The translations under genes and the position numbers were made by a program. From Cyclobacteriaceae bacterium (GTDB lineage Bacteria; Bacteroidota; Bacteroidia; Cytophagales; Cyclobacteriaceae): DNA of 64,000 nt. The notes under the pieces were generated by a model, which saw only the letters and a program-made list of their open reading frames with translations, searched no databases and had not been told where the DNA came from. The DNA lies in the NCBI GenBank assembly GCA_019694875.1, contig JAIBBC010000002.1, forward strand, positions 620,001 to 684,000, read 5' to 3'. This document shows, piece by piece, positions 1 to 64,000 of the stretch (positions within the stretch are counted from its first letter, which is position 1; each line of letters starts with the position of its first letter).

Positions 1-277
1 CTGCGCGGATCATCGCCCGGGTTCGAAAAAGTGTCCGCGAAATGAATGAGCCGGTGTTTCGTTCGTCTGCTTCAATCTTCCGGAAAGGAAGCAGTAAAAA
101 CTCGTCAAAGAATTTGTTTGCCTTTAAAGCCGGGATAATATTTTCCAGACCCGGTGTGTGGTCGTTCAGGATCAGGAGACTCTTGCTGTTTTTGTTTGTG
201 CGATTAAGTTGCTTGAGAATACTGACGTATACATGAAAGTAAGTACCGCAAATGTAGACCTGATTCATGCTATTCAT
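1..277 (-). CDS. Partial protein, possible glycosyltransferase (sialyl/polysialyltransferase-like), N-terminal part only
   Basis: The reading frame is open from an ATG at 277 to the left window edge, so about 92 N-terminal residues are seen. It begins MNSMNQVYICGTYFHVY and continues into a region with DHTPGLENIIPAL. The ATG overlaps the stop of the upstream GT4 gene as ATGA, which points to translational coupling; a second in-frame ATG at 268 is an alternative start. A short hydrophobic beta strand, then an aromatic-His pair and later a conserved-looking acidic turn, recalls the start of GT52/polysialyltransferase-type proteins, but this is a weak resemblance. The position behind two glycosyltransferases supports a role in surface glycan assembly. 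The C-terminal part lies outside the window, so function stays open. Confidence 0.6.
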   Translation of the reverse strand, partial: MNSMNQVYICGTYFHVYVSILKQLNRTNKNSKSLLILNDHTPGLENIIPALKANKFFDEFLLLPFRKIEADERNTGSFISRTLFRTRAMIRA

Positions 278-1392
278 TTCGATTGTACGGCCTGTGCGGC
301 AACTTTGAACAGCCTGTTGATTTGATTTTCCTGTTCGTAATGTTCAGCAACATGTTTTCTTGCTGCTTCACGCATACGGGTGACCATGTGTTCATCTTCC
401 AGTAGTGTATTCATGTATGTTGCCATCGCAGCAACGTCACCTTCCTTAACAAGGTATCCGGTTACTCCGTGAACAACGGCTTGTGGGATACCGCCATGCA
501 GCGTGCTTACAACCGGTAATCCGGTTGCAGAAGCCTCAAGGATGCCAACCGGTGTTCCTTCTGTGTCGCCATTGCAGGCAGTAAGCGAATGCTGAACAAA
601 AGCGAATGACCGGTTCATCCACTCCTGTACCTGATCATGATTCAGTATTCCGGGAAACAAAACCGAATCCTGCATATCAAGTGACTCGGTAAGTTTTTTG
701 CAGGCAGCGTACAAACCGGTATGTGCGCCCGCCATAACAAGTTGTGCGTCCGGGTGTTTTTTCCAAACTTCATGAAATGCCCGGATGGTGTATAAAGGGC
801 CTTTCTTTTCTACGAGTCGCCCGACTGACAAAAATATTTTTTCCCGCGATTGTGATGACGGTTTAAATTTCTCCGTGTCAACACCACATGAAATTACCTG
901 TACTTTGCCGGGATCCGCGCCAAGCGCAATGAGCTTATTCCGGATGTCGTGCGATACAGCAACGAGTGTGTGAGCATATTCAAATAGAGTTGCGTAGTTT
1001 TTTCTGTATTGTTTCAAAAGTTTTTTGTCGCCCGCATCGTGACCATGAAAGATGGCTATTATCGGAATATTAACCTCTCTGCATATCGGGGCGAGGTGCG
1101 CTGCCGTGAGCCCATAATTCGCCACCACTACGTCAATGTTATACCCGATCAGAAATTTTTTTAAACCGAAGTGACTAAAGTAATTGTTCCTTTTCCCGGT
1201 AACGGCTTTAATAACCTTATGAATAATCCAAAACGGCCACGGTGAGAGTAATGCGCCTTCTTCGCTACGTTCCGGTAAACGACTTGTGTGAATTGAGCGT
1301 ACTTCAGCCAGCCTGGCAAAACCGTTAAGTTGATCACGGATAAATGTTTCCGAGTACGAACCGGGCTCTGACCGGGCAATGCATACCTTCAC
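274..1392 (-). CDS. Glycosyltransferase family 4 (GT-B fold)
   Basis: Transfers a sugar from a nucleotide donor during polysaccharide or lipopolysaccharide assembly on the cytoplasmic side. The C-terminal half carries the family hallmarks: LSVGRLVEKKG opening the second Rossmann domain (about residue 190) and the EGTPVGILEA motif, whose two glutamates (about 278 and 286) form the E-x7-E donor site. LPVVSTLHGGIPQ follows. The N-terminal domain has the usual FHGHD segment near 116. I start it at a GTG (1392-1390) that overlaps the upstream GT2 stop as GTGA; an ATG at 1434 would add 14 residues overlapping the previous gene and looks less likely. It sits between the GT2 gene and the cut-off gene with overlaps on both sides, so the three are one operon. 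Confidence 0.88.
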   Translation of the reverse strand: MKVCIARSEPGSYSETFIRDQLNGFARLAEVRSIHTSRLPERSEEGALLSPWPFWIIHKVIKAVTGKRNNYFSHFGLKKFLIGYNIDVVVANYGLTAAHLAPICREVNIPIIAIFHGHDAGDKKLLKQYRKNYATLFEYAHTLVAVSHDIRNKLIALGADPGKVQVISCGVDTEKFKPSSQSREKIFLSVGRLVEKKGPLYTIRAFHEVWKKHPDAQLVMAGAHTGLYAACKKLTESLDMQDSVLFPGILNHDQVQEWMNRSFAFVQHSLTACNGDTEGTPVGILEASATGLPVVSTLHGGIPQAVVHGVTGYLVKEGDVAAMATYMNTLLEDEHMVTRMREAARKHVAEHYEQENQINRLFKVAAQAVQSK

Positions 1393-2216
1393 GCGGCCTG
1401 CAGATTTGAATTGATGATGCCATTGCGCGTCCACACTTTGCGCTGGAAGCGGGTTTGCTGACGAATCTTCCTGTTTTTATGAATCGATTCGGGCGTGTTG
1501 TAGCCACGTTTATGATCAAGGTGCACACAAACAGCGCTGTAGCGGATTTGCTTTCCCTTGATGCCCAGGTTTACAAGCCGTTCACCGAGTTCGCGATCTT
1601 GACCGCCATATTGCATCTCTTCATTATACCCGTTTACTGCAAGTATATCTTTTTTCCACCCGGACGATCCGTGACCATTCCAGGTGGGCTTGGTTGGTGT
1701 TAACCAATTCAGCAGATATTGCTGCAACCCGCGACTGACAAGTTTAAGTTCCTTGTATGTCTTCTTTAATCCATGAGCATGCAGCCAGTTTACATTAAAT
1801 GCATTTTGATTTTCAACATCTTCACGGCTAACGGCTTTGCTTGTTTCCATCGGGAGCTTGAAATATCCGCCTGAAAGAAAATAGCCCTGCTTTGCATTTC
1901 GAACGTGCGTTTCCACAAAATCCTTTCTTGGAATGCAATCTCCATCGGAAAATATTAAGTAGGATGTGGTAGATGCAGCAACGGCTTTGTTTAGAATAGC
2001 CGACTTTTGAAATCCTTTATCGGGGTGCCATACGTGAACGATTTTCATTCGCGATGCCTTCTGATACTGTTCGATCAGCGAGCGCGTTTCTTCTCCCGAG
2101 CCGTCATCGGCAACAATAAATTCAAAATCGGTGTGGGTTTGAAGCTCGTATCCCCAGATCACTTTTTCCAGCCATGCCGGGTTGTTATAGGTGCTAATAA
2201 TAACCGAAACTCGCAT
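1389..2216 (-). CDS. Glycosyltransferase family 2
   Basis: A 275-residue GT-A fold transferase. It starts with VSVIISTYNN, has the nucleotide-binding VADDGSG at residues 37-38 and a DGD metal motif at 91-93 (IFSDGDCIPRKDF). The C-terminal part has WNGHGSSGWKKD and GYNEEMQYGGQDRELGERL, like the galactosyltransferase-type C-terminal domain found in chondroitin-synthase-like GT2 enzymes. It is soluble, with no membrane segments. As first gene of the three-gene glycan group it probably carries the promoter, in the 122-base gap to its right. Acceptor and sugar cannot be told from the sequence. Confidence 0.9.
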   Translation of the reverse strand: MRVSVIISTYNNPAWLEKVIWGYELQTHTDFEFIVADDGSGEETRSLIEQYQKASRMKIVHVWHPDKGFQKSAILNKAVAASTTSYLIFSDGDCIPRKDFVETHVRNAKQGYFLSGGYFKLPMETSKAVSREDVENQNAFNVNWLHAHGLKKTYKELKLVSRGLQQYLLNWLTPTKPTWNGHGSSGWKKDILAVNGYNEEMQYGGQDRELGERLVNLGIKGKQIRYSAVCVHLDHKRGYNTPESIHKNRKIRQQTRFQRKVWTRNGIINSNLQAA

Positions 2217-2280
2217 CGTTGAGGTTGTTGAACTTTACCTCAAAACTACCGCATGCATATGTTCTCAGGTGTTCGCCAGA

Positions 2281-2327
2281 GTTAAGAAAGTATGATTGGA
2301 TTGTTATGCACGAAACACTTTCTTAAC
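2281..2327. repeat. Perfect 11-bp inverted repeat in the intergenic gap
   Basis: GTTAAGAAAGT at 2281-2291 and ACTTTCTTAAC at 2317-2327 are exact reverse complements separated by 25 bases. The pair lies between the stop of the HBM kinase (2339) and the start of the GT2 gene (2216). It is AT-rich, has a long loop and no U run, so it is a poor intrinsic terminator; it may be an operator or a weak 3-prime hairpin. Confidence 0.5.
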
Positions 2328-2338
2328 AATTAGGCAGC

Positions 2339-4159
2339 TCATGTAAGTGCCAGCTGGCTTACACGAGCGGTTTGCAGATTAGGCAAGGTGAGTGTGAAAA
2401 CGGTGCCCACACCCGAGGTTGATTCAACCTGCACCGATCCATTCATTTTGCGAACGGTTTCCTGCAGGATAAACAATCCCAAGCCTGTGCCTTTTGAATC
2501 GTCATGGGCCCGATAAAACATGTCGAAAATTCTATTAAGATGCTGCTGGCTGATGCCGATGCCATTGTCGGAGAATTTCAGCATGAGTTCATTCCGCCTG
2601 ACCGTGATATGAACTTTTATGAACGACACCGGCTTTTCAGGATCCGCATACCGGATGCCATTTGAAATAAGGTTGTTGAAAAGCACCAGCATCCGGTTGT
2701 AATCGGAATAAATACTGACTTTTTGCGGATTATCAACAATCACTTCCTGTTTGATTCTTGCCGCACCGGCCATGTATAAATGATGTTCAAACGTTTCGTT
2801 GAAAATCTTTTCGAGGTCCAATGGCTCGGGTTTTATTTTTAAAATTTTGTTTTTAGAGAAGCTGGCAATCTGCTCAATAAAATCTTCCTGCCGGGAAATG
2901 CTCTTTTCCATTTTATCGAAATAGTGGATCATTTCAGGCGCCTTGTTTTCAATGCGCATCAGGTTAACAAGACCGGCCAGCGAGGTGAGGGGCGAGCGAA
3001 GGTCGTGTGCTGTGCTGTACAGGAAATGATCCTGTTCCTTGTTCAGTTTTCGTAACTGTTTGTTGCGTTGCTTAAGTTGTTTTGATTTAAGTTTAATCTC
3101 CCGCATCTGATCTTCCGTTTTACCCATCAATCGCGAAAACGATGCAGTTAATGTAATGATCTCATGCGCAGCATTTTTCAGATTCAGATCGACTGCGAAA
3201 TTCGATTTCTGTGAGCTGTTCACGAGCCGCGAAAGCTTGGTGATCGGTTCCGACAAGCGCCTGGAAATCCAGTAACCGGTTAATATAGAGATCAGAATAC
3301 CTATCCCCAGGGCCGAGATATATACGATACGTGCATGGTTCTGCGCAGCGGAAGATTGCCGGTAAGCATATTCGGAAAGTGAAAAAAAGCGGTCGCTCAG
3401 GTATTGCGTAAGAACGTTAAGTTCATTGCGAAGGCCGGCTTCACTACTCAAACCAACCATTATTTGAATTTCAGCAAGTTCGAGGAAGAGACGTTGATAC
3501 TCTTTAATGTGGAAAATTGCTTCGCTGTTTTTTTGATGTGATTTGTTTAATTCTTCGAACAGGGCAGAGGCTCGCTTTTTGAAAGCCACCAGATACGTTG
3601 TATCGTGCCGCAGAAAGAAATCCTTCTCGTGCCTTCTCAGGTACAGGATTTTGGCGATGTCGATGCCGAGGTTAGCCTCTTCGAGTTTGTGTGCATGTTC
3701 CCGCATTTTGCCTTCAAGGCCATAGTCCTTAAAACCTTTCCTGAACAGCAGGGTTTCCAGTGTATTGAACTTGCTGTTGTAAAGTGAAAGTGTACTGTCG
3801 ATCGAGTGAAGGGTGTAATCAATCGTGTAGGCTTTATTAATGCCTTGCTTTTTAAGATCAGATATTTTTGTTTGAATGCGGTGGTTCAGGCTGTCGCGTC
3901 TGGAAAGGAACGAACTGGAATGAGTTTCGAAGTACCGCTTGTTGATCATCTCAACGTTAAAGAAGTCGTTATCGGTCTTGATCAGGTTGAGCGTGAAAAT
4001 TTCAAGCTGATTAACATCCGTATTGATGCGGGCAATTTGAAGCGTTCGGTCGAGGGTATAGAGCGAGACAATGGCGAGAACGAGGATGAGCGAGGTGAGA
4101 AACAGGAAACTGGCCACCATCCGGCTGCGGATGGAGTTTATTTCAAACAGTTTGAACAT
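2339..4159 (-). CDS. Membrane sensor histidine kinase with HBM-like periplasmic domain
   Basis: About 606 residues from the ATG at 4159 (an upstream in-frame start at 4189 adds ten residues without merit). Order: membrane helix about 14-36, periplasmic all-helical domain about 40-275, second helix about 278-298, HAMP about 299-350, basic coiled coil, HisKA with the phospho-acceptor histidine in YSTAHDLRSPLTS (H385), and a HATPase_c domain with the N box (NNLISNGIRYA), G1 (FSDNGIGIS) and G2 (GTGLGLFIL). The periplasmic segment LRRHEKDFFLRHD matches the arginine/EKD signature of helical bimodular (HBM) sensor domains known from chemoreceptors, so a small organic ligand is plausible. No receiver gene is adjacent, so it is an orphan kinase, or it speaks to a distant regulator. 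Confidence 0.88.
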   Translation of the reverse strand: MFKLFEINSIRSRMVASFLFLTSLILVLAIVSLYTLDRTLQIARINTDVNQLEIFTLNLIKTDNDFFNVEMINKRYFETHSSSFLSRRDSLNHRIQTKISDLKKQGINKAYTIDYTLHSIDSTLSLYNSKFNTLETLLFRKGFKDYGLEGKMREHAHKLEEANLGIDIAKILYLRRHEKDFFLRHDTTYLVAFKKRASALFEELNKSHQKNSEAIFHIKEYQRLFLELAEIQIMVGLSSEAGLRNELNVLTQYLSDRFFSLSEYAYRQSSAAQNHARIVYISALGIGILISILTGYWISRRLSEPITKLSRLVNSSQKSNFAVDLNLKNAAHEIITLTASFSRLMGKTEDQMREIKLKSKQLKQRNKQLRKLNKEQDHFLYSTAHDLRSPLTSLAGLVNLMRIENKAPEMIHYFDKMEKSISRQEDFIEQIASFSKNKILKIKPEPLDLEKIFNETFEHHLYMAGAARIKQEVIVDNPQKVSIYSDYNRMLVLFNNLISNGIRYADPEKPVSFIKVHITVRRNELMLKFSDNGIGISQQHLNRIFDMFYRAHDDSKGTGLGLFILQETVRKMNGSVQVESTSGVGTVFTLTLPNLQTARVSQLALT

Positions 4160-4283
4160 AGAGCACCCGGGTTTGCTACAGGATTGCAAATTTCGGCAGT
4201 GCGGTGCAATCCGCGCAGTTCTTCATGTTACGTTATTGTTATAACCGGGTCTGCTGACTTTGAATAAAAGAAACACTGTTGCA

Positions 4284-5486
4284 CTACTCCTTATCCTTCT
4301 TCCTTTTCTCGCGCTTTTTTTCGCGCTTCTTCTTTTTTGAGTCTTTATCGGCATCATCTTTTTTGCCGAATACCTTTTGAAGGAGAGTTTTCTTTTCCTT
4401 CTTTTTTTCGACTGAACCAATGTTGATGTCGTTGTCGATAGATGGTTGCAACGCATTGACGAATGCATTCTGCAATACGTTGGCAATCGTGATCCAAATG
4501 TTTGCTTTAGGATCATCTAACCGACCTTCAAACGGTATTTTTGTTGCGAACTGATCTTTAGGCTGATTTTCGAGAACCTCACTTGCGCCCCCTGCAAGGG
4601 CTTCCCAAATCTTACGGAAAATATTGTCTTTCTTGTCTTCAGGACCGTATATGTCCAGACCCTGCAGGATCGGCTTAACGTAGCCTGTAAACGCGCCTTG
4701 TTTCGCGGCAACTTCTGCGTACATGCCGAATGTGCCTTTGTTAACATCAATGTTTGCATATGCTTTGAAGAAGTCGTTAAGCAGGACAAGATTCGTATTC
4801 TTGAGTTCGGCATTCATGTCGAACGTAGGTTTGTCGGCCAGCGGGTTGAGTTTGAGGTTAAAATCAAGCGTGCCTTCATAGATGTCTGCATCTGCCCTAA
4901 CGGTAGCCGGAAGCAATACGGTTGAATCATAACTATTCTTCAGGTTTAACGCCAGCACATTCACGTCAGTCATCTTAATATCTACCTTGGGCGAAGAGAA
5001 CTGATCGATATATTGAATCTGCCCGTGATTGATTTCAAATCGGTTCACTTGCAAGGGCATGAAGTCATCCAGAAGTTTCCGGAGATCAGTTGAGTCATTG
5101 CGCAAGTCCTTTGGCTCAACCTTGTCTTTCGAAAATTTCAGCATAGGCTTTTCAAATACCAGTTCCCCCACAATGGAACCGTGGAAAAGTGCCTTCCACT
5201 CCACTGAAAGATCAATTTCCTGTGCTGCGAAGAAGTGTGTTTGTTTTTTGGTAACCGTGTCGACTTTATTCAAATAAATGCTGTCAATCACATAAGCCCC
5301 GCGGATAAGCGCAAGATCAATGTCTTCGATGTGGCCATAGTAGCCGTTCATGTTCGCCAGTGTTTTATTGGCGTAGTGAAGCACAACAGAGGGAAGAATG
5401 AGTCGAATGATTATGAGAATCCCCAGGATTACGAGCAGAATTTTAACTGGTTTCCTGAGAAAGAATTTCTTTTTCGCACGGGCCAT
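4284..5486 (-). CDS. DUF748-like (AsmA-related) envelope protein with Lys-rich C-tail
   Basis: 400 residues. After a basic start there is one membrane helix (about 13-33, VKILLVILGILIIIRLIL), then a long beta-rich domain with short segments typical of DUF748/AsmA-like proteins (NGYYGHIEDIDLALIRGAY; VNRFEINHGQIQYID; TDVNVLALNLKN). Such proteins are anchored in the inner membrane and span the periplasm, and relatives help lipid or outer-membrane homeostasis. The last about 45 residues are almost all Lys, Arg, Glu and Asp (KKKKREKKREKRKKDKE at the end), a feature shared in style with the PBP1A tail at 26907. Its own promoter probably lies in the 276-base divergent gap to 5763. Family assignment is by pattern. 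Confidence 0.72.
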   Translation of the reverse strand: MARAKKKFFLRKPVKILLVILGILIIIRLILPSVVLHYANKTLANMNGYYGHIEDIDLALIRGAYVIDSIYLNKVDTVTKKQTHFFAAQEIDLSVEWKALFHGSIVGELVFEKPMLKFSKDKVEPKDLRNDSTDLRKLLDDFMPLQVNRFEINHGQIQYIDQFSSPKVDIKMTDVNVLALNLKNSYDSTVLLPATVRADADIYEGTLDFNLKLNPLADKPTFDMNAELKNTNLVLLNDFFKAYANIDVNKGTFGMYAEVAAKQGAFTGYVKPILQGLDIYGPEDKKDNIFRKIWEALAGGASEVLENQPKDQFATKIPFEGRLDDPKANIWITIANVLQNAFVNALQPSIDNDINIGSVEKKKEKKTLLQKVFGKKDDADKDSKKKKREKKREKRKKDKE

Positions 5487-5762
5487 AGCTTGAATAATGT
5501 ATTGCAGTTTGCTACATCAGTTCTAAAGCTGTGCCAGCGGCAGAATAGTGCTGATATAGGTCTTAAATTAGGTTGGGGTGAGGAGATTATTACTCAAAAC
5601 TGCTATAAACTTCCTTCACGGTGGTTTTTCGTGACGGACGGATGCTACGTTAACCTGGGGAAACCGCTCGTATGAAAGAGTTCGCCACCGTTGTAATTCC
5701 GTTCGTTTCGTGTGCGCTTTTTATGATTTCGAAGTAGATTGAATCCCTTTGAAGCTCCTGTT
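5487..5762. promoter_or_regulatory. Divergent intergenic region
   Basis: This is the largest gap between genes in the window (276 bases), between the DUF748-like gene (leftward) and the ABC-type permease (rightward), so it must hold both promoters. I see no convincing Bacteroidota -33/-7 pair and no conserved RNA structure. Open frames here are not supported as genes. Confidence 0.4.
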
Positions 5763-8174
5763 ATGAATAATTTTCTAAAGCCTGCCATCCGTCATCTGTT
5801 AAACAATAAGATTCATGCGCTGATCAATTTGTTCGGACTCAGCCTTGGTTTAACGGTGAGTATTTTTATTTACTTGTTTGTTCAGGATGAACTTGCTTAC
5901 GACACGTTTGTTCCGGGTTACGAACAGGTATTCAGGCTGGAAACAGATGCAGTTACGGGAAGCAAGGTTCAGACGTGGGCATCAACCGAAGGTTATCTCG
6001 TGCCTGCGATTACGGCACTGTATCCTGACATAGAAGCGGCAACGCGCATGATGCCAATCAACAACGAGGTGTTGCTGAAGTCCGACACGCTGCAGTTTTC
6101 GGAGAGTAAAGTTTGGGCAGTTGATACAACCTTCTTCGATGTATTTCCGATTCCGTTTGTGTATGGTGATGCCGCAACTGCATTAGATGGCCCCGAGGCT
6201 ATGGTTATTTCAGAGGCGCTTGCTACCAAGTTTTTTGGAGCCGTGAACCCCTTAGGAAAAATCCTGCTGACGGGCGAGCACACCTATCGCGTTACCGGAG
6301 TAATGCAGAATATACCGGCAATAAGTCACTTTCATGCAAATGCGGTGATCTCGCTAAAGCGTACGTGGAGGGATGTTGATCAATCAAGAAATATCCTGCC
6401 GCTCTATTCCTATGTTCGGGCGAAAGCCGGAAAAGCAGAGATACTTGCCGCTACGCTGCGCTCCGACTCTCCAAAAATTACCGGCTTTACCCCGACCAAC
6501 AATCCAAATGACGTCCGGATCGAAATCAATACTGTACCGCTTGCGAAGATTCACCTGACCAGTCACGCGGAAAAGGAAATCGAACCTAATGGTAACGAGC
6601 AGGTTGTTTTTATTTTTATCGGGGCAGCCATTCTGATTCTGCTGATTGCGTCCATTAATTACATTAACCTTTCGAACGCGCTTGCCATTAAACGTGCAAA
6701 AGAGATTGCGGTGCGCAAAACGATCGGTGCAACCCGGAGCGGATTATTTGGCAAATTTTTGCTGGAATCATATCTCTTCGGGCTTGCGGCATTTGTTCTG
6801 AGTCTGCTCACTGTTGCGTTGCTGATGCCATGGTTCAATACCTTAACCGGAAAATTTCTGACTGTAAGGGTGCTTACAGAACCGTCATTCATGGCTGCCG
6901 TTGCAGCCGGCTGGCTGGCACTGGGCTTTTTATCAGGACTTTATCCGGCCACGTTGTTGTCGTCCTTCAATCCTGTTAAAGCATTGAAGTCGGGCTTTAA
7001 CGAGCGCTCCGGAAAGACATCGCTGTACCTGAGGCGCACATTCATTGTATTTCAGTTCGCTGTTTCGGCCATGATGATTGTTTGCACGCTTACGATTCAG
7101 CGGCAGATTAATTACATCGATGATCTCGATATTGGTTTCAAAAAGGAAAACGTTGTTGCCTTAACATTGTCGGGAGATGTTTTCCGGAAACTTGATCCGC
7201 TTAAGCAGGAGTTGGAGCGCGTTCCGGATGTTAAAGCGGCTTCTGCTATGTCGGCCATGCCCGGAAAACGAGTGGTAGTGCTTACCGTGCGAATACCGGA
7301 ACTGGCAGGTACGCAACCTACCAGTGAAGGTGAGGATGACGGCACACGTGAAATGCGGGTGATGTCAGTAGATCATGATGTCGTAAAAGCGCTTGGGCTG
7401 AAAATCATTGAAGGCCGTGAGTTCTCGGATGTCGGCAATGCCGACAGTGCTCACGCGTTCATTGTTAATGAGGCCGCTGTAAAAGCTTTTAACTTAAAAG
7501 ACCCTGTAGGCAAGCCGTTTGAATACAACTTTGGGGTAGAGGTACCCAAGAAGGGACAAATCATCGCGGTGGTAAAGGATTTTAATTTTGCCTCGGTCCA
7601 TAATACAGTTGAACCGCTGATGATCCACATCTCACCCTGGTACTCAGTGATGTGTGTAAGAATTGAGAGCGACAATACGGAAAGAACACTGGCCGCTCTT
7701 GAATCTGCGTGGGGACGCGTCACTTCAGCTCCGTTTAATTATTCGTTTCTTGATTCAACGTATGATGCGCTTTATAAAGCTGACCGGGCAACGGGTAAGA
7801 TCGTTTCATACTTTACAATTCTGGCAATTGTAATTGCCTGCCTTGGGTTATTCGGAGTGGTCTCGTTTTTTGCGCGGCAACGCGTGAAAGAGGTAGGCGT
7901 CCGAAAAATTTTCGGAGCCTCAACAGGTTCCCTGCTGACGCATCTCTCGAAAGAATACGTGGTGATGGTTGTTTTGGGAAATTTACTGGCGATTTATCCC
8001 GCGTGGATTCTGGTGGAGCGCTGGCTGCAACAGTTTGCGTACCGGATCGATTTCGAACCGAATGTATTTGTATTCACGTTATGCGGAAGTGCAGTGCTCG
8101 CTTTGGCCTCCATGCTGTACGTAATCTGGAAGGTTACTCAATCCAATCCAGCGGTCGTGCTGAAAAATGAATAA
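5763..8174 (+). CDS. MacB/FtsX-type ABC transporter permease
   Basis: 803 residues from the ATG at 5763 (a TTG at 5739 is in frame but unlikely). The layout is that of Bacteroidota MacB-like permeases: cytoplasmic MNNFLKPAIRHLLNNK, membrane helix near 20-40, a large periplasmic MacB_PCD domain, three helices with an FtsX core (about 285-410, with RAKEIAVRKTIGATRSGLFGK), a second helix-periplasm block (FIVFQFAVSAMMIV), and a final FtsX core with RVKEVGVRKIFGAS at about 710. The two VRKxxGA cytoplasmic loops are the expected contact with the ATPase. No ATP-binding subunit is adjacent, which is common for this family in Bacteroidota. The substrate is unknown; relatives export peptides, lipids or drugs. 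Confidence 0.9.
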   Translation: MNNFLKPAIRHLLNNKIHALINLFGLSLGLTVSIFIYLFVQDELAYDTFVPGYEQVFRLETDAVTGSKVQTWASTEGYLVPAITALYPDIEAATRMMPINNEVLLKSDTLQFSESKVWAVDTTFFDVFPIPFVYGDAATALDGPEAMVISEALATKFFGAVNPLGKILLTGEHTYRVTGVMQNIPAISHFHANAVISLKRTWRDVDQSRNILPLYSYVRAKAGKAEILAATLRSDSPKITGFTPTNNPNDVRIEINTVPLAKIHLTSHAEKEIEPNGNEQVVFIFIGAAILILLIASINYINLSNALAIKRAKEIAVRKTIGATRSGLFGKFLLESYLFGLAAFVLSLLTVALLMPWFNTLTGKFLTVRVLTEPSFMAAVAAGWLALGFLSGLYPATLLSSFNPVKALKSGFNERSGKTSLYLRRTFIVFQFAVSAMMIVCTLTIQRQINYIDDLDIGFKKENVVALTLSGDVFRKLDPLKQELERVPDVKAASAMSAMPGKRVVVLTVRIPELAGTQPTSEGEDDGTREMRVMSVDHDVVKALGLKIIEGREFSDVGNADSAHAFIVNEAAVKAFNLKDPVGKPFEYNFGVEVPKKGQIIAVVKDFNFASVHNTVEPLMIHISPWYSVMCVRIESDNTERTLAALESAWGRVTSAPFNYSFLDSTYDALYKADRATGKIVSYFTILAIVIACLGLFGVVSFFARQRVKEVGVRKIFGASTGSLLTHLSKEYVVMVVLGNLLAIYPAWILVERWLQQFAYRIDFEPNVFVFTLCGSAVLALASMLYVIWKVTQSNPAVVLKNE

Positions 8175-8178
8175 ACCA

Positions 8179-8367
8179 TCAGTCGCGCTCTGACAAGCGC
8201 AGATAGGTTTCGATACACACGTCTATCAACGATCTTTTATCGAGTTGCAGCTCCGTAATGAAGTGTGTCAATGTGCCTTCCTCATTAAATAAGGAATACA
8301 TTCTGTTGCCCCCGATGTCAACTGCTTTTGCCTTGTAGCGATCCCCCTTATAGTAAACGTACTCCAT
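8179..8367 (-). CDS. Small hypothetical protein, 62 residues
   Basis: The frame is open further upstream to 8517, but the added part is Cys/Phe-rich and lacks a coding look; the ATG at 8367 gives MEYVYYKGDRYKAKAVDIGGNRMYSLFNEEG without the shadowy extension. The mixture of short beta strands (YYKGDRYKAKAVDIGG) and a C-terminal amphipathic helix looks like a small folded soluble domain. It converges on the permease gene with only four bases between stops. No family recognised; function unknown. Confidence 0.5.
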   Translation of the reverse strand: MEYVYYKGDRYKAKAVDIGGNRMYSLFNEEGTLTHFITELQLDKRSLIDVCIETYLRLSERD

Positions 8368-8608
8368 AAAAAAACACGTAGTGATTGTTACTTTACTGCG
8401 GTAAAATTTTATGCCAAAAATTTTGTATGCACAAGGATGCGATTGCAGTAAAAATTTGACGCTCATTCCGGTTGCTGAAAAGATACTGTAGAGAAAAGTG
8501 TGGAACTTTTTACACACTAATAAAATGTGCGTTTTCTTATCAATTTGGCCATATTACTGCGCTTAAATCCCTAACTTGAATGCTTTTAAAAGCCGAAGTA
8601 CTGGTGCT

Positions 8609-10177
8609 ATGATCCTGATTGTTGATGACAACGCGCAAAACATTTTTTCGCTCCAACAGTTACTCGAACTTCATAAGTTTAAAGTCGACTCTGCGACATC
8701 GGGTCAGGAAGCATTAAAGAAAATTCTTCAGAACGAGTACTCGCTGATTATCCTCGATGTTCAAATGCCTGACATGGATGGTTTCGAAGTTGCTGAAGCC
8801 ATCTCAGGGTACAGCAAGTCGAAGGATATTCCAATCATTTTCCTGTCGGCCATTAACACGCATAAAAAATACATCGCCAAGGGATATGGGTCGGGTGGTG
8901 TCGACTACGTAACAAAACCTTTCGATCCGGATATTTTATTGCTGAAGGTTAAAACATTCTACAAGCTTTCCGAACAGCACCGCAGGCTCAATGAAATGGA
9001 CAAAGTGCTTCGCGCAGAAATCGAAGTGCGCAAGAAAGTTGAAAGCGATCTGCATGATCGGGTAGAGGAATTGAAGTCAACGCTGGAATCCATTCCGCAA
9101 ATGGCATTTAATACCGATGAAACCGGTAAGATTGAGTTTGTGAATGAACGCTGGGTCGACTATAGTCATGACAGTAAAAATTTCCCGGAGACGGAAGGTA
9201 TTACGATCTCGGAGTGCATTGAACAAGCTATTAACACCAGGCATCAGTTTAAACACGAAGTCAAGATCAAGCGTCACGACAGCAATGAATTTCGTTATCA
9301 TTTATTGTACATCACGCCCGTAAAAAAAGACGGTGGTTTTTTTAAATGGGTAGGGATATTAACGGATATCCACGAGCAAAAAATGGCTTCGGAAGTTCTG
9401 GAGCAGAAAGTCGAACATCGTACGCAGTTGCTGAAGGAGACCAATAAGCGACTGGAAGACAGTAACAACGAATTGCAGCAGTTTGCATTTGTTGCTTCGC
9501 ACGATTTACAGGAGCCGTTACGCAAGATACAGGTTTTCAGTGCTATGGTCCGCGAAAGCGCGACACCCGAAAAACCGGAGTTTAAACTTTACCTCAACAA
9601 AATATCAGCAGCGGCTGAACGCATGCGCAAGATGATTACCGATTTGCTGGATTTTGCAAGGCCGCCCGAACTGGATCTTTTCACAAAGGCCGACCTGAAC
9701 AAAATCATTGACGAAGTACTGAGCGACCTGGAAGTTAAAGTGAAGGCGCTCAATGCAAAGATCAATGTAGATAAGCTTGCTGAAATTGAGGTTGTTCCCG
9801 GCCAGATCAAACAGCTTTTTCAAAACCTGATTTTAAACTCGTTGAAATTTACCCGGCCTGAAACTACGCCAGAAATCCGGATCACCGGAGAGTTCGTGGC
9901 GAAGAATTCGTTTTCGGCACCTTCTGTCAAGGCGGGTGAGTATTACCGAATTTCCGTTGCCGACAATGGAATTGGATTCGATGAAATCTATGCGGAGAGA
10001 ATTTTCGAGATTTTTCAGAGGCTCAATCAAAAGGATGCATTTGAGGGTTCCGGCATCGGCCTTTCCATTGTTAAAAAAATTATCGACCGTCATCGCGGCC
10101 TGATCAAGGCAACCGGAGAAAAGGGCAACGGTGCAACATTTACATTCATTCTGCCCGTTCATCATTCACGACCATAA
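8609..10177 (+). CDS. Receiver-PAS-histidine kinase
   Basis: 522 residues from the ATG at 8609; a TTG 33 bases upstream is possible but adds nothing recognisable. Order: receiver (1-120) with VDDNAQN acidic pair and phospho-acceptor D50 in LDVQMPDMDG, short coiled coil, PAS-like domain (about 155-280), second coiled coil, HisKA with H298 in VASHDLQEPLRK, then HATPase_c (LILNSLKFTRP N box, GSGIGLSIVKKI). A soluble kinase controlled by its own N-terminal receiver; the HDLQEPL form of the H box is typical of phytochrome-like HisKA proteins. It is the first gene of a plus-strand signalling set, 26 bases before the giant hybrid kinase. It probably receives phosphate from another kinase. Confidence 0.9.
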   Translation: MILIVDDNAQNIFSLQQLLELHKFKVDSATSGQEALKKILQNEYSLIILDVQMPDMDGFEVAEAISGYSKSKDIPIIFLSAINTHKKYIAKGYGSGGVDYVTKPFDPDILLLKVKTFYKLSEQHRRLNEMDKVLRAEIEVRKKVESDLHDRVEELKSTLESIPQMAFNTDETGKIEFVNERWVDYSHDSKNFPETEGITISECIEQAINTRHQFKHEVKIKRHDSNEFRYHLLYITPVKKDGGFFKWVGILTDIHEQKMASEVLEQKVEHRTQLLKETNKRLEDSNNELQQFAFVASHDLQEPLRKIQVFSAMVRESATPEKPEFKLYLNKISAAAERMRKMITDLLDFARPPELDLFTKADLNKIIDEVLSDLEVKVKALNAKINVDKLAEIEVVPGQIKQLFQNLILNSLKFTRPETTPEIRITGEFVAKNSFSAPSVKAGEYYRISVADNGIGFDEIYAERIFEIFQRLNQKDAFEGSGIGLSIVKKIIDRHRGLIKATGEKGNGATFTFILPVHHSRP

Positions 10178-10203
10178 TTTGTGCTATAACCATATTCTGA
10201 TCC

Positions 10204-13200
10204 ATGAGTAAGAATTACAAACGTAACCTGAGAATAGGCTTCGGAGTTTCACTCCTGATTCTGATGATTACATCAGTAGCCTCGTTCATCAGTATTCGCA
10301 GTTTGCTGGCGAGTGCCGATTTGGTTGATCATACCAATGAGGTAATTATTCAACTCAACAGCATTGAAGCCGGTTTACGCGATGCGGAGGCTGCGCAGCG
10401 TGGATACCTTCTTACGAAAGACAACGAGTTTCTGGCACCGTTCGCGAAGGCCAAGCAGCGCACGATCGATAGTCAAGTGGCAGTAAAACGCCTCACGGCT
10501 GACAACGACACACAGCAGAAAACAGCCGATGAATTGAAACGGCTTATTGACAATCGTATTCGTGTCATGCACAATGTTGTTAATATTTTCGATTCATCCG
10601 GAATTATCAGCAAGGCAGATATTCAGCTTGGTAAGGATTTTACAGACTCGATCCGCCTGAATATAGAGTTGATGAAATCGCGCGAGCAGCAGCTGATGAT
10701 TGAGCGTACCCAACGAATGAATGTTTTTGCAACTTACACTCCGGTGTTGATTGTAGCGGGTGCCATCATTGCGCTGATTATTACGATTTCCTTTTATTCA
10801 CGTGTATCAAGCGATTTCGAAGAGAAATCCAGGCTGCAAGCCGAGTTGCTGGAGAAGGATCGGGTTATCACCCAGCGCATTGATATCATTCGCAGCATTG
10901 CGGATAAGATCTCCGGTGGAAATTACGCGGTTCGGGTTTCGGACGATCAAAGTGATGCGTTAGGAAACGTTGCCGGGGCGCTTAACAAGATGGCGAGTTC
11001 GCTTCAGCATTCGTTTACACAACTCTCCGATAACGAATGGCTTCAGTCGGGCGTGAACCAGCTGAACGAAGTAATTGTCGGGGAGAAACCATTGAACAAG
11101 CTTTGTCAGGATGTACTTGAATTCATATGCACATACACGAACAGTCAAACAGGCGCCTTTTACATTTCCGAACACGATGACCTGGTAATTCAGGCGGGCT
11201 ACGCGTACATGCCGGGTGGTTCCAATCAGGCAGTAAAGATCGGAGAAGGTTTTATTGGTCAGGCGGTGGTATCGGGTAAACTTATGGAGATGAAGGATAT
11301 CCCGGAAGAAAGCATTTTCATCAGTTTCACATCTGCGCAGGCAAAACCGAAACACATTGTGGCCATTCCTTTGTTTGACGGCTATTCGATCAAGGGCGGA
11401 ATTGAGCTGGCATCGATCTCGGTGTTTAATGAACGTGATTTGGAGTTCATGAGAAATGCCGCGCGGGTTATTTCGATTGCGATTAGTACCACGCAGAACC
11501 GCAAACGCATGCAGGAACTTCTGGAAGAAACACAATCGCAATCTGAAGAGTTGCAGGCACAGCACAGCGAGCTGGAGAATATGAACAGTGAGCTGGAAGT
11601 TCAGGCTGAAAAACTCCAGGCATCGGAAGAAGAGTTAAGAGTGCAGCAGGAAGAATTGAAACAAGCTAATCAGGAACTTGAAGAACGAAGCCGTTTGCTG
11701 GAGGAACGCAACCAGGTAATCACCGAACGCAACTTTGAAATTCAGGCTAAGGCCAAAGAACTTGAGTTAAGCACGAAATATAAATCTGAATTCCTGGCAA
11801 ACATGTCGCACGAGCTGCGTACTCCATTGAACTCAATCCTGCTTTTGTCGCGATTGATGGGAGAGAACAACGATAAGAATTTGTCGTCTGATCAGGTTGA
11901 ATATGCGCGTGTAATTCAAAGTTCCGGCCAGGGCTTGCTTTCGCTGATTGATGAAATCCTTGACTTGTCAAAGATTGAATCCGGTAAAATGGAGCTTGAA
12001 TATATGCCTGTTTCCATGAATGACATCGGGAAGGAAATGCAGGCTTTGTTTAATCCGGTTGCGCAGGATAAAGGAATTGAGTTTAAAGTGGCAATCGATG
12101 GTAAAGTGCCTGAGAAGATTGAAACCGACAAGCTTCGTTTGGAACAGGTTATTCGAAACCTGCTCTCTAATGCTATCAAGTTTACTTCGAAAGGATATGT
12201 TTCGCTGGACATAAGAATGTCAGAACAATATCGCGATCACCTCGACATCCTGGTAAAAGATACAGGCATCGGTATACCGGAAGAAAAACAGAAACTTGTG
12301 TTTGAAGCGTTTCAGCAGGCCGATGGTTCTACCCGGAGAAAATATGGCGGTACGGGATTAGGATTATCGATCAGCAGGGAGTTGGTTAAGCTGCTGGGCG
12401 GTGAAATTGAATTGAAAAGCATTGTGGGAGAAGGAAGTGAGTTTACACTTCACTTACCGATTCAGAAAGCCGGTGCACAGAAACGGATTTTCCCGCCTGA
12501 GATATCAGAAGTGCCGGTTGAAGAAATTATCGCTCCCCGTATTCCCGGTAAATACATCAGTAATGAAATTCCGGAAAACATTCCGGACGACCGCAGTAAA
12601 GTCAAGCCTGGGGATAAAGTAATGCTGATTGTGGAAGACGACATCAACTTTGCCAAGTCGCTGCTTGAGTTCACGCGCAAACGGGGTTATAAAGGCGTTG
12701 TAGCCGTTCGGGGCGATGAGGGCCTTGAGCTGGCTCATCAACTGTTACCGGTAGGTATTCTGCTGGACATTCAGTTGCCTGTGATGAGCGGGTGGGAAGT
12801 GATGGATGAGCTGAAGGCTAATCCGGAGACCCGCCACATACCGGTGCACATCATGTCGTCATACGAGGTGAAGAGCGAGAGCCTGATCAAAGGTGCGGTT
12901 GACTTTATCAATAAGCCGATGGCCTTTGAGCAGATGCAAAGTATCTTTGAGAAGATTGAGTACGTGCTCACGCATCATCCTAAAAAGGTTTTGATTGTTG
13001 AAGAAAATACCAAGCATGCAAAAGCCCTCGCATACTTCCTGGAGACGTACGATATCAACCTGGAGGTTAGAACAGGCGTTGCTGATGCTGTTTCTTCGTT
13101 GAAACAGGAGAATATTGATTGCGTGATTCTCGATATGGGTATCCCGGATCAAAAATCATACGACACACTCGAAGAAGTGAAGAAAATTCCCGGCCTCGAG

Positions 13201-13803
13201 AATTTGCCGATCATCATTTTTACCGGCAAGAGTTTATCAAAAACGGAAGAGGTGCGGATTAAAAAATATGCCGATTCGATCGTGATCAAGACAGCCCATT
13301 CGTACAAGCGCATTCTGGATGAGGTTTCATTATTCCTGCACCTGATGGAAAGCAAGGATAAGAAAGATGAGAGTAAAACAAAATACAATAAACTGGGAGA
13401 GCTGAACGAGGTGCTGAAAAACAAAACGGTGCTCATTGCCGATGATGACATGCGTAACATCTTCTCGCTCACCAAAGCGCTTGAAAGCTACAAGATGAAT
13501 GTGATCACCGCGGTTGACGGCAAAGATGCGCTGAAGCAGTTGCGTGAAAACAAGAAGGTTGACATTGTGCTGATGGACATGATGATGCCGGAGATGGATG
13601 GATATGATTCGACCCGGGAAATCCGGAAGGATCGAAAGTTAAAAGACATACCGGTGATTGCAGTTACGGCAAAAGCCATGATGGGCGACCGTGCGAAGTG
13701 CATTAGCGCGGGTGCATCAGATTATATCACTAAACCGGTGGATATCGATCAGTTGTTGTCCCTGCTCAGGGTATGGTTGTACGAAAGCGGAAACAGGAAG
13801 TAG
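10204..13803 (+). CDS. CHASE3-HAMP-GAF hybrid histidine kinase with three receivers
   Basis: 1199 residues. Membrane helix 1 about 11-34, CHASE3 periplasmic domain about 40-178 with its AEAAQRGYLLT signature, helix 2 about 180-200, HAMP about 215-275, GAF about 285-430, long coiled coil 435-525, HisKA with H536 in [11 protein letters not shown], HATPase_c about 640-755 ([10 protein letters not shown]), then receivers with acceptor aspartates D855, D977 and D1125. The middle receiver has EEN in place of the usual EDD and Lys-Thr instead of Lys-Pro at the conserved lysine, so it may be weakly active. The C-terminal half (GAF to third receiver) closely parallels the HAMP-repeat kinase at 18887. 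The following receiver gene starts directly after its stop (TAGATG). Confidence 0.93.
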   Translation: MSKNYKRNLRIGFGVSLLILMITSVASFISIRSLLASADLVDHTNEVIIQLNSIEAGLRDAEAAQRGYLLTKDNEFLAPFAKAKQRTIDSQVAVKRLTADNDTQQKTADELKRLIDNRIRVMHNVVNIFDSSGIISKADIQLGKDFTDSIRLNIELMKSREQQLMIERTQRMNVFATYTPVLIVAGAIIALIITISFYSRVSSDFEEKSRLQAELLEKDRVITQRIDIIRSIADKISGGNYAVRVSDDQSDALGNVAGALNKMASSLQHSFTQLSDNEWLQSGVNQLNEVIVGEKPLNKLCQDVLEFICTYTNSQTGAFYISEHDDLVIQAGYAYMPGGSNQAVKIGEGFIGQAVVSGKLMEMKDIPEESIFISFTSAQAKPKHIVAIPLFDGYSIKGGIELASISVFNERDLEFMRNAARVISIAISTTQNRKRMQELLEETQSQSEELQAQHSELENMNSELEVQAEKLQASEEELRVQQEELKQANQELEERSRLLEERNQVITERNFEIQAKAKELELSTKYKSEFLANMSHELRTPLNSILLLSRLMGENNDKNLSSDQVEYARVIQSSGQGLLSLIDEILDLSKIESGKMELEYMPVSMNDIGKEMQALFNPVAQDKGIEFKVAIDGKVPEKIETDKLRLEQVIRNLLSNAIKFTSKGYVSLDIRMSEQYRDHLDILVKDTGIGIPEEKQKLVFEAFQQADGSTRRKYGGTGLGLSISRELVKLLGGEIELKSIVGEGSEFTLHLPIQKAGAQKRIFPPEISEVPVEEIIAPRIPGKYISNEIPENIPDDRSKVKPGDKVMLIVEDDINFAKSLLEFTRKRGYKGVVAVRGDEGLELAHQLLPVGILLDIQLPVMSGWEVMDELKANPETRHIPVHIMSSYEVKSESLIKGAVDFINKPMAFEQMQSIFEKIEYVLTHHPKKVLIVEENTKHAKALAYFLETYDINLEVRTGVADAVSSLKQENIDCVILDMGIPDQKSYDTLEEVKKIPGLENLPIIIFTGKSLSKTEEVRIKKYADSIVIKTAHSYKRILDEVSLFLHLMESKDKKDESKTKYNKLGELNEVLKNKTVLIADDDMRNIFSLTKALESYKMNVITAVDGKDALKQLRENKKVDIVLMDMMMPEMDGYDSTREIRKDRKLKDIPVIAVTAKAMMGDRAKCISAGASDYITKPVDIDQLLSLLRVWLYESGNRK

Positions 13804-14181
13804 ATGAAACTGACGGGAAAGAAAGTCCTCATTGTGGATGACGATACGCGTAATATTTTTGCGCTTACTGCTGTCTTGAAAGCAAAGGGCTATTCATGCA
13901 TAACGTCTCCCGGATCGCTGGAGGCCTTGAAATTGCTAAGCAGTAATCACGAAGTTGGAATTGTATTGCTGGATATGATGATGCCGGACATGGATGGGTA
14001 TGAAATGCTGACTACCCTGCGCAAAGGCTCGAATGCCGATTTGCCTGTAATAGCTGTTACCGCACAAGCAATGCTTGGAGACCGCGAGAAGTGCCTCGCG
14101 GCCGGAGCTGACGACTATGTGTCGAAGCCGGTTGATATTGATAAGCTGGTGGACATTTTAGATAAGTACCTTCAGAAATGA
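13804..14181 (+). CDS. Single-domain response regulator
   Basis: 125 residues, receiver only: VDDDTRNIFALT acidic pocket, D57 in LLDMMMPDMDG, VTAQAM with the conserved Thr, and KPVDID with the conserved Lys. It is strikingly like the third receiver of the preceding hybrid kinase (same DDxxRNIF and DMMMPxMDGY wording), suggesting it is a detached copy serving as the shuttle or sink of that kinase. It directly abuts the kinase stop and overlaps the CheR start by ATGA, so it is in the same operon. No output domain is present. Confidence 0.93.
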   Translation: MKLTGKKVLIVDDDTRNIFALTAVLKAKGYSCITSPGSLEALKLLSSNHEVGIVLLDMMMPDMDGYEMLTTLRKGSNADLPVIAVTAQAMLGDREKCLAAGADDYVSKPVDIDKLVDILDKYLQK

Positions 14182-15005
14182 GTGCCGATCTTCACCTCAC
14201 CGATGAGCAAATAGAGGTCATTCTTTCCGATTTGATCGAACATTACGGCTACGACTTTACGAACTACTCAGCCGCTTCGTTAAAAAGAAGAATTCAGCGA
14301 CTGCTCACTCTGGATAAGGTGGTAAGCTTTGCCGAATTCAGACATCGCATCCAGCATGATGCCGAATACTTTAAACGCTTTGTGGAACAGATTACCGTCA
14401 ATGTTACGGAAATGTTCCGCGATGCGCATTTCTATCGCACGCTTCGCGAAGAAGTTATTCCTGAACTTGCCACCCGGCCATTGATCCGCATCTGGCATGC
14501 AGGCTGCTCAACAGGTGAGGAAGTCTATTCAATGGCAATCCTGCTGCAGGAAGCCAATTTGTTGCAGAAATCACTGCTGTATGCAACGGATATTAATCCT
14601 GCCGTTCTTGAAAAGGTGAGGTTGGGGATGTTTCCGATGAGCCAGATGAAACAATATTCGGAGAATTATATTCATTCGGGCGGACGACATGACTTCTCGA
14701 AATATTACATCGCACAATACGATACAGCTAAATTTGATGAATCGTTTAAGAGCCGCATCATTTTGGCAACACACAACCTGGTGTCGGATAATTCCTTCAA
14801 TGAGTTTCAGTTGATACTTTGCCGGAACGTCATGATCTATTTCGACAAGGCGTTGCAGGATCGCGCGCTGGAGCTGTTTGATAACAGTCTGGAAAAACTG
14901 GGGTTCCTGGCACTGGGCTCAAAAGAGACTCTTAAGTTTTCATCGGTATCAGCCCGTTACAAGCAACTGGAGAATAAAGAGAAGATCTGGAGGAAAATGA
15001 GTTAG
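14178..15005 (+). CDS. cheR: CheR-type protein-glutamate methyltransferase
   Basis: 275 residues, normal length. An N-terminal helical domain (YDFTNYSAASLKRRIQRLL) precedes the SAM-dependent methyltransferase domain with VTEMFRDAHFYRTLRE, the SAM-binding IWHAGCSTGEEVYSMAI, and the LILCRNVMIYFD motif. The chemoreceptor-type target is not in this window: no MCP signalling hairpin, CheA or CheW was seen. The gene lies between a receiver and CheB, overlapping the first by 4 bases and separated from the second by one. The likely substrate is a Glu/Gln in the nearby HAMP or coiled-coil kinases, but this is inference. Confidence 0.93.
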   Translation: MSADLHLTDEQIEVILSDLIEHYGYDFTNYSAASLKRRIQRLLTLDKVVSFAEFRHRIQHDAEYFKRFVEQITVNVTEMFRDAHFYRTLREEVIPELATRPLIRIWHAGCSTGEEVYSMAILLQEANLLQKSLLYATDINPAVLEKVRLGMFPMSQMKQYSENYIHSGGRHDFSKYYIAQYDTAKFDESFKSRIILATHNLVSDNSFNEFQLILCRNVMIYFDKALQDRALELFDNSLEKLGFLALGSKETLKFSSVSARYKQLENKEKIWRKMS

Positions 15006-15006
15006 C

Positions 15007-15576
15007 ATGCAACCTGATTTTAAAATTGTGCTGATTGGAGGGTCGGCAGGAAGTTTGAGCCGCGTGCTGCGACTGTTACCGCACCTAACCAAAAAACTTA
15101 ATATAACCGTAGTATTGATATTTCACCGCAAGGAAGATGAAGACTCCGTATTGCACGATGTACTCGCAGATAAGTCGGGATTTGCAGTGAAGGAGGTGGA
15201 AGATAAAGATCCGATTCAGCGACACCATATTTACATCGCTCCGGCTGATTATCATTTGCTGCTCGAAAAGGATTTGACATTTTCTCTCGATATGTCGGAA
15301 AAGATTAACTTCAGTCGTCCCAGTATTGATGTAACGTTCGAGTCGGCAGCGGATGCTTTCGGTAAGTCGGTAGCTGGCTTGCTGCTTTCAGGCGCCAATG
15401 CAGACGGAGTAACGGGCCTTCAACTTATCCAGAGGCGGGGCGGGAAGATTATTGTTCAGGATCCTCGGAGCGCAGAAGTTCCATACATGCCTCAACAGGC
15501 AATCGACAAGCTCACGATCGACCTGATGCTTACCGAATTCAACACGGAAGAATTTCTTGCGCTGATTACGCAGTAG
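15007..15576 (+). CDS. cheB: CheB-type methylesterase without receiver domain
   Basis: 189 residues, catalytic domain only. The expected triad is visible with family spacing: S13 in LIGGSAGS, H40 in VLIFHRKED, and D133 in LSGANADGVTG. Conserved IYIAPADYHLLLE and the late PRSAEVPYMPQQAI also match. The usual N-terminal receiver of chemotaxis CheB is missing, so control by phosphorylation would have to come from the separate receiver two genes upstream. It reverses CheR methylation or deamidates glutamine. Its stop overlaps the convergent receiver gene at 15566 by 11 bases. Confidence 0.93.
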   Translation: MQPDFKIVLIGGSAGSLSRVLRLLPHLTKKLNITVVLIFHRKEDEDSVLHDVLADKSGFAVKEVEDKDPIQRHHIYIAPADYHLLLEKDLTFSLDMSEKINFSRPSIDVTFESAADAFGKSVAGLLLSGANADGVTGLQLIQRRGGKIIVQDPRSAEVPYMPQQAIDKLTIDLMLTEFNTEEFLALITQ

Positions 15577-15979
15577 ACTGCAGCGTCTTATTTACGTCAG
15601 CTAGCAATGCAGCAAACTCCGAAATGGTTGACGGCTTCACAATAAAATCACGTGCTCCCAACGCTTTAATTTTCTCAATGATTTTCGGATCAGACGAAGT
15701 TGAACACATGTAAATCGGAACGTGCTGCAGCCGGTCGAATGTGCGAAGCACCTCTAAACATTCAATTCCATTCATGCGGGGCATGTTTACATCCAGAAAA
15801 ATGCACTCCGGTTCCAGCGCGCTATCCGTCCGTAAGCGTTCAAGCGCATGAACGCCATCGTTGGCAAACGTGCATTGAATATCGGGATCAACCTTTTCAA
15901 CCGCGATCGTAAAAATTTCCTGATCGTCCAGATCGTCATCGATTACAAACCATAGCTTTTTGTTAGAAGCTGCCTTCAT
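15566..15979 (-). CDS. Response regulator, receiver only (Rcp1-like)
   Basis: 137 residues. Acidic cluster IDDDLDDQEIF, phospho-acceptor D63 in FLDVNMPRMNG, and KPSTISEF with the conserved lysine. The DDDxDD start and asparagine (MNG) are typical of the small receivers that serve phytochrome-like kinases with an HDLQEPL H box, two of which are in this window (8609 and 17662). No output domain. It converges on CheB and is followed upstream by a second receiver of the same type. Confidence 0.92.
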   Translation of the reverse strand: MKAASNKKLWFVIDDDLDDQEIFTIAVEKVDPDIQCTFANDGVHALERLRTDSALEPECIFLDVNMPRMNGIECLEVLRTFDRLQHVPIYMCSTSSDPKIIEKIKALGARDFIVKPSTISEFAALLADVNKTLQSTA

Positions 15980-16006
15980 TATCGGTTAAATGAGTTGTTA
16001 AGTTAG

Positions 16007-16453
16007 CTAAGCGTTTACTACAAATTGTGATTTTTGCGGGAAGTACATCGTTCTTTTCCAGTCGATTGCGAGAATTCGTTCCAGTATGCTCTTCAGATCG
16101 CTGATCGAATTCGGTTTAATTACGTACAGGTTCGAGCCCTCGCGGTAGCAATACTCCACGCTATTAAGATCATTCAGCGAAGAATAGACGATGATAGGAA
16201 GACTGTCGTATTTTTTATTTGCCCGGATTTCTTTCAGGCACTGCTTGCCGTCCGTGCAGGGCATGAGTAAATCAAGAAACAGGATGTCGGGAAGTTCATC
16301 GTTGAGACACTTTAAAAGAATCTCTCCGTTTTCGGCACGTTTCAATACGTATGTAAAGGATGTTTCCTTTATCGCGATTGAAAAGATCAGGTAATCATCG
16401 TCATCGTCTTCAGCAACCAGAATATTGACAGGAGGTAGAGAATTTAGATTCAT
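16007..16453 (-). CDS. Response regulator, receiver only
   Basis: 148 residues. EDDDDDYLIF acidic pocket, acceptor D61 in FLDLLMPCTDG, a Ser in IIVYSSLND in the Thr/Ser position, and KPNSISDL with the conserved Lys. It belongs to the same small-receiver class as its downstream neighbour, only 27 bases away, and the two are probably co-transcribed. No DNA-binding or enzyme domain. A partner could be either receiver-kinase in this island. Confidence 0.92.
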   Translation of the reverse strand: MNLNSLPPVNILVAEDDDDDYLIFSIAIKETSFTYVLKRAENGEILLKCLNDELPDILFLDLLMPCTDGKQCLKEIRANKKYDSLPIIVYSSLNDLNSVEYCYREGSNLYVIKPNSISDLKSILERILAIDWKRTMYFPQKSQFVVNA

Positions 16454-16492
16454 AGAACAGAAGTAGGGGTTAGTGTTTAATATATAGTTCGA

Positions 16493-17125
16493 TTAATAGT
16501 CGTACGATTTTACACGGTTGTCATTCTTTAAAAATTCATTTACCAGGTCGAGCTTTTCTCTGCGGCCGGCAAATTCGCAGATCATTACCTGGTGAGTTTC
16601 ATTTTTCAAATCACGTTCGAACCGAAGCCGGAGGCCCAGTGTGGAAGCTTTGTCGGTTAGTACCTGCCGGAATGATTCCTGATGCTGTAATGTGATGCGA
16701 TAGGTTCGGACCTGATGGTAGTTCTCGATCAGGAGCTTTACTTTTTCAAAAACAGTAAGCACAATCAGCACCACAATTGAACTCACAACAGCAATCATAT
16801 ATTCGCCCGCACCAACAGCCATGCCGAGTGCAGCGGAAATCCAGATCGTGGTTGCCGTGGTGATTCCGCTTATGGTGAGGCCATCTTTAAAGATTACACC
16901 CGCTCCCAGAAAGCCGATGCCCGTGATGATGTTGGATGCAATGCGATCGGGTGAATTGCCTCCGATGCTCATGGAAATTTCCGTGAAAATGGTTGACCCT
17001 AAACAGATAACGATCATCGTGCGTAAACCGGCAGCTTTGCTGCGATATTCGCGTTCAACCCCCAATGCAGTGCCGATGATAAACGACAACACAAGACGGA
17101 ACGCAATTTCTAAATCAAATTCCAT
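16493..17125 (-). CDS. MgtC/SapB family membrane protein
   Basis: 210 residues. The family signature is clear: GTALGVEREYRSKAAGLRTM near residues 18-37, then FLGAGVIFKDG and a run of about four membrane helices to residue 130. The cytoplasmic C-terminal 80 residues look like the ACT-like domain of MgtC (EKVKLLIENYHQVRTYRITL; VMICEFAGRREKLDLVNEF). MgtC proteins affect magnesium homeostasis, membrane potential and survival under stress; the precise role here is unknown. It is two bases behind a 77-residue unknown protein, so they share a transcript. Confidence 0.9.
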   Translation of the reverse strand: MEFDLEIAFRLVLSFIIGTALGVEREYRSKAAGLRTMIVICLGSTIFTEISMSIGGNSPDRIASNIITGIGFLGAGVIFKDGLTISGITTATTIWISAALGMAVGAGEYMIAVVSSIVVLIVLTVFEKVKLLIENYHQVRTYRITLQHQESFRQVLTDKASTLGLRLRFERDLKNETHQVMICEFAGRREKLDLVNEFLKNDNRVKSYDY

Positions 17126-17127
17126 AA

Positions 17128-17361
17128 CTATACCATTGATTCATACCGCGCCTTTCCCAACAAGGTAAATTCAATTACGATGTTGTTCTGATTGAAATTG
17201 GAATAGAGAAGCTTAACCAGGTCCAGGTTCTGCATGTCGTTGGCGAGATCAAAGCCCTGTTGAAACTGGCCCTGATTCCACCCGAGGGCATCCATCACGT
17301 TTCCAAATCCCCGCGTTCCGAGTTTTTTGATTACTTCGTTCATCAATTCCTCTTTTTCCAT
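17128..17361 (-). CDS. Hypothetical small protein, 77 residues
   Basis: I choose the ATG at 17361 (MEKEELMNEVIKKLG); the frame is open further upstream but the extension reads like non-coding sequence. The chain is predicted mostly helical (MEKEELMNEVIKKLGTRGFG; FDLANDMQNLDLVKLL) and ends in a short strand, with no membrane segment or known motif. It is coupled to the MgtC-like gene (2 bases between) and diverges from the 70-residue protein at 17457. No family recognised. Confidence 0.55.
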   Translation of the reverse strand: MEKEELMNEVIKKLGTRGFGNVMDALGWNQGQFQQGFDLANDMQNLDLVKLLYSNFNQNNIVIEFTLLGKARYESMV

Positions 17362-17456
17362 GCTGTAATGATCTGCAACAAACGTGACAAATGCGAATTC
17401 AAAACGTAATTTTTGGCAGTTGGAACTAAATTTGATAATCGTACATTGTTGTAAAT

Positions 17457-17669
17457 ATGAGTCGCGCATTTATTAAAGAAGGAGATGATCAATGGCTGGA
17501 GGATATCGCTCCAACCCTGCACGCGCTGGTGAGCTTTCTCACGCGTGAGAATAATGGAATTCGTGTTTATGAAACAGGTACGCATAAGGCTGACGATGGT
17601 TCTGAAGTTGTTACCATGAGCAACGGACTATCGTATTCCAAGGCAAGTGGCCGCTGGAAAGTCATTTAA
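17457..17669 (+). CDS. Hypothetical small protein, 70 residues
   Basis: A soluble 70-residue protein beginning MSRAFIKEGDDQWLEDIAP and ending in a small beta section, GSEVVTMSNGLSYSK. The start has the MSRAFxxE style common in small Bacteroidota proteins of unknown role. The coding look is good (even acidic/basic mix, no hydrophobic run). It converges on the receiver-kinase at 17662, with stops overlapping by 8 bases. Function unknown. Confidence 0.6.
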   Translation: MSRAFIKEGDDQWLEDIAPTLHALVSFLTRENNGIRVYETGTHKADDGSEVVTMSNGLSYSKASGRWKVI

Positions 17670-18885
17670 CCGGAAAAGAAATTATAAACGTTGATCCCTG
17701 ATTGACCAGACTTCGGGCGGAAATAAATCCCTGATGCTGCTCGACAATTTTTTTGCAAAGCGCCAACCCAATCCCGGTTCCTTCAAATTCACCATTGTTG
17801 TGCAAGCGCCTGAACATTCCGAAAATATCTTCGGCATACTTTTGCTCGAACCCTATCCCGTTATCTTCCACATAAATCCTCACATACCGGTTGCCGGGTA
17901 GCTTCGTGGTTTGGTTTTCAGTCATCGTGTCAGACCGGATGCTGATCACCGGGTTTACATCCTGTTTTTTATACTTGAGTGCATTCGAGATGAGATTCTG
18001 AAATAATGGTCGCATCAGTCGCGCACTTGCATACAACGTTGGGAGGTTATCGATCGTGATCTTGGCATCTTTTTCCCGAATCTCATCTGCCAAATCGGAG
18101 AGCAGGTCACGCAAGGTATCGTTCAGATTCACAGACGTGAAGTCGCCCGGTTCTGCTGTGAGCTTTGAGAATGCGAGGATGTCGGCAATCAGCGTTTGTG
18201 TGCGCTCCGCTGCCCGTTGAATGCGGTTAATCAAATCAACGTCTTCCTGTGATTCCTTGTGACGGAGATACAGGCGGTCGCTGAACATTCTGATCTTACG
18301 CAACGGCTCCTGCAAATCGTGAGAGGCCATGAATGCAAAGCGTTCGAGGTTTTTATTGGCGTTTTCAAGATCGGCAATGTTTGTCAGCAACGTGCGGTTA
18401 AGGGAATTCACTTTTTCTTCCGACAGCATGCGATCTTTTATTTCGATCTCGAGGCTTTTGTTGATCGCTACAAGCTTTTGCTCTTGTTCAACCAGCAACC
18501 TGTTCTTTTTGTACAGATCAATCAATACACCAACCTTGGCCCGCAGAATGTCGGGATTGATCGGCTTGAAAATGTAATCGATCGCACCCGATTGGTATCC
18601 CTTATACATGTTATCATCACCGTAATTATTAGCTGTGATGAATATGATCGGGATGTGTTTCAGCTTTTCACGTTCGTAGATTAACGATGCCGTTTCGAAA
18701 CCGTTGAGGTTTGGCATCTTAACGTCCATCAGGATCATGGCAAAATCAAACTCAGCCAGCAGGATTTTTAATGCCTCCCGCCCGGAATGTGCCTTAACAA
18801 ACCGGTAACCGCTCGGTTCGAGAATAGTCTCAATCGAGAGCAGGTTATCTTCCCGGTCGTCAACTAACAGAATCTTGGGCTGCAT
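17662..18885 (-). CDS. Receiver-histidine kinase
   Basis: 407 residues: receiver 1-120 with D54 in LMDVKMPNLNG, coiled coil about 125-180, HisKA with H189 in MASHDLQEPLRK, HATPase_c with NLISNALKYKK N box and GTGIGLALCKKI. It resembles the kinase at 8609 but lacks the PAS domain. The gene follows the HAMP-repeat kinase with a single base between stop and start, so the two are co-expressed; the receiver probably takes phosphate from that giant kinase. Cytoplasmic, no membrane helices. Confidence 0.92.
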   Translation of the reverse strand: MQPKILLVDDREDNLLSIETILEPSGYRFVKAHSGREALKILLAEFDFAMILMDVKMPNLNGFETASLIYEREKLKHIPIIFITANNYGDDNMYKGYQSGAIDYIFKPINPDILRAKVGVLIDLYKKNRLLVEQEQKLVAINKSLEIEIKDRMLSEEKVNSLNRTLLTNIADLENANKNLERFAFMASHDLQEPLRKIRMFSDRLYLRHKESQEDVDLINRIQRAAERTQTLIADILAFSKLTAEPGDFTSVNLNDTLRDLLSDLADEIREKDAKITIDNLPTLYASARLMRPLFQNLISNALKYKKQDVNPVISIRSDTMTENQTTKLPGNRYVRIYVEDNGIGFEQKYAEDIFGMFRRLHNNGEFEGTGIGLALCKKIVEQHQGFISARSLVNQGSTFIISFPVK

Positions 18886-18886
18886 A

Positions 18887-21800
18887 TTATTTACAGAACC
18901 ACAGACGCATTAACGATAACAACTGATCTATCTTTACAGGCTTTGTAATATAATCCGAAGCTCCTGCTTCTATACATTTTTGCCGGTCGCCCTTCATCGC
19001 TTTCGCAGTTACGGCAATAATCGGCAACGTGCTATTCTTGTGCTCACGCCTGATCTTCTGGGTAGTTTCGTACCCATCTATTTCCGGCATCATAATATCC
19101 ATCAGCACCATTTCAATCTTTGGATTTTCATTCAGCAGTTGAATGGCTTCCTTACCTGATTCGGCCGTGATCACATTAATGTTGAATCGTTCGAACACGG
19201 TAGTCAGCGCGAAGAGGTTTCGTACGTCATCGTCCACAACGAGGATATTTTTGCCGGTGAGGATATCTTCTTTGTTCCGGATGTTTTCGATAATCCGCTG
19301 TTTCTCCGGTGCGATATCCTTATGATTGATGTGCAGATGAGAAATTGTCTCTTCGAGCAAGTATTCAATCGAGTTGGCACTTTTCGTGATCAGTGAACTG
19401 GAATTGAGGTTGATGTTGCTCAGTTCTGTTTTATTGAAATCCTTTGCTGAATATACGATCAGCGGGGTAAGTTTTTTCTTGAGCTTGTTGATCTGGTGAA
19501 TCAGGTCAAGACCGGAAACATCCGGAAGGGTGTAGTCCAGGATCACACAGTCAAACACCTGTTCTTTCATCAGCTTGACTGCCTTTTTACCATTGTCGGC
19601 AATAATCACATTCAATTTCTCGTCCTGCAGCATCTTGGCAATCTGTGATGAATCGATTTCATTGTCTTCGATTACAAGTACGCTGCGCACGGCTTTATTG
19701 TGGTACGAAACAATGTCGTTGAACAAGTCGTTCAGTACATCATTATTCAAAGGCTTCAGTAAAAAGCTTCTTGCTCCGCGTTTCAGCGCGAGCGTTCGGT
19801 TTTCTTCTCCCGAGATCACGTGGATCGGGATGTGACGGTAGTTCAGGTCGTTGCGTAGGAGTTCAATTACTTTCCAACCGCTGGTTTCCGGAAGTTTCAC
19901 GTCAAGTGTGATCGCAATAGGAGAGAAGCGGTTAATAAAATCAAACACTTCGAGATAGTTGGTTGCCATAACAGCTTTCAACCCATTCTCGTGGGCTTTC
20001 TCCATGATGATTTTCCCAAAACGAAGGTCATCTTCTACCACCAGCACTACTTGGTCGTTTGCCTGAATATGGTCGCGATCATCCCCGGTATCGTTGAGCA
20101 TTTCATTGACAACCTCTTTACGCGCATCAAGCGTTACGGCTGTTGTGCGGATTTCTGCACCCGGTACATCCGTCTGATATTGCTGAATTACTTTCAGGCT
20201 TTCCGGTGTATTGCGAGGCGTTACGTTTGGTACGCTCTCGGTAGGGAGGTAGAGTGTGAACGTGCTACCGATACCTGCCTGGCTGTCGAGCTCGATCGTT
20301 CCTCCAAGAAGTTCGGCAAGACCGCGGCTGATGGAAAGTCCCAATCCTGTACCGCCATATTTCCGGCTCGTTGAACCTTCTGCCTGCTGGAACGCTTCGA
20401 AGATAATCTGTTGCTTTTCCTGCGGGATACCGATACCAGTATCGCTGATCGAGAATCCGATAACCCTCGGTGCATTATCGAGATTCTGGTTGCCCGGCTT
20501 CCAGCTCTTGTTCGCGACAAACACGTTCAGTTTTACTTCACCTTTTTCCGTGAACTTGAACGCATTCGACAACAGGTTTTTGAGGATCTGGTTCAGACGC
20601 TGAATATCGGTCTCAATCGAAGCCGGCAATGAAATATCGGTTTCAATCTTGAACCGCAGGCTTCGCGCTTCTGAAATCGGTTTGAAAGTGGTTTCCACGA
20701 AGGATGCGATCTCGGAAATTCTAACCGTTGAAATGTTGGCCGAGATAAATCCGGACTCGATTTTTGAAAGGTCAAGAATGTCGTTGATCAGCTGGATCAG
20801 GTCATCCCCGCAGGAGTGAATGGTTTTTGCGTAGCGGACCTGCTTGTCGTTGAGGTTTCCCTCCGCGTTTTCATACAACTGCTGTGCGAGAATCAACAAG
20901 CTGTTCAGCGGAGTTCTCAATTCGTGCGACATGTTCGCAAGGAACTCCGACTTGTATTTCGATGTAAGCGTAAGTTGCTCGGCTTTTTCTTCGAGCGACC
21001 TGCGCGCTTCTTCCACCTCCTTGTTTTTCGCTTCCACTTCGTCTTTCTGCTTCACGAGCAGAAGGGCCTTATCCTGGAGCTCATCGTTTGTACGTCTCAA
21101 TTCTTCCTGCTGGGTTTTCAATTCACCCGCAAGTGATTGCGATTGTTCGAGGAGTTCTTCTGTACGGGTGTTGGTTTCGATCGTGTTCAACACGATACCG
21201 ATACTTTCCGTCAGCTGGTCAAGGAAGTCAAGGTGCGTGGCGCTGAATTGATCAAGCGATGCAAGTTCGATAACGGCCTTCACGTTGTTTTCAAACAACA
21301 CAGGCAGAATGACCAGGTTTGACGGCTTGGCTTTACCGAGACCTGAATTGATCTTCACATATCCGGCCGGTACGTTTGTTAAAAGGATTCTTTCTTTTTC
21401 GAACGCGCACTGTCCAACCAAACCTTCGCCAATCGCAAACTCGGTCGGAATGTTTTTCTCTTCTTTATACGCATACGCAGCAAAGAGCTTAAGCTTCTTG
21501 ATCTGCGCGGTGTCATCCTGACCCAAAATATAGAATGCTCCATAGTGGGCGCTTACCACTTCTGCAAGTTCCGAAAGGATACGTTTGGTTACCGTGTTCA
21601 AATCTTTCTGGCCCTGCAACATTTGCGTAAACTTCGCGAGGTTCGACTTCAGCCAGTCTTGTTCCTGTGTACGCAGCGTTGTTTCACGAAGGTTGGTGAT
21701 CATCTGGTTGATCGTATCTTTCAACGCTTCCAATTCACCTTTTGCATCCACACGAATCGCGCGTGTCAAGTCACCCTTCGTTACCGCAGACGCCACTTCA

Positions 21801-24730
21801 GAAATAGAGCGTACCTGCGTTGTCAGGTTTGCAGCAAGCTGGTTCACGTTTTCCGTCAAGTCTTTCCATGTACCCGATGCACCCGGTACACTGGCCTGAC
21901 CACCCAAACGACCTTCAACACCCACCTCACGGGCCACCGTTGTTACCTGATCGGCAAATACCGCGAGCGTATCAATCATCTCGTTGATCGTATCCGTCAA
22001 CTGCGCCAATTCACCCAAGGCATTGATCGACAGTTTTTGTTTCAAATTTCCTTTCGCCACCGAAGTCACAACTTTCGCGATACCCCGAACCTGACCCGTC
22101 AGGTTTGACGCCATCTGGTTCACGGAGTCTGTCAAGTCTTTCCACGTACCGGCAACGCCCCGTACCTCGGCCTGACCACCCAGCTTACCTTCCGTACCCA
22201 CTTCACGTGCCACACGCGTTACTTCAAATGCGAATGAGTTGAGCTGTTCGACCATCGTGTTGATGGTGTTCTTCAACTCAAGCATTTCCCCGCGTACGTC
22301 CACCGTAATCTTCTTCGATAAGTCACCGTTTGCCACGGCCGTTGTTACCGATGCAACGTTACGCACTTGGTCAGTCAGGTTACCCGCCATCTGGTTTACC
22401 GAGTCCGTCAAATCTTTCCATGTACCCGCAACACCCGGCACGAATGCCTGACCCCCGAGCTTACCATCCGTACCCACTTCACGCGCCACACGCGTTACCT
22501 CCGATGCAAACCCGCGAAGCTGGTCCACCATCGTGTTCAATGTATCTTTCAGCTGGAGAATTTCCCCGCGTACGTCCACCGTAATTTTCTGCGACAAGTC
22601 ACCATTCGCCACGGCAATCGCAACGTTCGCGATGTTACGAATCTGCGCTGTGAGGTTACCCGCCATTTGATTTACCGAGTCGGTCAAACCTTTCCACACA
22701 CCACCAACGCCTTTCACCGTGGCCTGGCCACCGAGTTTACCTTCCGAACCTACTTCGTTCGCCACACGCGTTACTTCCGAAGCAAAAGAGTTCAACTGGT
22801 CCACCATCGTGTTGATCGTGTCTTTCAACTCAAGCATTTCACCTTTCACGTCTACCGTGATCTTTTTCGACAAGTCGCCTTTCGCAACGGCCGTTGTTAC
22901 ATCGGCAATGTTACGTACCTGGTTCGTCAGGTTATCGGCCATTTTGTTTACCGAATCTGTCAAGTCTTTCCACGTACCACCTACACCCGGTACATCGGCC
23001 TGACCGCCAAGCTGTCCTTCCGAACCTACCTCGCGTGCCACGCGCGTTACTTCCGAACCGAACGAGTTCAACTGGTCCACCATCGTATTGATCGTGTTCT
23101 TCAACTCGAGCATTTCCCCGCGCACGTCCACCGCAATCTTCTTCGACAAGTCGCCCTTCGCCACCGCGGTTGTTACATCGGCAATGTTCCGCACCTGGTT
23201 CGTCAGGTTGGAAGCCATCTGGTTTACCGAGTCCGTTAAGTCTTTCCATGTTCCACCTACACCCGGCACGTTCGCCTGACCACCGAGCTGACCTTCGGTA
23301 CCCACTTCGCGCGCCACACGCGTTACCTCCGAAGAGAATGAGTTGAGCTGTTCCACCATCGTGTTGATCGTGTTCTTGAGCTCGAGCAATTCTCCTTTCG
23401 CATCTACCGTAATTTTTTTCGACAAGTCTCCGTTCGCCACAGCTGTCGTTACACCGGCAATGTTCCGCACCTGGCCCGTAAGGTTAGATGCCATCTGGTT
23501 CACGGAGTCGGTCAGATCTTTCCACACACCACCAACACCTTTTACCGTTGCCTGACCACCGAGCTTACCTTCTGTACCTACTTCAAGCGCCACGCGCGTT
23601 ACCTCCGAACCGAACGAGTTCAGCTGATCCACCATCGTATTGATTGTATCTTTCAGCTGAAGCATTTCACCTTTCACGTCCACCGTGATCTTCTTCGACA
23701 AGTCGCCTTTTGCCACGGCCGTTGTTACCTCCGCGATGTTACGCACCTGGTTCGTCAGGTTATCCGCCATCTGGTTCACGGAGTCTGTCAGGTTTTTCCA
23801 GATACCACCCACACCCTGTACCGTTGCCTGACCACCGAGTTTACCTTCCGTACCTACTTCAAGCGCCACACGCGTCACCTCCGAACCGAACGAGTTCAAC
23901 TGGTCCACCAGCGTGTTAATTGTGTTCTTGAGCTCAAGCATTTCCCCGCGCACGTCAACCGTAATTTTTTTGGAGAGGTTACCGCGTGCGATAGCCGTTG
24001 TTACTTCGGCAATGTTTCGCACCTGGTTCGTCAGGTTACCGGCCATCAGGTTTACGGAGTCGGTAAGGTCTTTCCACACACCACCAACGCCTTTTACTTT
24101 TGCCTGGCCCCCGAGCTTACCCTCAGAACCCACTTCACGCGCTACGCGCGTTACCTCCATGGAGAACAGGTTAAGCTGCTTCACCATGTAGTTTACTTCT
24201 TTCGCAATTCTTAGAAATTCTCCTTCAAGCTTGTGATCACCGATTTCTTCCGGCATCTCCTGCGACAGATTACCTTTCGCCACCGAGCTGATTACGTGCG
24301 CAATCTCGATGGTCGGGTGCACAAGGTCAGAGATGAGTACGTTCAACGAGTTTACACCTTCTTTCCATGAGCCCTTGTTGCTGGGGACTTCAATGCGTTG
24401 CGTGAGTTTTCCCTGTTTACCGATTGTGTTACCGGCACGGGTGAATTCGTTCATCATCCGCTCGTTCAGCGAGATGATTTCATTAAGCGTGTCGAATACT
24501 TTCCCGTTCAGACCAACTTCATCTACGGGCATGCGAACGGTAAAATTTCCGTTTTTCACTTCCGTGAGCACGCGAAGCAATTCGCGCGTGTCGAGTTGAG
24601 GAAGTTCAGTGTAATGACCATCGCCATTTCCGTTACCGTTTACATGAACGGGAACTTTATATTTTTTTTCTGCAGATTTTGAGATCGGAAGGGTTCCGGA
24701 TTTTGTTTTCGGGAAATTCTTTGTACTCAT
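18887..24730 (-). CDS. Soluble giant hybrid kinase with tandem HAMP repeats, GAF and three receivers
   Basis: 1947 residues from the ATG at 24730 ([12 protein letters not shown]); a longer in-frame start at 24817 reads a non-conserved hydrophobic leader and is rejected. There is no membrane segment. Residues about 50-190 hold divergent HAMP-like segments ([25 protein letters not shown]), then nine 92-residue units each with two HAMP half-types ([13 protein letters not shown] and [13 protein letters not shown]). GAF about 1040-1180, coiled coil to 1255, HisKA with H1269 in [11 protein letters not shown], HATPase_c, and receivers with acceptors near D1609, D1732 and D1878. The architecture is like fungal group III (Nik1/Os1) kinases, which respond to osmotic and envelope stress. 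It heads an operon with the receiver-kinase at 17662. Confidence 0.93.
21674..24157 (-). repeat. Nine tandem 276-bp units encoding HAMP pairs
   Basis: Within the giant kinase gene, a 92-residue unit recurs nine times in frame without spacer. Each unit opens with [10 protein letters not shown] or close variants, contains one GGQA and one WKDLTDSVN, then a GDLSKKI segment and closes near LNSF. The first starts at 24157 and the ninth ends about 21674. Eight units are closely similar; the ninth (with [11 protein letters not shown]) and part of the eighth ([15 protein letters not shown]) are more diverged. High similarity of neighbouring units at the DNA level makes the number liable to change by recombination and to assembly error. 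Confidence 0.9.
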
Positions 24731-24918
24731 AGCTGGGAGAATAAGGGTTGAGCGTTCAGAGATACGTAAAAACAGTAAGACGTAGTACATTCTCAGAGAT
24801 GCTGCCGGATAGGGCAAGCATTTCAGTGAATACGATTTTGTGTTTTGTTATTCAGACGATACAGTCATGTATGATTCGTTAACGTTTAATTGAATTTTGC
24901 CTCAGTTCTTTTAAGACG

Positions 24919-24948
24919 AAAAGCCAGGCATCATAAAGATGCCGGGCC
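24919..24948 (-). terminator. Intrinsic terminator after the coiled-coil lipoprotein gene
   Basis: Arms GCCAGGCATC (24924-24933) and GATGCCGGGC (24939-24948) form a stem of about ten pairs (one mismatch) with a five-base loop, and reading leftward the stem is followed by TTTT. It lies just beyond the stop of the gene ending at 24974. Confidence 0.75.
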
Positions 24949-24973
24949 TTTCCATAACCTAAACCTAACCTAC

Positions 24974-25717
24974 CTAACTGAGTTCTTTTTCGATAGCTGT
25001 GATCTTCTTCTGAGCTTCTTCTTTGCCCAGTGAAAGAGAGATCTTGTATAATTCGAGTGCCTCGCGTAATGCTTCTTTTTTCTTACGAGGAGCAAAGTTT
25101 GTGCGGTCAGCAACTTTTTCCATTGCCTTCGCCTGCTCGTAGTACAAATTAGCAGTTGTTACTTTGTTCTGTTCGTTGGTGTCTTTCATTAATGTTTCCA
25201 GCGAAGAAATGTCAGACTCGCGCACCTTAATCACTTCATCCTTAGCCAACAGCGTTGAATCTTTCTGTGTAATTGCACGTGTCATTGTCTCGTTTTCGCT
25301 TCTCATCTTCGAAACTTCGAGCTGAAGTGCGGCAACTTCCTGCTGACGCAGTTCCAAATCAGCCTTCAGTCTCTTGATAGATGAGGCCATACCGGCTGCA
25401 TTTTTCGACTTCTTTTCCAGATCAGCAATTTTCATTTGTGAATCTTTGATGTACTGGTTGATGTCGTTCAGGCGCTCTGAGTAGCTGGTGTAAGATGTTC
25501 CTTCCACCACATTTGCGCGGAGAACTCTGCGGCTTGCATCGATTGAGTCGATCAGCACGTTCACTTCCTTTAGTTGAGAAGCTTCTGCCTGGCTTGCCTG
25601 CAGTTCAGTGTTTAATGAATCTATTTTGTACTGGAGTCTTTCCTTCTCTTTTGAATCGCAGCTTACGAGAAGCGCTGCTATACCGAGGGTGAGTATTCCT
25701 GCTTTAACTGTTTTCAT
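24974..25717 (-). CDS. Coiled-coil lipoprotein of unknown function
   Basis: 247 residues. An N-terminal signal (MKTVKAGILTLGIAALLVSC) ends in a lipobox, LLVSC, so Cys20 should be lipidated. The rest is almost all helix and coiled coil, with heptad-rich stretches (QYKIDSLNTELQASQAEA; SSIKRLKADLELRQQEVAAL) and a C-terminal basic/acidic helix near residues 200-245. No enzymatic motif. Such proteins often act as periplasmic spacers or stress-related scaffolds in Bacteroidota. It is a single-gene unit: own terminator to the left and a 240-base leader to the right. Function not recognised. Confidence 0.85.
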   Translation of the reverse strand: MKTVKAGILTLGIAALLVSCDSKEKERLQYKIDSLNTELQASQAEASQLKEVNVLIDSIDASRRVLRANVVEGTSYTSYSERLNDINQYIKDSQMKIADLEKKSKNAAGMASSIKRLKADLELRQQEVAALQLEVSKMRSENETMTRAITQKDSTLLAKDEVIKVRESDISSLETLMKDTNEQNKVTTANLYYEQAKAMEKVADRTNFAPRKKKEALREALELYKISLSLGKEEAQKKITAIEKELS

Positions 25718-25769
25718 AGTTTGTTCGATTGTATTTTCCCCGAATGTTTCGATTTTGATGCCAACCTGA

Positions 25770-25788
25770 CCGGTATTGATGATACCGG
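25770..25788. repeat. Short perfect inverted repeat in the leader of the lipoprotein gene
   Basis: CCGGTAT (25770-25776) and ATACCGG (25782-25788) around TGATG. It is about 50 bases before the start of the lipoprotein gene, so it could be a 5-prime hairpin or operator. Nothing else supports it. Confidence 0.35.
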
Positions 25789-25901
25789 CTTCCGGCTACA
25801 GGATTTCAGGACGAGGTGACGGGAATCAGGGAGGAGGGCCGTTATTTGACGGTTTCGGAATCTGAAGGAGTGTGGAAATTTGTCTACAAAATCCACATAA
25901 T

Positions 25902-25935
25902 GGGGCAAAGCCGATTCCACAACCGACTTTGCCCC
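25902..25935 (-). terminator. Hairpin after the PA2169-like gene
   Basis: GGGGCAAAG (25902-25910) pairs with CTTTGCCCC (25927-25935) as a perfect nine-base stem 24 bases beyond the PA2169-like stop at 25959. No long T run follows in the leftward direction, so termination may be partial. Confidence 0.55.
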
Positions 25936-25958
25936 GATTTTGATTGAGATATAATGAC

Positions 25959-26429
25959 CTAGTTCGCTATTTCCTTGTGCTGATCACGCTGCGTGCGGAT
26001 CAGGTCATGCGACATTTTCAACAGGCTTTTCTGACTGGTGATCATGTGCTTGATGTCTGCCGGAAAATCATTTCCTGCTTTAAGCGCTGCCTGATACGCT
26101 TTTTGCGCTGCATCCTCTCCAAATTCACATGCTTCCAATGTTGATCCTGTATCATGGCCGCTAAACGTTGCTTTCACATCCATCCATGCCTGGTAAATAG
26201 CGCCCGGAAGAGTTCTTTCTGATGCAGGTTCGCCACCCAATGCAATCACCTGTTCAGTCAATTGGCTCTTAATATCGACACTGTCCTCCGACACCTGTGT
26301 GAACAAGGTCTTCAGCATAACTTCAGAACTGTCGAGGTCATTAATAGCTTTTTCGTAACCGGTAATGCGGTCGACATTGATTTTGATCAGGTCGTTCAAT
26401 ACGGCAATTATTTCTTTATTGTCTTTCAT
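25959..26429 (-). CDS. PA2169/DUF2383-like four-helix-bundle protein
   Basis: 156-160 residues (alternative starts at 26441 and 26429; MKDNKEIIAVLN is the better one). The chain is four helices: NKEIIAVLNDLIKINVDRI and ERTLPGAIYQAWMDVKATF with GEDAAQKAYQAAL match the PA2169 family of ferritin-like small proteins. The family is often found beside stress genes and its ligand is unsettled. It lies in a stress/envelope group near Dps (30396) and shares a divergent upstream gap with the small membrane protein at 26650. Confidence 0.85.
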   Translation of the reverse strand: MKDNKEIIAVLNDLIKINVDRITGYEKAINDLDSSEVMLKTLFTQVSEDSVDIKSQLTEQVIALGGEPASERTLPGAIYQAWMDVKATFSGHDTGSTLEACEFGEDAAQKAYQAALKAGNDFPADIKHMITSQKSLLKMSHDLIRTQRDQHKEIAN

Positions 26430-26649
26430 ATCGTTAATCATTTAGTTGGTTATAGCCGTGAATGCGCCAAAAACATACCAGCATCATACATGAACAATAC
26501 GCACGAAAACGCCTGTTAGTCAACGAAGAAAGGTTAACCTTATGCCTACTCTGTAGAGTTCATTACACAATTACCGGATTCTCTTGTCCGGGCAACCGAT
26601 TTCAAACTTGGCAATCGAATTGCAAGAGCAGTTGTAAAACCTTTCAATT

Positions 26650-26859
26650 ATGAAAACTCTTGGAATTATTTTGATTGTTGTCGGAGCGATTATGACTGTA
26701 TTCACCGGCTTCAATGTTATAACAAAGAAAGAAGTGGCCGATTTGGGTCCGATTGAAATCAACAAGGAGGAAAAGACTCCGATTTATTGGTCTCCTGTAA
26801 CCGGAGGAATTATCCTCGTTGCGGGAATCGTGATCGTGCTGGTTAGCCGTAAACGGTAG
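26650..26859 (+). CDS. Small two-helix membrane protein, 69 residues
   Basis: Two membrane segments: residues 3-25 (LGIILIVVGAIMTVFTGFNV) and about 46-66 (SPVTGGIILVAGIVIVLVSR), joined by a polar linker with DLGPIEINKEEK. It ends in RKR, fitting an inside-positive C-terminus. Small proteins of this shape are widespread in Bacteroidota near stress genes, but no function is known to me. A strong bidirectional hairpin follows at 26882. Confidence 0.7.
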   Translation: MKTLGIILIVVGAIMTVFTGFNVITKKEVADLGPIEINKEEKTPIYWSPVTGGIILVAGIVIVLVSRKR

Positions 26860-26877
26860 GCACGCACTGGTTTAAAA

Positions 26878-26906
26878 AATTAAAGGCGTCTCTGACGCCT
26901 TTTCTA
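26878..26906. terminator. Bidirectional intrinsic terminator
   Basis: AAAGGCGTC (26882-26890), loop TCT, GACGCCTTT (26894-26902): a perfect nine-base stem flanked by A and T runs on both sides. It lies between the small membrane protein (rightward) and PBP1A (leftward) ends and can serve both. Confidence 0.8.
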
Positions 26907-29249
26907 TTACCGGTCGAATAATCGACTGAAAAACCCTTTCTTTTCTTTCTTTCCGAATTCCTTTTTCTTCTCCTTCGGTTTGTCGCGCTTGCCGAAAATA
27001 CGCGTGAAAATGTTTCCGTCTTCGCGGAACAGATCGCAATCAATCTGCCGCTCAAGCGAACGGGGTAATGCAGCAAACCTCGCATGCGTGATGCCTCCCA
27101 GCGTTGCATCGTTATTTGCCTGTTGAAGGAAATCACCAACAATCGGCATGGCTGTGCGTGCGCCCTGGCCAAGTGCTGTTGACCGGAACCGGATTCTTGG
27201 ATTGTCAGCGCCAACCCAGGCACCGATCACGAGTCGCGGAGTAATGCCGATAAACCACCCATCGGTATTGGATTGCGTTGTTCCGGTCTTGCCGGCAATA
27301 TCATTATTCAATCCGAAACGTGATCGCAGGCCGGCTGCCGTACCTTCGTTCACTACATTTTTCAGCATGTGCAGAATCAACTGCGCACTTTCTTCCGATA
27401 ATGCCTGCTGTGCACCTGGCTGCACGAAACGCTCGAGTACAACATTTTTGTGATCAGCAATCGCGGTAAGCCAATGGGGCTCCGTAAGTTTCCCCCTGTT
27501 GGCGAAACATGTATAAGCTGTTACCATCTCCATGACCGATACATCCGCTGTACCCAATGCAATGGATGGTACCGGCTCAATTTCACTGGTGATACCCATG
27601 CGGTGTGCGAGGTTAATCGTGTTGCTGATCCCGGCTTTTTCAAGAATCTGAACAGACACCGTGTTCACCGAATAGGTGAGGGCCCCTGTCATTGAATACT
27701 TTAGTCCATAGTTGTCTTCGGTATTTTCCGGAGCCCAGCCCTCCATGTTTGTGTAGGTTGTTTTGGCTGCTGAAATATATTCGCAAGGACGAACGCCTCG
27801 CTCTAAAGCTGCAGCATAAACAATCGGTTTAAATGTTGAGCCGACTTGCCGCTTGGTAGTTTCGCGAACGTGATCGAATTGAAAATAGTGATGGTCGATT
27901 CCGCCAACCCATGCTTTAACTTGGCCGTTTGCCGGATCGATCGCGAGAAAGCCGGCATTTAAAAATCTCAGATAATGTTTAATGGAATCAACCGGGCTCA
28001 TCATAACTTCCTGTTCTCCATTCCAGGTGAAAATGGTCATGGCTATGGGAGTGTTCATTACTTTTTTTATTTCAGCATCCGATAGTCCCTGGTTCTGCAA
28101 GTTTTGATAGCGGGTTGTTTTCTTAATCGATTCATCGATCAACTGGGGATAGCTGCGCCATGGCTCATTATTTTTCCAATGTGCGTCAAAGCGTGCCTGC
28201 GTGTTTTTCATTTGACGCGACATCGCCTCTTCGGCATACCGCTGAAGTCGCGAGTCGATCGTTGTGTAAATTTTCAACCCGTCTTTGTATAAATTCAGCT
28301 GGGTGTCGTTGACTGTATTATAATTCCTGCACCACTCCAGCAATTGCGGCCGGAGATATTCACGGAAATAAGAAGCAAGACCTGAATGATGTGTAATCTT
28401 GTTGTACTTCAGCGGAAGCGGTAGTGTTTTAAGAGAATCGGCTGCAGCGGCATCAAGCGAACCGTATTTTGCCATCTGGCTGAGTACCACATTTCTGCGA
28501 CCCAGCGATTGATTGGGAAAGATTCTTGGATTATACGAATGCGTAGCCTTCAGCATGCCTACCAGCACTGCACCCTGATCGATTGTAAGATTTTTTGTGT
28601 GGACGGAGAAGAACCGCTGCGCTGCAGCTTCCATTCCATACGTGTTGTCGCCAAACGGGATGGTATTAAGATATAACGCAAGAATGTCTTTCTTTTCATA
28701 CGTTTTTTCGAGACGCGAAGCGATAATCATCTCCCGCATTTTGTTGATGAACAGTGAAAAGAACCAGTAATTTCTGCGCGGATAGAGATTTTTTGCAAGC
28801 TGTTGGGTAATGGTACTGCCACCGCCTGACGATTCGTTTTGCAAGAGCAAACTCTTTACGAGCACCCGGCCCAGGCTGCGGGTATCAATGCCATGATGTT
28901 CATAGAAGCGAACATCTTCGGTAGCCAGCAAGGCACTGATTACATGCGGTGGAATTTCGTTGTACCGGATATTCGATCGCTCCTGAATAAAGTAGCGGCC
29001 TAACAAAACACTGTCGGCACTGTAAACTTCCGAGGCAACAGGGTTTTTGATGGTGAGTAATTCCTCGCGGGATGGCATCGGGCCGAGTATTCCCGAAAAG
29101 GTCAGCAAAAAGAGAAAGGCCAGAAACAGGATGCCGCAACTAAAGGCTGCGAAAGCCAGTATGAAAAATTTTTTGATTGTAAAGGGCCTGAAATATTGAT
29201 ACGCCCGGTTAAACAGATTCTTAAGTTTCTGCAAAAAATTATCCGTCAT
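26907..29249 (-). CDS. Penicillin-binding protein 1A, bifunctional peptidoglycan synthase
   Basis: 780 residues. Membrane helix about 28-56. GT51 transglycosylase with catalytic E111 in the EDVRFYEHHG motif and GGGSTITQQLAKNLYPR (about 142-158). Transpeptidase with active Ser471 in GSTFKP (SxxK to K474), SVN at 527-529 and KTG at 654-656. Builds and crosslinks glycan strands in the periplasm. The C-terminal tail is lysine-rich (KRDKPKEKKKEFGKKEKK) and ends in FFSRLFDR, like the tail of the DUF748-like protein at 4284 in style. The start overlaps the FMN reductase by 11 bases, so both are co-translated. Confidence 0.95.
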   Translation of the reverse strand: MTDNFLQKLKNLFNRAYQYFRPFTIKKFFILAFAAFSCGILFLAFLFLLTFSGILGPMPSREELLTIKNPVASEVYSADSVLLGRYFIQERSNIRYNEIPPHVISALLATEDVRFYEHHGIDTRSLGRVLVKSLLLQNESSGGGSTITQQLAKNLYPRRNYWFFSLFINKMREMIIASRLEKTYEKKDILALYLNTIPFGDNTYGMEAAAQRFFSVHTKNLTIDQGAVLVGMLKATHSYNPRIFPNQSLGRRNVVLSQMAKYGSLDAAAADSLKTLPLPLKYNKITHHSGLASYFREYLRPQLLEWCRNYNTVNDTQLNLYKDGLKIYTTIDSRLQRYAEEAMSRQMKNTQARFDAHWKNNEPWRSYPQLIDESIKKTTRYQNLQNQGLSDAEIKKVMNTPIAMTIFTWNGEQEVMMSPVDSIKHYLRFLNAGFLAIDPANGQVKAWVGGIDHHYFQFDHVRETTKRQVGSTFKPIVYAAALERGVRPCEYISAAKTTYTNMEGWAPENTEDNYGLKYSMTGALTYSVNTVSVQILEKAGISNTINLAHRMGITSEIEPVPSIALGTADVSVMEMVTAYTCFANRGKLTEPHWLTAIADHKNVVLERFVQPGAQQALSEESAQLILHMLKNVVNEGTAAGLRSRFGLNNDIAGKTGTTQSNTDGWFIGITPRLVIGAWVGADNPRIRFRSTALGQGARTAMPIVGDFLQQANNDATLGGITHARFAALPRSLERQIDCDLFREDGNIFTRIFGKRDKPKEKKKEFGKKEKKGFFSRLFDR

Positions 29250-29808
29250 TTTTCTCCATCTTCTGTTTGGCTTCTACACACCAAAGCAACTCCTGTATAA
29301 ACGCTCCTGCGCGTTTTTCCAGCGTTTGCTTATCGGCAGGATTGCCCTGCTCATCGAGTAATTCCTGCGCTTTTGGCATCGGGCACATAGCAGGAACCAG
29401 CAAAGCCCTCATTTTAAACAATGAGAACGCGAGTGAGGTGATTACCTGCGTGCCGCCAAAAACACCATCCGACACGGTTGAAATAGCAATCGGTTTTCGC
29501 CTCCATTCCGGGTAGAGCAAGTCGATCGCATTTTTTAAACTTGACGGATACCCGCCATTATACTCCGGTGTAACAATGATTACGCCATCCGCTTTTTTGA
29601 TCCGGTCTGAAAAATCAACTGCTGCGGGAATGGGATTTTTTTGATGATTCAATCGTTCGTCAAACACGGGAAAGTTATATTCCTTAAGATCCAGTATTTC
29701 GGCAGTGCCGAACTTATTATTGCTGATGTATTGCTGAAAGAACAGCGCAACGCGGTGACTTACACGACCGATACGAACACTGGAGGAAATAATAGCGATA
29801 TGAGGCAT
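29239..29808 (-). CDS. NAD(P)H-dependent FMN reductase / quinone-type oxidoreductase
   Basis: 189 residues with the flavodoxin-like fold of the NADPH-dependent FMN reductase family: ISSSVRIGRVSHRVA phosphate loop at about 6-20, and TPEYNGGYPSSLKNAIDLLY with its PEYN motif near 79. GVFGGTQ follows. Reduces FMN or azo/quinone compounds using NAD(P)H, in the cytoplasm. It is followed at once by PBP1A (11-base overlap). The redox role and cell-wall gene may only share expression. Confidence 0.88.
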   Translation of the reverse strand: MPHIAIISSSVRIGRVSHRVALFFQQYISNNKFGTAEILDLKEYNFPVFDERLNHQKNPIPAAVDFSDRIKKADGVIIVTPEYNGGYPSSLKNAIDLLYPEWRRKPIAISTVSDGVFGGTQVITSLAFSLFKMRALLVPAMCPMPKAQELLDEQGNPADKQTLEKRAGAFIQELLWCVEAKQKMEKNDG

Positions 29809-29820
29809 ATAGAAAAGTTA

Positions 29821-29857
29821 GTGAAGAAGGCGAATGTACGAAATCCACCTTCTTCAC
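29821..29857 (-). terminator. Long-loop hairpin between the outer-membrane barrel and reductase genes
   Basis: GTGAAGAAGG (29821-29830) and CCTTCTTCAC (29848-29857) are perfect reverse complements with a 17-base loop. Reading leftward it follows the barrel protein stop at 29872 and precedes a TTTTC. It may end that transcript or regulate the reductase leader. Confidence 0.45.
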
Positions 29858-29871
29858 TTCATTAAAAGCTG

Positions 29872-30375
29872 TTAAAGCTTTAACGAGATACCGAATTTTC
29901 CGCCTCCGAAAGCATTACCGCCACCCAACTCGAGGTTCACGGCAAAACGATCGTTGAAATAATAACGGCCACCTATCTGTGCGCCAAGGCCCAGTCCCGT
30001 GCTTCCATCGCCCGGATAGTCGTCATTCGGTGTCGACCAAACGTAAAATCCCAGGTTTAAGCCGGCATAAAAATCCCACTCTCTTGGAATGTCAAGAATG
30101 GTGTTAAAGTGATAGTTACCATTTCCGGAAATACCAATGATGTTGTGATTGTAGCGATCGCCCCGGAACCTTTCATGATAGGAACGAAACGACAATTCAC
30201 CGCCTACGGAAATATCAGGATGTACGCCTACGTCAAACCCAACGTACACGGGAACACCCCACGAAGAAAGGCCGACCCCTGCGTTCAGCTGACTTTCACC
30301 TTTTGAAAGCGCATACTGTGCAAAGGTTAATTGTGAAATAAATAGCAATGCTGCAAAAACGATTACTTTTTTCAT
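29872..30375 (-). CDS. Outer-membrane beta-barrel protein
   Basis: 167 residues. Sec signal MKKVIVFAALLFISQLTFAQ with cut after QLTFA. The mature part is a short beta barrel of alternating hydrophobic residues (NAGVGLSSWGVPVYVGFDVG; SVGGELSFRSYH; GGRYYFNDRFAVNLELGGG), ending in a strand ISLKL. It resembles small outer-membrane beta-barrel proteins (PF13568-type); no substrate known. A monocistronic-looking gene between Dps and the reductase. Confidence 0.78.
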   Translation of the reverse strand: MKKVIVFAALLFISQLTFAQYALSKGESQLNAGVGLSSWGVPVYVGFDVGVHPDISVGGELSFRSYHERFRGDRYNHNIIGISGNGNYHFNTILDIPREWDFYAGLNLGFYVWSTPNDDYPGDGSTGLGLGAQIGGRYYFNDRFAVNLELGGGNAFGGGKFGISLKL

Positions 30376-30395
30376 GTTAATTGATTGTGTTTGAT

Positions 30396-30932
30396 TTACT
30401 TAGACATAAACGATGAGAGCATCCAGTGATGCTTCTCAAGATGATTGATGAACACCTTCACCATTTCTTCCGTGCCGGAATCACTGTGCTGAACTGCCGT
30501 TTCCACTACAGTAAACATGTACTGAAGCAGAATCCGGTAATCGCTCAACAACTCGCGCACCATCAGTTCTGACGAGAGCTGCGATCCGGTTTCTTTAATC
30601 TCTGCGGTTTCCAGATATTCTTTGAGTGTGCTGAGCGGTGTTTTTCCAAATATCCGGATACGTTCGGCAATGTCATCGATATTGCGGAGTGCCTCGGTAT
30701 ACTGCTGTTCGAACTGTTCGTGAAGATCAAAGAAATCCGCGCCCTTTACGTTCCAGTGATAGTTGCGGAGTTTTTGATAATGAATGGTGTAATTGGCCAG
30801 CAGATTATTCAGTGCCTGAGTAATCTCTTCCGTTTCGGTTTCAGTCCAGCCGAGTTTTACAGGCTTCGACTTGGCGAGCCGGTTATCCAGCTGGGTTTGC
30901 GCTACTTGTTCAGGATGGTCCGTGGCTTTCAT
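30396..30932 (-). CDS. dps: Dps-family ferritin-like DNA-protection protein
   Basis: 178 residues. The ferroxidase-site pattern is present: H59 in YHWNVKG, H71 and E75 in FFDLHEQFEQQY, D86 and E90 in the next helix (RNIDDIAERI). E75 stands where Dps proteins often have Asp. The N-terminal 25 residues are a basic/polar tail (NRLAKSKPVKLG), consistent with DNA contact. Oxidises Fe(II) with hydrogen peroxide and stores it in a 12-mer cage, protecting DNA. Probably under a peroxide or stationary-phase control not visible here. It is divergent in location from the large operon ending at 31052. Confidence 0.92.
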   Translation of the reverse strand: MKATDHPEQVAQTQLDNRLAKSKPVKLGWTETETEEITQALNNLLANYTIHYQKLRNYHWNVKGADFFDLHEQFEQQYTEALRNIDDIAERIRIFGKTPLSTLKEYLETAEIKETGSQLSSELMVRELLSDYRILLQYMFTVVETAVQHSDSGTEEMVKVFINHLEKHHWMLSSFMSK

Positions 30933-31051
30933 ACTTCATGTTTGGCCGAACACTATTAATATTCATGCCATCGGCCTTATTCACGCGAATAACGGATGCG
31001 CCCCGAAAGTATTGTGGAATTTTATTCACAGCCAATAATGTCGCAGCCTCA

Positions 31052-32797
31052 TTACAGCTTCGGTGCAAGCCATAGAAAGCCGGCTGCCAGCAGAAACAGG
31101 ACAAAAAACATCAGGCGCGGAAGAGGTTGTGCTGCTGTGATGGTCGCTGGAGAATTAGTTTTTGAAGCAATTCGCTGCAGACTTTTTTGCTGGTTGTATG
31201 TGCGTATGCTTTTCCATTCGTCTTCCTGACTTGCGAAAAAATTGTGTTGAGTGGAGTCCTGACGTATAGCTAATGTATTCCATCCTGCATGGCTGGCCCA
31301 GATTTTCCCGTACCATACATTTCCGATTATGGCATCTTCGAACATTGGAACATCAACCGAGTCGAAAGTAACAACAGGCTTGTCACCTGCCGCGATAACG
31401 CGGAAAGCAACCGGCTCATCGATGCGATAGGGGAAGGGCGAAAGAAACTCAAGGTTATACACACGCCTTTCTTTCCGCGCAAGCGTGGTGATTACGTTCG
31501 ACCAGATAGTTGCATACTCATCTTCGCGACCTGAAAGCTGCAGGCTGAACGTGGTGGTTAGCAACTGGAACCCGATCTTACCTAACCCGCGTTGAAGGTA
31601 CCCCGATAAAGCTCTGGTAGTGACATCTGTGTGGATGTCGGTTATTTTTTGAGTGGATGAAATTGCTGCGGCCGTTGCCGGGATTTTCAGTCGCTGCTTA
31701 TTCAGGATCAGTGATGCTGAATCCGATTTTACTCTGCTCAATCTGATTTTAAGAAAATCTGAGACGAATTGTGGCGGTGCCGGGTTGTCGATAATGGTTA
31801 GTAAGCCAAGTCCCTCGTTTACGGATTGTTCGAGGGCATGTTTTTCCGCATTTGACAAGGTTGCTAATGACTGAATATCTGTGACGACCAAATCAAAATT
31901 CCGTAAAACATTTTCTGTAATGCGGCTTACGTTTACGTCAGGTGTGTTAGTGAATTCCGTGCGGTACTTGTCGCGTGTGATTTTATTTCGCAGCGTAAGT
32001 TTATGATGCTGACGTTCGAGGTAATTTTTCAGGAACCGGGTTTCAGCTGTTGGATACTCGTTAAGAACCAGGATATTTAACGCCTGCTGCGATTTTACCT
32101 CGAGCGGAAACTGTTCGGCAATAACGTTGCCGGCATAATCGGTGTGAGCGAGGGTGTATAAAAACCTGCCGGGTGTTTTTGGTGTGAACGTCAAGGTAAA
32201 TGAATTGAGACCGGCATTCACCGAAATTGAATCAAGCGTTATATCACCTGTTTTGAGTACAAGCGATCGCGGACCGCGCGCAAAGTATGTTCCTTCCAGT
32301 GAATTAACCTGATTTGCAGTATATATTTTTGGTAGTATACCGGTAACGCCCTCCTGCATAACTGATGGTACAAACGTTATGGCTGAAGTGTCGATATAAT
32401 CTAACGCATAGTCAGGCAGCCCTTCTCCAAGCAAAGTAATGTTGCCTTTCAGTTCGTTCAAGTCACGGTAATTGATTGTCATGGCGTTACCCGGATCTGA
32501 AACGTTTGAAAGTTTATAGAGTTGACTGTTACTATTCTTACCGAGTAAACTATCCATCGCCTTTGCATCGTAGTTTAAAGTTAGGAGAATAGTGTCGGAT
32601 GATTTTGTTACCGTACGTGATGGGTTGAGTGTCAGGCAGCTCAGGGAAACAACAGCAACGATCACAGCAAAAAGCCGCACCGGCAGCAGTTTTTGCTTTC
32701 GCCTGATCTCCAGCCAGCTGAAAATGATCACAGCCAGAAAGCTGATTGCTGCAACCCAGCCCGGATAAAACAATGAATTGAACTGAATGGCAATCAT
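31052..32797 (-). CDS. Large membrane-anchored protein of the MoxR/BatA operon
   Basis: 581 residues. Two membrane helices at the N-terminus (about 13-30 and 40-58: WVAAISFLAVIIFSWLE; LFAVIVAVVSLSCL), a long periplasmic part about 60-555 and a last helix (LMFFVLFLLAAGFLWLAPKL) at the end. The middle contains a segment like the class I glutamine-amidotransferase fold (LNILVLNEYPTAETRFLKNY; NFDLVVTDIQSLATLS), as in other C-terminal proteins of these operons, without an obvious Cys-His catalytic pair. It is the last gene; its start overlaps the DUF4175 stop by ATGA. Likely part of an envelope complex with the MoxR ATPase. Confidence 0.75.
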   Translation of the reverse strand: MIAIQFNSLFYPGWVAAISFLAVIIFSWLEIRRKQKLLPVRLFAVIVAVVSLSCLTLNPSRTVTKSSDTILLTLNYDAKAMDSLLGKNSNSQLYKLSNVSDPGNAMTINYRDLNELKGNITLLGEGLPDYALDYIDTSAITFVPSVMQEGVTGILPKIYTANQVNSLEGTYFARGPRSLVLKTGDITLDSISVNAGLNSFTLTFTPKTPGRFLYTLAHTDYAGNVIAEQFPLEVKSQQALNILVLNEYPTAETRFLKNYLERQHHKLTLRNKITRDKYRTEFTNTPDVNVSRITENVLRNFDLVVTDIQSLATLSNAEKHALEQSVNEGLGLLTIIDNPAPPQFVSDFLKIRLSRVKSDSASLILNKQRLKIPATAAAISSTQKITDIHTDVTTRALSGYLQRGLGKIGFQLLTTTFSLQLSGREDEYATIWSNVITTLARKERRVYNLEFLSPFPYRIDEPVAFRVIAAGDKPVVTFDSVDVPMFEDAIIGNVWYGKIWASHAGWNTLAIRQDSTQHNFFASQEDEWKSIRTYNQQKSLQRIASKTNSPATITAAQPLPRLMFFVLFLLAAGFLWLAPKL

Positions 32798-35040
32798 TGG
32801 GCGGGTGAAAGGTTTTGGATTAGCTTGTTGTCCAACGCGTGCAGGGTTAAGCTGTTCCGGTCTGCGGATGCGGGTCGCTTCGGTAAAGCAAGCCAGTATG
32901 ATTTTCTGAGCGCGATCAGATCTTCGGTTACAACCTTGTCGGCTGACGTGATGGTTTTTAACGCGGTAAGCCCGCGCAACAGGGCAGGATTTTCAAGCGC
33001 AGCTTGTGCGAGTTCAGTTCCGGAATTTAACAACACGTTCTTTTCCTTTGTTGATAAAACCTTTTCCTGCCGGCTCAAAGCGTTTTCTGTAATCTGTAAA
33101 GCCGCTACAGTGTTCGGGAAATATTTGTTCACGATGGCTTCGTAACTGTACCGTGACGTAAAAATTTCATTCAGATCAGCCGTCAGTCGTTTCTCTTCTT
33201 TGATCGGGGGCGGCTCGAAGCCGGTTCGGTGAACATAAATCCGCGAGTCGTTGCTGATCTCTTTCAGCAACTTTAAAGCTGTGTATTGATAGGGTAATGA
33301 TTTTTCAGGCTCGTACAACCGAAGGTATAATTCGGCATCCCACATCTGGGCAAGCGCTGCTTTTAACTTCATCTTCAGCGATTGATAAAAGAACGTTGCC
33401 GATTCTTCATTGTCGTGTTCGTGAATGAAGCCTTCCAGTAAATTCTCTTTTTTTCCGCCATCGACATCTTTCTTAGTAGGGTCTTTCTCCTCAACAAGAT
33501 TATGTTCATTCTCTGTGTCGTGCTGGTGACCGAATTCTTTTACCATGTCGGCTGCCTTTTTGCTTTCGTCATGCTCATCTTTGTCGTCATCCGCGTGTGT
33601 TTCAACGGGCCCGACTCCCGATTCAGCTTCTTCTCCTAAAAACTGGCCGTAACGGAGTCGCAGAACTTTCTGATCGTAGCCAAGCTCATTACTGCGTGAG
33701 CCGAATTCCTTTTTAGTGATAGCCTTCTTTTCACGGATCAGCTTCTCAGTATCAATGATAATCTGGCGCTGACTTCTGAAATATTCCGGCATCAGGTCTA
33801 CACCCAGGCCGCCATCGGCTGCCATTACATCCTGTGCAGTATCCGGAATGGAAATAAAATATGTTTCGGTACGTGTATGGTTAGCGTCAGGAATTTTGTT
33901 GTCGATTGCTTCTACATAAAAATAGAGTTCATCGCCTGGTTCCATGCCCAGTCTTTTCAAGTCCAAAGTCTGGTGAGCATTCAGTTGTCGTCCCTGGATT
34001 TTACCGGTATTCGAAAACCTGATTTTTTCTTCCCGAAACTTCACCGATTCACCGCTTCCCTTACTTACGGTTGCAATGATGTAAGCATCGGTCAAACCGT
34101 AATCATCAGTTAGCACGGGGTTAGCTTCCACACTCAGTCTCGAGTTGTAGGCAACTTGCGTGAACTGATCCAGGTTAGTTAGCTTAATCACGGGAGGCTG
34201 GTCCTTCACGATATCAATTTTATAATAATCGCTTGCATGTGCAGACTGATCTTTCCAGGCAAGCTGATAGAAGCCGTTCCTGTCGAGTGTCGCAGCGAGT
34301 TTCCATTGATTGTTGTTACCCTGTTGAAAGCGAATTGTATCTTTTGAAGATGAGACAAGCAAAACTTTTTTTACAGCATCCGAAAAGTCAAGCGTCCAGG
34401 TGACGCGGCTGTTTTCCTGAACGGTCAGGTTAAGGTCCGTGGGGGAATAGCCCGGAAGTTTTGTGTAAGCCGGAGGCTGAACGGTCACCTTTACCTGCTT
34501 CAACTCTGCCGGCAGGTTTTCGGTTATGCTATTTTGTGCGATTGGGTTGGTGGTTTGTGTTGGGATCGGATTTGTATTGATCCGGAAATCATTTAGCACA
34601 ACGGCCGCAGCGATAAACATGAATACCAACGCAGCAACAGTGAAGACTGCAATTCTATTGGGAAAGCGGATTTCGTTTAACGATGACTTTAGATTGGCGG
34701 TCGTCTGTAGTTGTTGTAATTGCGCGAGTGGCGAAAGCTCTTGACCATCAATCAAGAGAAGATCTGTGCTCGCTTTCAATTGTGGATACCGATTGTCCAG
34801 GAATTTTGCAACCGAACTTTCGCTTATCCGTTGCAAGCCAAGTTGAAAGAACCGGGACAGGAAAACTGCAATCGCCAGAACAACTGCTGCTATTATCCTT
34901 GTAGTTGTACTTGTCTCCAACATGTACAGCAAGCTGTAAACAACAACACCGACCGCAACAGCCAGCACACAGGTTTCGATTATGCGCAACCGCACGTACC
35001 GCTGCTTCAAAGTTGTCAATATCGTTATGCCGCTTTTCAT
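32794..35040 (-). CDS. DUF4175-like membrane protein
   Basis: 748 residues. Two helices near the N-terminus (about 21-60: VLAVAVGVVVYSLLYML; IIAAVVLAIAVFLS) and one near 134-150 (VAALVFMFIAAAVVL), a beta-rich periplasmic middle (about 180-420), and a cytoplasm- or periplasm-facing acidic, His-rich stretch about 500-560 (THADDDKDEHDES; FGHQHDTENEH; FIHEHDNEE). Fold and place fit DUF4175 proteins of the MoxR-DUF58-BatA operons. The His/Asp stretch could bind metal; this is inference. It overlaps neighbours by 4 bases on both sides. Confidence 0.78.
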   Translation of the reverse strand: MKSGITILTTLKQRYVRLRIIETCVLAVAVGVVVYSLLYMLETSTTTRIIAAVVLAIAVFLSRFFQLGLQRISESSVAKFLDNRYPQLKASTDLLLIDGQELSPLAQLQQLQTTANLKSSLNEIRFPNRIAVFTVAALVFMFIAAAVVLNDFRINTNPIPTQTTNPIAQNSITENLPAELKQVKVTVQPPAYTKLPGYSPTDLNLTVQENSRVTWTLDFSDAVKKVLLVSSSKDTIRFQQGNNNQWKLAATLDRNGFYQLAWKDQSAHASDYYKIDIVKDQPPVIKLTNLDQFTQVAYNSRLSVEANPVLTDDYGLTDAYIIATVSKGSGESVKFREEKIRFSNTGKIQGRQLNAHQTLDLKRLGMEPGDELYFYVEAIDNKIPDANHTRTETYFISIPDTAQDVMAADGGLGVDLMPEYFRSQRQIIIDTEKLIREKKAITKKEFGSRSNELGYDQKVLRLRYGQFLGEEAESGVGPVETHADDDKDEHDESKKAADMVKEFGHQHDTENEHNLVEEKDPTKKDVDGGKKENLLEGFIHEHDNEESATFFYQSLKMKLKAALAQMWDAELYLRLYEPEKSLPYQYTALKLLKEISNDSRIYVHRTGFEPPPIKEEKRLTADLNEIFTSRYSYEAIVNKYFPNTVAALQITENALSRQEKVLSTKEKNVLLNSGTELAQAALENPALLRGLTALKTITSADKVVTEDLIALRKSYWLALPKRPASADRNSLTLHALDNKLIQNLSPAQ

Positions 35041-36146
35041 TGTCTTCGGTAAAACGCAAGAATTCGTTCGGCTACAAACAAGATTAACACGGTAACCAGG
35101 AGAATGTTATCCAGTGAAATTCCAGCTTCAACAACTGCCGATTGACTGTAAGTGTTTGTTTTTGACCACGCCAATTCATTGGATACCGTCAGGTTAGCGC
35201 CTGCATTCAACTGTGTTTGATGCTGGTCATTAAACAAAGCGTCTACGAGTTGGATGGCGAGATGATATTCAATTGCGTTATCCTCCGTCAATCTTTTGGT
35301 TAACAACCACCGGTTTTTTGTATCCTGTACAATGAGTTTTGAAGAAGTGTCTGCACGAAATCCAAGTAGTCTGCCTGAATATGTTACCGGCTGTTTTGAA
35401 AGCCAGATGAGGAAATCATTGTTTGCGGCAGCCTTGAAATTTTCAACGGGTATTTCATGAATCGTCACTTTGTCTTGTGCGAGGCTTTGTATCGCTTCAA
35501 GCGCAGCAAGCATTATTGTTTTGTCGTGGGTAAACTCCGGCTCATAGGCAACGGATATTTGAATTGGCTTCAACCCGGTTGCGATAACGTTTCGATCAGC
35601 GCTAACCGTTTGCGGCCACGCTATCCAGTTAACGTGTGGCGGTAACTCAGCGCGTTTCCCCTTAAAATTGGCTAGCGTATTTCGTGCAAAAACGATCGCA
35701 TCAGCCTTTTCTTTCGCGAGTTCTCCACTCAATTTATAGTAATCGGGATTTGATGCGGTGCCGTTGCTGGTTGACGGAAACCCGTTTGCAAGTATTCGCG
35801 ATTCATAGCCTTCTTTTCGAAGTGAATCGAGAACCGGTTTTAGATTTTCATTTTGATCCAGACCTCCTTCTACAACAACCCATTTTTTCGAATGCTTTGA
35901 AAAGCCGGAAGGCCAAAGAAGTCCGGCCAGGAATAAGACAAGACACACAAGCAGTAAAGTTCTGATCGCAAGCAAGACAACTTCATTCAATCGAATACTG
36001 CTGAACTTACTGGTAGATGTTTCTGTAAGAAAACGAATGCTTCCCACCCGGATAACAGGACCTTCTTTCCGGCTGAGTAAGTGTATCGCAATCGGAATAG
36101 CCAGCGCAGAAAGTCCCCACAGCCATATCGGATTCATCAAACTCAT
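35037..36146 (-). CDS. BatA-type protein (aerotolerance N-terminal domain)
   Basis: 369 residues. The start, MSLMNPIWLWGLSALAIPIA, followed by LLSRKEGP and a second helix VVLLAIRTLLLVCLVLFLAGLLW at about 54-77, is the BatA N-terminal signature (two helices around a short loop). A periplasmic domain without a vWA MIDAS follows, then one C-terminal helix (NILLVTVLILFVAERILAF). In Bacteroidota these proteins are part of the MoxR/DUF58 operon. It starts with ATG overlapping the DUF58 stop and ends overlapping DUF4175. Confidence 0.85.
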   Translation of the reverse strand: MSLMNPIWLWGLSALAIPIAIHLLSRKEGPVIRVGSIRFLTETSTSKFSSIRLNEVVLLAIRTLLLVCLVLFLAGLLWPSGFSKHSKKWVVVEGGLDQNENLKPVLDSLRKEGYESRILANGFPSTSNGTASNPDYYKLSGELAKEKADAIVFARNTLANFKGKRAELPPHVNWIAWPQTVSADRNVIATGLKPIQISVAYEPEFTHDKTIMLAALEAIQSLAQDKVTIHEIPVENFKAAANNDFLIWLSKQPVTYSGRLLGFRADTSSKLIVQDTKNRWLLTKRLTEDNAIEYHLAIQLVDALFNDQHQTQLNAGANLTVSNELAWSKTNTYSQSAVVEAGISLDNILLVTVLILFVAERILAFYRRQ

Positions 36147-37033
36147 CGAAGCAATTGTTTACGGGCTTTCAGGAAATCGCGAAGCGTATTTTCGACAGGC
36201 GCATTAAGCGTTACCAGCGTATAGCTAATGCCTTTTTCAAGCAATGTGTTGCGGACCGTTCCAATCCATTCGTCCATCAGTTGTTTGTATGCCTTCTGCT
36301 TTACCGCTGTGTCAACCTTTACACGGGCACCGGTCTCCAGATCTTCAAAGGTGAACGCGCCTTCGTACGACAAGTCGTGTTCATTCTTACCCATCAAGTG
36401 AAATACAATGACCTCGTTTCGGGAAGTTTTTAGTCTGGAGATGAACGACAACAGATCATTATTCTGGTCGTACAGATCGGTAATGAAAACGATCATTTCC
36501 TTTCCGGTGTGATCGATTAATGATTCTGTTTTGCGGCCCCACTGACCTTCGCTTTTTAATTGAACCAGCGCATTCACAAACCGCATAAACTGCTGGGTCT
36601 CAAAGCGCGCTAATACAATTTCCGGATGTTTATCGTTGATGCCGTACAAGCCAACTGCATCCGACTGTTTCCGGGCTAGATAAGCAAGCGCGGCTGTCAT
36701 CACTTTTGCATAGTGAAGTTTGCTTAATCCGTTTTCGGAGTAACTCATCGAATGGCTTGCATCCACGATAAATTTGATCGTAATGTTGGTTTCGATTTCC
36801 GACAACTTAACGAAGTAGCGCTCGCTTCGCGCATACATTTTCCAGTCGAGCAGGCGAAGGTCGTCCCCAGGCTCGTATCCTCTATACTGACTAAACTCCT
36901 GACCGATACCGATTGACTGGCTGCGATTGCTTCCGCTGATAAATCCTTCCACAATGATGCGCGCGATCAGTTCAAGACCGTTTACGGTGTTGATGATTTC
37001 GGGCCTGAACAGATCTTTCAGCTGCGGGTTCAA
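36143..37033 (-). CDS. DUF58 protein with vWA-like fold
   Basis: 296 residues, soluble. The DUF58 signature GQEFSQYRGYEPGDDLRLLDW and YARSERYFVKLSEIE is complete at about 46-80; FIVDASHSMSY at about 88 gives the DxSxS metal-site of a vWA domain. It is the standard partner of the MoxR ATPase. Starts by ATGA overlap with the MoxR stop and overlaps BatA at its end. It likely couples ATPase remodelling to envelope proteins coded downstream. Confidence 0.93.
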   Translation of the reverse strand: MNPQLKDLFRPEIINTVNGLELIARIIVEGFISGSNRSQSIGIGQEFSQYRGYEPGDDLRLLDWKMYARSERYFVKLSEIETNITIKFIVDASHSMSYSENGLSKLHYAKVMTAALAYLARKQSDAVGLYGINDKHPEIVLARFETQQFMRFVNALVQLKSEGQWGRKTESLIDHTGKEMIVFITDLYDQNNDLLSFISRLKTSRNEVIVFHLMGKNEHDLSYEGAFTFEDLETGARVKVDTAVKQKAYKQLMDEWIGTVRNTLLEKGISYTLVTLNAPVENTLRDFLKARKQLLR

Positions 37034-38043
37034 GGATTTTGCCGGGTTGATGCGGTTATGTTTTCCAACAGGTGTGTTACTACGTTAGGCGCTTTGATGC
37101 CTTCAGCTTCTGCGCGGAAGTTGGTTAAAATGCGATGACGCAACACAGGCATGGCCACTGCTTTGATGTCATCGACCGTGACTGAGAAATTGCCATTCAT
37201 AAAGGCTCTAGCCTTTGCTGTGAGTATCATCGCCTGGCCTGCACGTGGTCCTGATCCCCAGCTTACCCAGTCTTTTACATATTTTACATCGGTTTGCTCC
37301 GGTCGTGTAGCGCGAACCAACCGGCTCACATAATCAACAAGGTCTTCGTTGATGTGTACATCACGAACAAGTTTTTGTGCGTTCAGCAACTGCTGACCGT
37401 CAATTACTTTGTTGACCTTTTCTTTTTTGCTGCCCGTGGTACTCGACAGAATTTTCCTTTCATGCTCTGCAGTAGGATAGCTGATCTTGATGTATAGCAG
37501 GAAACGGTCGAGCTGAGCTTCCGGCAACGGAAATGTTCCGGCTTGTTCAATCGGATTTTGAGTGGCGAGAATAAAGAAAGGCCGCTCGAGTGTGTGCGTT
37601 ATTCCGCCATACGTTACTTCAAACTCCTGCATGGCTTCCAGCAATGCTGATTGTGTTTTGGGCGAAGTCCGGTTGATCTCATCCGCGAGAATGATGTTCG
37701 AAAAAATCGGGCCTCGGTTGAATTTAAAAAATCGTTTTCCGGTAGAATGATCTTCTTCCAGAATTTCCGTTCCGATAATATCAGAAGGCATCAGGTCGGG
37801 TGTAAACTGGATGCGCCTGAATTTTAAATCCACCGCTTCGGCAAGCGTTCGGATCATAAGCGTTTTTGCCAAACCCGGCACACCTTCCAGTAAACCGTGG
37901 CCGCCTGCGAGGAATGTAATCAGTAATTGCTCGATGGTTTCACCCTGCCCGACAATTACTTTGCCGATCTCCTGTTTCAAATCTTTCAGCTGGCCGATCA
38001 GTTGCTGTACGGATTGTTCTGTCTTTTGTAATTCTGTATTCAT
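37030..38043 (-). CDS. MoxR-family AAA+ ATPase
   Basis: 337 residues. Walker A GVPGLAKT at about 57-64, Walker B IILADEINR at about 119, sensor 1 in ILATQNPIEQAGTFPLPEAQ, and the C-terminal lid with RAIMNG-like helices. MoxR proteins act as chaperones or remodelers with DUF58/vWA partners. It is eight bases from the DUF4159 gene and overlaps DUF58. A coding start at 38043 (MNTELQKTEQSVQQLIG) is good. Confidence 0.95.
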   Translation of the reverse strand: MNTELQKTEQSVQQLIGQLKDLKQEIGKVIVGQGETIEQLLITFLAGGHGLLEGVPGLAKTLMIRTLAEAVDLKFRRIQFTPDLMPSDIIGTEILEEDHSTGKRFFKFNRGPIFSNIILADEINRTSPKTQSALLEAMQEFEVTYGGITHTLERPFFILATQNPIEQAGTFPLPEAQLDRFLLYIKISYPTAEHERKILSSTTGSKKEKVNKVIDGQQLLNAQKLVRDVHINEDLVDYVSRLVRATRPEQTDVKYVKDWVSWGSGPRAGQAMILTAKARAFMNGNFSVTVDDIKAVAMPVLRHRILTNFRAEAEGIKAPNVVTHLLENITASTRQNP

Positions 38044-38051
38044 AAATCAGG

Positions 38052-38678
38052 TTAAGCGGTTAGCGCATACATAATGATGTTCACACTAAACCGCGTATTA
38101 TCAATTCGGTAAAATCGTTTATTTCTGAAGTCGTAATCCCATTCGCAGCCGTAATCTTTGTTGCTGTACAACACGGCAATCTTGCCATTGATCTCAATTG
38201 CTTTAAGATAGTCGTGAATCAAATCATCACCCCAGCCATTCAATTCCTGTGAAGTTGCCGGTGGGCCATCAAATTTGAAAAAGGTCGAATAGATCGGATG
38301 ATTTTTCGGAATCTTCTTCAATGCACCTGCGCCAAAACATCGCTCCATCTGCGACTCAAACGATTTGGCGAACAGCCCGTCAATATCATGATTGCAGTCA
38401 TCCACAAACACAAACCCACCATTGTTTACATACTTTTCAAAATTCGCTCTTTCCTGTGCGGTAAACTCAACCAGCTTGTGACCGCTGAGATAACAAAAGG
38501 GGCAGTTGAAGATTGCATCGGAGCTGAGTGAAACAATGTTCTCCTGCGTATCAACCGGAAGGGTCGTGTATTCCACCAGCGAGTTCAGAACGTTTGACGG
38601 CATCCGCTGATCAACATCCCAGTCACCCGACTCATACTGCAGGCGGGTGAAGAAAAATTTGTTTTGGCGGCCGTCCAT
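38052..38678 (-). CDS. DUF4159 protein
   Basis: 208 residues from the ATG at 38678. The frame is open to 38774 but that leader crosses close to the neighbour terminator (38780-38812), and MDGRQNKFFFTRLQYESGDW at the ATG is the DUF4159 beginning. The middle has NCPFCYLSGHK and FVDDCNHDIDGLF, as expected for this glutamine-amidotransferase-like fold; many relatives have a signal peptide, but here none is evident. First gene of the six-gene operon, 8 bases before MoxR. Role unknown. Confidence 0.88.
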   Translation of the reverse strand: MDGRQNKFFFTRLQYESGDWDVDQRMPSNVLNSLVEYTTLPVDTQENIVSLSSDAIFNCPFCYLSGHKLVEFTAQERANFEKYVNNGGFVFVDDCNHDIDGLFAKSFESQMERCFGAGALKKIPKNHPIYSTFFKFDGPPATSQELNGWGDDLIHDYLKAIEINGKIAVLYSNKDYGCEWDYDFRNKRFYRIDNTRFSVNIIMYALTA

Positions 38679-38775
38679 AAATCCGAGTACAAGTTGAGAC
38701 TTTTGGTTTTTCTCAACCAGTAAATTTATACAGGCGGATTTGATTAAAACAGAAAAACAACCTCTTGTGTACAAT

Positions 38776-38812
38776 AAAAAAATCCCCTCGTCCGGGTAGG
38801 GTGAGGGGATTT
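38776..38812 (-). terminator. Intrinsic terminator after the first TldE gene
   Basis: AAATCCCCTC (38780-38789) and GAGGGGATTT (38803-38812), a perfect ten-base stem with a 13-base loop; leftward it is followed by a run of seven T. It ends the TldD/TldE transcript that stops at 38835 and insulates it from the DUF4159 operon. Confidence 0.85.
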
Positions 38813-38834
38813 ATTGCAAACGTTGTATGGATAA

Positions 38835-40169
38835 TTATACCGCGTCCGACAAGCTTGTAAAAGTGAAGTCGCGGATTTTCATCGGAGGCAACAGGTAGTT
38901 GGCGTTCGATTCCACACTTACCGTCCGTTCAACCTTGCCGAGTTCTTCGAGATTATTCAGCATGATCACCGGACTTTCATTGAAGCGGAAGTTTTTGATC
39001 GGGTACTGAATCTTCCCATTCTCAATATAGAATGTACCATCGCGGGTTAAGCCGGTTAACAACAGCGATTGCGGATCAACATCCCGGATGTACCAGAGAC
39101 GCGTTACCAGCACACCTTTCTTGGTGCCTTTAATCAATTCTTCCAGTGACTTCGTACCACCTTCCATGATTATCCCGTCAGGAAAAGGAACTGCTTTAAC
39201 ACCTTTTTTCTCAGCCCAGTAGCGTGAATAGGTAAGGTTCTTTACAACCCCTTTTTCAATCCAGGATGTTTTCTCCTGAGGCCTTCCGTCACCACTCCAT
39301 GAACTTGTAGGAAGATCCGCATTCCATGGATCGGAATAAATGTTAACACGTTCGTCAACCATTTTTTCACCGAGCCGGGTTGTGCCACCGGGTTTACTCA
39401 GGAAGCTTCGGCCTTCATCAGCCGTGCGGGCATCGAGTCCGAAAATAATTCGTTCGAGTAAAACCGCTGCGGCTGCCGGTTCAAGAATAACCGTGTACTT
39501 GCCGGGTTCGATTGCTTTGGCACTCACTGATGAAACGGCTTTCTGCGTTGCAATTTGTGTCGCGGTTTTTGTGTCGAGTTTTGTAATATCGTTGTAACCC
39601 CGTGTTGCGTAGCCCGATCCTTTTCCGTCTTCCGTACGAACGGTTACTGAAAAGTTTGTTCCGGTTCCGGTGTTATAGGCAAATAAACCTTTCGAGTTCA
39701 TCATTGCTGAATAACCAATGCTATCTTCGAGATAACCTGCTGCTACAGCCTTACCATCTTTCGCAACCTGTAAGCTTTGCGCCACTAAATCTGCGCGTTG
39801 CTTCGGTGTGATAGAAGCTGTGCTCTGTACAAAGGTTTTTGATTCCTGGTAAGTTTGAGGCCCGAGAAACGAAACAAACTCCGGATTCTCCGGTGCGAGT
39901 TGCGCAAGCTCTTCCGAACGTCTTACAACCTTTTCGAGGGATGCATCATCGAACTCGTTGATCGTTGCCGTACCTACTTTCTTGCCATAAGCGGATGAAA
40001 TCGACAGACCGTTCTGACTGATCACTCCGCTGGTTGAAACGGAATTCCGGGCATACCGGATGTTTGCGCTGTCGCCACCGCCAATGTTGACCTCGCACTC
40101 ATCGGCTTTCGAGTAGCTGATTACTTTTTTCAGTAAAGCGTATGCTTCATCTTTTGTTAGTATGGGCAT
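38835..40169 (-). CDS. TldE/PmbA-type peptidase subunit, copy 1
   Basis: 444 residues from the ATG at 40169 (MPILTKDEAYALLKK); a longer frame to 40277 overlaps the TldD stop. No HExxxH metal motif is present, as in TldE/PmbA, which is the partner that shapes the active site of TldD. Conserved pieces: VSTSGVISQNGLSISSAYGKK, NEFDDASLEKVVRRSEELAQL, EGRSFLSKPGG, RLWYIRDVDPQSLLLTGLTRDGTFYIENG. It lies four bases behind TldD copy 1, without any signal peptide although TldD has one. Strongly alike to the copy at 45730. Confidence 0.9.
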   Translation of the reverse strand: MPILTKDEAYALLKKVISYSKADECEVNIGGGDSANIRYARNSVSTSGVISQNGLSISSAYGKKVGTATINEFDDASLEKVVRRSEELAQLAPENPEFVSFLGPQTYQESKTFVQSTASITPKQRADLVAQSLQVAKDGKAVAAGYLEDSIGYSAMMNSKGLFAYNTGTGTNFSVTVRTEDGKGSGYATRGYNDITKLDTKTATQIATQKAVSSVSAKAIEPGKYTVILEPAAAAVLLERIIFGLDARTADEGRSFLSKPGGTTRLGEKMVDERVNIYSDPWNADLPTSSWSGDGRPQEKTSWIEKGVVKNLTYSRYWAEKKGVKAVPFPDGIIMEGGTKSLEELIKGTKKGVLVTRLWYIRDVDPQSLLLTGLTRDGTFYIENGKIQYPIKNFRFNESPVIMLNNLEELGKVERTVSVESNANYLLPPMKIRDFTFTSLSDAV

Positions 40170-40173
40170 AAGA

Positions 40174-41808
40174 TCAAATGTTACGGGCTGTGTTAATGAC
40201 ATTAATTCCTTTAAACATCGCGGTTGACGAACCGTGTGAAACCGCGCTCGACTGCGAAGGCTGACCTTTTCCGTCAAAGAATGATCCGCCTAAGCGGTAG
40301 TCGCTTTCATCGGCAATACCGGAACACGCGTTCCAGAAATCCTGGCTGTTGGCCTGGTAGGCAACATCGCGAACCATGTTCGTGATTTTACCTTCCTTGA
40401 TCTCGTAGTAAAGCTGACCGCCAAACTGGAAGTTATACCGCTGCTGGTCAATTGAGAAAGATCCATCGCCAATGATGTAAATTCCCTTCTCTACGTTTTT
40501 AATCAGGTCGTCAATGCTTTTCTTTTCTTTCGATGGCTGCAGCGAAACATTCGGCATGCGCTGGAATTGTACGCTGCTCCAGTTGTCGGCATAGCAGCAA
40601 CCCTGCGAAGCCGGCAGGTTGAGAATGTGGGCCTGATCGCGGATGGTTTGATAGTTTACGAGGATACCATCTTTGATGATATCCCACTTACCGCACTGCA
40701 CGCCTTCATCGTCATAACCAACTGCACCAAGGGATCCTTTTTGCATTTTATCGCCCACAATGTTCACGAGCTTGCTGCCGAAGTTGAATTTACCGGATTG
40801 CCATTTATCAAGCGTGAGAAAACTTGTTCCTGCAAAGTTCGCTTCATAACCGAGCACACGGTCGAGTTCGGTCGGGTGGCCAACCGATTCGTGAATGGTG
40901 AGCCACAAGTGTGAAGGATCAAGCACCAGGTCATACTTACCCGGTTCGATTGATTTTGCTTTTAACTTTTCACCTGCCTGTGCTCCGGCTGCTTTCGCAT
41001 CTTCAACCATGTCGTACCGTCCTTTGTACAGTGTTGTGATACCGTTGATTTTATCCTGCGGGCGGGCATTCAAATATTCATACCCCATACCCATCGGTGC
41101 GCTAAGCGCATTGCGGGTTTCAAACTTTCCGGATGCTGCATCAATTTTGGTTACGAAGAATGTAGGCCAGATGCGGTGAATATCCTGGTCGATGTATGAA
41201 CCATCGGTTGATGCGAAATATTTCTGCTCGTTTACCAGGAACAGGATGGAGGTAATGTAATCGGCACCGGCCTTCATGGCCTCGCTGTTTACATTCATCA
41301 ATAAATCAACCTTCTCCTTGATCGGAACTTCAAATGAGTTCTTTTCAATAGGTGCTTTCCAGCTTACTTCACCATATCCTTTTTGCGGTGCAAGGCGAAC
41401 GGGCTCTGAAAGCAGACGTGAATTTTCTTTCGCTGTGGCAACGGCAAGTTCGGCCGCCCGCGCGATGCTGTCTTTGTCAAGCTTGTCGGTTGCGGCAAAA
41501 CCCCAGGCGCCATTCGCTACCACGCGGATTCCCATACCGTACGATTCGGTATTAACAATGTTCTGGACTTTGTCTTCGCGCGTAACAACAAACTGATTCA
41601 GGTACCGGCCGATGCGTACGTCCGTGTAGGAAGCTCCTTTGCTTCGGGCAGCGTTCAGGGCAACGTCAGCCATTTGCTTTTTAAGAGCAGGATCGATGCG
41701 TTCCAATGCCCGTTCCGGGGCAATCGGATTTCCAAAAACAGGTATGCCCGGCAGCAATGTGGCAGCCGTACCCAAACCTGTGAGGTAAATAAAGTCTCTG
41801 CGTTTCAA
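40174..41808 (-). CDS. TldD-type metallopeptidase with twin-arginine N terminus, copy 1
   Basis: 544 residues. N-terminal MKRRDFIYLTGLGTAATLLP looks like a Tat signal (RR then a mild hydrophobic stretch). Metal site HESVGH at 306-311 (HExxxH) inside LTIHESVGHPTELDR; late GCCYADNW is also conserved. TldD/TldE heterodimers are zinc proteases that trim peptides or unfolded chains. In E. coli the pair is cytosolic; here TldD seems exported. It begins the TldD/TldE unit; its promoter lies in the divergent 189-base gap to 41998. Confidence 0.9.
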   Translation of the reverse strand: MKRRDFIYLTGLGTAATLLPGIPVFGNPIAPERALERIDPALKKQMADVALNAARSKGASYTDVRIGRYLNQFVVTREDKVQNIVNTESYGMGIRVVANGAWGFAATDKLDKDSIARAAELAVATAKENSRLLSEPVRLAPQKGYGEVSWKAPIEKNSFEVPIKEKVDLLMNVNSEAMKAGADYITSILFLVNEQKYFASTDGSYIDQDIHRIWPTFFVTKIDAASGKFETRNALSAPMGMGYEYLNARPQDKINGITTLYKGRYDMVEDAKAAGAQAGEKLKAKSIEPGKYDLVLDPSHLWLTIHESVGHPTELDRVLGYEANFAGTSFLTLDKWQSGKFNFGSKLVNIVGDKMQKGSLGAVGYDDEGVQCGKWDIIKDGILVNYQTIRDQAHILNLPASQGCCYADNWSSVQFQRMPNVSLQPSKEKKSIDDLIKNVEKGIYIIGDGSFSIDQQRYNFQFGGQLYYEIKEGKITNMVRDVAYQANSQDFWNACSGIADESDYRLGGSFFDGKGQPSQSSAVSHGSSTAMFKGINVINTARNI

Positions 41809-41908
41809 ATTGAAAGTAGGTTAAAGTTCATTAAAATAGCGTACGAATATTACCGGAATAGTTGCAATTCGCCAATCAAGTGTTCGGAATCGAACTGTGA
41901 ATTGTATA

Positions 41909-41940
41909 TTTTTTGACGACCGGTACCCAGACTGATTTTG
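41909..41940 (+). promoter_or_regulatory. Possible Bacteroidota-type promoter for the AspT-like transporter
   Basis: TTTTTTG near 41909-41915 and TGATTTTG at 41933-41940 resemble the -33 TTG and -7 TAnnTTTG boxes with 17 bases between TTG and the -7 box (one mismatch in the -7 box). It is about 58 bases ahead of the start. Pattern by eye only. Confidence 0.3.
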
Positions 41941-41997
41941 ATCAGGTTGTAAGTTAATTCTGGCGGCTAATTTTCGCCTGCAAGTTGATCGAATTTT

Positions 41998-43626
41998 ATG
42001 CTTCAGTTACTGAGCGAATCACCGTTATTATTGCTTTTTCTCGTACTGGCAATTGGCGCGCCCCTTGGTAAAATTAAGATCGCAGGCGTCAATGCCGGGA
42101 TCACGTCTATTTTATTTACCGGGCTGGCATTTGGAGCTTTGTCGCCAACGATCAAACTTCCGGCAATCGTTTATGAAATCGGCCTGGTACTTTTTATTTA
42201 CTGCATTGGTATTTCCAGTGGCGAGCAGTTCTTCGGCAATCTTCGGAGAAGAGGATTACGGGAAAACGGTCTGGCGTTCGGGTCAATCGTATTGGTTTCG
42301 CTGGTGATTGTTTTGGTGTCCGTGTTTTCATCATTCAAACCTTCTTACCTCGTTGGCATTTTTGCAGGAAGTCTTACCAATACACCTTCGCTGGCCGCGA
42401 CTCTCGAATTCATAAAGGCGAGTACACCTGTTGCACTTGTTGAAAAGGCACTTGCAGAGCCAGTAGTCGCGTACTCGGTTTGTTACCCCATGGGGGTGAT
42501 GGGAATGATACTCGCCATCGTTTTCTTTCAGAAGATTTTCAAAACTTCATTGAAGGCGAACACGCAGATAACGGACGCAGATAAACTCACCAACGCAACA
42601 GTTGTTGTGCTAAATGACAGCGTGATCGGTATGGAAGTTGGAAAAATTTTTACCGCCAATCACCTGAACGTGGTATTTGGCCGGATAAGCCGGGGCGGCA
42701 CTTCCTTTCTGGCATTGAATGATACGAAGCTTGAGCGGGGCGATCTGATTACGATTGTCGGAAAGCCTGCGCAAGTCGAGAGAGCATTAGACCTGGTGGG
42801 TGAGCGAAGCAGCACCAACCTCGAAATAGATCACCAGCAACTCGATGTGCGCAGAATTTTTGTTTCAAATCATGATCTGGTTGGGCAATCTCTGAAGGAT
42901 CTCAACCTTCCCCATACGATGGGAATTATCATTACCCGCATTCGCAGAGGCGACAGCGACATCCTGCCCAATGCTGAAACAACTCTTCAATTCGGTGACC
43001 GGGTTCGGGTGTTAACCGGGCGAAGTGAAATGGCAGCCGCCAGCAAATTCTTTGGCGACAGCTACGCTGCACAAAGCGAGGTTGATATTCTTACGCTCGG
43101 TTTGGGAGTGGCCATTGGATTTTTTCTGGGTATGATTCCGATTCCGTTGCCTGGAGGAATTGTTTTGAAACTCGGCATAGCGGGAGGACCTTTAATTGTT
43201 GCGTTGATCCTGGGAGCTGTAAACAGGATCGGAAAACTGGTTTTCGTAATGCCGTACAGCGCCAACAACACGATACGACAGTTCGGCCTTGTGTTATTTC
43301 TGGCCGGTGTCGGCACACGATCTGGTTTTGCATTCCGCGAAACTATTGCCCACAGCGATCAGGGATTGAGTTTCTTTTTAATAGGATCCGTCATTACAAT
43401 TTCGATCGGCCTCTTTTTTCTTTTTGTGGGTCATCGTGTTTTGAAAATATCCTTTCCTAAACTGGCTGGTATGCTGGCGGGCTTCCAAACTCAGCCTGCA
43501 GTGCTGGCCTTTGTGAATGAACAAGCCAAAAGCGAGCAACCAAACATCGGGTACTCATCCGTTTTCCCGGTAGCCACCCTGTCGAAAATCATTCTTGCCC
43601 AAATTCTACTCACGTTGCTGTCCTGA
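41998..43626 (+). CDS. AspT/YidE/YbjL-type transporter with two RCK-C (TrkA_C) domains
   Basis: 542 residues. About ten to eleven membrane helices in two blocks (1-175 and about 365-540), with the central cytoplasmic part made of two TrkA_C domains: VVVLNDSVIGMEVGKIF at about 201 and IFVSNHDLVGQSLKDLNLP at about 285. This is the AspT/YbjL family architecture (anion or amino-acid antiporter, substrate unknown). The motif GSLTNTPSLAATLE near 124 is typical of the first half. A single gene on the plus strand between two TldD loci. Confidence 0.88.
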   Translation: MLQLLSESPLLLLFLVLAIGAPLGKIKIAGVNAGITSILFTGLAFGALSPTIKLPAIVYEIGLVLFIYCIGISSGEQFFGNLRRRGLRENGLAFGSIVLVSLVIVLVSVFSSFKPSYLVGIFAGSLTNTPSLAATLEFIKASTPVALVEKALAEPVVAYSVCYPMGVMGMILAIVFFQKIFKTSLKANTQITDADKLTNATVVVLNDSVIGMEVGKIFTANHLNVVFGRISRGGTSFLALNDTKLERGDLITIVGKPAQVERALDLVGERSSTNLEIDHQQLDVRRIFVSNHDLVGQSLKDLNLPHTMGIIITRIRRGDSDILPNAETTLQFGDRVRVLTGRSEMAAASKFFGDSYAAQSEVDILTLGLGVAIGFFLGMIPIPLPGGIVLKLGIAGGPLIVALILGAVNRIGKLVFVMPYSANNTIRQFGLVLFLAGVGTRSGFAFRETIAHSDQGLSFFLIGSVITISIGLFFLFVGHRVLKISFPKLAGMLAGFQTQPAVLAFVNEQAKSEQPNIGYSSVFPVATLSKIILAQILLTLLS

Positions 43627-43655
43627 TTACATCACTTACGAGAGTTTTAGTTAAT

Positions 43656-43688
43656 CCTGATCATCGATAAAAGATGATTCTTGTCAGG
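43656..43688 (+). terminator. Weak hairpin after the transporter
   Basis: CCTGATCATC and GATGATTCTTGTCAGG form an imperfect hairpin followed by TTTGC. It may end the transporter transcript. Low certainty. Confidence 0.35.
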
Positions 43689-43717
43689 TTTGCTTCTACT
43701 GACATCTATGCAAACGA

Positions 43718-43751
43718 TTTTGCAAACTAAAAATACCCTCGTGTAACCTTG
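43718..43751 (+). promoter_or_regulatory. Possible promoter for PEPCK
   Basis: TTTTG at 43718-43722 and TAACCTTG at 43744-43751, 21 bases between TTG and the -7 box, match the Bacteroidota consensus TTG / TAnnTTTG apart from one base. The gene starts at 43833, leaving an approximately 75-base leader. Confidence 0.4.
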
Positions 43752-43832
43752 ATTTTATCATGCTATGAACATGACGAATCTCATGTGCTTCTGCTGTATG
43801 CTGATCTATGTTTACATAAACCCGAAAGAAAA

Positions 43833-45662
43833 ATGAAAACGAATAATCAGGAATTAAAAAAATGGGTGGCAGAAGTTCAGGAACTTGTTACACCCGAAGA
43901 AGTAATTTGGTGTGATGGGTCAAAGAAACAGTATGACGAACTCTGTGCGCAGCTCGTAGCCAAAGGAACATTCATTAAGCTAAACGAGACCAAACGTCCT
44001 AATTCTTTCGCGTGTTTCTCCGACCCCAGTGACGTTGCCCGTGTGGAAGACCGCACGTTTATCTGCAGCCGCAAAAAGGAAAATGCCGGCCCCACAAACA
44101 ACTGGAAAGATCCGCGCGAAATGAAAGCCGAACTGGAACCGGTGTTACGCGGAAGTATGAAGGGCAGAACCATGTATGTCATTCCGTTCAGCATGGGGCC
44201 TGTGGGCTCGCCTATGTCGCAGATCGGTGTGCAAATAACTGATTCAGAGTATGTGGTCGTAAACATGTTTATCATGACGCGTGCCGGTGAACGCGTGCTG
44301 AATGTGTTGGGCGACAAAGGCACTTTTGTCAAGTGCCTGCATACCGTAGGCGCCCCGCTGCAGAAAGGGCAGGAAGATGTTAAATGGCCATGTAACCCGA
44401 CTTTAAAATACATTGTTCATTATCCGGAAGAGCGGTCCATTGTGAGTTATGGTTCCGGTTATGGCGGCAATGCATTGCTGGGCAAAAAGTGTTTTGCATT
44501 ACGCATTGCATCAACCATGGCACAGGAAGAAGGCTGGCTGGCCGAACACATGCTTATCATGGGCGTGCAAGATCCGCAAGGTGAGAAGACATACCTGGCT
44601 GCGGCATTCCCGAGCGCGTGTGGAAAAACCAATTTCGCAATGCTGATTCCACCGAAAGAGTTCAGTGATTGGAAGATCACTACCATTGGAGATGATATTG
44701 CCTGGATCAAACCGGGAAAGGATGGTGAACTCTACGCGATCAATCCGGAAGCAGGGTACTTCGGTGTTGCACCCGGAACAAATGAACAAACAAATCCGAA
44801 TGCAATCAGCTCAATCTCACGCAATACTATTTTTACCAACGTAGGTGTAACGCCCGATGGCGATGTATGGTGGGAAGGTCTGACAAAAGAAGTTCCGAAA
44901 GACATCATTGGATGGAACGGAAAGAAATGGGACCCTGCCAGTGGTAAACCTGTTGCACACCCGAATTCAAGATTTACCGCACCCGCTACGCAAAACCCGT
45001 GTATTGATGATCAGGTTGAGAATCCGAATGGAGTGCCGATCAGTGCATTTATTTTTGGCGGAAGAAGAAGTACTACAGTTCCGCTGGTTTACCAGGCTAT
45101 CAACTGGAGCTATGGAATCTACGCAGCCTCTACCATGGGTTCAGAAACAACCGCGGCAGCCTTTGGAGAACAGGGAAAAGTGAGGAGAGACCCGTTTGCT
45201 ATGTTACCGTTCTGCGGATATCACATGGCCGACTACTTCAATCACTGGCTGCAATTCGGTCGCGATTTGCCTGCGCCTCCGAGGATATTTAATGTGAACT
45301 GGTTTAGAAAAGACGACAAAGGCAATTTCCTGTGGCCAGGATTCGGTGACAACATGAGAATCCTGAAATGGATCATTCAGCGTGTAAAAGGAAAAGCTTC
45401 TGCCGTAGAAAGCCCGATCGGCTGGATGCCGCACTACAGCGATATCGACTGGAATGGATTGAGCTCTTTCTCCAAGAAACAATTCGACAACCTGATGATG
45501 ATTGATCGTGAAGCGTGGAAGCAGGAACTGCTGTCACATGCCGAACTCTTCGAACGGATGTACGATAAATTGCCGAAAGAATATATTTTCATGCGGGAGC
45601 TTATGCTGTCCGGACTGTGGCGTTCAAAAGAACAATGGAAACTTGAACCTGAAGCAGTTTAG
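43833..45662 (+). CDS. pckG: Phosphoenolpyruvate carboxykinase (GTP)
   Basis: 609 residues from the ATG at 43833 ([18 protein letters not shown]); an in-frame upstream start at 43749 lies at the proposed promoter and is rejected. P-loop SACGKTN at 261-267 holds the reactive Cys263 of GTP-dependent PEPCK; DD287-288 in TIGDDIAW is the metal site; FIFGGRRS is the nucleotide-side loop. Converts oxaloacetate and GTP to PEP and CO2 for gluconeogenesis, or the reverse reaction. Monocistronic, with a strong terminator. Confidence 0.96.
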
Positions 45663-45679
45663 CACGTGATGTACGTGGC

Positions 45680-45718
45680 ATAAAAAAGGCTGCCTCATCG
45701 AGACAGCCTTTATTATTT
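45680..45718. terminator. Bidirectional terminator between PEPCK and TldE copy 2
   Basis: AAGGCTGCCTC (45686-45696), loop ATC, GAGACAGCCTT (45700-45710), one mismatch; leftward it is followed by six T, rightward by a T-rich stretch. It ends both converging transcripts. Confidence 0.8.
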
Positions 45719-45729
45719 ATCAAAGAATC

Positions 45730-47064
45730 TTAAACTGCATCTGAAAGGCTGGTGAAGGTAAAGTCTCTGATCTTCATCGATGGAATGAAGGCATTCGGAC
45801 TCCCTTCGCTGGTTACGGCCCGTTCCTGTTTACCGAGCGTCTCCAGGTTGTTCAGCATGATAATCGGACTTTCGTTGAAACGGAAGTTTTTAATCGGATG
45901 CTTGATCTTTCCGTTTTCAATATAGAAAGTACCATCGCGGGTAAGACCTGTATACAACAGTGTTTGAGGATCTACCGGGCGAATGTACCAGAAGCGCGTT
46001 ACCAGAATGCCTTTCTTGGTATCCTTAATCATGTCTTCAACCGATGCGGTTCCACCTTCCATAATTGTGTTTCCACCGAATGGGAGCGGAGCTACATTTT
46101 TCTGCGATGCCCAATAGCGATCATAAAATAAGTTGGCAACTACGCCATTTTTAATGATGTCTACCTTCTTGCGCGACTGACCGTCACCCGCCCAAACGGC
46201 TGCCGGAACATCGTCATTCCACGGATCGGTGTAAATGTTTACGCGCTCGTCAACGAGCTTTTCGCCAAGCTTGGTGCCACCACCTTTTTTGGAAAGGAAG
46301 CTGCGGCCTTCATCGGCTGTCCGGGCATTCATCCCGAGCATCAGGCGAACCAAATCCGCGGAAGCGGATGCTTCAAGTACAACGGTGTATTTGCCGGGCT
46401 CGATAGCTTTTGCTTCGCGCGACAACACAGCTTTATCGATCGCACGTTTTGAAATGATAGCCGGGTTTATTTTGCTCACATCGTTGTGTGTTGCCGCAGC
46501 CCAGCCGGAACCTGTTCCATCGTTTGTACGCATGGTGACGGTAAAGTCAACCCCGGTTGATTTGTTGTAGGCAAACAGTCCTTTGCTGTTCGCAATCGCA
46601 AAAAAGCCTTTGCTGTCTTCCAGGTATCCAGCAGCAGTAACGTCTTTCGATGCAGCCGGGTTGATACTGTCGGCTGCAACCTGTGCGCGGTACTCAGGCT
46701 TGATATTCGCAGTCGACTCACTGAATGTTTTTGAATCAGGACCGTATGTTTGCGGCCCGAGCGGCTCCATAAATTCAGGATTTTCCGGTGCAAGCTGCGC
46801 CACTTCTTCGGCACGTCTTACCACCTTTTCAAGCGATGCATCATCGAACTCGTTGATGCTGGCTGCACCTGATTTTTTTCCGTAGTAACATTGAACCGAT
46901 AAAGACGTATTGCTGTCTTCACCGGATGTGTTTACGGTGTTTCGCGCATAGCGGATGTTGCCCCGGTCCTGGCCACCCAGACTTGCCGAGCATCCGTCAG
47001 CTTTGGAAAGAGCCACTACTTTTTCAAGTATTCTCTTCGCTTCTTCTTTTGAAAGTATTGCCAT
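45730..47064 (-). CDS. TldE/PmbA-type peptidase subunit, copy 2
   Basis: 444 residues, same length and order as copy 1 (MAILSKEEAKRILEKVVALS; SINEFDDASLEKVVRRAEEV; EGRSFLSKKGGG; RFWYIRPVDPQTLLYTGLTR). No HExxxH, no signal peptide. It is the last gene of the second locus, 34 bases behind TldD copy 2. It would need a TldD partner; whether it uses copy 2 or copy 3 or both cannot be told. Confidence 0.9.
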   Translation of the reverse strand: MAILSKEEAKRILEKVVALSKADGCSASLGGQDRGNIRYARNTVNTSGEDSNTSLSVQCYYGKKSGAASINEFDDASLEKVVRRAEEVAQLAPENPEFMEPLGPQTYGPDSKTFSESTANIKPEYRAQVAADSINPAASKDVTAAGYLEDSKGFFAIANSKGLFAYNKSTGVDFTVTMRTNDGTGSGWAAATHNDVSKINPAIISKRAIDKAVLSREAKAIEPGKYTVVLEASASADLVRLMLGMNARTADEGRSFLSKKGGGTKLGEKLVDERVNIYTDPWNDDVPAAVWAGDGQSRKKVDIIKNGVVANLFYDRYWASQKNVAPLPFGGNTIMEGGTASVEDMIKDTKKGILVTRFWYIRPVDPQTLLYTGLTRDGTFYIENGKIKHPIKNFRFNESPIIMLNNLETLGKQERAVTSEGSPNAFIPSMKIRDFTFTSLSDAV

Positions 47065-47098
47065 AAGATGATTTTTCGATTTAAGAGTTAGGTTACGA

Positions 47099-48739
47099 TT
47101 ATATGGTTCTGCCCGTGTTGATCACATTCACTCCGTTAAAGCGTGCCGTGGCTGAACCGTGCGAAACAGCGTTCGACTGTCCCGGCTGGCCTTTACCATC
47201 GTTGAATGCACCGCCCAAACGGTAGTCGCGCTGGTCGCAGATCGCTGCACACGAATTCCAGAAATCCTGGGTGTTAGCCTGGTATGCAACGTCTTTCAGC
47301 ATGCCTGCGATTTTTCCTTCTTTGATTTCGAAGAACAGCACACCGCCAAACTGGAAATTGTAGCGTTGCTGATCGATGGAGAACGAAGAATCTTTCACGA
47401 TGTAGATTCCTTTCTCAACGCCAGCGATCATTTGTGCGGGCGTAAGTTCCTTCTTACCCGGCTGAAGTGAAATGTTAGCCATGCGCTGAAACTGCACATC
47501 GGCCCAGCTTTGTGAATAGCAACAGCCGTGTGATTCTTTTTGACCGAGAATGCTGACCTGATCGCGGATCGCTTGGTAATTTACCAGGACACCATCTTTG
47601 ATGATATCCCACTGCTTGCATTTTACGCCTTCGTCATCATATCCCACAGCACCGAGTGACCCGACTTCTGTTTTATCGGCTTTGATGTTTACGATCTCAC
47701 TTCCGAATTTGAAGTTCTTCGATTGCCACTTGTCGAGTGTTAAGAAGCTGGTTCCTGCATAGTTGGCTTCATACCCCAGTACACGATCAAGCTCGGTAGG
47801 GTGACCAACCGATTCGTGAATTGTCAGCCACAAATGCGAAGGCTCAAGCACGAGATCATACTTGCCCGGTTCAACCGATTTTGCTGCAAGAATTTGTTTG
47901 GCTTGTTCCGCTGCGTTGCCTGCATCTTCTATAATATCGTATGACTTGTTATACAGAATAATATCACCGGGCGATTGAATTTTATCTTCCGGACGTGCGT
48001 CAAGGTATTCATAGCCCATTCCCACAGGCGAGCTGAATGATGACCGGGTTTTGAATGTACCGGATGCTTTGTCGGTTACTGTAACGTTGAAGCCGGGAAG
48101 AATTCGGTAAATATCCTGGTTGATGTACGAACCTTCAGAAGATGCGAAGTACTTCTGCTCATTCACCATAAAAATCTGGCTGTTGATGAACGTGGCCCCT
48201 TTTTCCATGGCACGTGCGTTCGTAGCCATCAATAAATCCACCTTTTCTTTAACGGGAACTTCAAAGCCGTTCTTTTTAATCGGTGTTTTCCAGCTCACTT
48301 CACCATACGAAGGAGTAGCGGCAAGTTGAACCGGCTGCTTCTGGAATTTTGAATTCGCTTTCGCGATCGCGACTGCACGTTCGGCCGTTTTCTTCATGCC
48401 GTCAGCAGTTACATTGTTTGAAGCGGCAAAGCCCCAGGTTCCGTTTACGATCACCCGGATGCCTACGCCAAACGATTCGGTGTTGGCAATACCCTGAACT
48501 TTCTTTTCGCGGGTGCTGACAAACTGGTTCAGGTAGCGGCCAATGCGGACATCGGTGTATGTGGCGCCAAGTGACTTGGTCGTGTTAAGCGCAATGTCGG
48601 CAAGCTTCTTTTTTTCCGCAGTATCCATCAGCGGATCGAGCAGCCGCATCGGGTCAACCGATTCACCGAACGAAGTGAAGGGCAAGATCATTGCACCTGC
48701 GCTCATTCCGGCAATCTGTATAAAATCGCGTCTTTTCAT
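47099..48739 (-). CDS. TldD-type metallopeptidase with twin-arginine N terminus, copy 2
   Basis: 546 residues. MKRRDFIQIAGMSAGAMILP is Tat-like. Metal site HESVGH in LTIHESVGHPTELDRVLGY is intact, as is GCCYSQSW. Very like copies 1 and 3. Separated from copy 3 by only 29 bases, so the two are co-transcribed with TldE copy 2. Confidence 0.9.
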   Translation of the reverse strand: MKRRDFIQIAGMSAGAMILPFTSFGESVDPMRLLDPLMDTAEKKKLADIALNTTKSLGATYTDVRIGRYLNQFVSTREKKVQGIANTESFGVGIRVIVNGTWGFAASNNVTADGMKKTAERAVAIAKANSKFQKQPVQLAATPSYGEVSWKTPIKKNGFEVPVKEKVDLLMATNARAMEKGATFINSQIFMVNEQKYFASSEGSYINQDIYRILPGFNVTVTDKASGTFKTRSSFSSPVGMGYEYLDARPEDKIQSPGDIILYNKSYDIIEDAGNAAEQAKQILAAKSVEPGKYDLVLEPSHLWLTIHESVGHPTELDRVLGYEANYAGTSFLTLDKWQSKNFKFGSEIVNIKADKTEVGSLGAVGYDDEGVKCKQWDIIKDGVLVNYQAIRDQVSILGQKESHGCCYSQSWADVQFQRMANISLQPGKKELTPAQMIAGVEKGIYIVKDSSFSIDQQRYNFQFGGVLFFEIKEGKIAGMLKDVAYQANTQDFWNSCAAICDQRDYRLGGAFNDGKGQPGQSNAVSHGSATARFNGVNVINTGRTI

Positions 48740-48768
48740 TGTGGTTGATTATGGTTAGTAAGTATGAT

Positions 48769-50409
48769 TTATATCGTTCTTCCGGTGTTAATTACGTTCA
48801 CTCCGTTGAAACGGGAGGTTGCACTGCCGTGCGACACCGCGGATACTTGTGATGGCTGACCTTTTCCATCAAAGAAAGATCCGAACAACCGGTAATCTTT
48901 TTCATCACAGATTTTCACGCAATTATTCCAGAACTCCTGGGTGTTCGATTGGTACGCCACGTCATTCAGCATGCCTGCGATCTGGCCGTTCTTGATTTCG
49001 TAGAACACGGTTCCGCCAAACTGGAAGTTGTAGCGCTGCTGATCGATGGAGAATGAGCCGCGGCCGGCAATGTAAATACCCTTCTCAACATCTTTAATCA
49101 TCTGCTCGCTTGAATACGGTTCCGTACCCGGAGCCAGCGACACATTCGGCATGCGCTGGAATTGAACATCGTTCCAGCTCTGTGCATAGCAACAGCCGTG
49201 CGATTCTTTCTCACCTAAAATATGTGCCTGGTCGCGGATCGCCTGACTGTTTACAAAAATTCCGTTTTTGATAATATCCCACTTCTTGCATTTCACGCCT
49301 TCATCATCATAACCAACTGCCCCCAATGATCCTGGCTGAACCTTATCAGCAAAGATGTTTACGATGCTGCTGCCGTATTTGAAATTACCGGACTTCAGTT
49401 TATCGAGTGTGGCAAAACTTGTTCCGGCATAGTTGGCTTCGTAGCCGAGAATCCGGTCAAGTTCCGTTGGATGGCCCACCGATTCGTGAATCGTTAAACC
49501 AAGGTGATTGGGTTCGAGAACCATATCATATTTTCCAGGTTCTACAGACTTGGCAGAGAGCATTTCTTTCGCTTGCTGTGCAGCAATGGTAGCATCTTCC
49601 ACCATGTCGTAGTTATTCCGGTATAAATTCATTCCTCCCGGAGCCTTTAATTTTTCAGCAGCATTGGGAGTCAGGTATTCATATCCCAAACCCATTGGTG
49701 CGCTTAGTGCATCGCGTGATTTGAACTTGCCGGACGTGCGATCAATTGCCTGTACGGTGAATGTTGGCCAGATGCGATGAATATCCTGATCGATGTACGA
49801 ACCTTCGGTAGAGGCAAAATATTTTTGTTCGTTAATCTGGAACAGGTTGGAGCTTACAAAGTTGGCCCCGTTTTTCAATGCAGCTGCATTTACACTCAGC
49901 AACAAATCAGCTTTATCGGAAACCTTAACCTCGAATGCGTTTTGTTTGATTGGTGTTTTCCAGCTTACCTCGCCATAGCTCTGCACAGATGCAAGCTTTA
50001 CCGGTTCTTTCTGGAACTTCGAGTTGGCTTTAGCAATGGCGACAGCGCGCTCCGTTGCCTTTTTGATTCCATCGGCTGTAACATTGTTCGTGGAGGCAAA
50101 GCCCCATGTGCCGTTCGCAATTACGCGAATCCCGATTCCGTAAGATTCGGTGTTGGAGATATTCTGAACTTTGTTTTCGCGTGTGCTGATAAACTGGTTT
50201 AGGTAGCGCCCGATGCGCACATCGGCATAGGTAGCGCCCAGTGATTTTGCTGTGTTTAGCGCAACATCAGCCAGTTCTTTTTTTTGTGAAGCGAGTAAAG
50301 GATGATCAAGTAAGGCTTCATGGGCAACCGGGTTTCCGAAACCGGATAGAGGTAACATAAGTCCGCCCAATCCCAGCCCGGCCAGTTGTACAAAATCTCT
50401 TCTCTTCAT
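48769..50409 (-). CDS. TldD-type metallopeptidase with twin-arginine N terminus, copy 3
   Basis: 546 residues. MKRRDFVQLAGLGLGGLMLP is Tat-like. HESVGH is intact (LTIHESVGHPTELDRILGY) and GCCYAQSW follows. First gene of locus 2 (TldD3-TldD2-TldE2); its promoter lies in 50410-50525. A tandem duplication of TldD gave copies 2 and 3, and the whole unit is paralogous to locus 1. Confidence 0.9.
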   Translation of the reverse strand: MKRRDFVQLAGLGLGGLMLPLSGFGNPVAHEALLDHPLLASQKKELADVALNTAKSLGATYADVRIGRYLNQFISTRENKVQNISNTESYGIGIRVIANGTWGFASTNNVTADGIKKATERAVAIAKANSKFQKEPVKLASVQSYGEVSWKTPIKQNAFEVKVSDKADLLLSVNAAALKNGANFVSSNLFQINEQKYFASTEGSYIDQDIHRIWPTFTVQAIDRTSGKFKSRDALSAPMGLGYEYLTPNAAEKLKAPGGMNLYRNNYDMVEDATIAAQQAKEMLSAKSVEPGKYDMVLEPNHLGLTIHESVGHPTELDRILGYEANYAGTSFATLDKLKSGNFKYGSSIVNIFADKVQPGSLGAVGYDDEGVKCKKWDIIKNGIFVNSQAIRDQAHILGEKESHGCCYAQSWNDVQFQRMPNVSLAPGTEPYSSEQMIKDVEKGIYIAGRGSFSIDQQRYNFQFGGTVFYEIKNGQIAGMLNDVAYQSNTQEFWNNCVKICDEKDYRLFGSFFDGKGQPSQVSAVSHGSATSRFNGVNVINTGRTI

Positions 50410-50525
50410 AGTGGTTGGTTACAACAATACGATGAGTAAAGTACACAGAACGTTTTAAATTTTGCGGGTTTTCGGAGAAGTGGATATAAGGTTATGCGAG
50501 TGGCGGTTGACGGGGGTGCAAAAGC

Positions 50526-50552
50526 AAAAATCCCCTCGAAAGGGGATTTTAA
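50526..50552 (-). terminator. Intrinsic terminator after the symporter, with UUCG tetraloop
   Basis: AAAATCCCCT (50528-50537), CGAA loop, AGGGGATTTT (50542-50551): a perfect ten-base stem. In the leftward RNA the loop is UUCG and the stem is followed by UUUUGC. It ends the PUL transcript and insulates TldD copy 3. Confidence 0.85.
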
Positions 50553-50576
50553 AATGGTTGTCAGATTGACTTTGAT

Positions 50577-52265
50577 CTACCAGAATGCCGAGTACAAGGC
50601 CACAATCATCATGATAATAATTAATGCGCCAACAGCGAACGATGTTGACACTTTAAACATGCTGGCATCAACGTCAAGACCTTTCGCTACTACACCGCGT
50701 TTCGTTTCATATTTACTGATGATGTACATGCCAATGATACAGATCGTAAAGATGATCAGCATCCGGTCCATAAAGGGAATTTCATACACTCCGCCTGAGT
50801 TTTGAACGGCCCAGCCGTATTCATAAAGTCCTGAAAGATCAACCCATTGCGGCAACAATTTCAGGATTACGGCAATTACGAAACCTCCGATGGTTGCAAA
50901 GAGTGCTGCATTTGAGGTGGTCTTCTTCCAGAAGAAACCTAAAATGAACATTGCAAAAATACCCGGTGATACAAATCCGCTGTACTCCTGTATGTACTGG
51001 AATCCCTGCTTGCCTTCGCCCATCAGTGCTTCACCCAGAATTAAGGATAAGACAACTGCAATGAACATCGACACGATTACCGTTAACCGGCCAACATTTA
51101 CCAGTCGTGTTTCACTCGCGTTTTGATGAAATGCTTTTTTATAGATGTCAAGAGTGAAGATCGTTGCAATACTGTTTGCCTTGCCGGCAAGTGATGCCAC
51201 GATAGCGGCCGTAAGCGCTGCAAACGACAAGCCTTTTAATCCCATCGGAAGCAAGCTCAGCAAGGCAGGGTAGGCCTTATTCGGATCTTGTACACCCGAC
51301 ATCGTAAGCATATTGCTTGCACTGATTCCCGGAATGTTCTCTTTTATAATGTAGTATACCGCTATGCCGGGAATAACTACGATCACCGGCATCAGCATTT
51401 TCAGGAACGCAGCAAACAGAAGTCCCGAACGGGCCACCGGTAACGATGCGCCCAATGCACGTTGCGTGATGTACTGGTTACAGCCCCAATAGCTTAAGTT
51501 GGCAATCCACATCCCGCCAATGAGAACACTCAGGCCAGGCAGGTCGATATAGTTCGGATTTGTTTTATCAAAAATCAGATGGAAATGTTCCGAAGCGCCA
51601 TCCGTCAGCATCGAGAATCCGTGCATCACACCTTGTCCGTCCGAGATCATATCCAAGGCGATATAGGTTGCCACCAATCCGCCCAGCACGAGAAAGAACA
51701 CCTGGATCACATCGGTGTACCCGATTACCTTCATTCCACCCAGCGTTATCACGATCGCGAAAAGCGCCAGTCCCAGAATACATACCAGTATACTTAAGCC
51801 CGATATGCCGCTGATTGCCAACGCACCCAGGTACAAAATCGACATCAGGTTAACGATGATGTACAGCGCCAGCCAGAAGACAGCCATGATTAAAGCCACT
51901 CGTTCGTTATACCGCGTACTCAGGAATTGCGGCATGGTGAAGATGTTGTTCTTCAGATACACGGGCATAAAAAATATTGCCACGATAATCAATGTAGCTG
52001 AAGCCATCCACTCGTAGGCCGAAATTGCTAACCCGAGCTTAAAGCCGGAGGCACTCATGCCGATCATCTGCTCGGCAGAGATATTTGATGCGATTAACGA
52101 TGCACCGATTGCCCACCAGGTTAACGATCCTTCCGCGAGGAAAAAATCTTTCGAATCGAGCTGTGCTTTTTTCTTACGGTTGTAAATCCAGTACCCGTAA
52201 ATCGCTACAACAAAAAAGTAAACGAGGAATACAATGTAATCGGATGATTGAAGGCCTCTCGACAT
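50577..52265 (-). CDS. Sodium/sugar symporter (SSS family)
   Basis: 562 residues, about 13-14 membrane helices with the SSS fold. FVVAIYGYWIYNRKKK opens it; family segments WWAIGASLIASNISAEQMIG at about 50-69, GGMKVIGYTDVIQVFFLVLG near 178, and AALTAAIVASLAGKANSIAT near 355-375 are like sodium/glucose vSGLT-type transporters. Couples sugar uptake to the sodium gradient. It is the last gene of the PUL after the GH3; it would take glucose or short oligosaccharides across the inner membrane. Confidence 0.92.
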   Translation of the reverse strand: MSRGLQSSDYIVFLVYFFVVAIYGYWIYNRKKKAQLDSKDFFLAEGSLTWWAIGASLIASNISAEQMIGMSASGFKLGLAISAYEWMASATLIIVAIFFMPVYLKNNIFTMPQFLSTRYNERVALIMAVFWLALYIIVNLMSILYLGALAISGISGLSILVCILGLALFAIVITLGGMKVIGYTDVIQVFFLVLGGLVATYIALDMISDGQGVMHGFSMLTDGASEHFHLIFDKTNPNYIDLPGLSVLIGGMWIANLSYWGCNQYITQRALGASLPVARSGLLFAAFLKMLMPVIVVIPGIAVYYIIKENIPGISASNMLTMSGVQDPNKAYPALLSLLPMGLKGLSFAALTAAIVASLAGKANSIATIFTLDIYKKAFHQNASETRLVNVGRLTVIVSMFIAVVLSLILGEALMGEGKQGFQYIQEYSGFVSPGIFAMFILGFFWKKTTSNAALFATIGGFVIAVILKLLPQWVDLSGLYEYGWAVQNSGGVYEIPFMDRMLIIFTICIIGMYIISKYETKRGVVAKGLDVDASMFKVSTSFAVGALIIIMMIVALYSAFW

Positions 52266-52297
52266 AGAACTGTTTTAGATTAAGGGGTTTAAGCTAT

Positions 52298-54625
52298 CTA
52301 CTTTACTACAAATTCCGCCTGCTTCACATCGTGCGAATTCCCGCCAACGAAAACATGGAACTTGCCGGGCTCATATCCAAATGAAAGGTCGCCTTTGTAA
52401 AACGACAAGTCTTTGGTGGTAAGTGTAAATGTAATGGTTTTCTTTTCTCCCGCCTTTAAACTTACTTTTTCAAATGCTTTCAGTTCTTTAACCGGACGTG
52501 TTACCGAGCCAACAAGATCGTGAATGTAAAGCTGCACTACCTCACTGCCATCGCGTGAGCCGGTGTTCGTTACGTCCACCGAAACTTTCAATTCATCTTT
52601 TTCGGTTACTTCTGTTTTGTCAAGCGTAATGTCGCTGTAACTGAAGGAAGTATAGCTCAACCCATATCCAAATGGATAAACCGGTTCGTTCGATACATCA
52701 AGATAGTTTGAACGGAATTTCTGAAACCATTGACCCTGTAACGGACGACCTGTACTTTTCTGACCGTAGTACATCGGCAACTGACCAACACTTTGCGGAA
52801 AGGTGGTTGTTAATTTTCCTGAAGGATTTACATCTCCAAATAACACATCTGCAATTGCATCTCCGGCTTCGCTTCCGCCAAACCAAACGTTCAGAATTGC
52901 CGGAACATTTTCAGATTCCCACTTGATCGCCAACGGGCGACCGGTAAACAGAACTAACACAACCGGCTTGCCGGTTGCAACGAGCGCCTTCAACAAATCT
53001 TTCTGTGTTGCCGGAATTTCAATGTTGCTCCGGCTTGATGATTCACCGCTCATCTCGGAAGCTTCACCGAGTGCGGCAACAATGACATCTGCACCGCGAG
53101 CAATGCGAAGTGCTTCGTCACGGATGGCGGCAGCAGAGCGTTTGTCACGACCAGCCGCTTTGCCAAACATGGTTGCATGTTGTTCGAAGATGGAATCTTC
53201 ATCAATATTCGCACCTTTAGCATATACGATTTTTGCAGAACCACCCAATGCCTTTTCCAGACCTGCACGCAACGAAATCGCCTGATCGAACTTTGCTGCC
53301 ACACTCCATGTTCCGGGCATGTTTTCTTTTGCATCTGCAAGCGGGCCCACCAATGCAATGGTTCCGGACTTTTTCAGCGGAAGAATATTTTTATCGTTCT
53401 TCAGCAACACAAAGCTTTGTGCAGCAATGCTTCGTGCTTCCTTGCGATTATCAGCTGTAAATACCTCGGCCTTTGCGCGGGCTTCATCACAATATTTATA
53501 GGGATTGGCAAACAAGCCGAGCTCGAACTTGGCTTTCAGAATTCTTCCACAGGCAATGTTGATGTCAGCTTCGGTGATCCTGCCTTCTTTCAACGATTCT
53601 TCCAATGTTTTTAAGAAGCCTTCTGCCACCATATCCATGTCCAGGCCGGCCTTAAGCGCTTTCGCAGATACATCTTTCAAATCTTCACCATAACCGTGAT
53701 CGATCATTTCGAGAATACCGGTGTAGTCAGAAACTACAAAACCATTGAAACCCCACTGATCGCGAAGCACCTCCGTTAACAACCAATGATTGGCAGTTGC
53801 AGGCACACCATCGATTTCATTAAACGATGCCATCATGCTTCCTGCACCTGCTTCAACCGCAGCTTTATACGGAGGAAGATATTCGTTATACATGCGCACG
53901 CGGCTCATGTCGGTTGTGTTGTAATCACGACCTGCTTCCGCAGCTCCATATAATGCGTAGTGTTTCACACATGCCATGATTGAGCTGTTCGATGAAAAAT
54001 CTTTTCCCTGGTATCCGCGAACCATCGCCTGTGCAATCATACTTCCGAGGTAAGGATCTTCTCCGCTGCCTTCGGCAATGCGGCCCCAGCGCGCATCCCG
54101 TGCAATGTCAACCATAGGAGAGAAGGTCCAGCAAATGCCATCGGCACTGGCTTCCTGTGCAGCAATGCGCGCACTGCGTTCGATCAAATTCATATCCCAT
54201 GTACAGCTCAATCCCAACGGAATGGGAAACACCGTTTCGTATCCGTGAATTACATCCATTCCAAAAATCAATGGAATCTTCAACCGGCTTTTCTCTACCG
54301 CAATACGCTGAACTTCTTTAATCTTGGCAACCGACTTGATGTTGAACAAGCCGCCAACTTGTCCCTGTTCAATTTTCTTGGCGATGTCGGTGTTTTTTGC
54401 CTGACCGGTCACAAAGTCGTTCGCTCCCGGCAGGTTAAGCTGACCGATCTTTTCCTGCAACGTCATCAGGCTGAGCAGCGAGTCGACTTTCGCAGCGTAA
54501 GGGTCTTTAGCGCTTCGTTTGTCTTGCGTTGATTCGTACCGGTCAGGTTGAACGTACGGAAGCTGGGAACACGCAAGAACAAATGTCAGCAGTGCGAGGA
54601 AAACAGTATTTCGTAGAGTTTTCAT
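52298..54625 (-). CDS. bglX: GH3 beta-glucosidase (BglX-like lipoprotein)
   Basis: 775 residues. A signal with lipobox FVLAC makes Cys19 the lipidated residue. Domains: GH3 N-terminal barrel (about 48-370) with KHY 221-223 and nucleophile D300 in GFVVSDYTG; C-terminal alpha/beta sandwich with the likely acid/base E528 in EMSGESSSR; fibronectin-III-like end (SFSYSDITLDKTEV to EPGKFHVFVGG). Removes terminal glucose from oligosaccharides in the periplasm. Beside the GH144 genes its natural substrate would be sophorose-type beta-1,2-linked products; GH3 enzymes are broad, so this is inference. Confidence 0.93.
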   Translation of the reverse strand: MKTLRNTVFLALLTFVLACSQLPYVQPDRYESTQDKRSAKDPYAAKVDSLLSLMTLQEKIGQLNLPGANDFVTGQAKNTDIAKKIEQGQVGGLFNIKSVAKIKEVQRIAVEKSRLKIPLIFGMDVIHGYETVFPIPLGLSCTWDMNLIERSARIAAQEASADGICWTFSPMVDIARDARWGRIAEGSGEDPYLGSMIAQAMVRGYQGKDFSSNSSIMACVKHYALYGAAEAGRDYNTTDMSRVRMYNEYLPPYKAAVEAGAGSMMASFNEIDGVPATANHWLLTEVLRDQWGFNGFVVSDYTGILEMIDHGYGEDLKDVSAKALKAGLDMDMVAEGFLKTLEESLKEGRITEADINIACGRILKAKFELGLFANPYKYCDEARAKAEVFTADNRKEARSIAAQSFVLLKNDKNILPLKKSGTIALVGPLADAKENMPGTWSVAAKFDQAISLRAGLEKALGGSAKIVYAKGANIDEDSIFEQHATMFGKAAGRDKRSAAAIRDEALRIARGADVIVAALGEASEMSGESSSRSNIEIPATQKDLLKALVATGKPVVLVLFTGRPLAIKWESENVPAILNVWFGGSEAGDAIADVLFGDVNPSGKLTTTFPQSVGQLPMYYGQKSTGRPLQGQWFQKFRSNYLDVSNEPVYPFGYGLSYTSFSYSDITLDKTEVTEKDELKVSVDVTNTGSRDGSEVVQLYIHDLVGSVTRPVKELKAFEKVSLKAGEKKTITFTLTTKDLSFYKGDLSFGYEPGKFHVFVGGNSHDVKQAEFVVK

Positions 54626-54673
54626 AGTAGAAATTTTATGCGTAAAGGTTTTGGGTTTATAGGGCTTAATATT

Positions 54674-55834
54674 TTAAACAACAGGGTATTTAAAGGTTGA
54701 GACGAGATTAATTCTCTGTCCGGTCTTTCCCGATTCGCGTGCGGCTTCAATGATTTCAAGCACGTGCAAGGCGTGTTCGGCTGCAATAAGTGGCTCAGTA
54801 TTTTCAACCAGCGCACGTGAAATTACACTGGCGCCTTGCTGCCAAACGTACTCACCCGGGTCGGGAACAAAACGCTGTGCCTGCTCATGATCAAGCGTGG
54901 CAAGGTCAACACCATAGGGTGCCCAGTCATAACCTACCAGACCCATGTTTCCATGAGTTCCCCAGATGGTAATCGTGGGTTTATCCTGGCCTTTGCCTTC
55001 ATGACCGTATGGATCGAAATAGTTGAACCCGCACTGAACGTGTGAGATAACTCCGTTACCATGATCCATCAGCACCATGGCATTGTCTTCGGCTTCCACC
55101 TTTATCTTGCCTTTGTTATCGACCGTGCGTTCGGGCGTAACAATGCTCGTCATCGCCATGACTGATTTTGCGGGGCCGAGTAATCCCGTTAAGGTTGCGA
55201 GATTGTACACTCCAAGATCGGGCAAGCTTCCGCCTCCTTTTTCATAGAAGAATGCCGACCATGTTGGACCGAGGTGGCCGTAGTGTGCATGCGCAGATGA
55301 CACTTTACCTAGCTTTCCTTCGCGGATTGATTTCGACATGAACGCAAATTGGGGACTGTTAACTACCGCAGGCGCACTCCAGATGCGAAGCTTTTTGCTT
55401 TTGGCGAGATCAAGTAATGCTTTTCCTGCTTTATATGAGTTTGCCATTGGCTTCTCGCTCCACACATGATGGTTCGTATCAAGCGCCATTTTGTTCAGCC
55501 GCTCATGTTCCTGCATGTCGGTCAGGTTGACAAACAGATCAAACGGTGCGCCTGCCAGCATCTTGTCGACAGACGGATAATGGTTTGGGATTTTAAATTC
55601 TGCTGCGCGGCTTTTTGCACGTTCATAAACGATATCGCACGCACTTACCAGTTCAACGAACGGTGACTTTGACAAGTGAGGCAGGTATTGCCCCGATACG
55701 CTTCCACAGCCTATTAAACCAATACGGATTTTTTTATCGGGCGTATGGATCGCGAATGCTTCCAATGATGTTAACAGATAGGCTGCTCCGGCAGCGGCAG
55801 TAGTTTTTAAAAATTCTTCACGGGTTATGCTCAT
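54674..55834 (-). CDS. Gfo/Idh/MocA-type oxidoreductase
   Basis: 386 residues. The Rossmann motif GLIGCGSVSGQY at about 38-49 binds NAD(P), EKP at about 131-133 (HVWSEKPMANS) is the family motif, and GGGSLPDLGVYNL is the C-terminal signature. The N-terminus MSITREEFLKTTAAAGAAYLL looks like a Tat signal in which the second Arg is replaced by Glu, so export may have been lost or the leader is a remnant. It sits in the PUL, 48 bases before the GH3 gene. A sugar oxidoreductase role, for instance on a keto-sugar, is possible. Confidence 0.9.
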   Translation of the reverse strand: MSITREEFLKTTAAAGAAYLLTSLEAFAIHTPDKKIRIGLIGCGSVSGQYLPHLSKSPFVELVSACDIVYERAKSRAAEFKIPNHYPSVDKMLAGAPFDLFVNLTDMQEHERLNKMALDTNHHVWSEKPMANSYKAGKALLDLAKSKKLRIWSAPAVVNSPQFAFMSKSIREGKLGKVSSAHAHYGHLGPTWSAFFYEKGGGSLPDLGVYNLATLTGLLGPAKSVMAMTSIVTPERTVDNKGKIKVEAEDNAMVLMDHGNGVISHVQCGFNYFDPYGHEGKGQDKPTITIWGTHGNMGLVGYDWAPYGVDLATLDHEQAQRFVPDPGEYVWQQGASVISRALVENTEPLIAAEHALHVLEIIEAARESGKTGQRINLVSTFKYPVV

Positions 55835-55855
55835 GGCGTCAGAATTTTAATTGCG

Positions 55856-57286
55856 TTATTCTTTAATATAAGGGCTCTTGAAGCCGAGTTTCTTAAGTCC
55901 GTTTTGTACATCCGGAATTTTCATAAAAAGATTCCAGATCAACCCTGAACGGTAATTTTCAATCATTACCACAATCGGCCCCTGGTCAATCGCCAGATGC
56001 GATTTGGCATACCAGTTATGCGTTTCACTGAATCCATCTACAAATCCATACTCGCTCCAGATTTTATCGCCATGGTCATAATAAAAATGGCGCAGCGCCT
56101 GCATGGAATATTCCGGTGTGTATGGAAATGACGAGAGCGCTGCTGTCGGCTGAATCACACCAAAATCTTCTGTCGGGCTATGAGCCACGTACCCTTTAAA
56201 AGAATCTCCTGCGGTTAACCCCCAGCACTTGTCGCTATAGCCTTTGTATCCTTTAGGATTTCGTACGCAATGCTCACGATTGATAAGTGTGTGATTCTTG
56301 TTTTGTTCAAAGTAATCGGTCGCCCAGTCTTTCAGGCCGTGAGGATCAATCCCCATGAAAGTATAATGAGCAAAGAATAGAGGTCCTCCGTACTCAAACC
56401 CAAGCGGAAGATTGATTCCGTAATACGATTTTCCATTCCGGTATGAAGCGCTGTTTACCCAACCGTTGTTATATACATCCCACGAGATGCCTTTGTTGGG
56501 TGAGGAAGCCGACATGATGTAGGTAATTAAACATTCATTCCAACCGCGGATCGGGAAGTTCATATCCCAATCGTTAACCGGGCTCCAGTGCCAGTACAGC
56601 ATGTTATTTTCACCTTTACTGTGCCAGTTCCAGTTGGCTGTATACCACAATTGATTAACGCGGTTGCGAAAATATTTTTCCTGATCACTATCGTTATTGA
56701 AATACTCGCGGGCAGTGAGCAGGCCCATGAAAAGATATGATGTCTCAACAATGTCGGCACCGTCATCCAATCGTCCGAAGGCAATAGTTTTCCCTGTTTC
56801 TCCATTCATGAAGTGCGGGAAGATTCCATGATAGCTGTCGGCATGTAAAAGGAAATCGGCCATTTTAATTAAACGCTTTACCGCAGCATCGCGGCTGATC
56901 CACTTGCGCTCAACGGCAACCACCGTTGCCATGATACCAAAACCTGTTCCGCCAATGGCACAGGCTTCAGGACCGTACGTGCCTTTACTTAAATTGGGTG
57001 AACCGTAAGCTTCATCGGCATAGTCCCAGAAATACTCTCCGCGAATGGTGTTGCTGCGTTCACGCGCTAAGCCGCTTACGGGGTGACCATAATGCCAGAA
57101 GTAGCGAAAGGTTTGGCGTTGCACTACATCTAACAAAGCTGAATCGGAAAGATTGGGAATGACTCCAACCGGCTCGATAAAATCCGGATCGGCCTTCGGT
57201 TTTGCTTTCGACTTCTGTGCGATAGACTCGCCCGTAAACATCAAGAGAACCAGACAGGCGATGATAAGTGAACAGATGTGCTTCAT
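55856..57286 (-). CDS. GH144-family glucanase, periplasmic copy (glucoamylase-like)
   Basis: 476 residues with a type I signal (MKHICSLIIACLVLLMFTGE, cut after SIAQ) and no lipobox Cys. The catalytic barrel is the Glycoamylase/GH144 fold: ACAIGGTGFGIMATVVAVER, VETSYLFMGLLTAREYF, YWHWSPVNDWDMNFPIRGWN, GGPLFFAHYTFMGIDP, and IDQGPIVVMIENYRSGLIWN at the end. GH144 is the family of endo- and exo-acting beta-1,2-glucanases of Bacteroidota. It is the copy without a lipid anchor, fitting the soluble periplasmic exo-step. Clear neighbour of two other paralogues. Confidence 0.88.
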   Translation of the reverse strand: MKHICSLIIACLVLLMFTGESIAQKSKAKPKADPDFIEPVGVIPNLSDSALLDVVQRQTFRYFWHYGHPVSGLARERSNTIRGEYFWDYADEAYGSPNLSKGTYGPEACAIGGTGFGIMATVVAVERKWISRDAAVKRLIKMADFLLHADSYHGIFPHFMNGETGKTIAFGRLDDGADIVETSYLFMGLLTAREYFNNDSDQEKYFRNRVNQLWYTANWNWHSKGENNMLYWHWSPVNDWDMNFPIRGWNECLITYIMSASSPNKGISWDVYNNGWVNSASYRNGKSYYGINLPLGFEYGGPLFFAHYTFMGIDPHGLKDWATDYFEQNKNHTLINREHCVRNPKGYKGYSDKCWGLTAGDSFKGYVAHSPTEDFGVIQPTAALSSFPYTPEYSMQALRHFYYDHGDKIWSEYGFVDGFSETHNWYAKSHLAIDQGPIVVMIENYRSGLIWNLFMKIPDVQNGLKKLGFKSPYIKE

Positions 57287-57290
57287 AGAT

Positions 57291-58640
57291 TTATTTCTTT
57301 ACTTCAAAACCAAGTTTCTTTAACCCCTCCTGAACTTCGGGCGCCTGCATGAACAGTTTCCACAGCATGCCGGTACGGTAATTTTCAATCATTACCGGAA
57401 TCGGACCCTGATCAATCGCCAGGTAGCGCTTCAAATACCATTCTTTTGAAAAGCTGAAAGCATCGTATGGGCCATACGTGCCAACCAGACTATCACGCGA
57501 TGGTGCATAAATGAATTTTAAAAACTGCATGCTCTCTTTTGGAGTATATGGAAACGAAGAAAGTGCAGCAGTAGGAGAGATCACCCCTAAATCTTCTGAA
57601 GGTGAGTGGCCTGCATAGCCTACTGGTGAGTAACTGGATGTTAAGCCCCAGCAATTCGGGCCGTAACCTTCATAACCTTTTGGATTGTCAACGCAATACC
57701 GGTACTGAATCAACGCATGATTCTGATTGAGCTTCCAATAATCGGCATAGCGATCTTGTAAATGTCTTGGATCAAGTCCGAGGTATGAGTAGTGTGCCCA
57801 GAACAGCGGACCAACCGGATCATCGTTTCCTTCAAAGTGATCCAGCACGGTCGGCAGATCATAGAATACACGATCAGTTTTTATGCTGTCGTTACGTGCC
57901 CAGCCCTGGTGATAAACTTCGGGTTTAATCGAATGCGTAGGAGAAGATGCGGCCATCACATACGTAATGAGGCATTCATTGTAGCCACCGACAGGGAAGT
58001 TCATTTCCCAATTGTATTCAGGCGACCAATGCCAGTACAATACATTTTGTCCGTGCGTGTACCAAGTCCAGTCGATCTCGCGCCAGAGCTTGTTAATCTT
58101 TGCGGCAAGTGCTTTCTCCTGTTCGTTCCCGTCTTTAAAGTATTCACGCACAGTAAGCAATCCCTGCATCAGGAACGATGTTTCCACAAGATCACCTCCG
58201 TTGTCTTTTCTTCCGAAGGGCTTAACCTTGCCGGTGGTACCTTCAATCCAATGCGGCCAGGCGCCATGAAATCGGTCGGCTGTATCCAGAAAGTTCACGA
58301 TTTGGGTGTAGCGTTCAAGTGCTTGTTCCCGAGTAATGAAACCTCGTTCAATCCCAACGAGGATCGCCATAATTCCGAATCCCGATCCACCGGTAGTGAC
58401 AACCGTTTGATCGTGGTCGGGATAAATGTTATCCATGTGGGTTCTTTCTTTTCCAAGACCAGAAGTTTTTTCGGCATTATCCCAGAAATACTGGAACGTT
58501 TGGTATTGCACAAGCGTGAGTAGGGAGTCTTCACTGATCGCAAGCGTATCGTCTGCAGCCAGCTTCATTTCCTGCTTTGGCTGTTTGGAACACGATGCGC
58601 AAATCATGACAATAAGAACAAAAAGGAATAGGTACCTCAT
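57291..58640 (-). CDS. GH144-family glucanase, lipoprotein copy
   Basis: 449 residues. MRYLFLFVLIVMICASC ends in a possible lipobox (CASC; the -3 Cys is unusual), then a short linker and the GH144 domain: VVTTGGSGFGIMAILVGIERG, ETSFLMQGLLTVREYFK, YWHWSPEYNWEMNFPVGGYN, GPLFWAHYSYLGLDPR, IDQGPIPVMIENYRTG. GGPL of the neighbours is GPL with V before it. The SP signal and the anchor suggest a membrane-bound enzyme. Spacing to the 476-residue copy is four bases, so both are co-translated. Confidence 0.88.
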   Translation of the reverse strand: MRYLFLFVLIVMICASCSKQPKQEMKLAADDTLAISEDSLLTLVQYQTFQYFWDNAEKTSGLGKERTHMDNIYPDHDQTVVTTGGSGFGIMAILVGIERGFITREQALERYTQIVNFLDTADRFHGAWPHWIEGTTGKVKPFGRKDNGGDLVETSFLMQGLLTVREYFKDGNEQEKALAAKINKLWREIDWTWYTHGQNVLYWHWSPEYNWEMNFPVGGYNECLITYVMAASSPTHSIKPEVYHQGWARNDSIKTDRVFYDLPTVLDHFEGNDDPVGPLFWAHYSYLGLDPRHLQDRYADYWKLNQNHALIQYRYCVDNPKGYEGYGPNCWGLTSSYSPVGYAGHSPSEDLGVISPTAALSSFPYTPKESMQFLKFIYAPSRDSLVGTYGPYDAFSFSKEWYLKRYLAIDQGPIPVMIENYRTGMLWKLFMQAPEVQEGLKKLGFEVKK

Positions 58641-58699
58641 CGTTTAAAGGTGTTAAGGGTTATAAATATGTTGTTCCGGAAAACCGGATGTGTATGACA

Positions 58700-58724
58700 A
58701 GGCATTAGCCGTCTGCTAATGCCT
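58700..58724 (-). repeat. Hairpin between two GH144 genes
   Basis: AGGCATTAGC (58700-58709) and GCTAATGCCT (58715-58724) form a perfect ten-base stem with loop CGTCT, in the 98-base gap downstream of the 668-residue gene. No T run follows leftward; it may stabilise the mRNA or be a weak terminator. Confidence 0.5.
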
Positions 58725-58738
58725 GATGTTATCTAATC

Positions 58739-60745
58739 TTAGTATGTAAATCCTAACTTATCCAGCCCGGCCTGCACTTCCGGTGCCGACATAAACAGTT
58801 CCCACAATAATCCAGTCCGATAATTTTCAATCATCACAACAATAGGCCCCTGATCAATAGCCAGGTAAGAATCAGCATACCAATTCTCGGAAGGATTAAA
58901 GGCATCATAAAAACCATAACTGCCCCACAGACGGTCACCCATGGTGTAATAAAAGAATTTGAGTGCGCGCATCGATTCATCGGGAGTATACGGAAACGAT
59001 GACAGTGCTGCAGTTGGTGTGATAACACCCAGATCGTTGGTTGGAGAATGAGCGTTATATCCGGATTGGTTGTCACTTGCTGTTAAGCCCCAGCAGTCTT
59101 CACTGTAACCTGCAAAAGACTTGGGATTTCTAACACAGTATTTGTAATTGATAGTGGAGTGATTGGTATTTTGAATCATGTAGTTTGCGTACGCGTCACT
59201 CAGGTTGCGTGGATCAAGCCCGAGGAATGAATAGTGAGCGAAGAACAATGGCCCGCCATAAGCTGAACCCAGCGGTAAGGTCACACCTTCGTAGCTACCA
59301 CCATTCTGCAGCCCGCCATTACTTGCCCAGCCGGCATCGTACACATTTTTTGGAATGGTATTGTTCGCAGGGGCCGATGCGGCAAGTACGTATGTAATCA
59401 AGCATTCATTCCAGCCTTTTATCTGGTGATTCATCGCCCAGCCTTTGTCGGGCGACCAATGCCAGTACAATATGTTTTGATTGTCCTGACGGTACCAATC
59501 CCATTCAACGGCCTCCCAAATTGCGTTAATGCGATTTACAATATTATAACTGTTGGTGATGGAATTATTGGTAATGTATTGTCTGAAGGTGATAAGGCCT
59601 TGCATGAGGTATGCAGTCTCAACAAGATCTCCGCCATTGTCGTTTGTGCTGAACGGGATTACGTCACCGGTATTTCCATTAATCCAGTGTGAATACGCGC
59701 CATGAAAATGATCTGACGTTTCCAGGAAGTCAAGAATTTTGTCCATGCGGTCGAGGCCTTCACCGCGTGTGATAAAATTTCGCTCCATACCAACAATCAA
59801 AGCCATGATACCGAAACCTGATCCGCCTGACGTAACTACGTTTGTAGAATTTGGATCATTCCGTTCACGAGCAAGTCCACTTACCGGGTGGGCAAAATCG
59901 TAGAAGTATTTGAATGTTTGTTTCTGTACAACCGAAAGAAGGTCGTTTGTATTATCGTTATCGCTGTCTTCATCGTTGGGAAGAAGTGGCATCTTTGGTG
60001 CGTAGTCTATTTCAGAATATAGTGTCTTAGAGATTGCTGAAAAAGTTTGATTATCGGCTCCCTTTAATGACGCTGAGATAGAAAATGAATATTTACTTAA
60101 GTATTCGAGGTCAGTTAAAGAAGTTAATGTTGCAGTTTTGTTTTCGTTCGACCATGTAATCTGCAGGGCGGGAGAGCCCGGTCCTGATAATTTAATAGCA
60201 CTTGACGTGGTGGTGGTATTAACGGGAACAGAGAAATTAACTACGGCAGAAAACTCGAGCGAAACATTGTTTATACGGGAGCTGGTTGTTACGTCAACGT
60301 CTCCAATCGTAACGGATGTTATCGTAAGGCTTCCGCTGGCGGTTTTAAAAGAAATTGATTGAGCTGTTAACTTTTTTCCGTTAGTGGATTGGAGCGCTTC
60401 CGACAACTCAATGGTGTAAACGGTTGCATTCTCCAGACTTCCTTCCGGGAAGATGATGACCGTTTTATTTCCGGATGACAATGTTTTGTTTGTAACGACT
60501 TCGATGCCGTCTTTTTTTAGCGAGATGCCTTCTGCAACGGAACCTGACTTAAGGGCATCTGAAAAAGTAAGTGAAATACTTTGGTCCACGGGCAGGCCGG
60601 TGGGCATTGGCTGGGAGGGGTCAATCTCGGTTGAGCCGATGAATACACTTTGCAGAGAAATGCTACCTGAATTTTCGTCTTCACCGCAACCTGAAATAAG
60701 CAGGGTAATTAGTAGAAAGAAAGAAGAAACGCTTCGTAATATCAT
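58739..60745 (-). CDS. GH144-family glucanase with Ig-like N-terminal domains, surface lipoprotein
   Basis: 668 residues. MILRSVSSFFLLITLLISGC is a lipoprotein signal (Cys20), followed at once by GEDEN; an acidic patch right after the Cys marks surface-exposed lipoproteins in Bacteroidota. Residues about 30-245 form two Ig-like domains (Big_5-like: DQSISLTFSDALKSGS; SRINNVSLEFSAVVNFSVP), then a calcium-loop-like linker NDEDSDNDNTND and the GH144 domain (VVTSGGSGFGIMALIVGMER; YWHWSPDKGWAMNHQIKGWN; IDQGPIVVMIENYRTGLLW). Likely the first, surface, endo-acting glucanase. Transcribed from beyond a terminator that separates it from LamG. Confidence 0.88.
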   Translation of the reverse strand: MILRSVSSFFLLITLLISGCGEDENSGSISLQSVFIGSTEIDPSQPMPTGLPVDQSISLTFSDALKSGSVAEGISLKKDGIEVVTNKTLSSGNKTVIIFPEGSLENATVYTIELSEALQSTNGKKLTAQSISFKTASGSLTITSVTIGDVDVTTSSRINNVSLEFSAVVNFSVPVNTTTTSSAIKLSGPGSPALQITWSNENKTATLTSLTDLEYLSKYSFSISASLKGADNQTFSAISKTLYSEIDYAPKMPLLPNDEDSDNDNTNDLLSVVQKQTFKYFYDFAHPVSGLARERNDPNSTNVVTSGGSGFGIMALIVGMERNFITRGEGLDRMDKILDFLETSDHFHGAYSHWINGNTGDVIPFSTNDNGGDLVETAYLMQGLITFRQYITNNSITNSYNIVNRINAIWEAVEWDWYRQDNQNILYWHWSPDKGWAMNHQIKGWNECLITYVLAASAPANNTIPKNVYDAGWASNGGLQNGGSYEGVTLPLGSAYGGPLFFAHYSFLGLDPRNLSDAYANYMIQNTNHSTINYKYCVRNPKSFAGYSEDCWGLTASDNQSGYNAHSPTNDLGVITPTAALSSFPYTPDESMRALKFFYYTMGDRLWGSYGFYDAFNPSENWYADSYLAIDQGPIVVMIENYRTGLLWELFMSAPEVQAGLDKLGFTY

Positions 60746-60751
60746 GATATA

Positions 60752-60787
60752 GAAAAAAGAAGACCCCAGACCGAGTCTGGGGTCTTC
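60752..60787 (-). terminator. Strong intrinsic terminator between LamG and GH144 genes
   Basis: GAAGACCCCAGAC (60759-60771), loop CGA, GTCTGGGGTCTTC (60775-60787): a perfect 13-base stem followed leftward by six T. It divides the PUL into a SusC-SusD-LamG unit and a hydrolase unit; partial read-through would give less enzyme than binding protein. Confidence 0.9.
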
Positions 60788-60804
60788 ATTGAGAAATTTA
60801 ATAA

Positions 60805-61953
60805 TTACTTCCAGTCATTATAGATCGTTGTAACGTCTGATTGAGAAAGTGCGCGGTTAAAAATACGCACTTCATCCAATTGACCGGTCAGGTAGCTGGC
60901 CCAAGGCTGTGAGCCGGAACCTGTTGTTTGGCTTGGTGTAGTCATAAAGTGAACGGCACCTAACACAATTTTACCGCTTCCTACAAAGTGCAGAGAAGAA
61001 GTACCCCAGGCAGCGTCAGCTGTTTTTACCAGCGTTCCATTGATGTAGTATTTAAACTTATGGGTCGTGTTGTCATAAGACAGCACATGGTGAGACCACT
61101 GACCGAAGAAAGTCATCAATCCCTGGAAACCAGAACCGGTAATCCAGCTTTCGCTGTTTCCTTCGCTCACAACGTGAACCTTTAATTCTGCTCCTGTAGT
61201 AGGATTGCTGTTATTTTCAATAAACATATCGATGTTACCCCAGAAGTTGCTGGTGTGTGATAAATTCACCAATCCTAAAATTCCATCGATACCTCCGTCA
61301 GTATTGGCATCAACGAATGTAGGGTGCACCCAGAATGAAAGAGAAAACTCATCCTGTTCGGCAAGCGTATCGCCAGGGAACAAAATGTAGCTTTGTGAAG
61401 ATGCTGTCAGGTTAACAGCTTTACCACCTTTCAAACCATCCACAAACGTTGTTGTTCCAGCGGGTGTACCTTCTGTCAGTGTAATCAAATCAGCGTAGTC
61501 GCCATCAAAAGGCATGTAGATGATTTCACCCGGATAGGTAGGGGTGTAAGGTTCCGCCTTCAGGAAGTTTACAGTCTTTGTAGTAGTCTTTCCTGTTTTA
61601 TCGGTAGCCACTACAGTCAGCGTGTGGTCACCTGTCTCCAATTGAGTGTACTGGTATACATTAGTTGATTTTCGATAGTCAATGAAGTCTGTGTATTCAA
61701 CTAGTTCATCACCGTCAAGACTGATCTTTACAGAAGCAATCTCGATATCATCGGATGTGGTAACATTGATATTGATGGTAGCAATATCCTCTACCACCCG
61801 AACTTTCGCGCCTTCAAAAGGGTAGTTAATCGAAACGGACGGTGCCGTAACGTCTGTACCCTGAGGTGCGCCTTTGACATCATCAATGTAGCCATCCTTG
61901 CACGCGAATGCCGTAAACAGCATTCCGATCAAAAGCAAATGTCTTAATTTCAT
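60805..61953 (-). CDS. Surface lipoprotein with Ig-like and LamG (concanavalin-like) domains
   Basis: 382 residues. Signal MKLRHLLLIGMLFTAFAC with lipobox FAC (Cys18), then KDGYIDD. Ig-like domain about 38-130 (SINYPFEGAKVRVVEDIAT; LETGDHTLTVVATDKTGKT), then a LamG/jelly-roll domain about 143-380 (EIIYMPFDGDYADL; FSLSFWVHPTFVD; QWSHHVLSYDNTTHKFKYYI; LDEVRIFNRALSQSDV). Such proteins occupy the SusE/SusF place behind SusD and bind glycan on the cell surface. Third gene of the SusCD unit. Confidence 0.88.
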   Translation of the reverse strand: MKLRHLLLIGMLFTAFACKDGYIDDVKGAPQGTDVTAPSVSINYPFEGAKVRVVEDIATININVTTSDDIEIASVKISLDGDELVEYTDFIDYRKSTNVYQYTQLETGDHTLTVVATDKTGKTTTKTVNFLKAEPYTPTYPGEIIYMPFDGDYADLITLTEGTPAGTTTFVDGLKGGKAVNLTASSQSYILFPGDTLAEQDEFSLSFWVHPTFVDANTDGGIDGILGLVNLSHTSNFWGNIDMFIENNSNPTTGAELKVHVVSEGNSESWITGSGFQGLMTFFGQWSHHVLSYDNTTHKFKYYINGTLVKTADAAWGTSSLHFVGSGKIVLGAVHFMTTPSQTTGSGSQPWASYLTGQLDEVRIFNRALSQSDVTTIYNDWK

Positions 61954-61975
61954 TTTCTTACAATTTATGTTTTAA

Positions 61976-63511
61976 CTATCGTAATTGTGACAAAATATCA
62001 GCTTGAGCTGTAGGGTACGGTACGAACCGATCTTCAGCCTCGTTGTACGTTCTGCGAACGTCATTCAATTCAGTTGTTTTGCCATGACGTATCATATCTT
62101 CGAAACGAGTTCCCCACTCCATAGCAAGTTCTGCATACTTTTCATCCAGAACATCATCAATGTCAACATCCGGAAGTGAAGAAAGGCCTGCGCGGTTTCT
62201 TACAAGATTAACGGCTGCTGTAGAAGTCATGGCTGAACTTGTTGCCCCGCTTTCGAGTGCTTCTGCATGCATCAATAGGATTTGCGCATAACGGATAACA
62301 CGGAAGTTGTTACCTGATCCATAGCCCGTGCGGCCCGGGAAGATCTGATCCGAAGGCAGGTAGTGCTTTCCGCTGGAGAACAATGCACGTGCTTCTGAAG
62401 GGTCAGCTCCGGTATTGCCAATGATGTCTCCGTCAGCAGTTGTGTTGGAAACGTATCCAGGTAATGCTCCGTATACTTCCTCCAAACTGTCGATTCCGGC
62501 TTGTGTGAAAAGTACAGAGGTTGTCAAACGTTTCTGATCATTGCGGTCAAGCATGAATTCAATGTACTTAAATGTCGGTTCCCAGAATCCCCAGCCACCT
62601 CCTTTGCCTGATACTGCGGGAGTATAAACGTTAGGTCCAAAGAAATCCCACAGGTAGTTGTATGATGTGCCTGATCCCTGGTTCAAGTCTGAATACTGAA
62701 GTTCCAAAATGTTTTCGTCGTTCAGCTTACCGGGCATCTTAAACAGATTGTAATAATCGGATTCAAGTGAATACAAACCTGAACTGATAATTGCCCCTGT
62801 TGCATCAGCTACGCCTTGATAGTTTTCCATTTCCAGGTTAGCCCAGGCCTTTACTGCCAGTGCTGTACCTCTGGTAACACCACCCTTTATGTCAGTGCGC
62901 TGATTCGGGCGAATGTTTGGCAGCAATGGAATTGCTTCGTCCATTAAATCAGAGATGTATTGCATTACATCATCGTGTGATGACAATGGCTCATTGTAAA
63001 GCTTTTCTGAAAAAGAGCTTTTTGGAATGATCAATGCTCCGAATAAACGTGACAATTGCAGCATCTCAAATCCATGCATCACTTTAATTTCGGCGATGTA
63101 CTGATCAGCTACGGCAGGGTTTGGCGCAAACTCCTTATATTTTTGGATTTGCTCGATGGCACCTAAAAATGTATAGAGGTCGCCATACAAATTTAGCCAG
63201 GCAGAGTTTGGCATCCAGTCGGAAGCAACGTATTTATATTCATCCGTTGCAATCAATGGAGCCTGATCACCCGATGCGTTCACATCATCGCCACGCACCG
63301 CTATAATGGGGAATGTTTCCCACTGTAAATCGTAGAATGTTGCATATGAACCAACACGATATGCGTCCATATCTTCAGTCTTGGTATAGTCGATGGTTTC
63401 CACACGAATTTGATTTTCGAGCGGATCGCGCAGCACGCCATCGCAGGCCGTCAATAGCACAAATGCCATCCACACGGGAAGAGCCTTTTTAGCTAGTTTG
63501 AAAATTTTCAT
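61976..63511 (-). CDS. SusD/RagB-family nutrient-binding lipoprotein
   Basis: 511 residues. MKIFKLAKKALPVWMAFVLL leads to lipobox LTAC (Cys23), followed by DGVLRDPLEN. The helical SusD fold is recognisable: AIEQIQKYKEFAPNPAV, AEIKVMHGFEMLQLSRLFGA and the C-terminal ALESGATSSAMTSTAAVNLV with VRNRAG. The C-terminal tail ends NEAEDRFVPYPTAQADI. SusD caps the SusC barrel and binds oligosaccharides; substrate likely the product of GH144. Directly follows SusC. Confidence 0.94.
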   Translation of the reverse strand: MKIFKLAKKALPVWMAFVLLTACDGVLRDPLENQIRVETIDYTKTEDMDAYRVGSYATFYDLQWETFPIIAVRGDDVNASGDQAPLIATDEYKYVASDWMPNSAWLNLYGDLYTFLGAIEQIQKYKEFAPNPAVADQYIAEIKVMHGFEMLQLSRLFGALIIPKSSFSEKLYNEPLSSHDDVMQYISDLMDEAIPLLPNIRPNQRTDIKGGVTRGTALAVKAWANLEMENYQGVADATGAIISSGLYSLESDYYNLFKMPGKLNDENILELQYSDLNQGSGTSYNYLWDFFGPNVYTPAVSGKGGGWGFWEPTFKYIEFMLDRNDQKRLTTSVLFTQAGIDSLEEVYGALPGYVSNTTADGDIIGNTGADPSEARALFSSGKHYLPSDQIFPGRTGYGSGNNFRVIRYAQILLMHAEALESGATSSAMTSTAAVNLVRNRAGLSSLPDVDIDDVLDEKYAELAMEWGTRFEDMIRHGKTTELNDVRRTYNEAEDRFVPYPTAQADILSQLR

Positions 63512-63528
63512 AATCGTTGTTAATTTTT

Positions 63529-64000
63529 TTAGAATTTCACATTTAATCCAACTGTATACACTGCCGGTATCGGATACGTTTGAGTATCAACACCATTCGC
63601 CACTTCAGGGTTAAATCCGTTGTACTGGAAAACAGTAAGCGGGCGTTCTGCCGTTAAGAAGATTTTTGTTGCCGGAACCTTCACGCCCAGAAGTTCTTTA
63701 CCCACGAGATTGTAAGCCAAGCGAACATTTTGGATACGGAAATAGTTGCCTTTTTCCACAAAATGATCGCTCATTTGCAAGTTCCATGATTTGCGCAAAC
63801 CTAAGGCTGATGGGTATTTGTTGCCAGTACCCTCTCCGTGCCACAGGTTAGTCGACAAGTCGGCATCAATGTTTGCGTCAGGGTTAAAGATCAGCTGGCC
63901 ACGCTTCCTGTTCAGGATGCTGTTACCACTAATACCCTGGAAGTTTGCTGTAAGTTCAAAGCCTTTCCAGGTAACGCCCAAGTTAAAACCGTAAAGGAAG
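63529..64000 (-). CDS. SusC/RagA-family TonB-dependent transporter, C-terminal part
   Basis: The frame stays open to the right window edge, so about 157 C-terminal residues are seen. It begins within FLYGFNLGVTWKGFELTANF, has the barrel strands NFQGISGNSILNRKR and FRIQNVRLAYNL, and ends in VGLNVKF with the terminal Phe expected of outer-membrane barrels. A translated piece starting with TTG inside this frame is not the real start. SusC brings oligosaccharide through the outer membrane with TonB energy. First gene in the PUL transcript. Confidence 0.93.
   Translation of the reverse strand, partial: FLYGFNLGVTWKGFELTANFQGISGNSILNRKRGQLIFNPDANIDADLSTNLWHGEGTGNKYPSALGLRKSWNLQMSDHFVEKGNYFRIQNVRLAYNLVGKELLGVKVPATKIFLTAERPLTVFQYNGFNPEVANGVDTQTYPIPAVYTVGLNVKF

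Follow-up and report, generated by a model that had tools for sequence, protein, structure and literature searches.

A poly-HAMP hybrid histidine kinase and its partner kinase in Cyclobacteriaceae: array architecture, unit conservation and changes in unit number

Known poly-HAMP kinases and the protein of the window

Histidine kinases carrying long HAMP arrays are known as the group III kinases of fungi (Nik1, Os1, Bos1 and TcsC) and as AskA and AskB of myxobacteria. The repeats of fungal CaNik1p are described as concatenated HAMP pairs of 92 residues, and CaNik1p lacking all of its HAMPs is reported to leave the pathway constitutively active (PMC3848655). On the bacterial side AskA, AskB and Amb07 (Sorangium) are poly-HAMP kinases already in print, and such kinases are treated in PMC7643160 and PMC4603909. 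According to the former, the M. xanthus gene for AskC directly follows askB; the AskC protein interacts with both AskA and AskB (Rec3 of AskA binding the AskC receiver in two-hybrid assays), and the cells require it to respond to ambruticin and glycerol (PMC7643160). In Aer2 of Pseudomonas aeruginosa, divergent HAMPs are reported to form chains, and the tandem HAMPs to switch in alternation (PMC3570549). As far as the literature searched shows (subscription journals lay mostly outside it), experimental work on the partner kinase is confined to Myxococcus, and a cross-phylum account of the poly-HAMP/partner pair was not found there.

The protein described here is a further member of this kind, which is known but has received little study, and is encoded in a stretch of 64,000 nucleotides from a Cyclobacteriaceae bacterium (the window). 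Its gene lies on the minus strand at 18887-24730 if it starts at the in-frame ATG; the open frame extends to a TTG at 24817 (18887-24817), giving a length of about 1,950 residues, or 1,976 counted from the TTG. The initial annotation had proposed a soluble kinase with nine units of exactly 92 residues at 21674-24157, followed by a GAF domain and three receivers, and all of this was borne out. Unit mapping on the minus strand placed the array at residues 221-1048, running from 24157 down to 21674: units 1 to 7 lie at 23882-24157, 23606-23881, 23330-23605, 23054-23329, 22778-23053, 22502-22777 and 22226-22501, and two diverged, position-specific units, 8 and 9, at 21950-22225 and 21674-21949. 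The array is preceded by a diverged HAMP region (24158-24637, residues 61-220) with a Pfam HAMP/HAMP_2 match near its end. It is followed by a GAF domain (21188-21607, residues 1071-1210; Pfam GAF_2, 6e-18), a HisKA domain with the SHELRTPL box and His 1298 (20750-20953), a HATPase_c domain (20237-20608) and receivers at 19718-20065, 19343-19696 and 18911-19246, all found by Pfam, the borders of the first two receivers being set by eye. The kinase domains and catalytic histidine were intact by Pfam scan and sequence inspection, and hydropathy, the only measure used for this, gave no transmembrane region.

The suggested likeness to Nik1/Os1 also held, in repeat length, lack of a membrane span and a HisKA-HATPase-REC tail, as judged from the published description (PMC3848655). 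However, the fungal proteins have four to six repeats and feed the HOG pathway, whereas the window protein has nine together with a GAF domain, three receivers and a partner. With AskA and AskB it shares the form of a soluble poly-HAMP hybrid kinase with several receivers, and with AskB-AskC a receiver-bearing second kinase gene directly downstream, an arrangement also present in a Myxococcus relative (L218). Kinship to AskA/AskB was gauged through a relative in M. qinghaiensis, to which the array units are 73-84% identical. The protein differs from the Ask proteins in its phylum, in its nine units and in a REC-HK partner lacking PAS; the roles in ambruticin response, development and DNA binding belong to the Ask side. 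Aer2 is also built with concatenated divergent HAMPs, a fold that the N-terminal region here may share, but it is a chemoreceptor with three plus two of them, whereas the window protein is a kinase whose repeats form a long array.

The count of HAMP domains was only partly as anticipated: all nine units carry HAMP, but Pfam detected about one per unit (9 HAMP and 10 HAMP_2 stretches in the kinase) and not a pair. In unit 5 both models matched the second half, and the first half was without a match at E ≤ 1. Profile comparison of the first and second unit halves matched only their 7-residue overlap, so that the pair gains no support from internal similarity; taking the pair structure from the published fungal and Aer2 work, the array likely comprises about 18 HAMP halves. 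One diverged unit, scoring 46 bits against the unit profile, lies within residues 61-220. This region aligns with the Aer2 structure of three HAMPs, and Aer2 gave its best structural matches; the predicted structure had a mean pLDDT of 57.9, and only its N-terminal part could be used. A solved N-terminal poly-HAMP fragment of a relative is found in PDB 9trj/9trk ('histidine kinase,Gcn4p'); it matches the array at E 2.6e-90 and is closest to the Myxococcus relative (E 6.6e-168). It differs from the window protein in being a fragment fused to a coiled coil, and was not among the structure-search matches (structure set ending 2026-04-08).

Distribution, partner kinase and the two-gene block

Close relatives, defined as matches at E ≤ 1e-55 to a query of the last unit plus GAF, were present in 2 of 17 genomes of the genus, 28 of 295 of the family and 9 of 395 of the phylum, the window's own genome being counted in the last two. 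A two-unit query of the species collection gave at least 580 matching stretches, of which the best 80 of 580 were retained by the resemblance of their units to the query (L103-L182). Among the matches listed, frames containing two or more full units numbered 128 and came from at least 13 named bacterial phyla; with these and the published AskA, AskB and Amb07, the idea that such a kinase is exceptional in bacteria is not supported. Matches also occurred in 169 plasmid records, 112 of them from Rhizobium. A phage or viral origin was considered and rejected, there being no match in phages. One IMG/VR contig filed as viral (L183) carries four poly-HAMP units at its edge. Recent transfer from afar into the window's genome was not favoured either: the Bacteroidota rows except L098 form one clade on a quick tree, and the flanks are collinear with another genome (G009). 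Separately, an Elusimicrobiota locus (L171) holds three distinct poly-HAMP frames, and frame breaks, real or due to assembly error, split arrays or kinases in L065, L073, L091, L077 and L187.

The partner gene of the window (17662-18885, minus strand; REC-HisKA-HATPase_c, 407 aa) begins one base past the stop of the poly-HAMP gene. A partner match over at least half its length was found directly downstream in all 36 Bacteroidota loci, with weak identity in L033 (29%) and L098 (27%). Further afield, the poly-HAMP gene is followed by REC-HK-REC in R. johnstonii, by REC-PAS-HK-REC in Azospirillum and by CheR and then REC-PAS-HK in Deinococcus, so that in Deinococcus deserti (L100) CheR separates the two kinases. 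In four genomes, of Myxococcus, Polyangium, Opitutaceae and Acidobacteriaceae, a REC-first kinase stands next to five of six poly-HAMP loci, and the sixth (L219) has a REC protein only, about 1.2 kb on. The locus L218 of Myxococcus qinghaiensis encodes a second, 14-unit poly-HAMP kinase, its units 72.9% identical to those of the window, and adjoins a REC-PAS-HK gene.

Overall, a partner match lay within 5 kb in 94 of 118 loci. The 24 others include ten with at most 1 bp of downstream sequence and six that do show a partner by other inspection. Wide recurrence in these neighbourhoods was limited to the partner (95 loci) and to a family of single-domain receivers (42 of the 118 loci), whose identity with the two receiver proteins of the window is not established. 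Those two lie near the module on the minus strand (15566-15979 and 16007-16453), and genes for CheR and CheB are found nearby on the plus strand (14178-15576). No recurring stress gene family was seen near the 118 loci, the counts within 5 kb being CheR 6, CheB 3, DUF2383 1, MgtC 1 and Dps 0. On plasmid pRL12 of Rhizobium johnstonii (L101) the module sits beside the glycogen and trehalose genes glgB, treZ and malQ.

Within the genus, 2 of 17 genomes carry the poly-HAMP gene, and those two carry the partner as well. In a same-genus genome (G002), the genes on either side share 87-95% identity with their counterparts in the window and lie 732 bp apart; the alignment ends at window position 17675 and restarts at 24910, so that the 7,234 bp at 17676-24909, with exactly both genes, is replaced by about 114 bp. 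The two genes are thus absent from this genome as one block.

Conservation and number of the 92-residue units

HAMP domains are usually taken as interchangeable relays of loosely conserved sequence. Among the matches listed, 36 of the 92 columns in 878 internal units were occupied at 99% or more by one residue, many of them polar, and identity between random pairs of internal units was 86.1% when both came from one protein, 84.2% when they came from one phylum and 83.2% when they came from different phyla. When 42 proteins of other phyla were compared with that of the window, identity was 84.5% for internal units (best match), 76.2% for the DHp, 54.9% for GAF and 57.1% for the CA domain; these proteins come from loci chosen by the likeness of their units, which inflates the unit identity between phyla. 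As a control, 32 complete Bacteroidota proteins chosen by their GAF end gave 83.0% for internal units (all pairs), 91.9 and 91.0% for units 8 and 9, 92.0% for DHp, 75.9% for CA and 74.1% for GAF, so that here the internal units were not above DHp. In the six loci of the four other-phylum genomes, units (72.9-83.6%) were slightly above DHp (68-79%) and above CA (58-66%), with looser units in two paralogues, from M. qinghaiensis (72.9%) and Polyangium (73.8%). Taken together, these comparisons put the conservation of the units at about the level of the phospho-acceptor helices, or a little above it between phyla, and clearly above that of the ATPase and GAF domains.

The geometry of the array was almost invariant, since 1049 of 1052 neighbouring units were spaced by 92 residues. 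The remaining spacings were one of 91 residues and two of 157, of which one spans a run of N (L113) and the other falls in L180, where the locus is broken and of low quality. The commonest sizes among 103 complete arrays were 11 units (38 arrays) and 9 units (37), followed by 10 (9), 12 (7), 8 (5), 6 (3), 7 (2), 13 (1) and 5 (1); two further arrays (L136 and L218) had 14. A quick tree of the 103 tails, in which 35 of 100 inner branches were weakly supported, required a minimum of 31 changes in unit number, and the number differed even within genus codes (9 and 11 in g18; 8 and 11 in g95). For AskB, such a difference separating M. xanthus from M. fulvus had been noted in 2015 (PMC4603909).

Unit-by-unit maps indicate that whole middle units come and go. 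The 8-unit array of L066 corresponds to units 1, 2 and 6-11 of its 11-unit genus-mate L067, with 98-100% amino-acid identity and 88-91% DNA identity between matched units, and against 11-unit relatives the nine units of the window pair with unit 1, with units 6-11 and, in between, with one or two from the stretch 2-5. The initial annotation had supposed that the ends are anchored and the middle expanded, and in the pairs mapped the ends were indeed orthologous and middle units gained or lost; its idea that the first and last units differ most applies to the diverged units 8 and 9 but was not supported for unit 1. Some arrays contain recent internal copies (units 2 and 5 of L033 are identical in protein and 92.4% identical in DNA). 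Recent homogenisation of the window's own units was rejected, as only 42-68% of shared residues have the same codon between units.

The initial annotation also expected the unit number to vary between strains. Variation between species is clear, but strain-level variation is not supported. Counting unit places, which can include the diverged unit, 38 of 39 Rhizobium plasmid rows among the matches listed had 11, the other being a single partial place, and all four distinct A. brasilense records had 7 (one that was read contains six full units and the diverged one). In one R. beringeri record the array is broken by a frame break into 3 plus 8 units. Two strains named Ensifer adhaerens have 8 and 10 units, with tails only 78% identical in DNA; apart from these divergent strains, no within-species variation was found among the listed plasmid records where it could be judged.

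Possible roles of the array

We consider it reasonably probable that the two genes form a signalling module of the AskB/AskC type, in which a HAMP rod sets the state of the kinase. The first gene product would be a soluble, presumably dimeric hybrid kinase, the N-terminal half of which may form a rod of about 20 HAMP domains, made up of two or three diverged domains and then nine pairs of 92 residues each. Rod and GAF would together keep the phospho-acceptor helices in either a kinase or a phosphatase state. Altered cytoplasmic conditions (judging by the relatives, a small molecule or a stress of solute or osmotic kind) could then be signalled down the rod to the DHp helices by alternating HAMP switching. 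Phosphoryl groups would pass to the receivers and from there to the partner kinase, which may dock on the first protein by its own receiver. The initial annotation had suggested a rotary or mechanical amplifier, a role that such a rod might also have. The signal, state and output proposed here are borrowed from fungi and M. xanthus, and the stress theme in particular would be a matter of likeness only. In favour of the scheme are the intact domains and catalytic histidine, the fixed spacing of the units, the recurrence of the partner downstream, the absence of both genes as one block from G002 and the published work on AskC, CaNik1p and Aer2. Several observations speak against it: the weak partners of L033 and L098, the REC-only neighbour of L219, the 24 of 118 loci with no partner match within 5 kb (with the reservations given above), the lack of a recurring stress family and the reported DNA binding of AskB, which would not be expected of a pure relay.

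Indeed, binding of PmrpC DNA by AskB and AskA in vitro (PMC7643160) raises the alternative that the array itself binds DNA and places the kinase on the nucleoid or at promoters. The Pfam helix-turn-helix family SpoIIID scored 44.9 bits over the array against a cut-off of 27, and an HTH was likewise found in the Ask kinases with SMART by their authors (PMC7643160). However, no single stretch passes for SpoIIID, so that the score adds up weak matches across the repeats; it also overlaps the HAMP helices, and the array is acidic, with a pI of 5.2 and a charge of about -11. We therefore regard DNA binding by the array as unlikely. Equally doubtful, in our estimate, is that the array is a tunable sensor, in which N two-state units, each with a balance set by a sequence fixed across bacteria, would respond cooperatively to solute, crowding or a ubiquitous metabolite, the gain or loss of middle units between specialised ends adjusting sensitivity and the partner reading the state.

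The fixed 92-residue length and the changes by whole units would suit a passive spacer fixing a distance. A spacer need not keep its sequence, yet more than a third of the unit's columns are nearly invariant (the 36 of 92 among the matches listed) and between phyla the units are no less conserved than the phospho-acceptor helices, which makes this reading improbable. Least probable of all appears to be a contingency locus, in which unit number would vary between strains and so tune sensitivity. The differences within genus codes g18 and g95, the 31 or more changes on the tree and the AskB difference between Myxococcus species (PMC4603909) are in its favour, but the constancy of the listed Rhizobium and A. 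brasilense records argues against it, and the units differ by about 20% in DNA, so that frequent slippage is not favoured.

Beyond the published cases, in which one AskB change was already in print, this analysis adds the spread over at least 13 phyla, the changes in unit number, the conservation of the units and the recurrence of the partner. The 92-residue pair is about 83% identical between phyla, though the length of the array changes freely between species. Should the array act as a sensor or gain control, the natural arrays of 5 to 14 units would provide a ready length series for the study of signalling through HAMP chains, and the finding would also bear on the fungal stress kinases targeted by fungicides.
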